Origin: Acidimicrobiia bacterium
GTDB taxonomy: Bacteria; Actinomycetota; Acidimicrobiia; Spongiisociales; UBA5794
NCBI GenBank assembly: GCA_013003395.1
Contig: JABDJC010000191.1
Location: 1-39,473 of the forward strand
Reading direction: 5' to 3'
DNA length: 39,473 bases
Each line of letters starts with the position of its first letter. The first letter of the stretch is position 1. The notes under the pieces were generated by a model. That model was given only the letters and a program-made list of their open reading frames with translations. It was not told the origin of the DNA and searched no databases. Both the position numbers and the translations under genes were made by a program. Of this stretch, positions 1 through 39,473 are shown piece by piece.

Positions 1-808
1 CGAGTTCGGCGGTGAGTCGATTTCGCTCCGTCTCGGCTTCGACGAGTCGAGCCTGAATCGCTGCTTGTTCCTTGGCGGCCGCGGTCGCACGTGATCGAAG
101 AGACTCGAGTTCTCGACCACCGAGCCAGACGCGGAGCGCTCTGAGATCTGCCCGCACCGCCTCATGTCGTTCTGCAGCGTCAGCTTGGCGCTTGAGTGGG
201 CGCATGCGGCGTTGGCTCTGACGCAAGATGTCCTGCAAGCGGTTGACGTCTATCTCGGTCTGCTCGAGCCGACGTATTGCGCGATCTCGCCGACCTCGGT
301 GCTTCGTGACTCCTGCCGCCTCTTCGATCACAGAGCGGTGGTCCTCCGGTCGCGCGTTGAGGACCTCTCCGATCTGACCCTGGCTGACGAGCACGTGCTG
401 ATGTCGCCCCACGCCGCTGTCCGACAGAAGGTCCTGGATGTCGAGCAGCCTGCACGGAGTGCCGTTCAGGGCATATTCGGAGGTGCCATCGCGATAGAGA
501 CGGCGGGTGAAACTCATCTCTGCCAGGTCGATCGGTATGAACCCGTCCGCATTGTCGAACGTGACGGTCACTTCGGCGCGACCAAGAGCAGGCCGCGTTG
601 ACGTCCCGGCGAAGATGACGTCTTCCATCCGCTCGGTGCGCAGTGCCCTGGTGGCTTGAGTCCCCATGACCCACGCCATCGCGTCGAGCAAGTTCGACTT
701 GCCTGAACCATTTGGGCCCACAACAACATTCACACCCGACTCGAATTCGAGGCGGGTGCGGTCGGCGAACGACTTGAAGCCGGCAACAGAAAGAGTTTTC
801 AGGAACAA
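1..808 (-). CDS. smc: Chromosome segregation ATPase SMC, N-terminal part (cut by window edge)
   Basis: SMC dimers organise and help segregate the chromosome with the ScpA/ScpB partners. The reverse strand reads MFLKTLSVAGFKSFAD, the standard SMC opening. A Walker A box GPNGSGKS follows at residues 31-38, then a Q-loop-like VSQGQIGEVL, and then charged heptad-rich sequence that starts the coiled coil and runs off the edge after about 269 codons. The start is a TTG at 808, chosen because SMC proteins begin exactly at this point and an in-frame TAG lies just four codons upstream. A 58-nt gap separates it from acyP upstream. The order mutM-acyP-smc is the actinobacterial one. The C-terminal ATPase half is outside the window. 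Confidence 0.95.
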   Translation of the reverse strand, partial: MFLKTLSVAGFKSFADRTRLEFESGVNVVVGPNGSGKSNLLDAMAWVMGTQATRALRTERMEDVIFAGTSTRPALGRAEVTVTFDNADGFIPIDLAEMSFTRRLYRDGTSEYALNGTPCRLLDIQDLLSDSGVGRHQHVLVSQGQIGEVLNARPEDHRSVIEEAAGVTKHRGRRDRAIRRLEQTEIDVNRLQDILRQSQRRMRPLKRQADAAERHEAVRADLRALRVWLGGRELESLRSRATAAAKEQAAIQARLVEAETERNRLTAEL

Positions 809-866
809 AGCGATCGCAATCTATCAGTCGCGCGGCGCGCTACTGCGCCTTTCCGCAAGGCCTCGT

Positions 867-1148
867 TCATCGAATCTCGAACGACTCGGCGTCGACCGTA
901 TGAGCATCGCGGCGAACCGAAATCGAAGTCACTTTCGCACCTGGAGGACCAACGGTGAGGAACCGCGTGAATACCTCGAGCGCGTCATCTGAACCTTGTC
1001 CCAACACCTCGACCGATCCATCCTCTCGGTTGCGGACCCAACCGGTGATGTTGAGCGAACGCGCCTGAATGAGCGTGCTGTACCTGAATCCGACGCCTTG
1101 GACTCGACCCGAGACCTGAATCAGGAGAGTGCTGTTCAACTCTGACAT
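867..1148 (-). CDS. acyP: Acylphosphatase
   Basis: Small cytoplasmic enzyme (93 aa, the usual family length) that hydrolyses acyl phosphates. It shows the signature GRVQGVGFRYS with the phosphate-binding Arg22, and GWVRNREDGSVEV with the catalytic Asn40. The ATG at 1148 is preferred to an in-frame start 69 nt upstream because the family begins only a few residues before the first beta strand. The chosen start overlaps the end of mutM by 13 nt, which suggests translational coupling. It sits between mutM and smc as in mycobacteria. The physiological substrate of bacterial acylphosphatases is generally unclear. Confidence 0.93.
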   Translation of the reverse strand: MSELNSTLLIQVSGRVQGVGFRYSTLIQARSLNITGWVRNREDGSVEVLGQGSDDALEVFTRFLTVGPPGAKVTSISVRRDAHTVDAESFEIR

Positions 1149-1966
1149 CGCGGGCACCAGTGAGTCGATCTCTGACGAAGCACCTCTCGTCGGATTGGCG
1201 TGCCACACGTGCGACATGGTTCGCCTTCACGACCGTAGACCCTGAGCCGCTTGACGTATTCGCCGGCTCTTCCGTCCGGCAGGAGGTAGGCGAGATCGTC
1301 AAGACTGGTACCGCCGTAACGGAGGCCCGCGGCGAGGGTGCCCTTGATCGCCCTGCGTAAGCGAACAACCTCGGGGCGTTCGAGAGACTGGGCTGGGCGT
1401 TGGGGGGCGATGCCTGCCCGAGACAGTGCCTCGTCTGCATAGATGTTGCCGAGACCCGCGAGGATGCGCTGATCGAGCAGCGTCGGTTTGATCGGAGCCG
1501 ACCGGTTCTCCAGCGCCGCGTGCAACCGTCCGCTCGAAGGGAGCTCATCGAGCGCGTCCGGCCCGAGAGCGGCGAGTGACGAAAACTCCAGATCCTCTGG
1601 CGTGTAGGCGGCGACAAAACCGAACGTTCGCGGATCGATGAGCCGAAACTCCACTCCGGAGTCCATCCCGACGATGACATTGGTATGCGCCACTTCAGGG
1701 TCCCCGGCTCGAGCGAGAGAGACTCGACCCGACATACCGAGATGGGTGACCCAGGTTATGTCCCCCTCGAGTTCGGTCTTCAGAAACTTGCCGTGGCGGC
1801 CAACGTGACCGATCCGTCTGCCGACGAGCCGGTCGGCAAAATCTCGGGCGTGCGGCTGGCGTCGGAGCATTCGAGGCCGCCGCACGGAGGCGCTGACGAC
1901 GACCGCATCCAGGAGATCTGGTTCGACGCTGCGCCGCGTCGTCTCGACCTCAGGAAGTTCCGGCAT
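1136..1966 (-). CDS. mutM: Formamidopyrimidine-DNA glycosylase (Fpg/MutM)
   Basis: Base-excision-repair enzyme that removes 8-oxoguanine and formamidopyrimidines and then cleaves the abasic site. The 276-aa protein starts MPELPEVETTRR, giving the catalytic N-terminal Pro and Glu. HGKFLK carries the conserved Lys. The C-terminus is a zinc finger CRTCG...HWCPRCQS (C-x2-C...C-x2-C) that binds DNA. The start at 1966 is fixed by the obligatory P-E-L-P-E-V-E-T. It overlaps the end of rnc by 17 nt and the start of acyP by 13 nt, so it is embedded in the operon. All key residues are present and the length is normal. Confidence 0.96.
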   Translation of the reverse strand: MPELPEVETTRRSVEPDLLDAVVVSASVRRPRMLRRQPHARDFADRLVGRRIGHVGRHGKFLKTELEGDITWVTHLGMSGRVSLARAGDPEVAHTNVIVGMDSGVEFRLIDPRTFGFVAAYTPEDLEFSSLAALGPDALDELPSSGRLHAALENRSAPIKPTLLDQRILAGLGNIYADEALSRAGIAPQRPAQSLERPEVVRLRRAIKGTLAAGLRYGGTSLDDLAYLLPDGRAGEYVKRLRVYGREGEPCRTCGTPIRREVLRQRSTHWCPRCQS

Positions 1967-2642
1967 CGATCGCCTCGGAGGCCGCCTGCGCCGCGTTCTG
2001 TTCAGCCTGCTTCTTCGAGGTGCCAGACCCCGTTCCCACGACGGTGCCATCGATCGACACCGTCGCCGTGAACGCCTTGGCGTGTTCCGGCCCGGAGTCG
2101 CTGACGTCGTAGCGCGGCGTCTGACCTCGTTGTGCAAGCAACTCTTGAAGGCGAGTCTTGTAGTCCCTTCGCCCCGGCGCTTTCGCCCGCTCGGTGATCA
2201 CCGGGGTCCACTTCGCCAGCACGACTTGGCTTGCCGCCCGGAAGCCCGCGTCCAGGTAGACCGCACCCAGCACGGATTCGATTGCATCGGACAGAATCGA
2301 CGATTTGTCCCGCCCGCCCGTGAGTTCTTCGCCGTGACCGAGTCGTAGCGCTCGACCGAGGTCCATGTCTCTGGCGATCACCGCGAGTACCCGTTCGTTC
2401 ACCACGGCAGCTCTGATCTTCGCCAGCTCACCTTCGGGAAGCTCTGGAAAGGTGTCATAGAGGTATCGCGTTACCGCGAGCTGGAGCACGGCGTCACCGA
2501 GGAACTCCATCCGTTCGAACGACTCGACGGTGTCCGACTCGGCCAGATACGAACGATGCACGAGGGCTTGTTCGAGCAACGAGCGATCAGCGAAGCGGTG
2601 ATCGAGCGCTTCCTCGAGACGTCCGAGGGCATCATCGGTCAT
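1950..2642 (-). CDS. rnc: Ribonuclease III
   Basis: Double-strand-specific endoribonuclease used in rRNA processing and RNA turnover. The 230-aa protein has the catalytic signature ERMEFLGDAVLQLAVT near residue 40 and the second acidic cluster SDAIESVLGAVYLD. It ends in a double-stranded RNA-binding domain (KTRLQELLAQRGQTPRYDV ... GTGSGTSKKQAEQNAAQAA). The ATG at 2642 overlaps the plsX stop codon by 4 nt (ATGA), which supports both the start and the coupling. The order plsX-rnc-mutM-smc is widespread in Actinomycetota. Confidence 0.96.
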   Translation of the reverse strand: MTDDALGRLEEALDHRFADRSLLEQALVHRSYLAESDTVESFERMEFLGDAVLQLAVTRYLYDTFPELPEGELAKIRAAVVNERVLAVIARDMDLGRALRLGHGEELTGGRDKSSILSDAIESVLGAVYLDAGFRAASQVVLAKWTPVITERAKAPGRRDYKTRLQELLAQRGQTPRYDVSDSGPEHAKAFTATVSIDGTVVGTGSGTSKKQAEQNAAQAASEAIDAGTS

Positions 2643-3604
2643 TGGCTGAGGCCGGCTGCCACTCGTTGTACCAGGCCGGCTGCGGCGCCATCGCTGGCCA
2701 TGCGCAACGCGTTGGCGATTGCCGTTCTCGACGACGAGCCATGACCGATGACAACTACGCCTTTCGTCCCGACGAGATGAGCGCCTCCATAGGTTTCGGG
2801 ATCCAACCGCGCCGCCATACCGGACAGAACTCGGTGCAGACCAGGAGCGTCGGCGCCTACCTGCAATTCGCGGAGCTCCGACGTGAGCGAGTTCATTATG
2901 CGAGCCGCGATTCCCTCTGCACCCTTGAGGAGCACATTGCCGGTGAATCCGTCGGTTACCAACACATCGACGTTGTTTCGACCGAGATCGCGACCTTCGA
3001 CGTTGCCGACGAAGTTCAACGCGCTCTCTTCGAGCAAACGAAACGCAGCACGCTCGAGCTCACGGCCCTTGCCACGCTCCTCACCGATGTTGAGGAGGCC
3101 GACGGTCGGCATTTCGATTCCGAGATAGATCTCGGCGAGCACGGATCCCATCACGCCGAACTGAAGAAGGTGTTCTGGCTTGCAGTCCAAGTTGGCGCCG
3201 GCGTCCAATACGACGTGTCGGGTCGGGAAGATGGAACCGATCGCCGGTCGCTGCACACCTTCGAGGCGTCCGATGATGAAAGCCGCTGCAGCCATTGCTG
3301 CTCCAGTCGATCCTGCAGAAACCAAACCTTCTGCTTCGCCATTTGCGACCAAGCGAGCGGCGACGGAGATGGAAGCGTTCTTCTTGGTTCGGATCGCGGT
3401 CGCTGGATCGTCCGACATCTCGATGACTTCAGGAGCATGCACCACAGGAATGGCGTGGCCGGCCTCGTCCAGCGAACGCGACAAAATCGCTTCGTCGCCG
3501 ACGAGAATCACCTCGACACCTTCTTTTGCCGCACGCACAGCTCCTTGCACCGTCTCATGAGGAGCAAAATCGCCCCCCATGGCGTCAAAGGCTATTCGGG
3601 GCAT
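2639..3604 (-). CDS. plsX: Phosphate acyltransferase PlsX
   Basis: PlsX converts acyl-ACP and phosphate to acyl-phosphate, the acyl donor for PlsY in phospholipid synthesis. It is a peripheral membrane enzyme. The 321-aa sequence starts MPRIAFDAMGGDFAPHETV, the family hallmark, and contains VSAGSTGAAMAAA and VTDGFTGNVLLKGAEG. The length is typical. It lies 9 nt downstream of rpmF, the common rpmF-plsX arrangement that ties ribosome and membrane-lipid synthesis together, and overlaps rnc by 4 nt. Nothing is missing or broken. Confidence 0.96.
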   Translation of the reverse strand: MPRIAFDAMGGDFAPHETVQGAVRAAKEGVEVILVGDEAILSRSLDEAGHAIPVVHAPEVIEMSDDPATAIRTKKNASISVAARLVANGEAEGLVSAGSTGAAMAAAAFIIGRLEGVQRPAIGSIFPTRHVVLDAGANLDCKPEHLLQFGVMGSVLAEIYLGIEMPTVGLLNIGEERGKGRELERAAFRLLEESALNFVGNVEGRDLGRNNVDVLVTDGFTGNVLLKGAEGIAARIMNSLTSELRELQVGADAPGLHRVLSGMAARLDPETYGGAHLVGTKGVVVIGHGSSSRTAIANALRMASDGAAAGLVQRVAAGLSQ

Positions 3605-3613
3605 GGGTTGTCG

Positions 3614-3793
3614 TTACGCCTGTGGGTCGACGACTTCCCGGCCGCGGTATGTGCCGCACTGCGGGCAGGCGTGATGGGGCAATCGAGCAGCGTTGCACTG
3701 GGGACACGGGGCTGTGCGAGGTGCGGACACCTTCCACTGAGCCTGGCGCCGCCTGGTGCGCGAACGCGACATCTTTTTCTTTGGTACCGCCAT
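3614..3793 (-). CDS. rpmF: 50S ribosomal protein L32 (zinc-ribbon form)
   Basis: A 59-aa protein beginning MAVPKKKMSRSRTRRRQAQW, the L32 signature. It has two CxxC pairs (Cys30/Cys33 and Cys43/Cys46) that form a zinc ribbon, so this is the C-plus (zinc-dependent) type. It ends REVVDPQA. It lies 15 nt downstream of the DUF177 gene and 9 nt upstream of plsX. The DUF177-rpmF-plsX order is strongly conserved across bacteria and supports the call. Confidence 0.96.
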   Translation of the reverse strand: MAVPKKKMSRSRTRRRQAQWKVSAPRTAPCPQCNAARLPHHACPQCGTYRGREVVDPQA

Positions 3794-3808
3794 GCGGGAT
3801 CCTTCGTG

Positions 3809-4315
3809 TCACTCGTTGGGACTGTCCGGCAGCAGCTCTTTGAGCACCGCAAACGGTGAGGTCGATGCGCCGGAGGTGCTATTCAAGTCGGTCTCGTCGC
3901 TTCGGCCAAGTCCGTCACAGTCCTCACCGCAGGATGGCACGAGCGGGACCGACAACAACACGGCGTCGCGGAGCATCGGCTCGAGGTCGATCTCGTCATG
4001 GTCGATCTGATAGGCGTCTTCTTCGGCGGCGGTGTCTTCCCCGAACAGCTCGGCGACCTCGATCTCGAAGTCCTCTTCCCACTCCTTCAGACATCGAGCA
4101 CACGTGTGGCTCATGACCCCGCTGAGTGTTCCGCGCACCATGAGTCCGCCTGAGACGCGCGACACCGTCAAGTCGATGTCGAGGTCGTGTCCCGGCGCGA
4201 CCCGTGAGAACTCGATGCCGAAGTCGACTGGGACCTGCATCCGAATCGGCCGATGTCCCCCGCGGCTGTGCAGGACGTCGGTGACGAGAACCACCAGCGG
4301 CGAACGCGCACTCAT
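3809..4315 (-). CDS. DUF177 (YceD-like) protein
   Basis: A 168-aa member of the DUF177/YceD family, known for its position directly before rpmF and thought to affect 23S rRNA accumulation in some organisms; its biochemistry is unsettled. The sequence shows the family core SGVMSHTCARCLKEWE with a CxxC pair, a strongly acidic middle, and a second Cys pair in VPSCGEDCDGLG. The second pair resembles the metal-site arrangement of many family members. Its ATG overlaps the end of the upstream coiled-coil gene by 4 nt. Confidence 0.9.
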   Translation of the reverse strand: MSARSPLVVLVTDVLHSRGGHRPIRMQVPVDFGIEFSRVAPGHDLDIDLTVSRVSGGLMVRGTLSGVMSHTCARCLKEWEEDFEIEVAELFGEDTAAEEDAYQIDHDEIDLEPMLRDAVLLSVPLVPSCGEDCDGLGRSDETDLNSTSGASTSPFAVLKELLPDSPNE

Positions 4316-4821
4316 CGGGTTTCGGGCGGCTGAGCCGCCGGCTGGGGCCGATGAAACTCTGCCCTCGCGTCGCGGACTTCCTGGAGCAACTCACCGAGAA
4401 TCGCTTCGGCCTCGGACAGCCGTCCTTCGGCAATGTCCTCAGATTCCAGTTGCACCCGTCGCGCCTGAGCTTCGGCGTTGCGCACCAGCGTGTTTGCCTC
4501 TTCAACTGCCTCACGAACGATGGACGACTCCGAAATCAGTGCCTGGGCCTTCTCGCGAGCCGACGCCAGCATCAGGCGCGCCTTCTCCTCGTTCTCGGCC
4601 ACGTACTGCTCGCGTTTGCGAACCATCCACCTCGCCGATCGAAGCTCTTCCGGCAACAGCTGTTTGAGCCGTGCGAGTTTCGCCAGCAACTCGTCGCGGT
4701 CGACCACGGCATTGCGGCTGAGTGGCAACGTCTTGGCGCGTTGCACTTCTTCGATGAGCAACTCGAATTCGTCGAGCAACGCTCCGGGCACCGGCGGCGG
4801 TGCCGGCCGATCGTCAGTCAT
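4312..4821 (-). CDS. Coiled-coil protein, probable SepIVA/DivIVA-like cell-division factor
   Basis: A 169-aa protein with no membrane segment. After a Pro-rich start (residues 1-15) it is almost entirely charged alpha-helix with Ala/Glu/Arg heptads from about residue 50 to 155, typical of a coiled coil. It ends in a Pro-rich tail. In mycobacteria the gene beside DUF177 in this block (Rv2927c) encodes SepIVA, a DivIVA-like septation protein; equivalents are often annotated as ATP-synthase B-like. The assignment rests on position and coiled-coil character, not on a sequence signature. ATGA overlaps exist with coaD upstream and the DUF177 gene downstream, so it is firmly inside the operon. Confidence 0.7.
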   Translation of the reverse strand: MTDDRPAPPPVPGALLDEFELLIEEVQRAKTLPLSRNAVVDRDELLAKLARLKQLLPEELRSARWMVRKREQYVAENEEKARLMLASAREKAQALISESSIVREAVEEANTLVRNAEAQARRVQLESEDIAEGRLSEAEAILGELLQEVRDARAEFHRPQPAAQPPETR

Positions 4822-5294
4822 CGTTCCAACTTCTCCTCGAGAGCCTGCAGCACGAGCTTCGGCACCATTTCCCCGACTTCGCCACCCAGACGGGCGACCT
4901 GCTTCACCAGCGACGACGATAGGTACCCGAACTCCGGTTTCGTTGCCACGAACAGGGTGATGATGCCACTGAGCTGGCGATTCATCTGCGACATCTGCAG
5001 CTCGTAGTCGAAGTCGGTCATCGCTCTGAGCCCTTTGACGATGACATCGATTCCCTGATCTTCCGCGTAATTCACCAACAATCCAGAAAACGATCCGACC
5101 TCGACATTCTCCCATTCACTGCACATCTCACGCAGCAGGTCCACTCGCTCATCGTGAGTGAACATCGGAGACTTGTCCGGATTACGCACCACTGCCACGA
5201 GGACTCTGTCGAAAATTCCGGCGCAGCGGGCGATGACGTCAAGATGTCCTTTGGTGGGGGGATCGAAACTTCCTGGGACCAGGGCTGCGGTCAC
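4818..5294 (-). CDS. coaD: Phosphopantetheine adenylyltransferase
   Basis: Transfers AMP to 4'-phosphopantetheine, the penultimate step of coenzyme A synthesis. The 158-aa protein has the nucleotidyltransferase motif GSFDPPTKGHLD near the start, VKGLRAMTDFDYELQMSQMN for pantetheine binding, and the late YLSSSLVKQVA (ISSTxVR-like) motif. A GTG start at 5294 overlaps the rsmD stop by 4 nt (GTGA) and gives the family length. A longer reading with an upstream ATG adds 19 atypical residues inside rsmD and is rejected. The rsmD-coaD pairing is classic. Confidence 0.95.
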   Translation of the reverse strand: MTAALVPGSFDPPTKGHLDVIARCAGIFDRVLVAVVRNPDKSPMFTHDERVDLLREMCSEWENVEVGSFSGLLVNYAEDQGIDVIVKGLRAMTDFDYELQMSQMNRQLSGIITLFVATKPEFGYLSSSLVKQVARLGGEVGEMVPKLVLQALEEKLER

Positions 5295-5842
5295 GCCGAC
5301 TCCGTTCTTTCGAAGCGCCACACATCTGATCGGCCGTATTGGCGATTCCATTCGAGGGTAAACCCCGTCGGCGCCGGTTCGTCACCGCCGCCTCGACGGT
5401 GCAGTACCGCAATCGCGCCAGGACGCATGTGGGACGCAATCTGCTCTAGAAGCGTCACACAAGACGCTAGCGGCATGGCGTATGGAGGGTCAACGAACAC
5501 CAGATCGAAGGGCTCACCTTCGCTCGGCCGGCCTTGCACGAACGCCAGGGCGTCCTGGATCACGACCTCGCCGCCCAATCCGACGGTGTCCACGTTGCGC
5601 TTGAGAACCTGGGCAACTCGTCTGTCCCTTTCAACGAACACGACACTGTCTGCGCCGCGAGACAACGCCTCGAGGCCTATGGAGCCCGTTCCTGCGTAGA
5701 GATCGAGAACGGCCGAATCCGGGACTCGCCACGCGAGTGACGAGAACAACGCCTCTCGGACCCGGTCGGTCATCGGACGAGTGCTGTCGCTCGGCGGCCC
5801 CTCGAGCCGTCTGCCGCGAGCCTTTCCGGCGATGACTCTCAC
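5291..5842 (-). CDS. rsmD: 16S rRNA (guanine-N2)-methyltransferase RsmD
   Basis: SAM-dependent methyltransferase expected to modify G966 of 16S rRNA. The 183-aa protein opens VRVIAGKARGRRLEGP and then shows TRPMTDRVREALFSSL. The SAM-binding motif is LDLYAGTGSIGLEALSRGA and the catalytic motif is FVDPPY. The GTG at 5842 is chosen because the family starts at RVIAG and because it overlaps the recG stop by 4 nt. It is followed directly by coaD. All motifs are present. Confidence 0.94.
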   Translation of the reverse strand: MRVIAGKARGRRLEGPPSDSTRPMTDRVREALFSSLAWRVPDSAVLDLYAGTGSIGLEALSRGADSVVFVERDRRVAQVLKRNVDTVGLGGEVVIQDALAFVQGRPSEGEPFDLVFVDPPYAMPLASCVTLLEQIASHMRPGAIAVLHRRGGGDEPAPTGFTLEWNRQYGRSDVWRFERTESA

Positions 5843-8001
5843 GAGCGAAACAACCACTCGACGTCGTCGCCCATCAGCGCCTGGATCTCTGCACTGATTG
5901 CCGGGTGCTCGACAAGCCGCGGATCCGTTGCCACCAAAGCGAACGCTTCCTTTCGAGCTTGGAACAGCACCTGAGCATCGCGAACGATGTCTGCCAGTTT
6001 GAGGTCTTTGACGCCGGCCTGACGAACCCCGAAAACGGTGCCCTGGCCGCGAATCCGCAGATCCTCCTCCGCCAATCGAAAGCCGTCGGTGGTGGCGACC
6101 ATCGCCGCTATCCGAGCCTCGCCATCTTCGGTTGTCGGGTCGGCTATGAGGACACACGTTGCGGAAAACCGTCCTCGGCCAACTCGTCCCCGCAATTGAT
6201 GCAACTGGCTCAGTCCGAAGCGATCGGCATCTTCGATGATCATGACGGTGGCGTTCGGAATGTCGATGCCGACTTCGATCACCGTTGTGGCGACAAGTAC
6301 GTCGATTGCGCCGTCCCGGAACTGGTGCATGACCGCGTCTTTGTCAGCCGGGCGCATCTGGCCATGGAGAAGGCCCACAGTCATCTCCGGGAAGACACGA
6401 ACAAGCCGCTCGTATTCGGTGGTGGCCGATGTCGCTTCGAGCTTGTCGCTGTCTTCGACCAGCGGACACACGACAAACGCCTGCCTGCCGGCAGCTACCT
6501 CGTTGCGAACCAGGTCGTACACCGGCTTGATCGCCGCAGCATCGTTGGACACGGTGATCGTCCTCACCGGCGTTCGACCAGGTGGCATCTCGTCCAGGAC
6601 CGTCACGTCGAGATCGCCATACAGCGTCATCGACAGTGTTCTCGGGATAGGCGTGGCCGTCATGATCAGGAGGTCGGGCTCGCCGTCCGTGCCTTTCTCC
6701 TTGAGCTGAACCCGCTGGTACACACCGAACCGATGCTGCTCATCGACGACGGCGAGTCCGAGATTCGAGAACGATATCCCTTCCTGAATCAGCGAATGGG
6801 TGCCGATCGTCACATCGACATCTCCCGACGCGATGGCCGCGAGCACGTCTGTGCGAGTCGCGTCTGGCTCGGAACTCAATGCCACCTGGTTCGACGTCAC
6901 GAGCGCCACCACCACAGATCCACCGCTCTTGGAGGTGATGTCCCCGAACAGCGAATCGCTGGCGAACTCACCGGATTCGCTGGCGAGTCCCGCTTGCTGA
7001 AGCAGGTCGACGGTCCCCAGATAGTGCTGCACAGCCAGCACCTCCGTCGGCGCCATGACTGCTCCTTGATAGCCGCCTTGGACCACCGAGAGCAGTGCGC
7101 CGACCGCCACCACGGTCTTTCCTGACCCGACCTCGCCTTGGAGCAGGCGATGCATCGGGTGGGGCCGAGCCAGATCGGTACGAATCTCATCGATCGCTCT
7201 CACCTGGGCCCCGGTGAGTTCGTAGGGCAGCGAAGCGACGAAGCTGTCGAGCAGGTCGCCGTGCATCGGATGCGCGATGCCTTCTGAATCGTCGATCTGG
7301 CGTTGCTTGCGCATCGCGAGCGCAATCTCCAACCGGAACAGTTCGTCGAAGACGAGCCGATGCCTCGCAGCCCTCGCCTCGCTCATCGCTTCGGGAAAGT
7401 GGACGGAGGAAATGGCGGTGTCGCGATCCATCAGATCCAGGCGATCCAAGAGCTCTTCAGGGAGAATCTCTGCCACCGGCCTGGCGCGAACCAGCGCGTT
7501 GTGAATCGACTGGCGCATCTGGTGCGGGCGCAATCCGCCGACACTTGGATGCACCGGCACGATTCGAGCAGTGATCAGCGAGTCGCTGTCCAGACGATCG
7601 ATGTCGGGCGACTTCATCTCCAGTCGGCCCATTCGCCGCACGACCTTTCCGGAAAAGGCGAGTTCCTCCCCCACGGCGATCTTGATGTACGGGTTGAACC
7701 ACACACATCGCAACACGTTGGTTCCATCCTTGACCACGGCCTCCACCATCGTCCGACGTCCTGAGATACGCCGTTTCGAGGTCTCGGTGACGACGCCTGC
7801 GACCGTCACCTCCTCTCCGAGCGGCACCGAGGCGAGATCGAACAGCTCCGACCGATCGAGGTACCGCCTCGGCGCATGCAACAGCAGATCGGCGACAGAC
7901 TCGATACCGGCGCCGCGTAGTTTCTGGAACGCCTTCGGACCGATTCCCTTGACGTTGTCGACGTCGACGTTCGCCAGGTATGCCAGAGATCGGCCGGTCA
8001 T
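5839..8001 (-). CDS. recG: ATP-dependent DNA helicase RecG
   Basis: Branch-migration helicase that remodels stalled forks and Holliday junctions. The 720-aa protein has an N-terminal helix-hairpin-like segment (VKGIGPKAFQKLRGAG, residues 18-32) and an OB-fold wedge domain at about 50-150. Walker A GEVGSGKT lies at 289-296, then VVDEQHRFGVYQR (motif II), MTATPIPRTLSMT (motif III), and ATTVIEVGIDIPNATVM and QLHQLRGRVGRG (motifs V and VI). The length is slightly over the typical 690. It is the first gene of the minus-strand operon, divergent from rpmB as in many bacteria. No convincing promoter was seen for it in the 117-bp gap. Confidence 0.97.
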   Translation of the reverse strand: MTGRSLAYLANVDVDNVKGIGPKAFQKLRGAGIESVADLLLHAPRRYLDRSELFDLASVPLGEEVTVAGVVTETSKRRISGRRTMVEAVVKDGTNVLRCVWFNPYIKIAVGEELAFSGKVVRRMGRLEMKSPDIDRLDSDSLITARIVPVHPSVGGLRPHQMRQSIHNALVRARPVAEILPEELLDRLDLMDRDTAISSVHFPEAMSEARAARHRLVFDELFRLEIALAMRKQRQIDDSEGIAHPMHGDLLDSFVASLPYELTGAQVRAIDEIRTDLARPHPMHRLLQGEVGSGKTVVAVGALLSVVQGGYQGAVMAPTEVLAVQHYLGTVDLLQQAGLASESGEFASDSLFGDITSKSGGSVVVALVTSNQVALSSEPDATRTDVLAAIASGDVDVTIGTHSLIQEGISFSNLGLAVVDEQHRFGVYQRVQLKEKGTDGEPDLLIMTATPIPRTLSMTLYGDLDVTVLDEMPPGRTPVRTITVSNDAAAIKPVYDLVRNEVAAGRQAFVVCPLVEDSDKLEATSATTEYERLVRVFPEMTVGLLHGQMRPADKDAVMHQFRDGAIDVLVATTVIEVGIDIPNATVMIIEDADRFGLSQLHQLRGRVGRGRFSATCVLIADPTTEDGEARIAAMVATTDGFRLAEEDLRIRGQGTVFGVRQAGVKDLKLADIVRDAQVLFQARKEAFALVATDPRLVEHPAISAEIQALMGDDVEWLFRS

Positions 8002-8068
8002 GGCCTGATCGATCCAGGTGTTGTGGTGGCAATTACTTGCATCGGTGACGCAGCGTAGACCGCTCAGC

Positions 8069-8096
8069 TTGGACCACCATGGGCCACTGCTATCCT
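8069..8096 (+). promoter_or_regulatory. Sigma-70-type promoter for rpmB
   Basis: TTGGAC at 8069-8074 and TATCCT at 8091-8096 are separated by 16 nt, in the recG-rpmB gap. Transcription would start near 8103, leaving a short leader that carries the strong ribosome site AGGAGG at 8109-8114, 4 nt before the rpmB ATG. Seen in sequence; activity is inferred. Confidence 0.6.
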
Positions 8097-8118
8097 TCCG
8101 CCCGCCTCAGGAGGTTTC

Positions 8119-8307
8119 ATGGCATACCGATGCGAAGTCTGCGGCAAAGAGCCGTGGGTAGGCAAGCAAGTGAGTTTCTCTCACAAGCGTTCCAGCAGAC
8201 GCTGGTTGCCGAACATACAACGCGTGCGAGTGAAGCACGGCAGCAACTCGAAGCGAATTCGAGTCTGCACGTCGTGTATCAAAGCAGGCAAGATCGAGAA
8301 GGTCTGA
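8119..8307 (+). CDS. rpmB: 50S ribosomal protein L28 (zinc-ribbon form)
   Basis: A 62-aa L28 beginning MAYRCEVCGKEPWVGKQVSF and containing SHKRSSRRWLPNIQRVRV. Two CxxC pairs (Cys5/Cys8 and Cys50/Cys53) make it the zinc-binding type, as L32 in this window also is. A perfect AGGAGG lies 4 nt before the ATG. It is divergent from recG. A small cold-shock-domain gene starts 2 nt after its stop, an uncommon partner for rpmB. Confidence 0.96.
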   Translation: MAYRCEVCGKEPWVGKQVSFSHKRSSRRWLPNIQRVRVKHGSNSKRIRVCTSCIKAGKIEKV

Positions 8308-8309
8308 AG

Positions 8310-8522
8310 ATGCAGGGAGTCGTTCGCGTATACGACCCTGTCACCGGATTCGGCGTGGTGGTCCGCGACGATGATCGATCTGACGTGTTCCTGACACCTG
8401 GTTCGCTGGACGGTTCGCTGTTCCGCACCTTGCGCCAAGGTCAGCGAGTGGTTTTCGACGCGCACGATCGCGACGGCAAGCTGATCGCGACGAACCTCCG
8501 CTTCGGCGTCGAGGGCTACTGA
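8310..8522 (+). CDS. Divergent cold-shock-domain protein
   Basis: A 70-aa protein whose whole length aligns by eye with the CspA fold: QGVVRVYDPVTGFGVVVRDD corresponds to the GxVKWFNxxKGFGFI strand pair, SDVFLTPGSL to DVFVHxSAI, FRTLRQGQRVVFDA to the G..L.EGQxVxFE strand, and LIATNLRF to the QAxNV end. The nucleic-acid motifs are altered: RNP1 KGFGFI becomes TGFGVV and the aromatic and His of RNP2 are replaced (VFLTP). RNA or DNA binding may therefore be changed. It starts 2 nt after rpmB, so it is almost certainly co-translated with L28. The ATG at 8310 was chosen because it gives a complete single domain. Confidence 0.78.
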   Translation: MQGVVRVYDPVTGFGVVVRDDDRSDVFLTPGSLDGSLFRTLRQGQRVVFDAHDRDGKLIATNLRFGVEGY

Positions 8523-8661
8523 CCGCAGACCGCTGGCTCAGCCGACTTCAACCGACCGAGACGCACCTTCGAGCCGCATCGGTCCTCACATCGGTAGGTT
8601 TGGTGGATGCGGCGCGTTGGTCGTCGCTGTGGTAGACATACAGACCCTCAGAAGGAGCACT

Positions 8662-8895
8662 GTGGTTCAGGCATTCATCCTCATTCAGACCGAGGTCGGC
8701 AAAGCGGCAAGCGTTGCACAAGCCGTGTCGGAGATCCCAGGCGTCGTTTCGTCGTTTCCCGTAACGGGACCATATGACGCGATCATCCAGGCGCAAGCCG
8801 ACGACGTCGACTCCCTCGGAAAGCTCGTCGTCGCCGAAATCCAGAACGTCAAAGGCATCACCCGCACGCTCACGTGCCCCGTCGTGAAGCTCTGA
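8662..8895 (+). CDS. Stand-alone Lrp/AsnC ligand-binding (RAM) domain protein
   Basis: A 77-aa protein made only of the effector-binding domain of Lrp/AsnC regulators, with no DNA-binding helix-turn-helix. It shows AFILIQTEVGKAASVAQAV, then GVVSSFPVTGPYDAIIQAQ with the conserved G-x-YD, and an ending ...VKGITRTLTCPVVKL. Such domains form amino-acid-binding oligomers; their partner is often unknown. The GTG at 8662 has GAAGGAG 4 nt upstream and gives the normal length; an upstream in-frame start is less likely. A 139-nt gap separates it from the cold-shock gene, and its stop lies 9 nt from the convergent ddl stop. Confidence 0.87.
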   Translation: MVQAFILIQTEVGKAASVAQAVSEIPGVVSSFPVTGPYDAIIQAQADDVDSLGKLVVAEIQNVKGITRTLTCPVVKL

Positions 8896-8904
8896 GGCAA
8901 CCCT

Positions 8905-9912
8905 TCAGCGCGCGAGTCGGACGAGTTCAGAGCACAGTGCCTCGTAGCTCATTCCCGTCGCTTCCCACATCTTGGGGAAACCAGAAATCGGCGTGAACCC
9001 TGGCATCGTGTTCACCTCGTTGAAGAGGAATCCCCTACCGCCCTCTTCCAAGAAGAAGTCGACTCTGGCCAGACCGCGACACTCGAACTCCGAGAAGACC
9101 CGCTCGGCGAAGTCCCTCACGTGGGCGATCTCAGCATCGGTGAGATCCGCCGGCGCCACGAACCGGCTGGTCTCGTCGGTGTATTTTGCGTCGTAGTCGT
9201 ACCACTCCGTGGCCGTCACGATCTCTCCAGGCAGCGACGCCCGTGGACCCTCGAGGACGGCCACCTCTATCTCTCGGCCGGTGATCGCCTCTTCCACGAT
9301 CACTTTGTCTCCAAAGCGCAACGCGTCAGCGATGCCGTCCTTGACCTCGCCCTCCGCGTGGGCTTTGGTGACGCCGATCGACGACCCGAGTTCCACCGGC
9401 TTGATGAACACGGGCAGAGCGAGTGCCGTCGTCACTCGGTCTACGGTCCGTGCCGGGTCGGTAGAAAAGTCGTCTGCGCGCACGATGACCCACTCGGCGG
9501 TGGGATGGCCCGCAGCGCTCACCAGCCGTTTGGCGATGTCTTTCTCCATGGCGAGCGCAGACGCGAGCACGCCACAACCGACGTACGGAATTCCGGCAAT
9601 CTCGAGCGCACCCTGGATCGTGCCATCTTCTCCGAAAGGTCCGTGGAGCACAGGGAACACCACGTCGAAATCGATGAGGCCTTGCGGTCCGATGAGTTCG
9701 CCCTCCGGCAGTCTGAGTTCGACGGTGGGACTGGCCTCGTCAAAACCTGTTGCGGAAGGCTCTGCGAGATGCCAGCTCCCGCTTTGAGCGATGCCGACAC
9801 AAATGACGTCGTGACCACCGGCTTCGAGAGCAGCTTTCACCGCTACCGAGGAGATGCACGAGATCAGGTGTTCTGCGGATTTCCCGCCAAAAAGAAGTAC
9901 AACGGTGCTCAC
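8905..9912 (-). CDS. ddl: D-alanine--D-alanine ligase
   Basis: ATP-grasp enzyme that makes the D-Ala-D-Ala dipeptide of peptidoglycan precursors. The 335-aa protein shows VLLFGGKSAEHLISC, HGPFGEDGTIQGALE, the ATP-binding VFIKPVELGSSIGVTK, and the end signature NEVNTMPGFTPISGFPKM. The loop WYDYDAKYTDE retains the Tyr typical of D-Ala-D-Ala rather than D-Ala-D-lactate ligases. It starts with GTG at 9912. The divergent histidine kinase begins close to or just inside this 5' end, so any regulatory DNA is very short. No mur genes are adjacent. Confidence 0.95.
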   Translation of the reverse strand: MSTVVLLFGGKSAEHLISCISSVAVKAALEAGGHDVICVGIAQSGSWHLAEPSATGFDEASPTVELRLPEGELIGPQGLIDFDVVFPVLHGPFGEDGTIQGALEIAGIPYVGCGVLASALAMEKDIAKRLVSAAGHPTAEWVIVRADDFSTDPARTVDRVTTALALPVFIKPVELGSSIGVTKAHAEGEVKDGIADALRFGDKVIVEEAITGREIEVAVLEGPRASLPGEIVTATEWYDYDAKYTDETSRFVAPADLTDAEIAHVRDFAERVFSEFECRGLARVDFFLEEGGRGFLFNEVNTMPGFTPISGFPKMWEATGMSYEALCSELVRLAR

Positions 9913-11830
9913 TCGGGCAGAATACCTTCACAACGTTCCTGAGAGGTGTCACCTGACTGTCCCCAATGTTGCCGACCGAAGTCTGTACAGCACGTTCCGA
10001 GTCAACCTCGTCCGGCTGCTGCTGGCAGCGTCGTGGGCGAGTCTGGCCTGGCTCACCGTCACGCTCTATCGCAACGGTCGCCTGGAGGAGTTCGGGACGT
10101 GGCTTCCGCTCATCGGACTCGTCCTCGCGCTGGCAGTGCTGACCGGACTGCCATGGCGACGGGTCCTGCGCCGACCGACCTCTGATGCGCTGTTCGTTCT
10201 GTGGGCCGCCGCGGCAATGGCCGCGATGGTCTTTTCCCAGGTGAAAGGCGGAGGTTCCCCACTCGTCCTCGTCTATGCCTTGGTCATCGTCATCGGCGCC
10301 GCTCTGCTTCTCGCTCCGCTGTACCTCGCTGTGGTCGCCGCTCTGTCAATGCTGGCGTATGTGCTCGCCGCAACCAGAACGTCGTCGGACATCAGCCAGA
10401 GCGAACTTGTCAGCCAGCTCGTCGCTTTGATGCTCGTCGGACTTGTCACCATTCTCCTCGCCTACGGACTGCGTCGGCAGATCGTGGACGCGTCCAATCG
10501 GCTCACGCTGCTCGACCGACGCGATGACGAAGTGCGGCTTCGTGAGAGACAGCTCGAACAGATGTACGCCGTGTCGAGGACCATCGGCGCCGGCAGCAAC
10601 TTGGCCGAGGTCATTCCAGAACTCGTCGGCCGTGTCGTTGGCGTACTGAACGCCAAGAGCGGCGTGGTGTTGCTCTACAAGCCCAAGGAGCAGCTACTCG
10701 AAGTGTTGAGTCCGATCTGGGTCGCTGGGCAACCGCTGCGCGCCGAAGGACACACGCTGCCGCTGACTGAGTCGAGCCTGGCACAGCAGGTCTTCACTTC
10801 TGGCGAACCGACGCTGGCCAATGACTTGGTCTCGAGAGAGGCCAGAGACTCGCTGCTCATCGATCTTGACGCACAGCAGGTGGCCGCCGTGCCGCTCCAG
10901 GTCGAGTCACGGCGGATCGGCGTGCTCCTCATCGCCGACAAGAATGCCGGAGCATTCGATCGCGTGGACTTGTCGACCCTGGAAGCACTTGCTGCACCTG
11001 CCGCTCTCGTACTCAATCAGCTGAGCCGGTTCGAAGAGGCCCAAGAGACCGGAGCGAAAATGGCAGAACTCGCTCGATTGAAGACCGACTTCGTGTCCGT
11101 TGTGAGCCATGAGCTGCGAACGCCGCTGACCTCGATCATCGGATCACTCCAGACGCTCGCCCGACCGGAACTTGCTCCACCTGATCCAAACGCGCGCAAG
11201 CTCTTGGACACCGCCTCGAAGCAGGCACAGCGGCTGAGAGCGCTCATCGAGGACCTTTTGGTCGTTTCGAGGATCGACAACCAAGCACTGCCGGTCCGAC
11301 CCGAATCCATCGAACTCGGGCCCTTCGTGGAGGATCTCGTACGCGACACGCCAAACACGCTCGACCACGTCCAGTTGATGATGTCCCCTGAAGTGCTCGT
11401 GGTCCAGGCGGATCCCGACCACCTGCGCCGCGTTCTCAGCAACCTCGTGGTGAATGCGCTGCGCTATTCGCGGGGCAGCAGCATTGAGATCACCTCTACG
11501 GACAAGGGTTCCGAGATCTGGCTGTCGGTGGTCGATCACGGGCCCGGGATTCCCTACGAGCTCCACGATCACATCTTCGATCGCTTCACACAGGTGGATC
11601 GTGTCGAGACCCACGGTCAGGGAGGTACCGGGATGGGCCTGTCGATCGTTCGTGGCCTCGCCGAAGCCATGGGCGGACGGGTTTGGTTCGAGCCCACCAT
11701 CGGTGGAGGAGCGACGTTTGTCTTGTCCCTGCCCAAACGGGCGCGGAGCTATCAACTCGAGTCAGATGGTGGACAAGAGGTCTCGGCCGCTCAAGAGGAG
11801 CCGTCGACATCCCCTACTGCCACGGCGTGA
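9905..11830 (+). CDS. Membrane sensor histidine kinase with GAF domain (orphan)
   Basis: About six transmembrane helices fill the first 190 residues, followed by a short coiled linker. A GAF domain follows (AVSRTIGAGSNLAEVIPEL ... IGVLLIADK), then a HisKA domain with the phosphorylated His in FVSVVSHELRTPLTSIIG near residue 400. A full HATPase_c has an N box (VLSNLVVNALRYS), VVDHGPGIP and GGTGMGLSIVRGL. No response-regulator gene lies nearby, so it is an orphan. The start is uncertain: GTG 9905 is used, but ATG 9854 (inside ddl) or a non-standard start near 9953 are possible. The last 40 nt overlap the convergent fabI 3' end and encode a Ser/Thr/Glu-rich tail outside the kinase fold. Confidence 0.9.
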   Translation: MLTRAEYLHNVPERCHLTVPNVADRSLYSTFRVNLVRLLLAASWASLAWLTVTLYRNGRLEEFGTWLPLIGLVLALAVLTGLPWRRVLRRPTSDALFVLWAAAAMAAMVFSQVKGGGSPLVLVYALVIVIGAALLLAPLYLAVVAALSMLAYVLAATRTSSDISQSELVSQLVALMLVGLVTILLAYGLRRQIVDASNRLTLLDRRDDEVRLRERQLEQMYAVSRTIGAGSNLAEVIPELVGRVVGVLNAKSGVVLLYKPKEQLLEVLSPIWVAGQPLRAEGHTLPLTESSLAQQVFTSGEPTLANDLVSREARDSLLIDLDAQQVAAVPLQVESRRIGVLLIADKNAGAFDRVDLSTLEALAAPAALVLNQLSRFEEAQETGAKMAELARLKTDFVSVVSHELRTPLTSIIGSLQTLARPELAPPDPNARKLLDTASKQAQRLRALIEDLLVVSRIDNQALPVRPESIELGPFVEDLVRDTPNTLDHVQLMMSPEVLVVQADPDHLRRVLSNLVVNALRYSRGSSIEITSTDKGSEIWLSVVDHGPGIPYELHDHIFDRFTQVDRVETHGQGGTGMGLSIVRGLAEAMGGRVWFEPTIGGGATFVLSLPKRARSYQLESDGGQEVSAAQEEPSTSPTATA

Positions 11831-12582
11831 AACCCGCCGTCGACATGGATCACTTCGCCCGAAGTCATCGGGGCCCAGTCTGACAAGAGCACGGCGACCA
11901 TCTTCGCCACCGGAACGGGATCCTGGGTGTTCCAGGGAAGCGGCGATCGTTCGCCCCACACGCTTTCGAACTTGTCGAATCCAGGGATCGACTTGGCCGC
12001 CATCGTCAACAACGGGCCAGCCGACACGGCGTTGACTCTGATGTTGTCCTTACCGAGGTCTTTGGCGAGGTACCGGGTGACAGACTGCAGCGCTGATTTG
12101 GCGACACCCATCCAGTCGTAGGCGGGCCACGCCTGCGAGTTGTCGAAATCGAGAGTGACCAACGACCCGCCCCCGGCTTCACGCATCAGCGGCAGAAGAC
12201 CGACCGCAAGGGTCTTGTACGAGAAGGCCGACGTCACGAATGCCGTCGCGGCACTCTCGGATGGGGTGTTGAGGAAGTTGCCGCCGAGTGCATCCTGTGG
12301 GGCGAATCCGATCGAGTGGAGCGCGCCGTCGACGGCTCCCCAACGACGTTGGAGTTCGTCGGTCAGCGCGGTCAGATGGGCAGGATCGTTGATGTCCAAC
12401 TCGAAGACGTCGGGCGGCGTCGGCAATCGTTGCGCTGAACGCTCAGTGATTCGCAGCCCGCGCCCGAAGCCTGTGAGAACCAGTTCGGCTCCCTGCTCCT
12501 GCGCCACCCGTGCGCTGTGCCACGCGATCGAATCGTCGGTGAGAACTCCCGTGATGACCAGTCGTTTTCCTTCGAGCAGCAT
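11791..12582 (-). CDS. fabI: Enoyl-ACP reductase (FabI/InhA type)
   Basis: NADH-dependent reductase for the last step of fatty-acid elongation. The 263-aa protein resembles mycobacterial InhA: MLLEGKRLVITGVLTDDSIA (Rossmann start), ALHSIGFAP, and the catalytic YDWMGVAKSAL with Tyr155 and Lys162, then VNAVSAGPLLTMAAKSI and a C-terminal SDWAPMTSGEVIHVDGG. The ATG at 12582 has a CGGAG ribosome site just upstream. It is not in an operon with fabG, unlike mycobacterial inhA. Its 3' end overlaps the histidine-kinase gene on the other strand by 40 nt. Confidence 0.94.
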   Translation of the reverse strand: MLLEGKRLVITGVLTDDSIAWHSARVAQEQGAELVLTGFGRGLRITERSAQRLPTPPDVFELDINDPAHLTALTDELQRRWGAVDGALHSIGFAPQDALGGNFLNTPSESAATAFVTSAFSYKTLAVGLLPLMREAGGGSLVTLDFDNSQAWPAYDWMGVAKSALQSVTRYLAKDLGKDNIRVNAVSAGPLLTMAAKSIPGFDKFESVWGERSPLPWNTQDPVPVAKMVAVLLSDWAPMTSGEVIHVDGGFHAVAVGDVDGSS

Positions 12583-12631
12583 GCCGTCTCCGTGTGTAAG
12601 CCTGAGTTGAGGTTAGATGGACGGCGGCCCG

Positions 12632-12988
12632 TCAACCCGCCACCACGGTCCACGCCCTGATTCCGAGGCCCATGACGAACAGCAGCAGCAACCCGTACGC
12701 GAGCGCAGGACGTCGCGCCATCGACGACCGGTAGATGTACACAAACGAGAACGTGAACAGGATCACCACGCCGTAGAACATGTGGAACGCAGGCGGTCGA
12801 CTGCCCTCGCCGTACAACCAGAGGCCCGCGCCAACCTGTACGAGCATCGCAACTATGGCGAACGCTCGCGCCTTGACGAAGAGTGGACCCATCGGCCGCT
12901 TCGCCATCGCGAGACCGAGTCCCCAGAGGCCGACCAGACCGTTCGAGACGACCGAAACCCAGAACCAGTTGCCGTGAAATGCGCGCAT
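12632..12988 (-). CDS. Small four-helix membrane protein, function unknown
   Basis: A 118-aa protein with four predicted transmembrane helices (about residues 8-27, 38-60, 67-87 and 94-116) and few charged residues outside the loops. Two His residues lie near membrane edges (FHGNWFW and AFHMFYG), which could be heme or metal ligands, but that is speculation. It starts ATG at 12988 and lies 25 nt downstream of the preceding gene and 49 nt before fabI, all on the same strand. I do not recognise a named family. Confidence 0.72.
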   Translation of the reverse strand: MRAFHGNWFWVSVVSNGLVGLWGLGLAMAKRPMGPLFVKARAFAIVAMLVQVGAGLWLYGEGSRPPAFHMFYGVVILFTFSFVYIYRSSMARRPALAYGLLLLFVMGLGIRAWTVVAG

Positions 12989-13013
12989 CGGCCGAGAGCG
13001 TAGTGGCGCGGCG

Positions 13014-13556
13014 CTAGTGACTCACCGCGTCGGCGAGTATCGCTACGAGGGCGCGCCTGTATCGAGGTTTGCGGACGTCCGGACCCAACTCCAGCTGCAC
13101 GCCACCGCCATCGACCCGGTTGACCGGGTTCGCCGCGTGCATGCCGCGCAAACCCGTCGGCATGCGCTCTACGTCGTCGATGGCATCTATCCCGTGGATC
13201 GATGCCAAGGCCGTGGCCAACCGTGCCGCCAGACGTCGGTTACGACCCCCGACGAGCACCGTGTGCTCCAGCCCCGGCCGACCGAATCCGTGCACCGACA
13301 CCACCGTGGACACGTGATCGAGGAACGCCGTGAGTCGAGGGCTGACGGACGGATCGTGTCGAACGGAGGGCACATGCCATGCCAGGTCGTCTGGCTGCAC
13401 GACGGCGTAGAGGCTGGCGTCAGCAGCTGCGGCCACTGCAATCGCGATCTCGGCGGTCCCGTCTTCCAGTCCCCCGTGCAGGGCCATCAAGCCGGAAGAC
13501 GATCGGAGTGCCAAGTGCTCCTCGACGCCGTCCCACGCAAGCAGTTCTTCGAACAC
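13014..13556 (-). CDS. Poly-gamma-glutamate hydrolase-like zinc protein
   Basis: A 180-aa protein matching the phage/Bacillus poly-gamma-glutamate hydrolase family by motif. ALHGGLEDGTAEIA has the His and Glu expected as zinc ligands, VVSVHGFGRPGLEHTVLVGG has the further His, and the C-terminal NRVDGGGVQLELGPDVR is the substrate-side motif. The family cleaves gamma-glutamyl bonds; the host substrate here is unknown. A GTG start at 13556 is used, 7 nt after the acyl-CoA synthetase stop; no ATG lies before the first motif. It reads as the second gene after the synthetase. No signal peptide is visible, so an intracellular role is more likely than secretion. Confidence 0.75.
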   Translation of the reverse strand: MFEELLAWDGVEEHLALRSSSGLMALHGGLEDGTAEIAIAVAAAADASLYAVVQPDDLAWHVPSVRHDPSVSPRLTAFLDHVSTVVSVHGFGRPGLEHTVLVGGRNRRLAARLATALASIHGIDAIDDVERMPTGLRGMHAANPVNRVDGGGVQLELGPDVRKPRYRRALVAILADAVSH

Positions 13557-13563
13557 TCGCCGA

Positions 13564-15177
13564 TCACTCGAACACTGAGTCGGCGAACTGCTGGCGTAGG
13601 ACCTTCTTGTCGAACTTGCCGGTACCCGTCTTCGGAACTGCGTCGATGAAGACGATCTCCTCTGGGATCCACCACTTGGCAACCTTGCCGTCGAGGAACT
13701 CGATCAGCTCTTCCTTCGTGACGGCGGCGCCCTGGCGCAATACGACTGCCCCCAGGGGTCGTTCCTGCCACTTCTCGTCCTTGACGCCCACCACGGCGGC
13801 CTCAGCGACGGCTGGATGCGCCATGAGGGCGTTCTCGAGATCGATCGACGATATCCACTCTCCACCGGATTTGATGACGTCCTTGGCGCGATCGGTGATG
13901 CGGATGTAGCCGTCCGGATCGATCTTGCACACGTCGCCTGTGCGCAACCATCCATCCACGAATGACTCCGAGCTTCGCTCGTCGTTGTAGTACTCGGCGG
14001 CCACCGTCGGACCGCGGACGAGCAACTCGCCAAACGCCTCTCCGTCGTGCGGAAGAGGCTCGCCGTCTTCGTCGACGATCTTCGCTTCGAGGCCGATGAG
14101 GATGCGCCCTTGAGACTCGAGGATGTCGAGCTTCCGCTCCGTTTCCCAGGATTCCATCTCAGGTTTCAGCGAAGCCACCGACGCCACCGGATTGGTCTCC
14201 GTCATGCCCCAACCTTGGATCACGGTTATGTCGAGAGTGTCCTTGTACCACTTGATCATCGCCCGTGGGACCGATGAACCTCCACACAAGAACGCCCGTA
14301 TCGACGACAGGTCGATCTCCGGGTGATCCATCAGTTGCTGTTGAATACCGAGCCAGACCGTCGGCACACCGGCGGAGAACGTCACCTTCTCGCCCGAGAT
14401 CAACTTGACCATGCCCTCGGGACTCAGATCTGGACCCGGATAGGTGATCTTGGCCCCCTTCGTGACGGCCATGAATGGATACCCCCAAGCTGCAGCATGG
14501 AACATCGGAACGACCGGCATCACGTTGTCCGACGGCTCGATCGCAAAATTTGCCAGGTTGAGAACGGTGTGCATGTAGGTGCTGCGCTGGGTGTACGCGA
14601 CGCCTTTTGGGTGGCCGGTCGTGCCCGAGGTGTAGCAATACATCATCGGCGAACGCTCATCGAGGAGCGGCCACTCGCCCCACGGTTCGACGTCCGCGAT
14701 CAGATCTTCGTAGGCGATGGCATTCGGCAACGAGGTCCCCATGGTGTCGTCTCCGAGCACCACGAAATGCTTGACCGATTCGAACGTGTGGGCAACTGGT
14801 TCGAGCAACGGGAGGAGATCGGGGTCGACGAAGATCACCTGATCCTCCGCATGATTCACCACATACGTGAGTTGCTCCGGATAGAGCCTGATGTTCAGGG
14901 TGTGGCAGATACGGCCGCTGTTCGACGTCGCCCAATAGAGTTCGTGATGTCTGCGGTTGTTCCACGCAAACGTGCCGACCGCCTGACCGCGCTCGACGCC
15001 GAGCCGCTCGAGCGCCGAGGCCAATCGACGCACCCGACCGTCGGTTTCGCCGTAGGTTGTGCGCTCGATCTCACGCTTCGACGAGACAGATACGATCTCC
15101 TGATCAGGAAACAACCAGACAGCTCGGTCGTACAGGGTCGACAGAAGCAGAGGAAAATCGTCCATCATGTGTGGCAT
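13564..15177 (-). CDS. Fatty-acid--CoA ligase (AMP-binding synthetase)
   Basis: Activates a fatty acid through an acyl-adenylate to acyl-CoA. The 537-aa protein shows the P-loop YCYTSGTTGHPKGVAYTQ, then IQGWGMTETNP, the hinge region GWLRTGDVCKIDPDGYIRI followed by TDRAKDVIKSGGEWIS, and the C-terminal catalytic Lys in KTGTGKFDKKVLRQ. This is the long/medium-chain FadD type. The start is either ATG 15177 or ATG 15168; both overlap or abut the divergent methyltransferase start. An in-frame extension upstream runs inside that gene and is rejected. It is the likely first gene of an operon with the hydrolase-like gene and possibly fabI. Confidence 0.93.
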   Translation of the reverse strand: MPHMMDDFPLLLSTLYDRAVWLFPDQEIVSVSSKREIERTTYGETDGRVRRLASALERLGVERGQAVGTFAWNNRRHHELYWATSNSGRICHTLNIRLYPEQLTYVVNHAEDQVIFVDPDLLPLLEPVAHTFESVKHFVVLGDDTMGTSLPNAIAYEDLIADVEPWGEWPLLDERSPMMYCYTSGTTGHPKGVAYTQRSTYMHTVLNLANFAIEPSDNVMPVVPMFHAAAWGYPFMAVTKGAKITYPGPDLSPEGMVKLISGEKVTFSAGVPTVWLGIQQQLMDHPEIDLSSIRAFLCGGSSVPRAMIKWYKDTLDITVIQGWGMTETNPVASVASLKPEMESWETERKLDILESQGRILIGLEAKIVDEDGEPLPHDGEAFGELLVRGPTVAAEYYNDERSSESFVDGWLRTGDVCKIDPDGYIRITDRAKDVIKSGGEWISSIDLENALMAHPAVAEAAVVGVKDEKWQERPLGAVVLRQGAAVTKEELIEFLDGKVAKWWIPEEIVFIDAVPKTGTGKFDKKVLRQQFADSVFE

Positions 15178-16429
15178 GTCGAAATCTCCAGATAGAACTG
15201 CAAGCGAATTTAGCCCGAGCGCGGACCCAAGCGTCGAGCTCGAACCGACGGCTATGGCGCACGGCGGTGAGGCTGTTGCTCGCGTCGACGGCAAAGCCTG
15301 GTTTGTGGCAGGCGCGATGCCCGGCGAGCGAATCGAAGCTCAGCCCGTTTCCGTCAAGAAGCGGTTCACGAAGGCCACCACGCTTCAAGTGCTCGAGGCG
15401 TCTCCCAACCGGGTGGAACCGCCATGCCCGCACTTCTCCGTCTGCGGCGGCTGCCAATGGCAATACGCCGACTACCAGGCACAGCTGGAATGGAAGCAAA
15501 CGATCATTGCCGGCCAGCTCCGCCACCTCGGAGATGTGGTGGACGTCCAGGTGCTGCCGACTGTGAGCGGGCGTTCGGAGTACGGCTATCGCAACCGCAT
15601 GGACTTCAGGGTCGAGGATGGCAAACCGGCGCTCTTTCGCGCGAAATCCAAGGAACTCGTGCCGCTCGATGTCTGTCTTCTGCTGAACGAAGGCTTGCGC
15701 GATCTGTTCGACCAGTTGGGCGATCTGAGCGGGGTCCGATCGATCACGATCCGCCAGAGCGAAGCGCATGGGGACCGCATGGTCGTTCTCGAAGGCGACG
15801 TGCCTTCGCAGGCCGAGAGTTGGCGGTCCAACGTGGTCAAGCGACGCGGGCGCCAGCGGGACGTCGCCATCGGATCGCTCCATTTCACGGAAGCGGTGGC
15901 GGGAATCACCTTGCGAATCACCGCCGACGCGTTCTTCCAGAACAACACGAGTGCCGCTGAGCAACTCGTTTATGCGGTGGATCGTGCGCTCGAACCGCAG
16001 AGTTCGGACCGGCTGCTCGACGGGTACTCCGGAGGCGGGCTGTTCGCCGCAACGGTTGGAACCAAGGCCGATTTCGTGGTGGCCGTCGAGTCAGAGCGAC
16101 GAGCGCTCGGGGACCTCAAGGCCAACCTCGCTGGAGCGTTGCCTGGCCGTCATCTCATCGTCGATGAACGCTTCGAAGGGCTCCGCGGCGAGCGTTGCGA
16201 CTTGGCCATCGTGGATCCACCTCGCTCTGGTCTCGACTCGGCAGGCGTTGCAGCAGTCGCGGGCGCATCGCCGCGCACGATTGCCTACGTCTCCTGCGAC
16301 CCGGCTGCGCTCGCTCGCGATGCCAGAATGTTGGACCGATACGGCTACGTGCTCGAGTGGGTGCAACCGGTCGATCTCTTCCCGCAAACGTTCCACATCG
16401 AATCTGTCGCTCGCTTCAGGAGGGAGTAG
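15167..16429 (+). CDS. TrmA/RlmC/RlmD-family RNA m5U methyltransferase
   Basis: SAM-dependent uracil-C5 methyltransferase acting on rRNA or tRNA. The 420-aa protein begins with a TRAM RNA-binding domain (VELEPTAMAHGGEAVARVDG ... VAGAMPGERI). It then has an iron-sulfur motif CPHFSVCGGCQWQ (C-x5-C-x2-C, with a later Cys in LDVCLLL), ADAFFQNNTSAAEQLV, DGYSGGGLFAA for SAM, VDPPRSGLD, and the catalytic Cys in YVSCDPAALARD. Which uridine it modifies cannot be told from sequence. The start at 15167 has AGAGGA 12 nt upstream. Its 5' end overlaps the divergent acyl-CoA synthetase and its 3' end overlaps the convergent transporter by 14 nt. Confidence 0.92.
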   Translation: MCGMSKSPDRTASEFSPSADPSVELEPTAMAHGGEAVARVDGKAWFVAGAMPGERIEAQPVSVKKRFTKATTLQVLEASPNRVEPPCPHFSVCGGCQWQYADYQAQLEWKQTIIAGQLRHLGDVVDVQVLPTVSGRSEYGYRNRMDFRVEDGKPALFRAKSKELVPLDVCLLLNEGLRDLFDQLGDLSGVRSITIRQSEAHGDRMVVLEGDVPSQAESWRSNVVKRRGRQRDVAIGSLHFTEAVAGITLRITADAFFQNNTSAAEQLVYAVDRALEPQSSDRLLDGYSGGGLFAATVGTKADFVVAVESERRALGDLKANLAGALPGRHLIVDERFEGLRGERCDLAIVDPPRSGLDSAGVAAVAGASPRTIAYVSCDPAALARDARMLDRYGYVLEWVQPVDLFPQTFHIESVARFRRE

Positions 16430-17678
16430 CCACCTGCGACGTCGGCGGCTTCGTCATCGCGGCGACCAAGGCGACCGCAAGCGGCAAGACGATGAACAGG
16501 GCCGCTGCTGATCCGAAACTGTCAGTCAGCGCCTGGGCTCGAGACAACGCCAACGGTCCCAGCGCCGACGAGGCGACGCCGATGAGCGAAGACACTCCGG
16601 TGATCGAGCCGATGTGGAGTGGCCCGAACCATTTGGGCAGGACAGCAGCACCGGTACTGCGGATGCCTCCCCCCGAAGCTCCCAGTGCGACGGCGTACAC
16701 GAGCACTGAGGCTGTGGAGTCGAGCCGCCCAACCATCCAGAGGCTGAAGGCCAGCAGCAGCAAAGTCCCCGCCAATACGCGCCCCCCGGGGAAGCGGTCG
16801 ACCAGAGAGCCGAACAGGAGTCCCGCCACCGCGGCGCCGGCCACCTGCGGCAGGAACATGGCAGCCGCCTCGGTAGACGTCAGTCCCACTTCACCGAGCA
16901 AGGCGATCTGGTGAAAACTCAACGCCGTCACCAGCATGGATTGAGTGCCGATTGCTGAAGCGGCGACCCAGAACGCCGGCGTTCGGATAGCCACAGATCG
17001 CGTGACCGACACGTTGCTGACCGTCCGTTGCGTCACCGCCACGACCTTGCCGTCCGGGATCTGCCCAACGTCAGCAGGTTTGTCGATCATGCCAAACCGA
17101 CCGATCGGAACAACTGTCAGCCAGATGACAACGGCGGCAACAACCCAGCTCATTCGCCATCCGAAGCTCTCGATACTCACATTGAGCGCAACCGGAGCGA
17201 GCCCCATGAGCGCTCCGACCGAGGTCATCATGATGCCTATCGCCAGCCCTCTGCGACGGTCGAACCAGTGCGTGACAGCGACGTTGCTGACCATGGACAG
17301 CGAACCCTGGCCCAACATGCGGATGAACGTGAAGCCCAACGCGAGGGTGACAAGCGATCGCACACCGCTCATGGCGACGAGGGCGACCCCGAAGAACACG
17401 CCTATCCAGGTCATTGCATTTCGCACGCCCGTTCGATCGATCCACGAACCCACCCGAGGCATCGCGGTGGATCCGAGCAATGTCCCGGCGAGATACGCCC
17501 CTGAGACGGCGTCCCGAGACAAGTCGAGATCCGCGATGAGGTGATCAACGAAGACGGAAACGCCGATCGTCTGACCGGGGCCGGTCAGTGCCGCGGTGAC
17601 GATGGCGAACGCCACTATGCGCCAACCAGAAAAGCGAGTGTTGGCCGCAGAACCGTGCCCGAGGTCGATACCGGCCAT
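16416..17678 (-). CDS. Major facilitator superfamily transporter
   Basis: A 420-aa integral membrane protein with about 12 hydrophobic helices and a central hydrophilic loop near residue 210. MFS loop motifs are visible as GSWIDRTGVR (between helices 2 and 3) and the repeat copy GSLVDRFPGGR, plus THWFDRRRGLAIGI. The overall pattern is that of the oxalate:formate/monocarboxylate-like group, but the substrate is unknown. The ATG at 17678 lies 6 nt from a TATACT -10 box, so the mRNA is probably leaderless. It is transcribed alone; the gene upstream on the same strand ends in a strong hairpin. Confidence 0.9.
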   Translation of the reverse strand: MAGIDLGHGSAANTRFSGWRIVAFAIVTAALTGPGQTIGVSVFVDHLIADLDLSRDAVSGAYLAGTLLGSTAMPRVGSWIDRTGVRNAMTWIGVFFGVALVAMSGVRSLVTLALGFTFIRMLGQGSLSMVSNVAVTHWFDRRRGLAIGIMMTSVGALMGLAPVALNVSIESFGWRMSWVVAAVVIWLTVVPIGRFGMIDKPADVGQIPDGKVVAVTQRTVSNVSVTRSVAIRTPAFWVAASAIGTQSMLVTALSFHQIALLGEVGLTSTEAAAMFLPQVAGAAVAGLLFGSLVDRFPGGRVLAGTLLLLAFSLWMVGRLDSTASVLVYAVALGASGGGIRSTGAAVLPKWFGPLHIGSITGVSSLIGVASSALGPLALSRAQALTDSFGSAAALFIVLPLAVALVAAMTKPPTSQVATPS

Positions 17679-17684
17679 GGCGGC

Positions 17685-17690
17685 AGTATA
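17685..17690 (-). promoter_or_regulatory. -10 box for leaderless transcription of the MFS gene
   Basis: On the minus strand TATACT is followed by GCCGCC and then the ATG. A start codon this close to a -10 box implies that the transcript begins at or next to the A of ATG. No clear -35 element was seen. The GCCGCC-ATG context is shared exactly with the next minus-strand gene at 18385. Confidence 0.55.
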
Positions 17691-17741
17691 TGGGCGATGC
17701 GAACGAGCCCGGCGAGCCGGCTCGCTGAGATCGGCTGTTCG

Positions 17742-17760
17742 GACCGATCAGGGATCGGTC
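17742..17760 (-). terminator. Hairpin at the end of the PH-domain gene
   Basis: GACCGATC (17742-17749) and GATCGGTC (17753-17760) are a perfect 8-bp inverted repeat with a 3-nt loop, overlapping the stop codon of the minus-strand PH-domain gene. No T-run follows, as is common for actinobacterial terminators. It separates that gene from the MFS gene. Terminator function is inferred. Confidence 0.55.
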
Positions 17761-18385
17761 AGATCTCGCCGAGGAGTTTCGCCTTCTTGGCCTCGAATTC
17801 CTCGTGGGTGAGGGTCCCGTCATCGCGCAACCTAGCGAGCTTTTCGATGCGATCCTCGGGGCGCTCCCCCGCAGGACCGGTCGAACCATGGACGTTGAGG
17901 GCCTTGGTGCGCGCTTCACGCATCCGGTAGAGCAGGCCCTGGAACGCTTCGGGATCGGGAATGTCTTCGAATCGACTCTGACCCGACTCTCCCGCAGATT
18001 CAACGAGAAGATCACCAGACCTGAGCATCCGTTCGAGGACGTTCTGGTTGAACAGCACGTTGTTGACGTTCTCGAGCGGAATCTCGATACCGGTCCGTGC
18101 TACGAAGCCCGAGCGGGTGATCAATCTCTCGTTGGTCAATACGTACGTGGTGAACCACCACTTGATGAAGGGCATCACGGCCAGAGGGATCAGGGCGAGA
18201 ATGATGAAGCCGCTGATGACCCAGTCGATCACTGGATCCTGCGGCGGGATCCACGTGTGGACGGAGACGATGGCGGCCAGGCCAAGAATCTCCCACAAGA
18301 CCGGAAACGCCAGCATTCGCCAGTGTGGTCTGAATTCCCGCTCGACCGTTTCGCCTTCGCTGAGATGTTTTCGATCGTATGCCAT
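17759..18385 (-). CDS. PH-domain (bPH2/YdbS-like) membrane protein with SHOCT tail
   Basis: A 208-aa protein with two transmembrane helices (about residues 25-45 and 54-73). A bacterial PH domain follows: TYVLTNERLITRSGFVARTG, then EIPLENVNNVLFNQNVLERM and GDLLVESAGESGQ. The C-terminus is a SHOCT motif, EKLARLRDDGTLTHEEFEAKKAKLLGEI in two halves, a short domain thought to mediate oligomerisation. The function of this family is unknown; membrane stress roles have been proposed for relatives. The ATG at 18385 lies 6 nt from a TAGCAT -10 box. It is divergent from the structured element A. Confidence 0.88.
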   Translation of the reverse strand: MAYDRKHLSEGETVEREFRPHWRMLAFPVLWEILGLAAIVSVHTWIPPQDPVIDWVISGFIILALIPLAVMPFIKWWFTTYVLTNERLITRSGFVARTGIEIPLENVNNVLFNQNVLERMLRSGDLLVESAGESGQSRFEDIPDPEAFQGLLYRMREARTKALNVHGSTGPAGERPEDRIEKLARLRDDGTLTHEEFEAKKAKLLGEI

Positions 18386-18391
18386 GGCGGC

Positions 18392-18397
18392 ATGCTA
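18392..18397 (-). promoter_or_regulatory. -10 box for leaderless transcription of the PH-domain gene
   Basis: On the minus strand TAGCAT is followed by GCCGCC and then the ATG at 18385, the same spacing and the same six spacer bases as for the MFS gene. This suggests a leaderless mRNA. No convincing -35 was seen. Confidence 0.5.
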
Positions 18398-18439
18398 CCG
18401 ACCGCGAGGTCGACCGACACGACAAGGACTCCAAAACGC

Positions 18440-18492
18440 GGGAAACCCCGAGGAAGCTCTGGCCGAAGCCTTTGCCCTCTCGGGGTGTTCCC
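18440..18492. repeat. Leading hairpin of element A (copy 1 of 2)
   Basis: A 53-nt inverted structure: basal stem GGGAA/TTCCC (18440-18444 with 18488-18492), main stem CCCCGAG/CTCGGGG (18446-18452 with 18479-18485), and an apical GGC-CGAA-GCC. The same structure and length recur at 19561-19613, where the basal stem is made of other complementary bases. It is not behind a gene stop on either strand, so it is unlikely to be just a terminator. Confidence 0.7.
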
Positions 18493-18854
18493 ATCTCCTT
18501 GCGGTTTTCCGCCCTCTCGAGCGGTTCCCTCTGGAGGCGTCGACTGCGCTTTCGCCCAATCGCCTCCCTCGAGCCGGACCGAAGTCCGTCCCTCGGGTGC
18601 GTCACCCAGACCGAAGCCTTCGGGTGTCGCCGATCCGATCTCCTGCCCAAGTGACCCCGGAGGGTCAGTTTGGCCAGCCCCTTTCGGGGCGACCCGCCCC
18701 TCTCTCGAAGAGCGATCCGGTCACGGACCACCTCGCCGACCCTCACGGGCCTTCGAAGCCCCAGAAGCCGTTTCTGGCTCTGAGTTTCGCCGGTGAGATC
18801 ACTCTCTCCGGCAACAAGGAGGAACCTACGAGCCGCGAACGTGGAACGCAAGCC

Positions 18855-18899
18855 AAAACGCTGGTTCGTTTTCGCGACTCTTGTCTAAGTTTCGCGACC
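18855..18899. repeat. Conserved tail of element A: hairpin plus two TTTCGCGAC repeats
   Basis: AAAACG-CTGGTT-CGTTTT forms a 6-bp hairpin at 18855-18872. TTTCGCGAC occurs at 18870-18878 and again at 18890-18898, exactly 20 nt apart, or about two helical turns. The block ends 70 nt before the ASCH gene start. The same arrangement closes element B at 20115-20160. It could be a protein-binding site or the 3' end of a structured RNA. Confidence 0.6.
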
Positions 18900-18969
18900 A
18901 CGCCTCGAAGACCTCGAAAACCCTTTTGGGACGGCGTTGTGGGCGCCGCCATTGTGCCAAGATCGGGGA

Positions 18970-19557
18970 ATGCTGCTCACGAGAAACACGCTCGACCGGA
19001 TCGTGAACGGCGACATCGACGTCGTGTTCCGGCGGTGGAAGCGGCCGACGGTCAAGACCGGAGGGTCGCTGCGCACTGCGGTTGGCGTGCTGTCGATCGT
19101 GAGCGTCGAAGAAGTCGCCATGTCGACGATCAGCGTGTCCGACGCACAGCGTGCCGGCTATCGCACGAAGTCAGCCTTGCTGGAGGAGTTGTCGAGGCGC
19201 AGCGGCGCCGTATACCGAATCGAGGTGACCTACGCGGGTGCAGATCCACGGATCGAGCTACGCGAGAACAGTCGTATCAGTGGAGAGGAACTGGCTCTGC
19301 TCAAGAGCCGGCTGGAGCGCATGGACACTCGTTCCGATCGGGGTGCGTGGACGAGGAGCACGCTCGAGCTCCTGGCGCGACATCCTGGCGTCCGCGCTCA
19401 GGATCTGGCGGACCGCGTCGGGATCGAGAAGCAGCGGTTCAAGACAGACGTGCGCAAGCTCAAAGGACTCGGCCTCACGATCAGCCACTCCCCCGGTTAC
19501 GAGCTGTCTCCCCGCGGCGCAGCACTCTTGGGTGCCCTCGACGAGGACTCGCCCTGA
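18970..19557 (+). CDS. ASCH-domain protein with C-terminal winged-helix-like domain
   Basis: A 195-aa protein. Residues 1-115 look like an ASCH (PUA-like, RNA-binding) domain: LDRIVNGDIDVVFRRWKRP, TVKTGGSLRTAVGVLSI, then VSDAQRAGYRTKSALLEEL. Residues 125-188 look like a winged helix: WTRSTLELLARHPGVRAQDL, LADRVGIEKQRFKTDVRKL and GYELSPRGAALL. Similar two-domain proteins occur across Actinomycetota; their target is unknown. The ATG at 18970 has GGGGA directly in front, which is very close; in-frame TTG codons upstream are alternatives. The gene sits between the two structured elements, and the leading hairpin of element B begins 3 nt after its stop. Confidence 0.8.
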   Translation: MLLTRNTLDRIVNGDIDVVFRRWKRPTVKTGGSLRTAVGVLSIVSVEEVAMSTISVSDAQRAGYRTKSALLEELSRRSGAVYRIEVTYAGADPRIELRENSRISGEELALLKSRLERMDTRSDRGAWTRSTLELLARHPGVRAQDLADRVGIEKQRFKTDVRKLKGLGLTISHSPGYELSPRGAALLGALDEDSP

Positions 19558-19560
19558 ACG

Positions 19561-19613
19561 CGAGAAACCCCGAGGAAGCGTTGGCCGAGGCCGCTGCCCT
19601 CTCGGGGATCTCG
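19561..19613. repeat. Leading hairpin of element B (copy 2 of 2)
   Basis: A 53-nt structure: basal stem CGAGA/TCTCG (19561-19565 with 19609-19613), main stem CCCCGAG/CTCGGGG (19568-19574 with 19601-19607), apical GGC-CGAG-GCC. Relative to 18440-18492 both basal arms have changed and still pair, the pattern expected when structure is under selection. It begins 3 nt after the ASCH gene stop, so here it could also serve as that gene's terminator. Confidence 0.7.
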
Positions 19614-19785
19614 TGACTCCTCGGTCTTTCAGATCCGAAGATCTGACTCCGTTGGAGTCGTTCGAAGCGGCAAGCCGCTCCGATCCCGATTGCACCGGCC
19701 GAAGCCGATCCGCTCGGGTGGTGGATCCGACGCCGTCCCGCTGACTCGTTAAAGCCCTCGGGGCGTTGGCGGACCCGGCTCTCTC

Positions 19786-19932
19786 TTCCAGTCCGAGGAC
19801 CTTCCGTTCGAGCGGTGCTGTCCCTTCCAGTCCGAAGACCTTCCGTTCGAGCGGTGCTGTCCCTTCCAGTCCGAAGACCTTCCGTTCCAGCGGTGCTGTC
19901 CCATCCAGTCCGAAGACCTTCCGTTCCAGCGG
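19786..19932. repeat. 39-nt tandem repeat, 3.8 copies
   Basis: Units start at 19786, 19825, 19864 and 19903; the last is cut after about 30 nt. Each holds two small hairpins, GTC-CGAR-GAC and CCGT-TCSA-GCGG (the latter with a T-G pair). The internal differences between full units are one A/G change in the first loop and one G/C change in the second loop; the stems are invariant. The period is a multiple of three, which creates spurious repetitive peptides on both strands. There are no spacers, so it is not a CRISPR array. Confidence 0.88.
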
Positions 19933-20114
19933 GTTGAGTCACCTCGCGGTTCCTCACTCGGTGTCGGCCGAGGCCTCTTCCGAGCCCGGCACATCGTATG
20001 GCTCGTGAGAACTGCCGATGTGTGGTCCCTCGCGGGTCCGTCCGGTTCTTCTCCCGGCCGAAGCCGTTCGAAGCGAGGGCGAATGTACCGTCGGAAAAGT
20101 TCGCCCGTCAACTC

Positions 20115-20160
20115 AGAACGCTGTTTCGTTTTCGCGACCGGATCAAAAGATTTCGCGACC
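20115..20160. repeat. Conserved tail of element B: hairpin plus two TTTCGCGAC repeats
   Basis: AGAACG-CTGTTT-CGTTTT (20115-20132) repeats the element A tail hairpin, with one A-T pair replaced by a G-T wobble. TTTCGCGAC occurs at 20130-20138 and 20151-20159, 21 nt apart. A 22-nt block at 20117-20138 matches 18857-18878 at 21 positions. The tail ends 100 nt before the nuclease gene start. Confidence 0.6.
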
Positions 20161-20247
20161 GATTTCCATCCGGCTCGATCCTCTGATCATGTACCGGCCG
20201 AGGAGTACAGAACTACACGATTGTGGTTTCCTGTCACTCGTTTGGCG

Positions 20248-20253
20248 TATAGT
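20248..20253 (+). promoter_or_regulatory. -10 box for leaderless transcription of the RecB-like nuclease gene
   Basis: TATAGT is followed by 7 nt and then the ATG at 20261, so the transcript probably begins at or next to the start codon. No ribosome-binding site is present in the 7 nt. A -35 element is not clear; TTGTGG at 20221 is 21 nt away, too far for a standard promoter. Confidence 0.55.
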
Positions 20254-20260
20254 CGCAACC

Positions 20261-21094
20261 ATGACGGATCAAACGAGCACAGCGCAACCCATCGAACCGA
20301 TCACTGAGCTTGCGACCCTGTCTCCATCGCGTGCGAGCGACTTCAAGACGTGTCCGCAGCTCTTCAAGTTTCGGGCCATCGACAAGATCCCGGAACCGAA
20401 GACGATCTATCAGGCACGCGGAACCACCGCGCACCTCGCCCTACAGAGGCTGTTCGACCTCCCGTCTGCTGACCGGACACCCGATGCCCTGTTCGATCTC
20501 TTTCGCTCGGCATGGACCGAACTGCGCGATTCGGAATACCCGGAGCTGTTCGAGTCCGTCGAAGACGAGCGAGCGTGGGGTATCGAGAGCCTCACGGTGA
20601 TCGCCAACTATTTCTCGATGGAGGATCCGGCGGCGTTCGACCCGCTCGACCGCGAGCTCGACATGCTCGAGGATCTCGGCGAGATGACCATCCGAGGGAT
20701 TCTCGATCGGATGGAAGAGGTCGGCGACGATCTCGTAATCACCGACTACAAGTCCGGCAAGGCCCCACCAGAGCGATACGCGATCCCTGCCTTCTTTGCA
20801 CTGAAGATCTACGCCGCCCTGATCAGGAAACGAACGGGTCGGACACCGAACCGGCTTCGGCTGATGTATCTCACCAACCCGACGGTGTACGAAGTACCCG
20901 TCACGGACTCCCAACTCGATGCGGTAGAACGCAAGGTCAAGGCACTCTGGGACGCCATCAACCGAGCCATTGCGCGGGAGCAGTTTCCGCCGAAGGTGAG
21001 CCGACTGTGCGACTGGTGTTCGTACAAGCCGATGTGTCCAGCATTTGCCGATGAGGTCGTGACCCCTGAGCTCCCGACTGCAGTCGGGACCTGA
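20261..21094 (+). CDS. RecB/Cas4-like PD-(D/E)XK nuclease with iron-sulfur Cys motif
   Basis: A 277-aa single-domain nuclease resembling mycobacterial Rv2119. It begins LSPSRASDFKTCPQLFKFRA with Cys31, followed by the conserved His58 in RGTTAHLALQ. The catalytic core is IRGILDRME with Asp149 and ITDYKSGKA with Asp162 and Lys164. Three more Cys at 250, 253 and 259 (LCDWCSYKPMCPAF) complete a Cas4/AddB-type 4Fe-4S site. All catalytic residues are intact. It is expected to degrade DNA ends, but its partner is unknown. The start is fixed by the -10 box 7 nt upstream. Its stop lies 3 nt from the convergent gdhA stop. No cas genes are present. Confidence 0.9.
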   Translation: MTDQTSTAQPIEPITELATLSPSRASDFKTCPQLFKFRAIDKIPEPKTIYQARGTTAHLALQRLFDLPSADRTPDALFDLFRSAWTELRDSEYPELFESVEDERAWGIESLTVIANYFSMEDPAAFDPLDRELDMLEDLGEMTIRGILDRMEEVGDDLVITDYKSGKAPPERYAIPAFFALKIYAALIRKRTGRTPNRLRLMYLTNPTVYEVPVTDSQLDAVERKVKALWDAINRAIAREQFPPKVSRLCDWCSYKPMCPAFADEVVTPELPTAVGT

Positions 21095-21097
21095 CAC

Positions 21098-22381
21098 TCA
21101 GGGATACACGCCTCGAGCGAGCTTGGCGTCGGTGACTCTCCAGATGCCCTTCATCAGCGCAGCCGTGCGCATGTCGACCTTTTCCCGAATCGAGATGTCG
21201 AGGACTTCAGAGAACGCTCGATTCATGATTTCTCGCAGACGGGCAACAATCTCGGACTCTGACCAGAAGTAGTTCTGGAGATCCTGGACCCACTCGAAGT
21301 ACGAGACCGTGACACCGCCGGCATTGCCAAGCACGTCAGGCACGACAAAGACACCGTTGCTGTTGAGTATGTCGTCGGCCGCTCCAGTGGTCGGCCCGTT
21401 GGCGCCCTCGAGAACGACCTTGGCCTTCACGTCCGCAGCGTTGGCAGCCGTGATCACACCACCTATTGCGGCAGGAATCAGGATTTCACAATCCAGCGCA
21501 AAGAGTTCGGCGGGATCCATGGCATCGGCGTCAGGGAACCCGACCAATCCTCCGGTCTCTTCGACGAAGGCCATCACCTTCTCCACATCCAGGCCTGACT
21601 CGTCGAACAACCCGCCGGTGACGTCGGTGACGGCGATGACCTTGCATCCGAGCTGCTCACACGCCAATGCGGCGAATTGACCAACGTTGCCGAACCCCTG
21701 GATCGCCACTCTCGCTCCGTCGATCTTCAAGCCCACATGCGTCGCCGCCGCGGGCAACAATGACACCAGTCCTCGCCCAGTGGCCTCTCGCCTGGCAACG
21801 GTGCCACCAAGTGCCGGCGGTTTGCCCGTCACCACCGCAGGCTCCGAGTGACCCACGTGGGTCGAATACGTGTCCATGACCCATCCCATCACGTGCTCAT
21901 CGGTACCCAGGTCCGGAGCAGGGATGTCTTGGTCAGGTCCGATGAAGTTGATGATTTCCATGGTGTAGCGGCGAGTGACTCGTTGAACCTCTGCTCTCGA
22001 GAGTGCGCGGGGGTCGATGCGAACGCCGCCCTTGGCACCACCAAACGGCAATCCGACGATGGCGCACTTCCAGGTCATGAGCATGGCAAGCGCCGCAACT
22101 TCGCCGAGGTTCACATCGTGGGCGTATCGAATCCCGCCTTTGGTCGGTCCCATGGTCAGAAGATGCTGCACCCGATACCCGAAGACCGTTTCAACGGTGT
22201 CGTATTCATCTCTACGGAAGGGGAACGTCACCGAAAGCGCTCGCTGCGGAGTCCTCAGCCGGCTCTGGATGTTGCTGTCGAGACTCATCCGGTCGGCGAC
22301 ACGATCGAACTGCGCCACTGCTTCTCGGTAGAGCGGTGAATCCCATTCCAACTCGGTGGCGTCCTTCGGGTTCTCGGACAA
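21098..22381 (-). CDS. gdhA: Glu/Leu/Phe/Val-type glutamate dehydrogenase
   Basis: Catalyses oxidative deamination of glutamate to 2-oxoglutarate and ammonia, or the reverse. The 427-aa length fits the short hexameric class. LLTMGPTKGGIRYAHDV and PFGGAKGGVRID carry the substrate and catalytic Lys residues, PAPDLGTDEHVMGWVMD follows, and VAIQGFGNVGQFAA is the dinucleotide-binding loop. The start is a TTG at 22381 with GGGAG just upstream. The cofactor preference cannot be decided by eye. It is a single minus-strand gene between two plus-strand DNA-repair genes. Confidence 0.95.
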   Translation of the reverse strand: MSENPKDATELEWDSPLYREAVAQFDRVADRMSLDSNIQSRLRTPQRALSVTFPFRRDEYDTVETVFGYRVQHLLTMGPTKGGIRYAHDVNLGEVAALAMLMTWKCAIVGLPFGGAKGGVRIDPRALSRAEVQRVTRRYTMEIINFIGPDQDIPAPDLGTDEHVMGWVMDTYSTHVGHSEPAVVTGKPPALGGTVARREATGRGLVSLLPAAATHVGLKIDGARVAIQGFGNVGQFAALACEQLGCKVIAVTDVTGGLFDESGLDVEKVMAFVEETGGLVGFPDADAMDPAELFALDCEILIPAAIGGVITAANAADVKAKVVLEGANGPTTGAADDILNSNGVFVVPDVLGNAGGVTVSYFEWVQDLQNYFWSESEIVARLREIMNRAFSEVLDISIREKVDMRTAALMKGIWRVTDAKLARGVYP

Positions 22382-22435
22382 CTCATCTCCCTCATCGCAA
22401 TGGCTTCGACGTTACCTTCGCATCGCTCCCAGACG

Positions 22436-22467
22436 TTGACTTCCGTGTCAGTGCCGCCGATTACGGT
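22436..22467 (+). promoter_or_regulatory. Promoter of adnAB, probably leaderless
   Basis: TACGGT at 22462-22467 ends 7 nt before the ATG at 22475, the same spacing seen at 20248. TTGACT at 22436-22441 could be a -35 box, although the 20-nt spacer is longer than usual. No ribosome-binding site lies between the -10 and the ATG. Confidence 0.45.
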
Positions 22468-22474
22468 GCACTCC

Positions 22475-25447
22475 ATGACCACAGATCTCCACGTCGATCC
22501 GGATGACTGGGCTGTCGCCATCGAAGATCACGATGGTCCCCAGCTCGTCGTAGGTGGACCAGGAACCGGCAAGACCGAGTTTCTGGTGCGGCGCGCGCTC
22601 TCGCTCATCGATACTGCCGATGTGCCGCCGGAGGCGCTCTTGGTGCTCGGGTTCTCTCGACGAGGCGTCGCTGAGTTGCGAGACCGAATCGAGCAGCGGC
22701 TCGGGCGCTCGTTCACGGAACTCCCTGCGTCGACCTTCCATTCGCTGGCGACACGCATCCTCGAGTTCCACGGTCCCAACGTGCTCGGGCGCCCGTTGGA
22801 CACACTGCTCACCGGGCCCGAGCAGGTGTCTTTTGTCGGTGCACTCCTGGCAGAAGAGAACCCGTCATCGTGGCCTCATCCGTATCGCGAGCTACTCCCG
22901 ACACGAAGCTTTGCCAAGGAGGTCACCGACTTCATCCTGCGCTGCCGCGAGCAGCTCATCGATCCGCAGGCGCTGGGAGATCTGGCCTCCGATCGTGCCG
23001 ACTGGCGAGCGCTCCCCGAGTTCCTCGCCACGTATGAAGCGGGCTTGCGAGCTGCAGGCAGAGTCGACTACGGCACGTTGCTGACCGACGCGATATCGGT
23101 CATCGGAGACCCAACCGTCGCAAGCCAGATTGGCGAGAGTTGTCGATACCTCCTCGTCGACGAGTATCAAGACACGACAACGGCGCAATCCGAGATGTTG
23201 CGACGGCTCGCAGCAGCGCACGGCAACCTCACCGTTGCCGCAGATCCGTATCAGTCGATCTATTCATTCCGTGGTGCCGAAGTCGACAATGTCGCACGGT
23301 TCCCTGACGAATTTCCCGACGCCGATGGCGATCCGGCCAAGCGTTTCGTGCTGACCACGTCGTTTCGCGTGCCGAGCGAAATTCTGGATGCTGCCGTTCG
23401 CGTGACTCACGGCGGTGCCCTTCCCGGGAGCGCCGGGGCAGTTGTGGCAGCTCCTGGCTCAGGAGTCGTAGAGACCTTCGGCTTCCAACAGCAAACGGAG
23501 GAGGCCGAGTGGATCGCGTCCGAAATCCAGCGTCTGCACGTCGAACAGCAGGTGCCCTACCGCCGCATGGCGGTATTCGTGCGCAGCAAGCGGCGTTTTC
23601 TCCCTGAACTGTCACGGTCTTTGGAACGGCGAGGCATCCCGCACGACCCGCCCGATGCGCGCCTGGCCGATCAACCGGCGGTGCGGATGGTGCTCGACTG
23701 CGTCATCGCGGCTACCGAGCAGGGCCAGGAGCAGCTGCGCGCCTTTCGACGCATCCTGCTTGGCCCGCTCTTCGCCTTGCCGCTCGGCGAACTCAGAGAG
23801 ATCGAGCGTCGCCGCCTCGTCGAGGGCGCAACGTGGCCCAACGTCGTTCGAGCGCACGTCGATGAGGGCGACGCGCTCGCCGACCTCATCGAGGACCCGA
23901 CCTGGGCTGTCGACCAGCCGGCGGCGCAAGGGTTTTGGACCTTGTGGACGACGCTGCCGCAATTCAGTCACCTCGTTGTCGACCCGGCCAGGGCGAACGA
24001 ACGATCGGCATGGAGTTCCTTGGCTCAGGTGCTCGGCCGATTGGGTGAACGAGACCCGTCAGAGACTCTGGCGGGATATCTCGAGCTGATCGAAACGGAC
24101 GACTTCGAGGCCAGACCGCTCCTGGGCTACGTCACCCCCGATCAAGATCGCCTCACCGTCACCTCACTCCACCAGGCCAAGGGCCTGGAGTTCGACATCG
24201 TGTTCATTGCGGACGCTGTCGAAGGAAACTTTCCCGATCTACGTCCGCGAGAGTCGCTGCTCGGGTCGCGTCACCTGTCACCGAGCCAGTCAGGAGAAGA
24301 TGCGGCTTACCGCCGCTTCAGGCTGCAGGAGGAAATGCGGCTCGCCTATACCGCCATGACTCGGGCGCGACTCAGGGTGGTGTGGACGGCCACCTCGTCC
24401 GGATTCGACGGTGGCGACGGTGCGCCGAGCCGATTCCTCGGGCTGGTCGCCGGAACCGCAACCGTGGCCGAAGCCGCGCAACGACCGGAACCATGGGGCG
24501 ACCCGGTCACGACGATGGAAGCCGAAGCGTGGTTGCGTCGGATCGTGAGGGACAGCGCCGAGCCTGAGCCGCTTCGTCTCGCAGCACTGCACTCGTTGGC
24601 TCGAGGCGAGCAGTGGGGGCTGCGGGCGCCTCGAGACATCGCCGGAACGCTCGAACGAGGACCCGACAACCAACTCATCGACGAAAACCATCGGCTGTCC
24701 CCCAGCCAAGCCGAGGCGTACGATCGTTGCCCTCGCCGCTATGCGCTCGAGCGACGATTGGGGATCGGCGACGAACAAACGGTTTACCTCGAGTTCGGCA
24801 ACTTGATTCATGCGGTGCTCGAGGATGCGGAGCGAGCGGCGCTCGATGCCGGCGAAGCGCGCAGCACGGTGGATATGGCGATCGCGGCCTTGTCCGACCG
24901 TTTCGATCCGGTACCTTTCGGCGGCAAACCGTGGTCAGACGCCTGGCGAGCCCGCGGCGAGCGAGCCCTGGCGCACCTGTACACCTACTGGCCAGGTGAC
25001 GGGGTGGCAGTCGCTCTGGAACGGAAGCTCGCCGCCGAGATTGCCGGAGTCCAGTGGGTGGGCAAAGCGGACCGCATCGACAGAACGAGCAACGGACTCA
25101 AGATCGTCGACTACAAGACCTCGTCGAGGATGCCGACGGTTGCCGAGGCGGCCCAGTCTCTCCAGCTCGGGTACTACTTCTTTGCCCTTGCCGAAGATGA
25201 GGAGATGGCGCAGTTCGGTGAACCGGTCGAGGCGGAACTCTGGTTCGTCACGCAAACGAAGCGTAAGTCGTTGGCCACGCGGTCCTTCAAACCCGACCAA
25301 CGTGATGAGGTGCTCGAACGGCTCGCCGACGCGGCCAGAGGGATTCTGGCCGAGGAATGGCCTGCGACTCCCAACGACGGCTGCGATCGCTGTCGAGTCC
25401 GCCTGGTCTGTCCGGCCTGGCCTGAGGGACGAGAGGCGTACGGATGA
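22475..25447 (+). CDS. adnA: AdnA-type helicase-nuclease (UvrD-like helicase + RecB-like nuclease)
   Basis: First subunit of a probable AdnAB end-resection machine, the mycobacterial counterpart of RecBCD/AddAB. The 990-aa protein has Walker A GGPGTGKT at residues 27-34, LLVDEYQDTTTAQSEM (motif II), ADPYQSIYSFRGAE (III), TSFRVPSEIL (IV), SLHQAKGLEFDIVFIADA (V) and RLAYTAMTRARLRVV (VI), all intact. The C-terminal nuclease shows YDRCPRRYALER, GKADRIDRTS, LKIVDYKTSS and CDRCRVRLVCPAW, giving both the PD-(D/E)XK site and four Cys for an iron-sulfur cluster. The ATG at 22475 is used because it begins just before the Q-motif region. It overlaps adnB by 4 nt. Confidence 0.92.
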   Translation: MTTDLHVDPDDWAVAIEDHDGPQLVVGGPGTGKTEFLVRRALSLIDTADVPPEALLVLGFSRRGVAELRDRIEQRLGRSFTELPASTFHSLATRILEFHGPNVLGRPLDTLLTGPEQVSFVGALLAEENPSSWPHPYRELLPTRSFAKEVTDFILRCREQLIDPQALGDLASDRADWRALPEFLATYEAGLRAAGRVDYGTLLTDAISVIGDPTVASQIGESCRYLLVDEYQDTTTAQSEMLRRLAAAHGNLTVAADPYQSIYSFRGAEVDNVARFPDEFPDADGDPAKRFVLTTSFRVPSEILDAAVRVTHGGALPGSAGAVVAAPGSGVVETFGFQQQTEEAEWIASEIQRLHVEQQVPYRRMAVFVRSKRRFLPELSRSLERRGIPHDPPDARLADQPAVRMVLDCVIAATEQGQEQLRAFRRILLGPLFALPLGELREIERRRLVEGATWPNVVRAHVDEGDALADLIEDPTWAVDQPAAQGFWTLWTTLPQFSHLVVDPARANERSAWSSLAQVLGRLGERDPSETLAGYLELIETDDFEARPLLGYVTPDQDRLTVTSLHQAKGLEFDIVFIADAVEGNFPDLRPRESLLGSRHLSPSQSGEDAAYRRFRLQEEMRLAYTAMTRARLRVVWTATSSGFDGGDGAPSRFLGLVAGTATVAEAAQRPEPWGDPVTTMEAEAWLRRIVRDSAEPEPLRLAALHSLARGEQWGLRAPRDIAGTLERGPDNQLIDENHRLSPSQAEAYDRCPRRYALERRLGIGDEQTVYLEFGNLIHAVLEDAERAALDAGEARSTVDMAIAALSDRFDPVPFGGKPWSDAWRARGERALAHLYTYWPGDGVAVALERKLAAEIAGVQWVGKADRIDRTSNGLKIVDYKTSSRMPTVAEAAQSLQLGYYFFALAEDEEMAQFGEPVEAELWFVTQTKRKSLATRSFKPDQRDEVLERLADAARGILAEEWPATPNDGCDRCRVRLVCPAWPEGREAYG

Positions 25448-28400
25448 TCACTCCAAGCGCTGAACAGCAGGCGATCATCGAGTTTCCACTCGCACCGTTG
25501 CGCGTCGCGGCCGGGGCCGGGACCGGCAAGACCACCACCATGGCGCTGCGCATCAGCCACCTCGTCAATACCGGAGTGCTCGAGCCGGAGGCTGCGCTCG
25601 GCGTGACCTTCACGAACAAGGCCGCTGAAGAGCTCGCTGACCGAGTTCGTAGCCAACTCCCCGATCTCGCTTCCGAGGGTCGAGAGGTGGAAGTCACCAC
25701 TTATCACGGTTTTGCTCATCGTCTCCTACGCGAGTTCGGGCCGATCGTCGGCGTCGAACGCAACGCTCCCCTGGTAACGGCCGGTTACTCGAGACAACTA
25801 CTCAAAGACGCTCTTGGCGACGGGCAGTACGAATTACTCGATCTGGCGGCACCGTCCCAGCGTGTCGCGGAACTGGCAACGCTCGCGGGTCAACTCGGAG
25901 ACCATCTGCGCACCCCAGGAGAACTTGCCGCGATGGCGGCAACCGACGAGGTCTCCCTCCGTCGCAACGAACTGGCGAGAACCCTCGAACGGTATGCGAA
26001 GCGCAAGAAGGAGATGGGCGCCGTCGACTATCCGGATCTGATCCGCCTCGCCCACCGTCTGGTGAGCGATCATCCGGAGATCGCTGCCCGGATCCGCAAC
26101 CGCTACGGCGTGGTATTGCTGGACGAGTATCAAGACACGAACCCCGCCCAACGTGAACTCATGCGCACCGTCTTTGGCAACGGCTTTCCCGTGACCGCCG
26201 TCGGCGATCCCGACCAGACCATCTACGAGTGGCGTGGTGCCTCTCTCGCCAACTTCGCCGGCTTCCCGATACACTTCCCGAGAGCTGATGGAACCCCCGC
26301 GACCACGCTCACGCTCACGAGAAACCGCCGATCGGACCAGAACATCATCACGCTCGCCGAACGCGTTCGCAACGAGATCGGCGACTCTGCAGGAATCGAT
26401 CAGCTCCGAGCACTCGACGATGCGCAGCCGGGTCAGGTCCACGTCGGATGGTTTCGAACGGCCGTCGAGGAAGCCAACTGGGTCGCAGAGGAAGCTCGCC
26501 GCCTCCACGACGAGGACGGTGTCGTCTGGAGCGATATCGCGGTCCTCTTTCGAAAGAACCGACAGATCCCACTGGTGCGAGACGCGTTCGAAGCTCAGGA
26601 CATCCCCATCGATGTGGTGTCGCTGGGTGGCCTGCTTCACGTGCCCGAGGTAGCGGACCTCCATGCATGGCTGCGGCTGCTCGGCCGGCCCGACGACTCG
26701 CCGGCATTGATGCGGCTGCTCCTCGGGCCGCACTTCAGCCTCGGCCTGGGTGACGTGGGACCACTCGCAAACTGGGTGAGAGCTCGACAACGTGGAGAAC
26801 CCGACGCACTCCGATGGACGCTCGTGGAGGCGGTAGACGCCGTTGACTCCGTGACCGACCTCGGACCCGAGGCACGCAGGAGACTCGATCGGTTTCGCGA
26901 CATCTACCGAGACCTTCTCGAGACGGCACAGGGTGTGACGCTCGTCGAGTTGTGTCGGCGAATCCTCGACCGAATGGACGTCTGGATCGAAGTCGACGGC
27001 ATGGGAGAAGCCGGTCGGCTGTCGGCCAGACTCAATCTGTACCGGTTCCTCGATCTTGCGGAAGAATGGAGTCCCCTCGAGGGCAGGCCGTCGTTGGACG
27101 CGTTCCTCGACTACCTCGACCTGCTCGATGAAGAAGCTGCTCCCGATGAGCTCGACACCGCACGTCTGGGTGGCGACGACGCCGTCTCGCTGATAACCAT
27201 CCATCGGGCGAAAGGCCTGGAGTGGCCAGTCGTATTCGTTCCGGCACTCCTCGAGAAGGTCTTCCCAGTGCGAGGTCAGACGCTCAACGACGAAGTGCTC
27301 CGTCACCAGGTCATGCCCGCTGCGCTTTCGCTCGACCCCGAGGACCCGCCGAATCCCGACGACAATGTGCGGAAAGCAGCGCTGAGCGCGAAACATCTCT
27401 CTCAAGAGTGGCGAACCGCATATGTTGCGGTGACGAGAGCAGAGCACCTCCTCTACTTCACCGGTGCCTTCTGGTACGGCACGAGCACAGTCCGCAAGCC
27501 GAGCCCATTGTTCGACATGGCACGAGAACTCCCTGGGGTCATCGTTGATCAGAACGTGGAGGAACCTGGACCCGCACCGGGACTACTTCGGTTCGACGAC
27601 ATGCAGACCGCCCCAGATCCGCTGTTCGCCGATGGCTGGACGGCAGCGTTGCGCGAAGCCGCCGCCGGAAACCTCGAGGAGCCCGACGACCCAACGTACG
27701 ATGAGCGCATGACGCAACTGACCATGGTCCTCGACGGGCTGCCGGATGAACCGGAACACGAAGCTGCCGAAGAGCCCTTCCGAACCTCGGTGACCGGGCT
27801 GGTCACCTACGCCACCTGCCCTCGGCGGTTCTACTGGTCAGAGATCGATCGCCTTCCTCGCAAGCCAGCCGAGTCGAAACGTCGAGGCGTCGAGCTACAC
27901 CGACAGATCGAGCTCCACAACAGAGGCATCATCCCGCTCGACGACCCCGACAGCGTCGAATACGACGAAACTCCGGGCGAGTGGACTGAACCGCCGTCGG
28001 AGTCCGCCATGCAACGCTTCCTCAGCTCGCGCTTCGGCACCAGCACCCCCCGATTCATCGAGGTCCCTTTCGACCTGAAACTCGACGCCGGCCGAGTCCG
28101 AGGACGCATCGACGCCATCTACGAAACGACGCCAGGCACGTGGGAAATCGTCGATTACAAGTCCGGTCGATCGTCGACCTTCGACGCTCGACGGGTGCAG
28201 CTCCAGGCCTATGCGATCGCGGCGCGTGAGGCAGGTTTCTCAGTTGATGTTCCGGAACAGATCCAGGTGACGTTCGCGTACTTCGGCGGCGACACGGTCG
28301 AAGAGACGGTGGAAGACGTCGATGAGCGCTGGATCAGCGAGGCGCGTACGACGATCGAAGCGATCCTCGAAGGGGCGAGCGGCGAAGAATTCCCCACAAC

Positions 28401-28476
28401 GCCATCTTCAGCGTGCTCCCACTGCGACTTCTTGAAGTTCTGTCCAGCAGGCAAGGCTCAGCTCGATCGCAGTTGA
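25444..28476 (+). CDS. adnB: AdnB-type helicase-nuclease (UvrD-like helicase + RecB-like nuclease)
   Basis: Second subunit of the AdnAB pair, 1010 aa. It begins MITPSAEQQAIIEFP (Q motif), with AAGAGTGKT at residues 22-30, VTFTNKAAEELADRV (Ia), VLLDEYQDTNPAQREL (II), VGDPDQTIYEWRGA (III), ITIHRAKGLEWPVVFVPAL (V) and TAYVAVTRAEHLLYF (VI). The C-terminal nuclease has YATCPRRFYWSEI, VRGRIDAIYE, WEIVDYKSGRSS and CSHCDFLKFCP. Both motor and nuclease look active. In mycobacteria the AdnB motor drives translocation. The order adnA-adnB with an ATGA overlap matches mycobacteria. Its stop is 3 nt from the convergent dtd stop. Confidence 0.93.
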   Translation: MITPSAEQQAIIEFPLAPLRVAAGAGTGKTTTMALRISHLVNTGVLEPEAALGVTFTNKAAEELADRVRSQLPDLASEGREVEVTTYHGFAHRLLREFGPIVGVERNAPLVTAGYSRQLLKDALGDGQYELLDLAAPSQRVAELATLAGQLGDHLRTPGELAAMAATDEVSLRRNELARTLERYAKRKKEMGAVDYPDLIRLAHRLVSDHPEIAARIRNRYGVVLLDEYQDTNPAQRELMRTVFGNGFPVTAVGDPDQTIYEWRGASLANFAGFPIHFPRADGTPATTLTLTRNRRSDQNIITLAERVRNEIGDSAGIDQLRALDDAQPGQVHVGWFRTAVEEANWVAEEARRLHDEDGVVWSDIAVLFRKNRQIPLVRDAFEAQDIPIDVVSLGGLLHVPEVADLHAWLRLLGRPDDSPALMRLLLGPHFSLGLGDVGPLANWVRARQRGEPDALRWTLVEAVDAVDSVTDLGPEARRRLDRFRDIYRDLLETAQGVTLVELCRRILDRMDVWIEVDGMGEAGRLSARLNLYRFLDLAEEWSPLEGRPSLDAFLDYLDLLDEEAAPDELDTARLGGDDAVSLITIHRAKGLEWPVVFVPALLEKVFPVRGQTLNDEVLRHQVMPAALSLDPEDPPNPDDNVRKAALSAKHLSQEWRTAYVAVTRAEHLLYFTGAFWYGTSTVRKPSPLFDMARELPGVIVDQNVEEPGPAPGLLRFDDMQTAPDPLFADGWTAALREAAAGNLEEPDDPTYDERMTQLTMVLDGLPDEPEHEAAEEPFRTSVTGLVTYATCPRRFYWSEIDRLPRKPAESKRRGVELHRQIELHNRGIIPLDDPDSVEYDETPGEWTEPPSESAMQRFLSSRFGTSTPRFIEVPFDLKLDAGRVRGRIDAIYETTPGTWEIVDYKSGRSSTFDARRVQLQAYAIAAREAGFSVDVPEQIQVTFAYFGGDTVEETVEDVDERWISEARTTIEAILEGASGEEFPTTPSSACSHCDFLKFCPAGKAQLDRS

Positions 28477-28479
28477 TCG

Positions 28480-28935
28480 TCAGCGGACCTTCCCGTCAAC
28501 CACGTCGAGCACAATCGTCACCGGTCCATCGTTGACCAGTTCGACGCTCATGTCGGCGCCGAAGATCCCGGTCTCCACCGGCACCCCAAGGTCGGTGAGG
28601 CGGCGCACGGCGTACTCGATCAACGGCTCGGCTTCGCCCGGCACCGCAGCGTCTACAAATGATGGGCGGCGCCCGCGACGTGCGTCGGCCAACAGCGTGA
28701 ATTGACTGATCAAGAGCACCGACCCCCCAACATCAACGACCGAGCGGTTCATCTTCTGCTGATCATCTCGGAAGATCCGGAGCCCTGCGACCTTGTCGAC
28801 GAGTACATCGACGTCGCCTTGCGTGTCGCCTGCGGCAGCGCCCAACAGGATCGCCAAGCCATGCGATATCTGTCCTACGACGTCTCCGTCGACCGACACG
28901 GCGGCTCGCGACACACGCTGGATGACCGCTCGCAT
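28480..28935 (-). CDS. dtd: D-aminoacyl-tRNA deacylase
   Basis: Removes D-amino acids (and glycine mischarged on tRNA-Ala) from tRNA. The 151-aa protein starts MRAVIQRVSRAAVSVDGDVV and has the two family motifs SQFTLLAD and NDGPVTIVLD, which form the cross-subunit Gly-cisPro active site. The length is normal. It lies 11 nt downstream of the DUF368 gene and is the last gene of the minus-strand operon. Confidence 0.95.
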   Translation of the reverse strand: MRAVIQRVSRAAVSVDGDVVGQISHGLAILLGAAAGDTQGDVDVLVDKVAGLRIFRDDQQKMNRSVVDVGGSVLLISQFTLLADARRGRRPSFVDAAVPGEAEPLIEYAVRRLTDLGVPVETGIFGADMSVELVNDGPVTIVLDVVDGKVR

Positions 28936-28946
28936 CTATCGCACCG

Positions 28947-29831
28947 TCAGTGGGTGTCCACGACGACGCTTGCCGGTCGGTTGACGCGATACGCGACGAC
29001 CAATACAACACCGGCGCCGACCACCGCCAAGACGATCGGGAGCAGCCACTGACCCGAGGGAAGGGCAAGGCTGGTCGTTTCGGTTCCGTCTGGCCACGGC
29101 CACAACACCCGCAGCGACCCGGCCATCAGGCCGATGAGCGAAGCGATAACCGAGTCGTGATAGCGGTTGAGGAGCCTGTCGAGCAGCGGGGCAAACAATG
29201 CGAGCCCAATGGTCGCACCAACGGCAAACACAACGACGATGACCATGTTCCGCTCGTGAATGGCATCGATCGTGGCGTCGTACATCCCAAGCATGAGCAG
29301 GATGAAAGCGCCTGAGATGCCGGGCAGGATCATCGCGCAGATGGCGACCGCGCCGGCGGCAAAGAACATCCATGCAGCAGGATCGCCAACCGGCCCCGAA
29401 CGCAACCCGAGCACCAGAAAGGCCACTACGGCAACTCCAACGATGATCGAAATGCGGACAGTGTCACGGTTGGCCACGAGGCGCCACGCCACCACGATGG
29501 AGGCCGCCACCAGCCCGAAGAACACGGCGGCGGTCTCGACCGGATAGTTGACGCGCAGGTAGCGGATCAGCGAGGACAACGTGAGTATCGCAAGGCCGAT
29601 ACCTGCAACCAACGTGAGGATGAAGGGCCAGTCGATCTCCTGCCACGCCGATTTCGCCTTGTCGAGATCGAAGCGCACGAGCGCGCCCAATACATGTGCG
29701 CCGCTCCTGACGGACGAGATCAACCTTCGGTAGATGCCGAGCACGAGGGCGACCGTCCCGCCGGAAACACCCGGTACGAGATCGGCAGCTCCCATGAGGA
29801 ATCCGCGCAGCACATTGACAACAGCTTTCAC
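28947..29831 (-). CDS. DUF368 (PopT-type) polyprenyl-phosphate transporter
   Basis: A 294-aa membrane protein with about eight helices. It has the family's repeated motifs: ADLVPGVSGGTVALVLGIY near residue 20 and AMILPGISGAFILLMLGMY near residue 165. Members of DUF368 (PopT) have been shown to recycle undecaprenyl phosphate across the membrane for cell-wall synthesis, sometimes depending on ion gradients or pH. A GTG start at 29831 overlaps the stop of the small upstream gene by 4 nt. Co-location with a cation/proton antiporter fits a transporter that senses ion balance, which is inference. Confidence 0.9.
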   Translation of the reverse strand: MKAVVNVLRGFLMGAADLVPGVSGGTVALVLGIYRRLISSVRSGAHVLGALVRFDLDKAKSAWQEIDWPFILTLVAGIGLAILTLSSLIRYLRVNYPVETAAVFFGLVAASIVVAWRLVANRDTVRISIIVGVAVVAFLVLGLRSGPVGDPAAWMFFAAGAVAICAMILPGISGAFILLMLGMYDATIDAIHERNMVIVVVFAVGATIGLALFAPLLDRLLNRYHDSVIASLIGLMAGSLRVLWPWPDGTETTSLALPSGQWLLPIVLAVVGAGVVLVVAYRVNRPASVVVDTH

Positions 29832-30001
29832 GGACGGAGAGGGTAGCTCCGGTTGTAGGTTGCGATGATCGCTGTGACCACATCGCTCACGGGAACCTCG
29901 TAGGTGCCCGACCGCACCGCCTCGGCGAGACGTTCGAGTCTGCTCGCACGATCTTCGGCGGACTCATTCCAAGGCTCAGACGGTGGAACGAGCGGAGTCA
30001 C
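29828..30001 (-). CDS. Small FlgM-like (anti-sigma-28 type) protein
   Basis: A 57-aa gene whose GTG overlaps the antiporter stop by 4 nt and whose TGA overlaps the DUF368 GTG by 4 nt. Such double coupling is strong evidence that it is translated. The core RLERLAEAVRSGTYEVPVSD continuing into VVTAIIATYN matches the C-terminal helices of FlgM (I..GtYxVd..kvA..ll). No flagellar genes are in the window. It could bind a sigma factor, or it may be a FlgM-fold adaptor used otherwise. The family call is by eye on a very short sequence. Confidence 0.68.
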   Translation of the reverse strand: MTPLVPPSEPWNESAEDRASRLERLAEAVRSGTYEVPVSDVVTAIIATYNRSYPLRP

Positions 30002-31227
30002 GCGTGTTCGTCCACCTTGGCGTCGAGCGGAGGCGCCAGCAGCCTGAACACCACGGGCGACAGCACCGCGGTCACCGCAACCAGAAGCGTTGCGCCGGCG
30101 GCCAGACCCTCGTCGATGACACCGAGCGTGACACCGAAGCCGGCCAATGCGATTATCACGCTCAGCTGGCCGGCGAGGAGCACTCCCGAAGCCAGCGCCT
30201 CGCGAGGCGACAATCGCCTGAACACCAGCAACATTGCCGGTATCAACTTCATGATGATCGCAATACCTATCAACCCGAGGGCTGACAGCAGCACGTTGGT
30301 GTCGTACAGCTCTGAGAGCGGGAATCGCACGCCGACGTTGATGAAGAAGATCGGGATGAAGAATCCGTAGGCGAACCCGCTGATACGCTCCTCGAGTTCC
30401 CCGGTATTGCGGAAGATGAAGGCGAAGAGCGCTCCTGCCATGAAGGCGCCGAGCAACCCCTCGATCTCCAGTAGCTGTGCGATGCCGACGAACACCAGCA
30501 TCAGCGCCAAGCTCGTTCTGATGCCCAACTCGTCGGGGTCACCGGTCTGGAACAGGCGTTCGAAGCGCTCAGGGAACCACCATGCTGCACGCCGTATCAA
30601 CAGCAGAAGAACCCACATGATCACGAAGAGTGCTGGAACCCTCAGCAGTCCGACACCGAAGCCTGAATTGACATACACGCCGAAGATCACGATGAGCGCC
30701 GTCGAAAGGAATTCGGCGAGCACTGCGATCACGATGGTCGATTGACCGAGCGCGGTGGACGACCTGCGGGTGCTCCTCAGCGCCGGCACGACGATGCCCA
30801 GAGACGCGGCCGCTGTGAGCAACGTGAGGAACACCTGCTGCTCGATCGTGTCGGCGGTCAACCCGAACAGGAACCAGCCGATTCCCGCACTCAGACCGAT
30901 CACGAGGAGGGCAAACGCTACGGGACCAACGCCCTGACGCTCCAGACGTTCGAAGTCGACTTCGAATCCTGCGAGGAACATCAGCAAGAACAGCCCGAGC
31001 TCGGCCAGCACCTCGATGAACTCGGCGTCGATGGACTCGAGCGACACGATTCCCAGAATCTCGGGTCCGATGACGAGACCGAACAGGATTTCGAGCACGA
31101 TGGCCGGTACGCGAAACCGCCCGGCGATCAGCGGAAGCGAAAACGCTGCGGCGCCAATCAGTATCAGCACCGTCGCCGAGGCGATACCCCCTTCGCCGCC
31201 GGCTGCAGCGAACGCCAAGAGATTCAT
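29998..31227 (-). CDS. CPA2-family cation/proton antiporter (KefB/GerN-like)
   Basis: A 409-aa transporter with about 12 helices. Typical family features are FRVPAIVLEILFGLVIGPEI near residue 40, ELGLFLLMFLAGFEVDFERL near 80-100, and LGAFMAGALFAFIFR followed by FFIPIFFINVGVRF in the C-terminal half. No cytoplasmic RCK domain is fused; that role is probably supplied by the upstream RCK-Usp gene, which overlaps its ATG by 4 nt. The ion (K+ or Na+) cannot be decided from sequence. Confidence 0.92.
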   Translation of the reverse strand: MNLLAFAAAGGEGGIASATVLILIGAAAFSLPLIAGRFRVPAIVLEILFGLVIGPEILGIVSLESIDAEFIEVLAELGLFLLMFLAGFEVDFERLERQGVGPVAFALLVIGLSAGIGWFLFGLTADTIEQQVFLTLLTAAASLGIVVPALRSTRRSSTALGQSTIVIAVLAEFLSTALIVIFGVYVNSGFGVGLLRVPALFVIMWVLLLLIRRAAWWFPERFERLFQTGDPDELGIRTSLALMLVFVGIAQLLEIEGLLGAFMAGALFAFIFRNTGELEERISGFAYGFFIPIFFINVGVRFPLSELYDTNVLLSALGLIGIAIIMKLIPAMLLVFRRLSPREALASGVLLAGQLSVIIALAGFGVTLGVIDEGLAAGATLLVAVTAVLSPVVFRLLAPPLDAKVDEHA

Positions 31228-32666
31228 TCGGAAACCGGAACCAGCAACATCGATGCGTCCAGACGACGCAAGAGGTGACCGGTGATGCCAGGTCGGAAGA
31301 ATTCGGCGGAGTCTGGCATCGCCAGCACCACGAGGCTGGCGACCGAGGCGAGTTCGGCCATGACCCGAACCGGATTACCGCGGCGCAGCTTGCGCCGTAC
31401 GCTCACGCCCTGAACCGCCGCCTCTTCTCGTAGCCACGCTACGGCCTGACGGGCCTCGTCGATCTCGTTCTCACTCACGACGAAAGGAGGAGGAACCACT
31501 GCAACGCCTTCCAGCGACGCACCGGCGGTGTGCGACAGGTCGATCGCTGCTCGCGCCGCAGCCTCGCCTGCACGTGTGCGACGTGCCGGAGCGAGAATCG
31601 CCGAATAGGGATGACTCCCGCGGGACACGAGGATGGGAACGCCGATGTCTGAATAGGTCCTCACCAGGCGGCTGACCTGGAGCCGTCCAACGATTTCCGA
31701 ACGCTTCGGACCAGGGACGACCACGACGCCAACGCTCTCGGCGGACGCCACTTTGCGTAGTGCGGTCGGCAGCGGCTCGTCGACAACTCGCACCAACACC
31801 TCGATGCCCTCGGCCCGCTCTTCGATCACTTTGACGGCTTCCCTCACCTCCTCGGCTTCGCTCTCGTCGCGGATCTGGAGTGGGTCGCGGTGGACCAGGA
31901 TCAGTGCTTCTGCTTGCGAGTTGCGGACAAAGCTCATGGCCTCTCGCGCCGGACCCTCGGCGTCGTCCAATCCCGACACGCCGACGGCAACGTTGCGGCC
32001 GAACCCGAGCGGGAATCGTGACTCGCCCGAGGTGAACGTTCTCACAACCCGCGAGAAGTCTGCCGCCGCTCCAACAATGGTCACGCGGTCCCCGGCCTCG
32101 AGTCTCGTAGCGCCGTGCGGGACGACGAGGCGTCCTTCTCGCAGAATCGCTGCCACGATCCACGTTTCAGAGTGCAGGTCTCGCAGGCGTTTTCCTCGCA
32201 CCGGCGAATCTGGCGTTATCCGAAACTCCATCGCTTCGGCTTTGCCGTCGGCGAATGCGGTCGACGCGACTCGGCGCGGCTCGAGCACCACTTCGATCGA
32301 ACGCGCCGCCAAGCTGTCGGGCGAGTAGACGGATATGTCTTCGGCTCGATAGTCAGGAAGTCGCTCGGGGTCAGCGGCTACTGCGGCGATGCGCAACAGC
32401 CCGGCTTCCCTGGCATGCCGTGCGGCCTCGAGGTTCACGTCGTCATCGTCGGTAGCGGCAATCAGCGCCTCGGCTTCTTTGAGACCTGCTCGTTCGAGTG
32501 TGAGACGGCTCGATCCGTCTCCCTGCATGGTCTCGACGTCGCGGATCGCACTGATGGCCGTGAGGTGTTCCTCGTCAGGGTCGACCACCACGAAGGTCCA
32601 GCGTTCGCCGAGACGACGCATCAACTCGCGCGAGGTACCACCCGCACCAACAACGATCGCCTTCAT
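31224..32666 (-). CDS. RCK (TrkA-N/TrkA-C) protein with C-terminal universal-stress domain
   Basis: A 480-aa soluble regulator. Residues 1-115 form a TrkA-N Rossmann domain (KAIVVGAGGTSRELMRRLGE, VVDPDEEHL, GDGSSRLTLERAG, ATDDDDVNLEAA). Residues of about 140-220 form a TrkA-C domain (EFRITPDSPVRGKRLRDL ... GDRVTIVGAAADF). The remainder looks like one or two UspA-like units ending HLLRRLDASMLLVPVSE. RCK domains gate K+ transporters in response to nucleotides. The ATG at 32666 has GGAGG 5 nt upstream; a longer reading adds five residues. An ATGA overlap with the antiporter implies that the two proteins work together. Confidence 0.88.
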   Translation of the reverse strand: MKAIVVGAGGTSRELMRRLGERWTFVVVDPDEEHLTAISAIRDVETMQGDGSSRLTLERAGLKEAEALIAATDDDDVNLEAARHAREAGLLRIAAVAADPERLPDYRAEDISVYSPDSLAARSIEVVLEPRRVASTAFADGKAEAMEFRITPDSPVRGKRLRDLHSETWIVAAILREGRLVVPHGATRLEAGDRVTIVGAAADFSRVVRTFTSGESRFPLGFGRNVAVGVSGLDDAEGPAREAMSFVRNSQAEALILVHRDPLQIRDESEAEEVREAVKVIEERAEGIEVLVRVVDEPLPTALRKVASAESVGVVVVPGPKRSEIVGRLQVSRLVRTYSDIGVPILVSRGSHPYSAILAPARRTRAGEAAARAAIDLSHTAGASLEGVAVVPPPFVVSENEIDEARQAVAWLREEAAVQGVSVRRKLRRGNPVRVMAELASVASLVVLAMPDSAEFFRPGITGHLLRRLDASMLLVPVSE

Positions 32667-32702
32667 GCGCACCTCCACCAACGGCTGAAACGAGTCCTTC
32701 GA

Positions 32703-35306
32703 TCACGTCTTGACATGATCGACTCCAAACACCTTGGCCAATTCTCTCCTACCTGACACCGCAAGCTTGCCATAGACCGAAGCAAGATGGTTGTCGACGG
32801 TCCTCACTGAAATGAACAATCGCTCGGCAATGCTCTTGGAACTCTCACCGATTGCGGCCAATTGCGCAATCTCCGATTCTCGTCCGGTCAGGATCTTGGC
32901 TCGAACATCGACCAAGATCGGCGGCAACGCCGCCCCATCGCATCGATCAAACAGTGCGACAGCTCGCGCCTCGAGCCTCCGGGCACGCTGTGGACTGGTC
33001 GCCGCCGTCAACGACGCCTGGCACAACACTTCGGCCGCCAACATGACGGCGCCGAACTGCTCGAACCCGTTGGCGATGAGCTCCAATCCTTCGGAGTCGT
33101 GTTCGGACAGTGTCTCCGCGTGCTCGAGTATGAGCGATAGATACGGACCTTCGACACCCTTTCCATGGTGGCGCAGCAATGGCAGCGCCAGCTCGGGGTG
33201 TCCGTAGCGAACCGCGTCATGCAGGCTCACGAGACCCCATGCCGTGTCAAGCCGAGCAAACGCACGGCCTGCGGACTCGACCGCAATCTCCGCGGCGGCC
33301 CATCGGTCCCCATTGCGTGCAGCCATCGCGGCTCGAGCTCGACCCGCAGCCAGGCCATCCGACGAGGTTGCCTCTTGGATGAGATGCTCGGCAGCCAGGA
33401 GATCCCCCGCCTTGACGGTCGCCAATGCCGCTCCCGCCAGCACCAAGGACGACATCGCGAGCGGATCGGCGATACGGACGGCCGCAGCCGTCTCTTCGAA
33501 CACTCGGCGCGCCGGACCGACCGCGCCGGACAGCAGAAGCAATTCTCCGAGGTTCTTTCCCCAATACGACACGTCCGGCAGAAGGCGTTTGCCGACGGCA
33601 TTCTCGTATCCCTCCCGTGCGAGCCGGATACCTTCGCCGAGGTCGATTCCGAGGCCAACCGCCGCAGCATGCATCGTCGCCACTCCCATCTCATCCAGAT
33701 GGAGCTCAGGGTGCTTGCCTGCGTTGAGCGTGACTCGCTCGGCATGCCTGAACGCAGCCCCAAATTGGCCCCGGGCGACCATGCACGAGTGTGCTACCCC
33801 GAGCGAGCGCCCGATGCTGACTTCCGATGCGGCGTCGTCACACAACACCGTGTCCGCCAGTTCCAGGGCTCTCGCTGTCTGGCCTCGCAGGCGGTGCATG
33901 GCTGCCCGAGCGGCCCGAGCCTCAGCCTTCCATCGTGGATCCGACAGATCGGCTTCGACGGCTTCGAGAAACTCGAGTGCCGCGTCCCACTGATGCATGA
34001 TCAAAAAGAGGTTGAAGCCTCTTGCGACCGCGGCCTCGCGCTTTTGCTCTTCCGTCGAAGCCAAGCCGTACGCACGCTGGAACCACGAATCGGCTGCCTC
34101 GCCATTTCCTTCGGCGAATTCGACTTCACCCAGTGCCACAGAGGCGGCAAAGGAGTGCTCAGGATCCGCGGCCATCGCCAACCTGCGGGCAAGTCCGAAG
34201 TCTCGACCGTGGAGCGCTCGCCTCGCAGCTTCCCTACCGGCTTCGGGATCAACAGCACAACCTGACTGGACCTTCCACGTGGCTACCCGTATCGAATCCG
34301 AATCGCGTCTCTTACCAAGAGTCGAGAGTTCCTCGGCCAGGCGGAGTCGCAAGGACCGGACTCGGCCGGCTGGAATGGTCGACCGTACTACCTCGGCGTA
34401 CACGGGATGTGCGCATCGAACGACGGTGCGGAGGACCTGACTTTCGACGGTGATGAGGCCATGCGTTTCGAGGTCGTTCACGGCTTCTTGACCGGCAATG
34501 CGGTTGACCACTTCGATTCCGATCGGCTCCGCCAGCGAGATCAGTTCAAGCGCCTCTCGGTCGGCCGCCGATATCCGTTTGAGCCGAGCCTCGACCACTT
34601 CGTTGAGTCGATTCGACAGATTCAGCGAGCCACGCAGGGTCCAGAGATTGTCCGCTCTGATCAGCGTTCCGGCGTCGTTGGCTGCAATCAACAACTCTCG
34701 GAGGAACATCGGATTCCCTGATGACAGCCGCAATATCGCTGCGCAGGAGATACGGTCGACCGGACCGTCGAGCACGTCTTCGATCAGCGCACGAGTTGCG
34801 CTCTCGGTGAGGGGTTCGATTTCGATTCGGTCAGCGATACGCTCTTTCCACAACATGGTGATCGGTTGCGGCACGGGTTCGTCATTACGAAGCGTCACGA
34901 CGACCTGAGCTTCCCCGGCCATCGCCATCTGCGTCAGGGTTTCAACCGATGCGTCGTCGAGCAGGTTCGCGTTGTCGACCCAGACGAGCAACTGTCGATC
35001 ACCTGCCTCCGATATCAGGCGTGTTCGAGCCTCGTTCATACCGATGATCATTGAGGCGCTCGACGACTCGGCGATCGAGAACACTCGTGCCAGCGCGCCC
35101 AACGGCACGTCGGAAGAAGCGCCCGTGGCAATCACTCGGTGAACGCACACGCGCTTCGGGCTGATCCCGGAGACAACATCTTCGACCAGCCGCGTCTTGC
35201 CGACACCCGCGGTACCGGCGACGATCACCGAGCGGCCTCTGGCCACGGCTCGGGCCAAAGTGTCCTTCTCGGCAGTTCGCCCGGTGAGAGGCCAGTCTGT
35301 ATCCAT
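32703..35306 (-). CDS. Large ATP-binding LuxR-family (LAL/STAND) regulator
   Basis: An 867-aa transcription factor. The N-terminal AAA/STAND ATPase has Walker A AGTAGVGKTRL at residues 30-40 and Walker B LLVWVDNANLLDDASVETL near 108. The middle, about residues 350-790, is Ala-rich helical repeat resembling TPR (AFRHAERVTLNAG, LAREGYENAVGK and similar). The C-terminal LuxR helix-turn-helix is LTGRESEIAQLAAIG followed by IAERLFISVRTVDNHLASVY. Such proteins bind a ligand through the repeats and activate transcription. The ATG at 35306 has AGGA about 9 nt upstream. The stop is 36 nt before the RCK gene, so the antiporter operon may be read through from here. Confidence 0.9.
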   Translation of the reverse strand: MDTDWPLTGRTAEKDTLARAVARGRSVIVAGTAGVGKTRLVEDVVSGISPKRVCVHRVIATGASSDVPLGALARVFSIAESSSASMIIGMNEARTRLISEAGDRQLLVWVDNANLLDDASVETLTQMAMAGEAQVVVTLRNDEPVPQPITMLWKERIADRIEIEPLTESATRALIEDVLDGPVDRISCAAILRLSSGNPMFLRELLIAANDAGTLIRADNLWTLRGSLNLSNRLNEVVEARLKRISAADREALELISLAEPIGIEVVNRIAGQEAVNDLETHGLITVESQVLRTVVRCAHPVYAEVVRSTIPAGRVRSLRLRLAEELSTLGKRRDSDSIRVATWKVQSGCAVDPEAGREAARRALHGRDFGLARRLAMAADPEHSFAASVALGEVEFAEGNGEAADSWFQRAYGLASTEEQKREAAVARGFNLFLIMHQWDAALEFLEAVEADLSDPRWKAEARAARAAMHRLRGQTARALELADTVLCDDAASEVSIGRSLGVAHSCMVARGQFGAAFRHAERVTLNAGKHPELHLDEMGVATMHAAAVGLGIDLGEGIRLAREGYENAVGKRLLPDVSYWGKNLGELLLLSGAVGPARRVFEETAAAVRIADPLAMSSLVLAGAALATVKAGDLLAAEHLIQEATSSDGLAAGRARAAMAARNGDRWAAAEIAVESAGRAFARLDTAWGLVSLHDAVRYGHPELALPLLRHHGKGVEGPYLSLILEHAETLSEHDSEGLELIANGFEQFGAVMLAAEVLCQASLTAATSPQRARRLEARAVALFDRCDGAALPPILVDVRAKILTGRESEIAQLAAIGESSKSIAERLFISVRTVDNHLASVYGKLAVSGRRELAKVFGVDHVKT

Positions 35307-35327
35307 CGCAGACCATCCTGATATTGG

Positions 35328-35397
35328 GATTACTCAGAAGACGAGGGTAGCTGGCCGGTGCCTGCGCGTCACCTACTTATGAGTAATCGACTACTCA
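35328..35397. promoter_or_regulatory. Operator-like TACTCA half-sites upstream of the LAL regulator
   Basis: GATTACTCA (35328-35336) and TGAGTAATC (35380-35388) are a perfect 9-nt inverted pair. The second copy abuts GACTACTCA (35389-35397), giving the 18-nt palindrome TGAGTA-ATCGAC-TACTCA at 35380-35397. A degenerate TACTTA overlaps at 35374-35379. The sites lie 22-91 nt upstream of the regulator gene, where an autoregulatory LuxR-type protein could bind. Apart from these sites, the stretch 35307-35567 holds only a doubtful short reading frame. Confidence 0.55.
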
Positions 35398-35571
35398 CGA
35401 CAAGTGGCGCACCAACACAGATACTTGTCCCAAGGAGCCGTGCTTGATGTCCGTCTGCCTCGACATGACCTCGTAGCACCTCGGCTCCATATCGTGCATG
35501 CCTATGGGGGGAAGGTTCCGAAAGGAGCCAATTGCACGGCGTATGTGCGTCGATCCCCGATCGTCGCTCAT
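35395..35571 (-). CDS. Doubtful 58-aa open reading frame after the racemase gene
   Basis: Its ATG overlaps the racemase stop by 4 nt in the ATGA arrangement common in this genome, which is the only positive evidence. The product (MSDDRGSTHIRRAIGSF...) resembles nothing I know. It uses codons rare in the neighbours, such as ATA twice and several AGG and TTG. Its end runs into the operator-like sites. It may be a chance reading frame. Confidence 0.2.
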   Translation of the reverse strand: MSDDRGSTHIRRAIGSFRNLPPIGMHDMEPRCYEVMSRQTDIKHGSLGQVSVLVRHLS

Positions 35572-36713
35572 ACGCGTCTGAACACGATCCTCTGCTCGAT
35601 GAGCGCTGCGATTCGGCCGCCGTCGAAACCCCATGACTCGAGCGCAGCAACGGTGTGCTCGCCAGGCAGAGGGGGTGAACCGACGAGTTCCGGTCGGTCT
35701 GTCCCAAATCGCGGGGCCGGTGCCGGCTGGACCCCGCCGCGATCCTGCACGAAGGTCGACCGTGCGCTGAGATGCGGATCGGCTGCGACCTCATCGAGTC
35801 GGTTGACGGGCGCAACACACGCATCCGTCCCTTCGTATCGCTCCATCCAATACGAGCGGTCGTGTCGGCCGATGATTTCCGCGATATCGGCTCGTTGCGC
35901 AGCCCATCTGGCTCTGTCGAATTGCGGCCAATCTCCCGGTTCGAGATCCAGCCCTTCCACGAAGACTCGATAGAACTGCGGTTCGAGCGCTCCGACAGCG
36001 AAGAACTGTCCGTCGGCACATTCATAGGTCGTGTAGAAGTGGGCGGCGCCGTCGAGAAGGTTACTGTGTCGCTCGTCGCTGGAGACTCCTTGGTTGCGCA
36101 TCGAATGCGCCATCGCATGGAGTGCGGCAACGCCGTCAACCATGGCCGCGTCGACCACCTGGCCGTACCCTCGCAACGTCCGGCTCACCAGCGCAGCAAC
36201 CACACCGAACGCAAGAAACATGCCTCCTCCGCCAAAATCCGCAACGAGGTTGAGCGGTGGCATCGGAGGCCGGTCTTCATGGCCCAGGCTCCAGAGACCG
36301 CCGGCTCGAGCCAGGTAGGTGATGTCGTGACCGGCGGTTTCAGCCAGCGGTCCCTCTTGGCCCCATCCCGTCATCCGACCGTAGATCAGTTGAGGATTGC
36401 GGGTCATGCAAGGTTCTGGACCAATGCCAAGCCGTTCGCATACTCCTGGCCTGAATCCTTCGATGAAGACGTCGCTCGAGCCGACCAGGTCCAAGACCAC
36501 TGAAGCCGCTTCCGGGTGTTTCAGGTCGATGGCTACCGACTTCTTGCCTCGGTTCAGCACATCGAGACTTGGGTCTCCAGGGACCGGGTTGACTGGCGTC
36601 GGCCGTTCGAGCCGAATCACGTCGGCTCCCATGTCGGCGAGCATCATCCCGCAGAACGGACCTGGCCCGAGCGAGGCCAGCTCCACCACTCTGATGCCTC
36701 GTAGTGGACCCAA
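35568..36713 (-). CDS. Alpha-methylacyl-CoA racemase (CaiB/BaiF family)
   Basis: Epimerises 2-methylacyl-CoA esters so that branched chains can enter beta-oxidation. The 381-aa protein shows LGPGPFCGMMLADMGADVIR, and the racemase triad is intact: His129 in AGHDITYLARAGG, Asp159 in PPLNLVADFGGGG and Glu244 in AVGALEPQFY, matching His126/Asp156/Glu241 of the mycobacterial enzyme. These residues favour racemase over CoA-transferase. The start is TTG 36713, with GGGAGG 5 nt upstream, because the family begins M-G-P-L-x-G. A 65-nt gap separates it from sbcC. Confidence 0.93.
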   Translation of the reverse strand: MGPLRGIRVVELASLGPGPFCGMMLADMGADVIRLERPTPVNPVPGDPSLDVLNRGKKSVAIDLKHPEAASVVLDLVGSSDVFIEGFRPGVCERLGIGPEPCMTRNPQLIYGRMTGWGQEGPLAETAGHDITYLARAGGLWSLGHEDRPPMPPLNLVADFGGGGMFLAFGVVAALVSRTLRGYGQVVDAAMVDGVAALHAMAHSMRNQGVSSDERHSNLLDGAAHFYTTYECADGQFFAVGALEPQFYRVFVEGLDLEPGDWPQFDRARWAAQRADIAEIIGRHDRSYWMERYEGTDACVAPVNRLDEVAADPHLSARSTFVQDRGGVQPAPAPRFGTDRPELVGSPPLPGEHTVAALESWGFDGGRIAALIEQRIVFRRV

Positions 36714-36778
36714 CGACGCCTCCCTTTGCTGCGAATCTAGACGGAGAAGCCGGTCTGAGTCCGGAACTCGACTGGCGG

Positions 36779-39283
36779 TCAGGCGCGAATGATTTGCGTG
36801 TTTCCGGTGACTGCATCTCGATCGAGTCGGATCAGGTCCTCGATGCGCTGGCGCATCTCGGGCACATGACTGACCACGGCGACGAAACGAGAGTCACTGG
36901 AGGCCACGAGTCGCTCGATGCCTTCCATTGCCAGATCGAGATGTTCCGGATCGAGGCTTCCGAATCCCTCATCCAGGAAGAAGGAATCGAGCCGACTCCC
37001 CTCGCGTGCCACCATTTCGGCCAGGGCGAGCGCCAGACCGAGCGACGCCAGGAAAGTCTCACCTCCGGACAAACTCTCCGCCGCCCGGACTGCGTCAGCG
37101 GCAGTGAGGTCGACGATCTGGAATGCGCCGTCCTCGCTGAACCGATATCGGCCTCCGGTGAGAGAGGCGAAGTGTTCGCTCCCGAGCTCGGCCAGTCTGG
37201 CCCGCTCATCGTCGAGGAGATACCTGACGAAGCGGGAGTCGGTGAGGTCGCCGGCGACTCGTGCGTACGCGGCGGCACGCACTTCAAGTGCCGCTCGTTC
37301 TGCGCGAACAGAATCGACCGCTTCAAGGCGAGCAGTCGCTTCTTGAATGTCGCGGTGGAGCACTGCTGCTTCCGCGGCAGTCCGGCTCATCTCGTCAGAG
37401 AAACTTCCGACGATCTCGCTTTCGGCAAACAAGTCTTTGAGAGATTCGGCAGCGACCGCCCGAGCTGCCGTTGCTTCCTCCGCTGAAGCTCGTGCGGCGG
37501 CGCGCTGGTCGCCCCACTGTCCTCGAACTTCGTCCAGCGCCTTGCCCAGCCGCTCGGGATCGGTTCCAACCGTCAATGAGTCCATTCCAAGTCGCGTCGC
37601 CAGCTCGACGACTCGGACCCGCAAGGAGTCGAGCTGCTCTTTTGCTTCTGCGGAAGCCAGCTGCGACTCGGTGATCTCCTTTCGGGCGGCCTCGAGCACC
37701 TCACGCGCCTTGCGCTCCGAATCGACCCGCCGCTTCAACTCGGCTCTACGACGATCGAGTTCAGCAGCGATCTCTTCAGTACCGAGCAGCTCTGCGATTT
37801 CAGAGGCGGCTGTGGCAATCTCAGTCGTCACCGCCTTGACCTTCTCAACCGCTGCTGCGTGGTCAGCGACCGCCTGTGCCGCCACGGCGCGCGCTCGCTC
37901 CACGCCCTCTGCGGCGGCAGCGACACTCGCCAGCGCGTTGTTGAGCAGCTCCCTCGATGCCACCAGCGCCTCAGTCGCGCCGGCTGCCGCCTGTTCTGCT
38001 GATTGAATATTTGGCGACTGGATCGATGGCGGCAGCTCGAGGACTGACTGTCGACACACCGGACAATCCTCGCCCTTTTCGAGATCTGCCGCGAGTGTGG
38101 CTGCCATCTCTGCGTGCCGAGCATCATGCAGTGCACGCGCCGCAACGTCGTGTGCCTCTTGTGCCGACTCATTGCCTTCAGCAGCCGCTCGCTTTCGTGC
38201 CAGCGCCTTCTCGTGTTGAGCCTCGGCGTCGACCACCTCGGCCTTTGCCTTTTCCAATCGCTGCTGTGCGGTCGCCGTGGCGTCGTCGGCGTCGTCGAGA
38301 GCTGCCTTCTTGGCGTCGTGGACAGCCATCAACTCTGCTGCGGCCTCCAACGTGGAGCGCTCGACGTCCAGCGGGGGCTCTGCCTCCAACAGCTCGGCGA
38401 GGTCCTTCTCAGCCGCCACCACCTTGTCTTGGAGCCCTGCCATCTTGGTTTCGACCGTGCCTGCGAGGTCCAACATCGTGGCGGTGGTCGCTGCGTCGGG
38501 CAGTCTCGCTGCCAATGCGTCTAGCTCGCTCAGCCGTTCGGCAAACCGCTTGATAGACGCTTCGGAGGCGTCGATTGCCGACTCGAGGTCGGCGATCCTC
38601 GGCTGGACCTTCTGGAGAAGTTCGAGACGCTTGTCGAGCGTCGCAAGCCGCGTACGGTTGTTTTCCAATCGCTCAGCTTGGCGGTCCGTGTCCTCCAGGC
38701 GGATCGTGAGTCGCTCGATGTCCATGGTGGTCTTCGCAACGGTGTCCTTGGCTGCTTGGCGCATGGCATCGATTCGGTCGTGACCGAAGACTCCCTTCAA
38801 GACCTTGTCCCGCTCGGCAGGACCTGCTTCGAGGAATTCCGCAAAGCGACCCTGAGCCAGCAACACCGACTTCGTGAACGCATCGAAGTCCAGGCCAAGC
38901 GTTTGGACGATCTGCTTGTCGACGTTGGTCTTCATCGTGATCTTGTCGACAGGTTCGCCGTCATCGTCGGCCCCGAGTCGGTACAGGGCATGTTGGCTCT
39001 GACCCTGTCGGCGGATGGCGCGTGTCACCTCCCAGATCTCGCCACCAGAGACGAATCGCAGCGACACTGCGGCACCGTCGGCACGCTGGTGGATCAGCGC
39101 AGAAGTCCCCTTGACGCCGGAAACTCGGCCGTACAGTGCGAACGAGATCGCATCGAGGATGGAAGACTTTCCACTACCGATCGGTCCGACGATCCCGACC
39201 AGCCGTCGACCACGGAAGTCGAACACTGCGTCTTTCCCCCGGTAGCTCTTGAAGTCTCGCAACCTGAGTTCAAGCGGTCGCAC
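36779..39283 (-). CDS. sbcC: SbcC (Rad50-like) ATPase of the SbcCD nuclease
   Basis: SMC-like ATPase that works with SbcD to cut hairpins and process double-strand breaks. The 834-aa protein begins with GTG: RPLELRLRDFKSYRG, then the Walker A GPIGSGKSS. Long Ala/Glu-rich coiled coils flank a zinc hook EKGEDCPVCRQSV. The C-terminal lobe has the signature ESLSGGETFLASLGLALALA, Walker B SFFLDEGFGSLDPEHL and VVSHVPEMRQRI. The GTG at 39283 overlaps the sbcD end by 14 nt; an upstream in-frame start inside sbcD is rejected. The length is shorter than E. coli SbcC but normal for Actinomycetota. Confidence 0.95.
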   Translation of the reverse strand: MRPLELRLRDFKSYRGKDAVFDFRGRRLVGIVGPIGSGKSSILDAISFALYGRVSGVKGTSALIHQRADGAAVSLRFVSGGEIWEVTRAIRRQGQSQHALYRLGADDDGEPVDKITMKTNVDKQIVQTLGLDFDAFTKSVLLAQGRFAEFLEAGPAERDKVLKGVFGHDRIDAMRQAAKDTVAKTTMDIERLTIRLEDTDRQAERLENNRTRLATLDKRLELLQKVQPRIADLESAIDASEASIKRFAERLSELDALAARLPDAATTATMLDLAGTVETKMAGLQDKVVAAEKDLAELLEAEPPLDVERSTLEAAAELMAVHDAKKAALDDADDATATAQQRLEKAKAEVVDAEAQHEKALARKRAAAEGNESAQEAHDVAARALHDARHAEMAATLAADLEKGEDCPVCRQSVLELPPSIQSPNIQSAEQAAAGATEALVASRELLNNALASVAAAAEGVERARAVAAQAVADHAAAVEKVKAVTTEIATAASEIAELLGTEEIAAELDRRRAELKRRVDSERKAREVLEAARKEITESQLASAEAKEQLDSLRVRVVELATRLGMDSLTVGTDPERLGKALDEVRGQWGDQRAAARASAEEATAARAVAAESLKDLFAESEIVGSFSDEMSRTAAEAAVLHRDIQEATARLEAVDSVRAERAALEVRAAAYARVAGDLTDSRFVRYLLDDERARLAELGSEHFASLTGGRYRFSEDGAFQIVDLTAADAVRAAESLSGGETFLASLGLALALAEMVAREGSRLDSFFLDEGFGSLDPEHLDLAMEGIERLVASSDSRFVAVVSHVPEMRQRIEDLIRLDRDAVTGNTQIIRA

Positions 39284-39473
39284 TGGTCGCCTCTTCCATG
39301 ACGTCGAGAAATGCCGCTCGCAGCTCGGCCGGCAGTGCAACGCCCTCTCGATCGAGGTAGTAGTCGGCATATACCTCGTCCAATGACCTGTCGGTGGACA
39401 TGATCGGCGCCGTCTCTGCCCTTGGATAATCTGCAGCGACCTTCACGAGATGTTCGAACTCATCAGCGGCGCG
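39270..39473 (-). CDS. sbcD: SbcD (Mre11-like) nuclease, C-terminal end (cut by window edge)
   Basis: Only the last 67 codons are present. The frame is open to the edge and reads ...STDRSLDEVYADYYLDREG and VALPAELRAAFLDVMEEA, which fits the C-terminal capping region of SbcD/Mre11. The assignment rests mainly on its 14-nt overlap with sbcC, the usual sbcD-sbcC order. The metallophosphoesterase motifs are outside the window. Confidence 0.82.
   Translation of the reverse strand, partial: RAADEFEHLVKVAADYPRAETAPIMSTDRSLDEVYADYYLDREGVALPAELRAAFLDVMEEATSATA

Follow-up and report, generated by a model that had tools for sequence, protein, structure and literature searches.

Two hairpins of an Acidimicrobiia contig form the 3' ends of a conserved, predicted minus-strand RNA gene whose control is possibly linked to replication

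The stretch of DNA analyzed here (the window, 39,473 nt in full) carries two similar hairpins, and the question raised by this locus is whether their pairing is under selection, on which strand they act and to what larger unit they belong. When the window sequence was re-read, the hairpins were found at 18440-18492 and 19561-19613 (53 nt each) as originally predicted, with a common stem of CCCCGAG/CTCGGGG, basal arms of GGGAA/TTCCC in one and CGAGA/TCTCG in the other that pair in both with the register off by one base, and apices of GGC-CGAA-GCC and GGC-CGAG-GCC. Both belong to a single repeat family (D4), with 88% identity over 51 nt. The original prediction had read the hairpins on the plus strand and called them leading; both points had to be revised, as the functional strand is the minus strand and each hairpin is the 3'-terminal hairpin of an RNA. 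On the RNA, the plus-strand CGAA loop becomes UUCG and CGAG becomes CUCG, a YNMG loop. The two hairpins belong to a larger unit, of which they are the 3' ends in two copies of a predicted minus-strand RNA gene. The features of the locus are listed below.

17759..18385, minus strand: PH-domain/SHOCT gene flanking the RNA locus (Pfam, synteny)
18428..18817, minus strand: RNA copy 1 (E1), from the predicted start near 18817 to past the terminal hairpin (promoter and hairpin layout)
18440..18492, minus strand: E1 terminal, terminator-like hairpin (A1 alignment, covariation; model R1, 78.6 bits)
18823..18851, minus strand: E1 promoter, -35 TTGCGT (18851-18846), N17, -10 TAGGTT (18828-18823)
18870..18897, minus strand: E1 twin TCGCGAAA boxes (18897-18890 and 18877-18870; control pattern, 0)
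18970..19557, plus strand: intervening gene, for which Pfam gives a weak winged-helix match, its stop codon abutting E2
19550..20076, minus strand: RNA copy 2 (E2), from the predicted start near 20076 to past the terminal hairpin
19561..19613, minus strand: E2 terminal, terminator-like hairpin (alignment, covariation; model R1, 70.6 bits)
20082..20111, minus strand: E2 promoter, -35 TTGACG (20111-20106), N18, -10 TACATT (20087-20082)
20130..20158, minus strand: E2 twin TCGCGAAA boxes (20158-20151 and 20137-20130)
20261..21094, plus strand: PD-(D/E)XK (RecB/Cas4-like) nuclease gene flanking the RNA locus (Pfam, synteny)

The twin boxes of E1 begin 46 and 26 nt upstream of its -35, and the E2 promoter was the sole promoter-like site called by an independent scan. 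E2 holds a hairpin that is repeated at 39-bp spacing (19778-19932). For the gene between the copies, no relative was detected at this place in the other loci examined. A Shine-Dalgarno-complementary CCTCCTT was observed at the predicted start of RNA copy 1 (18809-18822, minus strand) and is not a family-wide feature.

Selection on structure, proposed from the two window copies, was examined in the larger alignment of homologous hairpins that had been suggested as a check. This alignment (A1) included 72 terminal-hairpin sequences, 71 of them distinct, and covariation exceeded that of shuffled alignments: 91.0% of cells were paired compared to 87.6 ± 0.4 in shuffles, 12 pairs had two-sided changes compared to 8.3, and 68 cells had a two-sided change compared to 38, with none of 500 shuffles reaching any of the three observed values. 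The strongest compensatory changes were found in the core and apical stems, with GC to AU at columns 20-51 (six times) and 32-39 (14 times) and CG to UA at columns 27-44 (11 times) and 33-38 (seven times). The basal stem was noisy when scored as fixed-register columns, because its register shifts by one base and because its 3' arm (TTTCyCGCG) is itself conserved. Exchange of arms between sequences was chosen as the test for this stem on account of the register shift. By this approach, basal arms with their own partner had a mean of -8.9 kcal/mol and exchanged arms a mean of -7.5 kcal/mol; the best of 5000 permutations was -8.5 kcal/mol, and none of the 5000 reached the natural value. Relatedness was only partly controlled in both the shuffle and the arm-permutation tests, which together confirm selection on structure across the 71 distinct sequences. 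Independent variation of the basal arms, which would speak against pairing, was looked for in A1 and was not found. The basal stem, on which the original prediction centered, is the least informative part of the hairpin, and covariation is strongest in the core and apical stems. Two-sided changes were also detected in the 5' and internal hairpins of the RNA.

The interiors of the elements, upstream of the terminal hairpin, identify the strand. Among 69 elements, the minus strand was found to carry 230 GNRA and 162 UNCG tetraloop hairpins, compared to 24.7 and 8.1 in dinucleotide shuffles and 4 and 12 on the plus strand. All 69 elements folded more stably on the minus strand, and the mean fold z was -6.0 for the 40 elements tested. 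For the window copies, z was -5.7 (minus) versus -2.6 (plus) for E1 and -3.5 versus -1.5 for E2, the folded stretches differing somewhat between strands. The hairpin loops were UUCG, GAAA, GCAA, GAGA and CUCG (UUCG or CUCG at the minus-strand apex of the terminal hairpin), the internal loops were mostly GA/GA-type mismatches, and the unpaired bases were rich in A and G. Such loop and junction statistics are typical of an RNA that folds stably. In most of the RNAs, the promoter is followed by a 5' hairpin that contains a purine internal loop. From predicted start to terminal hairpin the elements span approximately 107 to 837 nt, and in the two window copies 390-530 nt of hairpins lie between the -10 and the terminal hairpin. 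A protein-coding function was rejected based on single-base indels among three closely related copies (alignment A3). Termination would occur at the terminal hairpin, which resembles an intrinsic terminator; a simple scan made no intrinsic-terminator call there.

A common layout of twin boxes, promoter, hairpins and terminal hairpin, in this order on the minus strand, was found in 71 of the 72 homologous elements, with two TCGCGAAAA-like boxes whose first bases lie 46 and 26 nt (±1) upstream of the -35 TTG (also 71 of 72), then N17-18 and, in most elements, a TAnnTT -10. The search behind the 71 of 72 was itself designed around that layout, and the unbiased support is therefore the search with an exact pattern: the composite CGCGAA-N13-15-CGCGAAA-N17-19-TTG was detected in 52 of 60 relatives, at one to five sites each, and its control had 0 matches. 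Each tandem RNA copy has its own promoter. Taken together, the sequence comparisons establish a conserved gene for a predicted RNA together with its strand, promoter layout and structure, and the gene is presumably transcribed.

With copy 1 as a DNA query, 47 of 60 relatives had a match. In most cases this match was to the terminal hairpin (query 37-87), and frequently there was another to a further block of conserved sequence at the other end (about query 440-500), which on the minus strand corresponds to the promoter with its twin boxes. Forty larger regions were retrieved, and the 72 elements were obtained by profile search. A covariance model (R1) built from the terminal hairpin matched, at E<=1e-5, 117 of 138 genomes and 55 of 61 genera of the order; weaker matches were found in some other families of the class and almost none elsewhere in the phylum. 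This phylum was judged to be Actinomycetota from the flanking nuclease, whose relatives in a scan of named genomes were all distant Actinomycetes. No terminal-hairpin match was detected in any listed genome of one genus, g40 (G449, G165, G450, G194, G451 and G452), reflecting either loss or divergence. In other families of the class (L231-L236, L241, L248 and L249), RNA-like tracts were observed that end in a similar terminal hairpin and have neither twin boxes nor synteny; DnaA-box-like TGTGGAAAA and GTGGATAAG stretches were seen, by eye only, upstream of several of them.

The RNA family was next compared to known RNAs. Rfam 15 had 0 matches in the window at gathering threshold, the best E within the locus was 3.2, and no paper describing either the twin boxes or the RNA came up in a literature search. 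A previously undescribed family of structured non-coding RNA is thus probably at hand, as part of the explanation favored below. Among the alternatives, an RNA polymerase-binding RNA like 6S or Ms1 would agree with a stable structured RNA of this phylum, where Ms1 stands in for 6S (PMC9130861). We consider this reading improbable, as 6S is among the families with no Rfam match at gathering threshold (nor any at E<=5), the HAD hydrolase by whose synteny Ms1 is described (PMC9130861) is not among the neighbors identified at the RNA locus, and an array of short hairpins over 107-837 nt differs from one long hairpin with a central bubble.

The gene context bears on two further possibilities: a long 5' leader or attenuator that serves the PH-domain gene, or the RNA component of a unit resembling type III toxin-antitoxin systems. 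The usual order is PH-domain gene, one to three elements and PD-(D/E)XK nuclease gene, and beyond the latter often a glutamate dehydrogenase gene followed by AdnA- and AdnB-like genes. The E1 terminal hairpin lies approximately 30-110 nt before the start of the PH-domain gene in many genomes, and the succession of promoter, hairpins, terminator-like hairpin and gene is the layout of such leader or toxin-antitoxin units. However, both copies are flipped relative to both neighbors at two loci (L237 and L246), copies are divergent at a third (L068) and three copies lie off the locus (L073-L075), arrangements that mark the RNA as an independent gene rather than a leader; a separate promoter for each tandem copy is also at odds with a leader. 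A type III system was rejected because the RNA, in these same copies, is not always directly upstream of a same-direction gene; in addition, Pfam assigns the PH-domain protein to no toxin family and identifies it as PH-domain/SHOCT rather than as a ToxN/CptN/TenpN-fold toxin, and the hairpins are not identical repeats. This pair of readings is accordingly very unlikely. Genes between copies change from genome to genome, and the cargo genes scanned there fall into different families or into no family at all. One genome (G019) has two near-identical short copies at unrelated places (L073:7869-7921 and L074:8305-8357) with a run of N inside each, a pattern that could reflect occasional spread or an artifact of the assembly.

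The box pair is not confined to the RNA gene. A TCGCGAAA pair, with at least 13 of 16 bases matching, precedes dnaA (oriC) in 37 of the 40 genomes examined from the order (L282-L321), and such a pair also precedes dnaA in the window's own genome (L191, L080; G000:C81:5367-5415). The pair always points toward dnaA (reversed controls, 0 of 40), its boxes are 20-21 bp apart, and it is a conserved predicted signal of the origin region. A TTG at promoter spacing is usually missing there, and the pair may therefore work in the origin itself instead of in a promoter. Another family of the class has the same pair in three small, AT-rich genomes (L276-L278). There it precedes a gene that occupies the dnaA position and was identified as dnaA by the neighboring dnaN- and yidC-like frames and not by family search. 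This class includes a large set of genomes of about 1.1 Mb, those examined being AT-rich and Actinomarina-like, and on these grounds it is probably Acidimicrobiia.

A twin-box promoter was likewise detected upstream of nrdJ, as identified by NCBIfam, at 23 loci (L171-L175, L177, L178, L180-L186, L188, L190, L193, L194, L196, L197, L200, L202 and L205). The nrdJ loci have a second conserved block nearer the gene, TTGACG and then GTTACA with TGTAAC. At L187, L189, L195, L199, L201, L203 and L204, a twin-box promoter was observed before a small gene (MDPF..HPDL..LGR) that is followed, in several genera, by a cpaB-like Flp pilus gene. At L176, L179 and L206, the twin box precedes an uncharacterized gene with a GAACN4GTTCG-like palindrome at its start, and the two genes of this type that were tested had no NCBIfam match. 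The same site was thus found at the RNA gene, dnaA and nrdJ, and a box pair common to the RNA gene, oriC/dnaA and nrdJ is established at the level of DNA sequence. We infer that one regulator may act on all three, with expression in step with replication; the regulator could also differ between box sites.

A box pair shared with oriC would also suit an element that works as DNA, such as a replication origin, a terminus or a mobile or recombination site with hairpins in single-stranded DNA, and so would the variable genes between copies and the two identical or nearly identical off-locus copies in G019. This reading is highly improbable. By GC skew, the closed genome G056 has its origin close to dnaA (about 1.36 Mb) and its terminus at around 0.1-0.2 Mb, whereas the RNA locus is at 2.085 Mb, approximately 0.73 Mb from the origin and not at a skew switch, which excludes oriC or terminus as the identity of the locus. 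The strand-asymmetric GNRA/UUCG loops point to an RNA of one strand and the promoter is conserved; a plus-strand or attC/mobile-element reading was ruled out by these tetraloops, the fixed minus-strand promoter and synteny. A phage-borne element was rejected as well, with 0 exact pattern matches in viral contigs. A CsrB/RsmZ-type sponge for CsrA, suggested by the many hairpins and G/A-rich unpaired stretches, is hardly credible and was ruled out by the absence of CsrA, which was found in 7 of 41 genomes and is absent from the other 34, including the window's own and most of those with the RNA, while the loops are GNRA/UUCG and do not present the GGA motif.

The explanation that we favor, and hold to be probable, is that the hairpins are the 3'-terminal ends of two paralogous minus-strand non-coding RNA genes under replication-linked control. 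In each gene, the twin TCGCGAAA boxes would be followed at fixed spacing by a -35/-10 promoter and then by the RNA itself: a 5' hairpin, a variable array in which the hairpins are capped by GNRA/UUCG loops, contain tandem G.A internal loops and are separated by short A/G linkers, and lastly the conserved terminal hairpin. The family would be kept mostly at one locus across this actinobacterial order. Because the promoter of the RNA carries the twin box of oriC/dnaA and nrdJ, its expression is most likely timed to chromosome replication, via a candidate regulator at the twin box. For this replication link taken by itself, we put the chances at near even or modestly better. That a candidate oriC-binding regulator of the TCGCGAAA pairs controls dnaA, nrdJ and the multi-hairpin RNA together is a serious possibility of slightly less than even weight. 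The RNA may act as a multi-hairpin, multi-site scaffold or sponge for protein through its repeated hairpin modules; this is our best guess, and a variable number of similar modules would fit it better than one fixed catalytic core. Any particular molecular target would be named with far less confidence than the replication link.

If correct, joint control of dnaA, nrdJ and the RNA by such a regulator would amount to a replication-phase regulon in bacteria that counts an RNA among its members, and the RNA would be a dedicated part of replication control in the order. The family is present in most genomes of the order, has no Rfam match and has an exact promoter signature. Through the shared twin box, one could approach the coordination of replication initiation, dNTP supply and a non-coding RNA in a group that has received little study, as well as the candidate replication-linked regulator itself, for which no name was found.

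Several known systems invite comparison. Like the large structured RNA classes of bacteria (e.g., PMC2864571), this family was found by covariation, its strand was deduced from stable tetraloops and it has no assigned function; unlike them, it gets no hit by sequence or model in Rfam 15, where many such families are catalogued, and its shared promoter box points to a regulon. Ms1 and 6S are similar in being abundantly structured RNA genes, in the actinobacterial setting and in the conserved locus, and differ in architecture and neighbors (for Ms1, by its description) and in the missing Rfam match. CsrB, RsmY and RsmZ are also standalone genes for arrays of similar stable hairpins, variable in number, with a terminator-like end, whereas most hosts here are without CsrA, the loops are GNRA/UUCG instead of GGA and Rfam gives no match. 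In E. coli, dnaA and nrdAB are regulated by DnaA. The order studied here would be similar in placing one kind of site at both the initiator gene and a ribonucleotide reductase gene, and different in that the boxes are TCGCGAAA pairs, not DnaA boxes, and the set includes a non-coding RNA.
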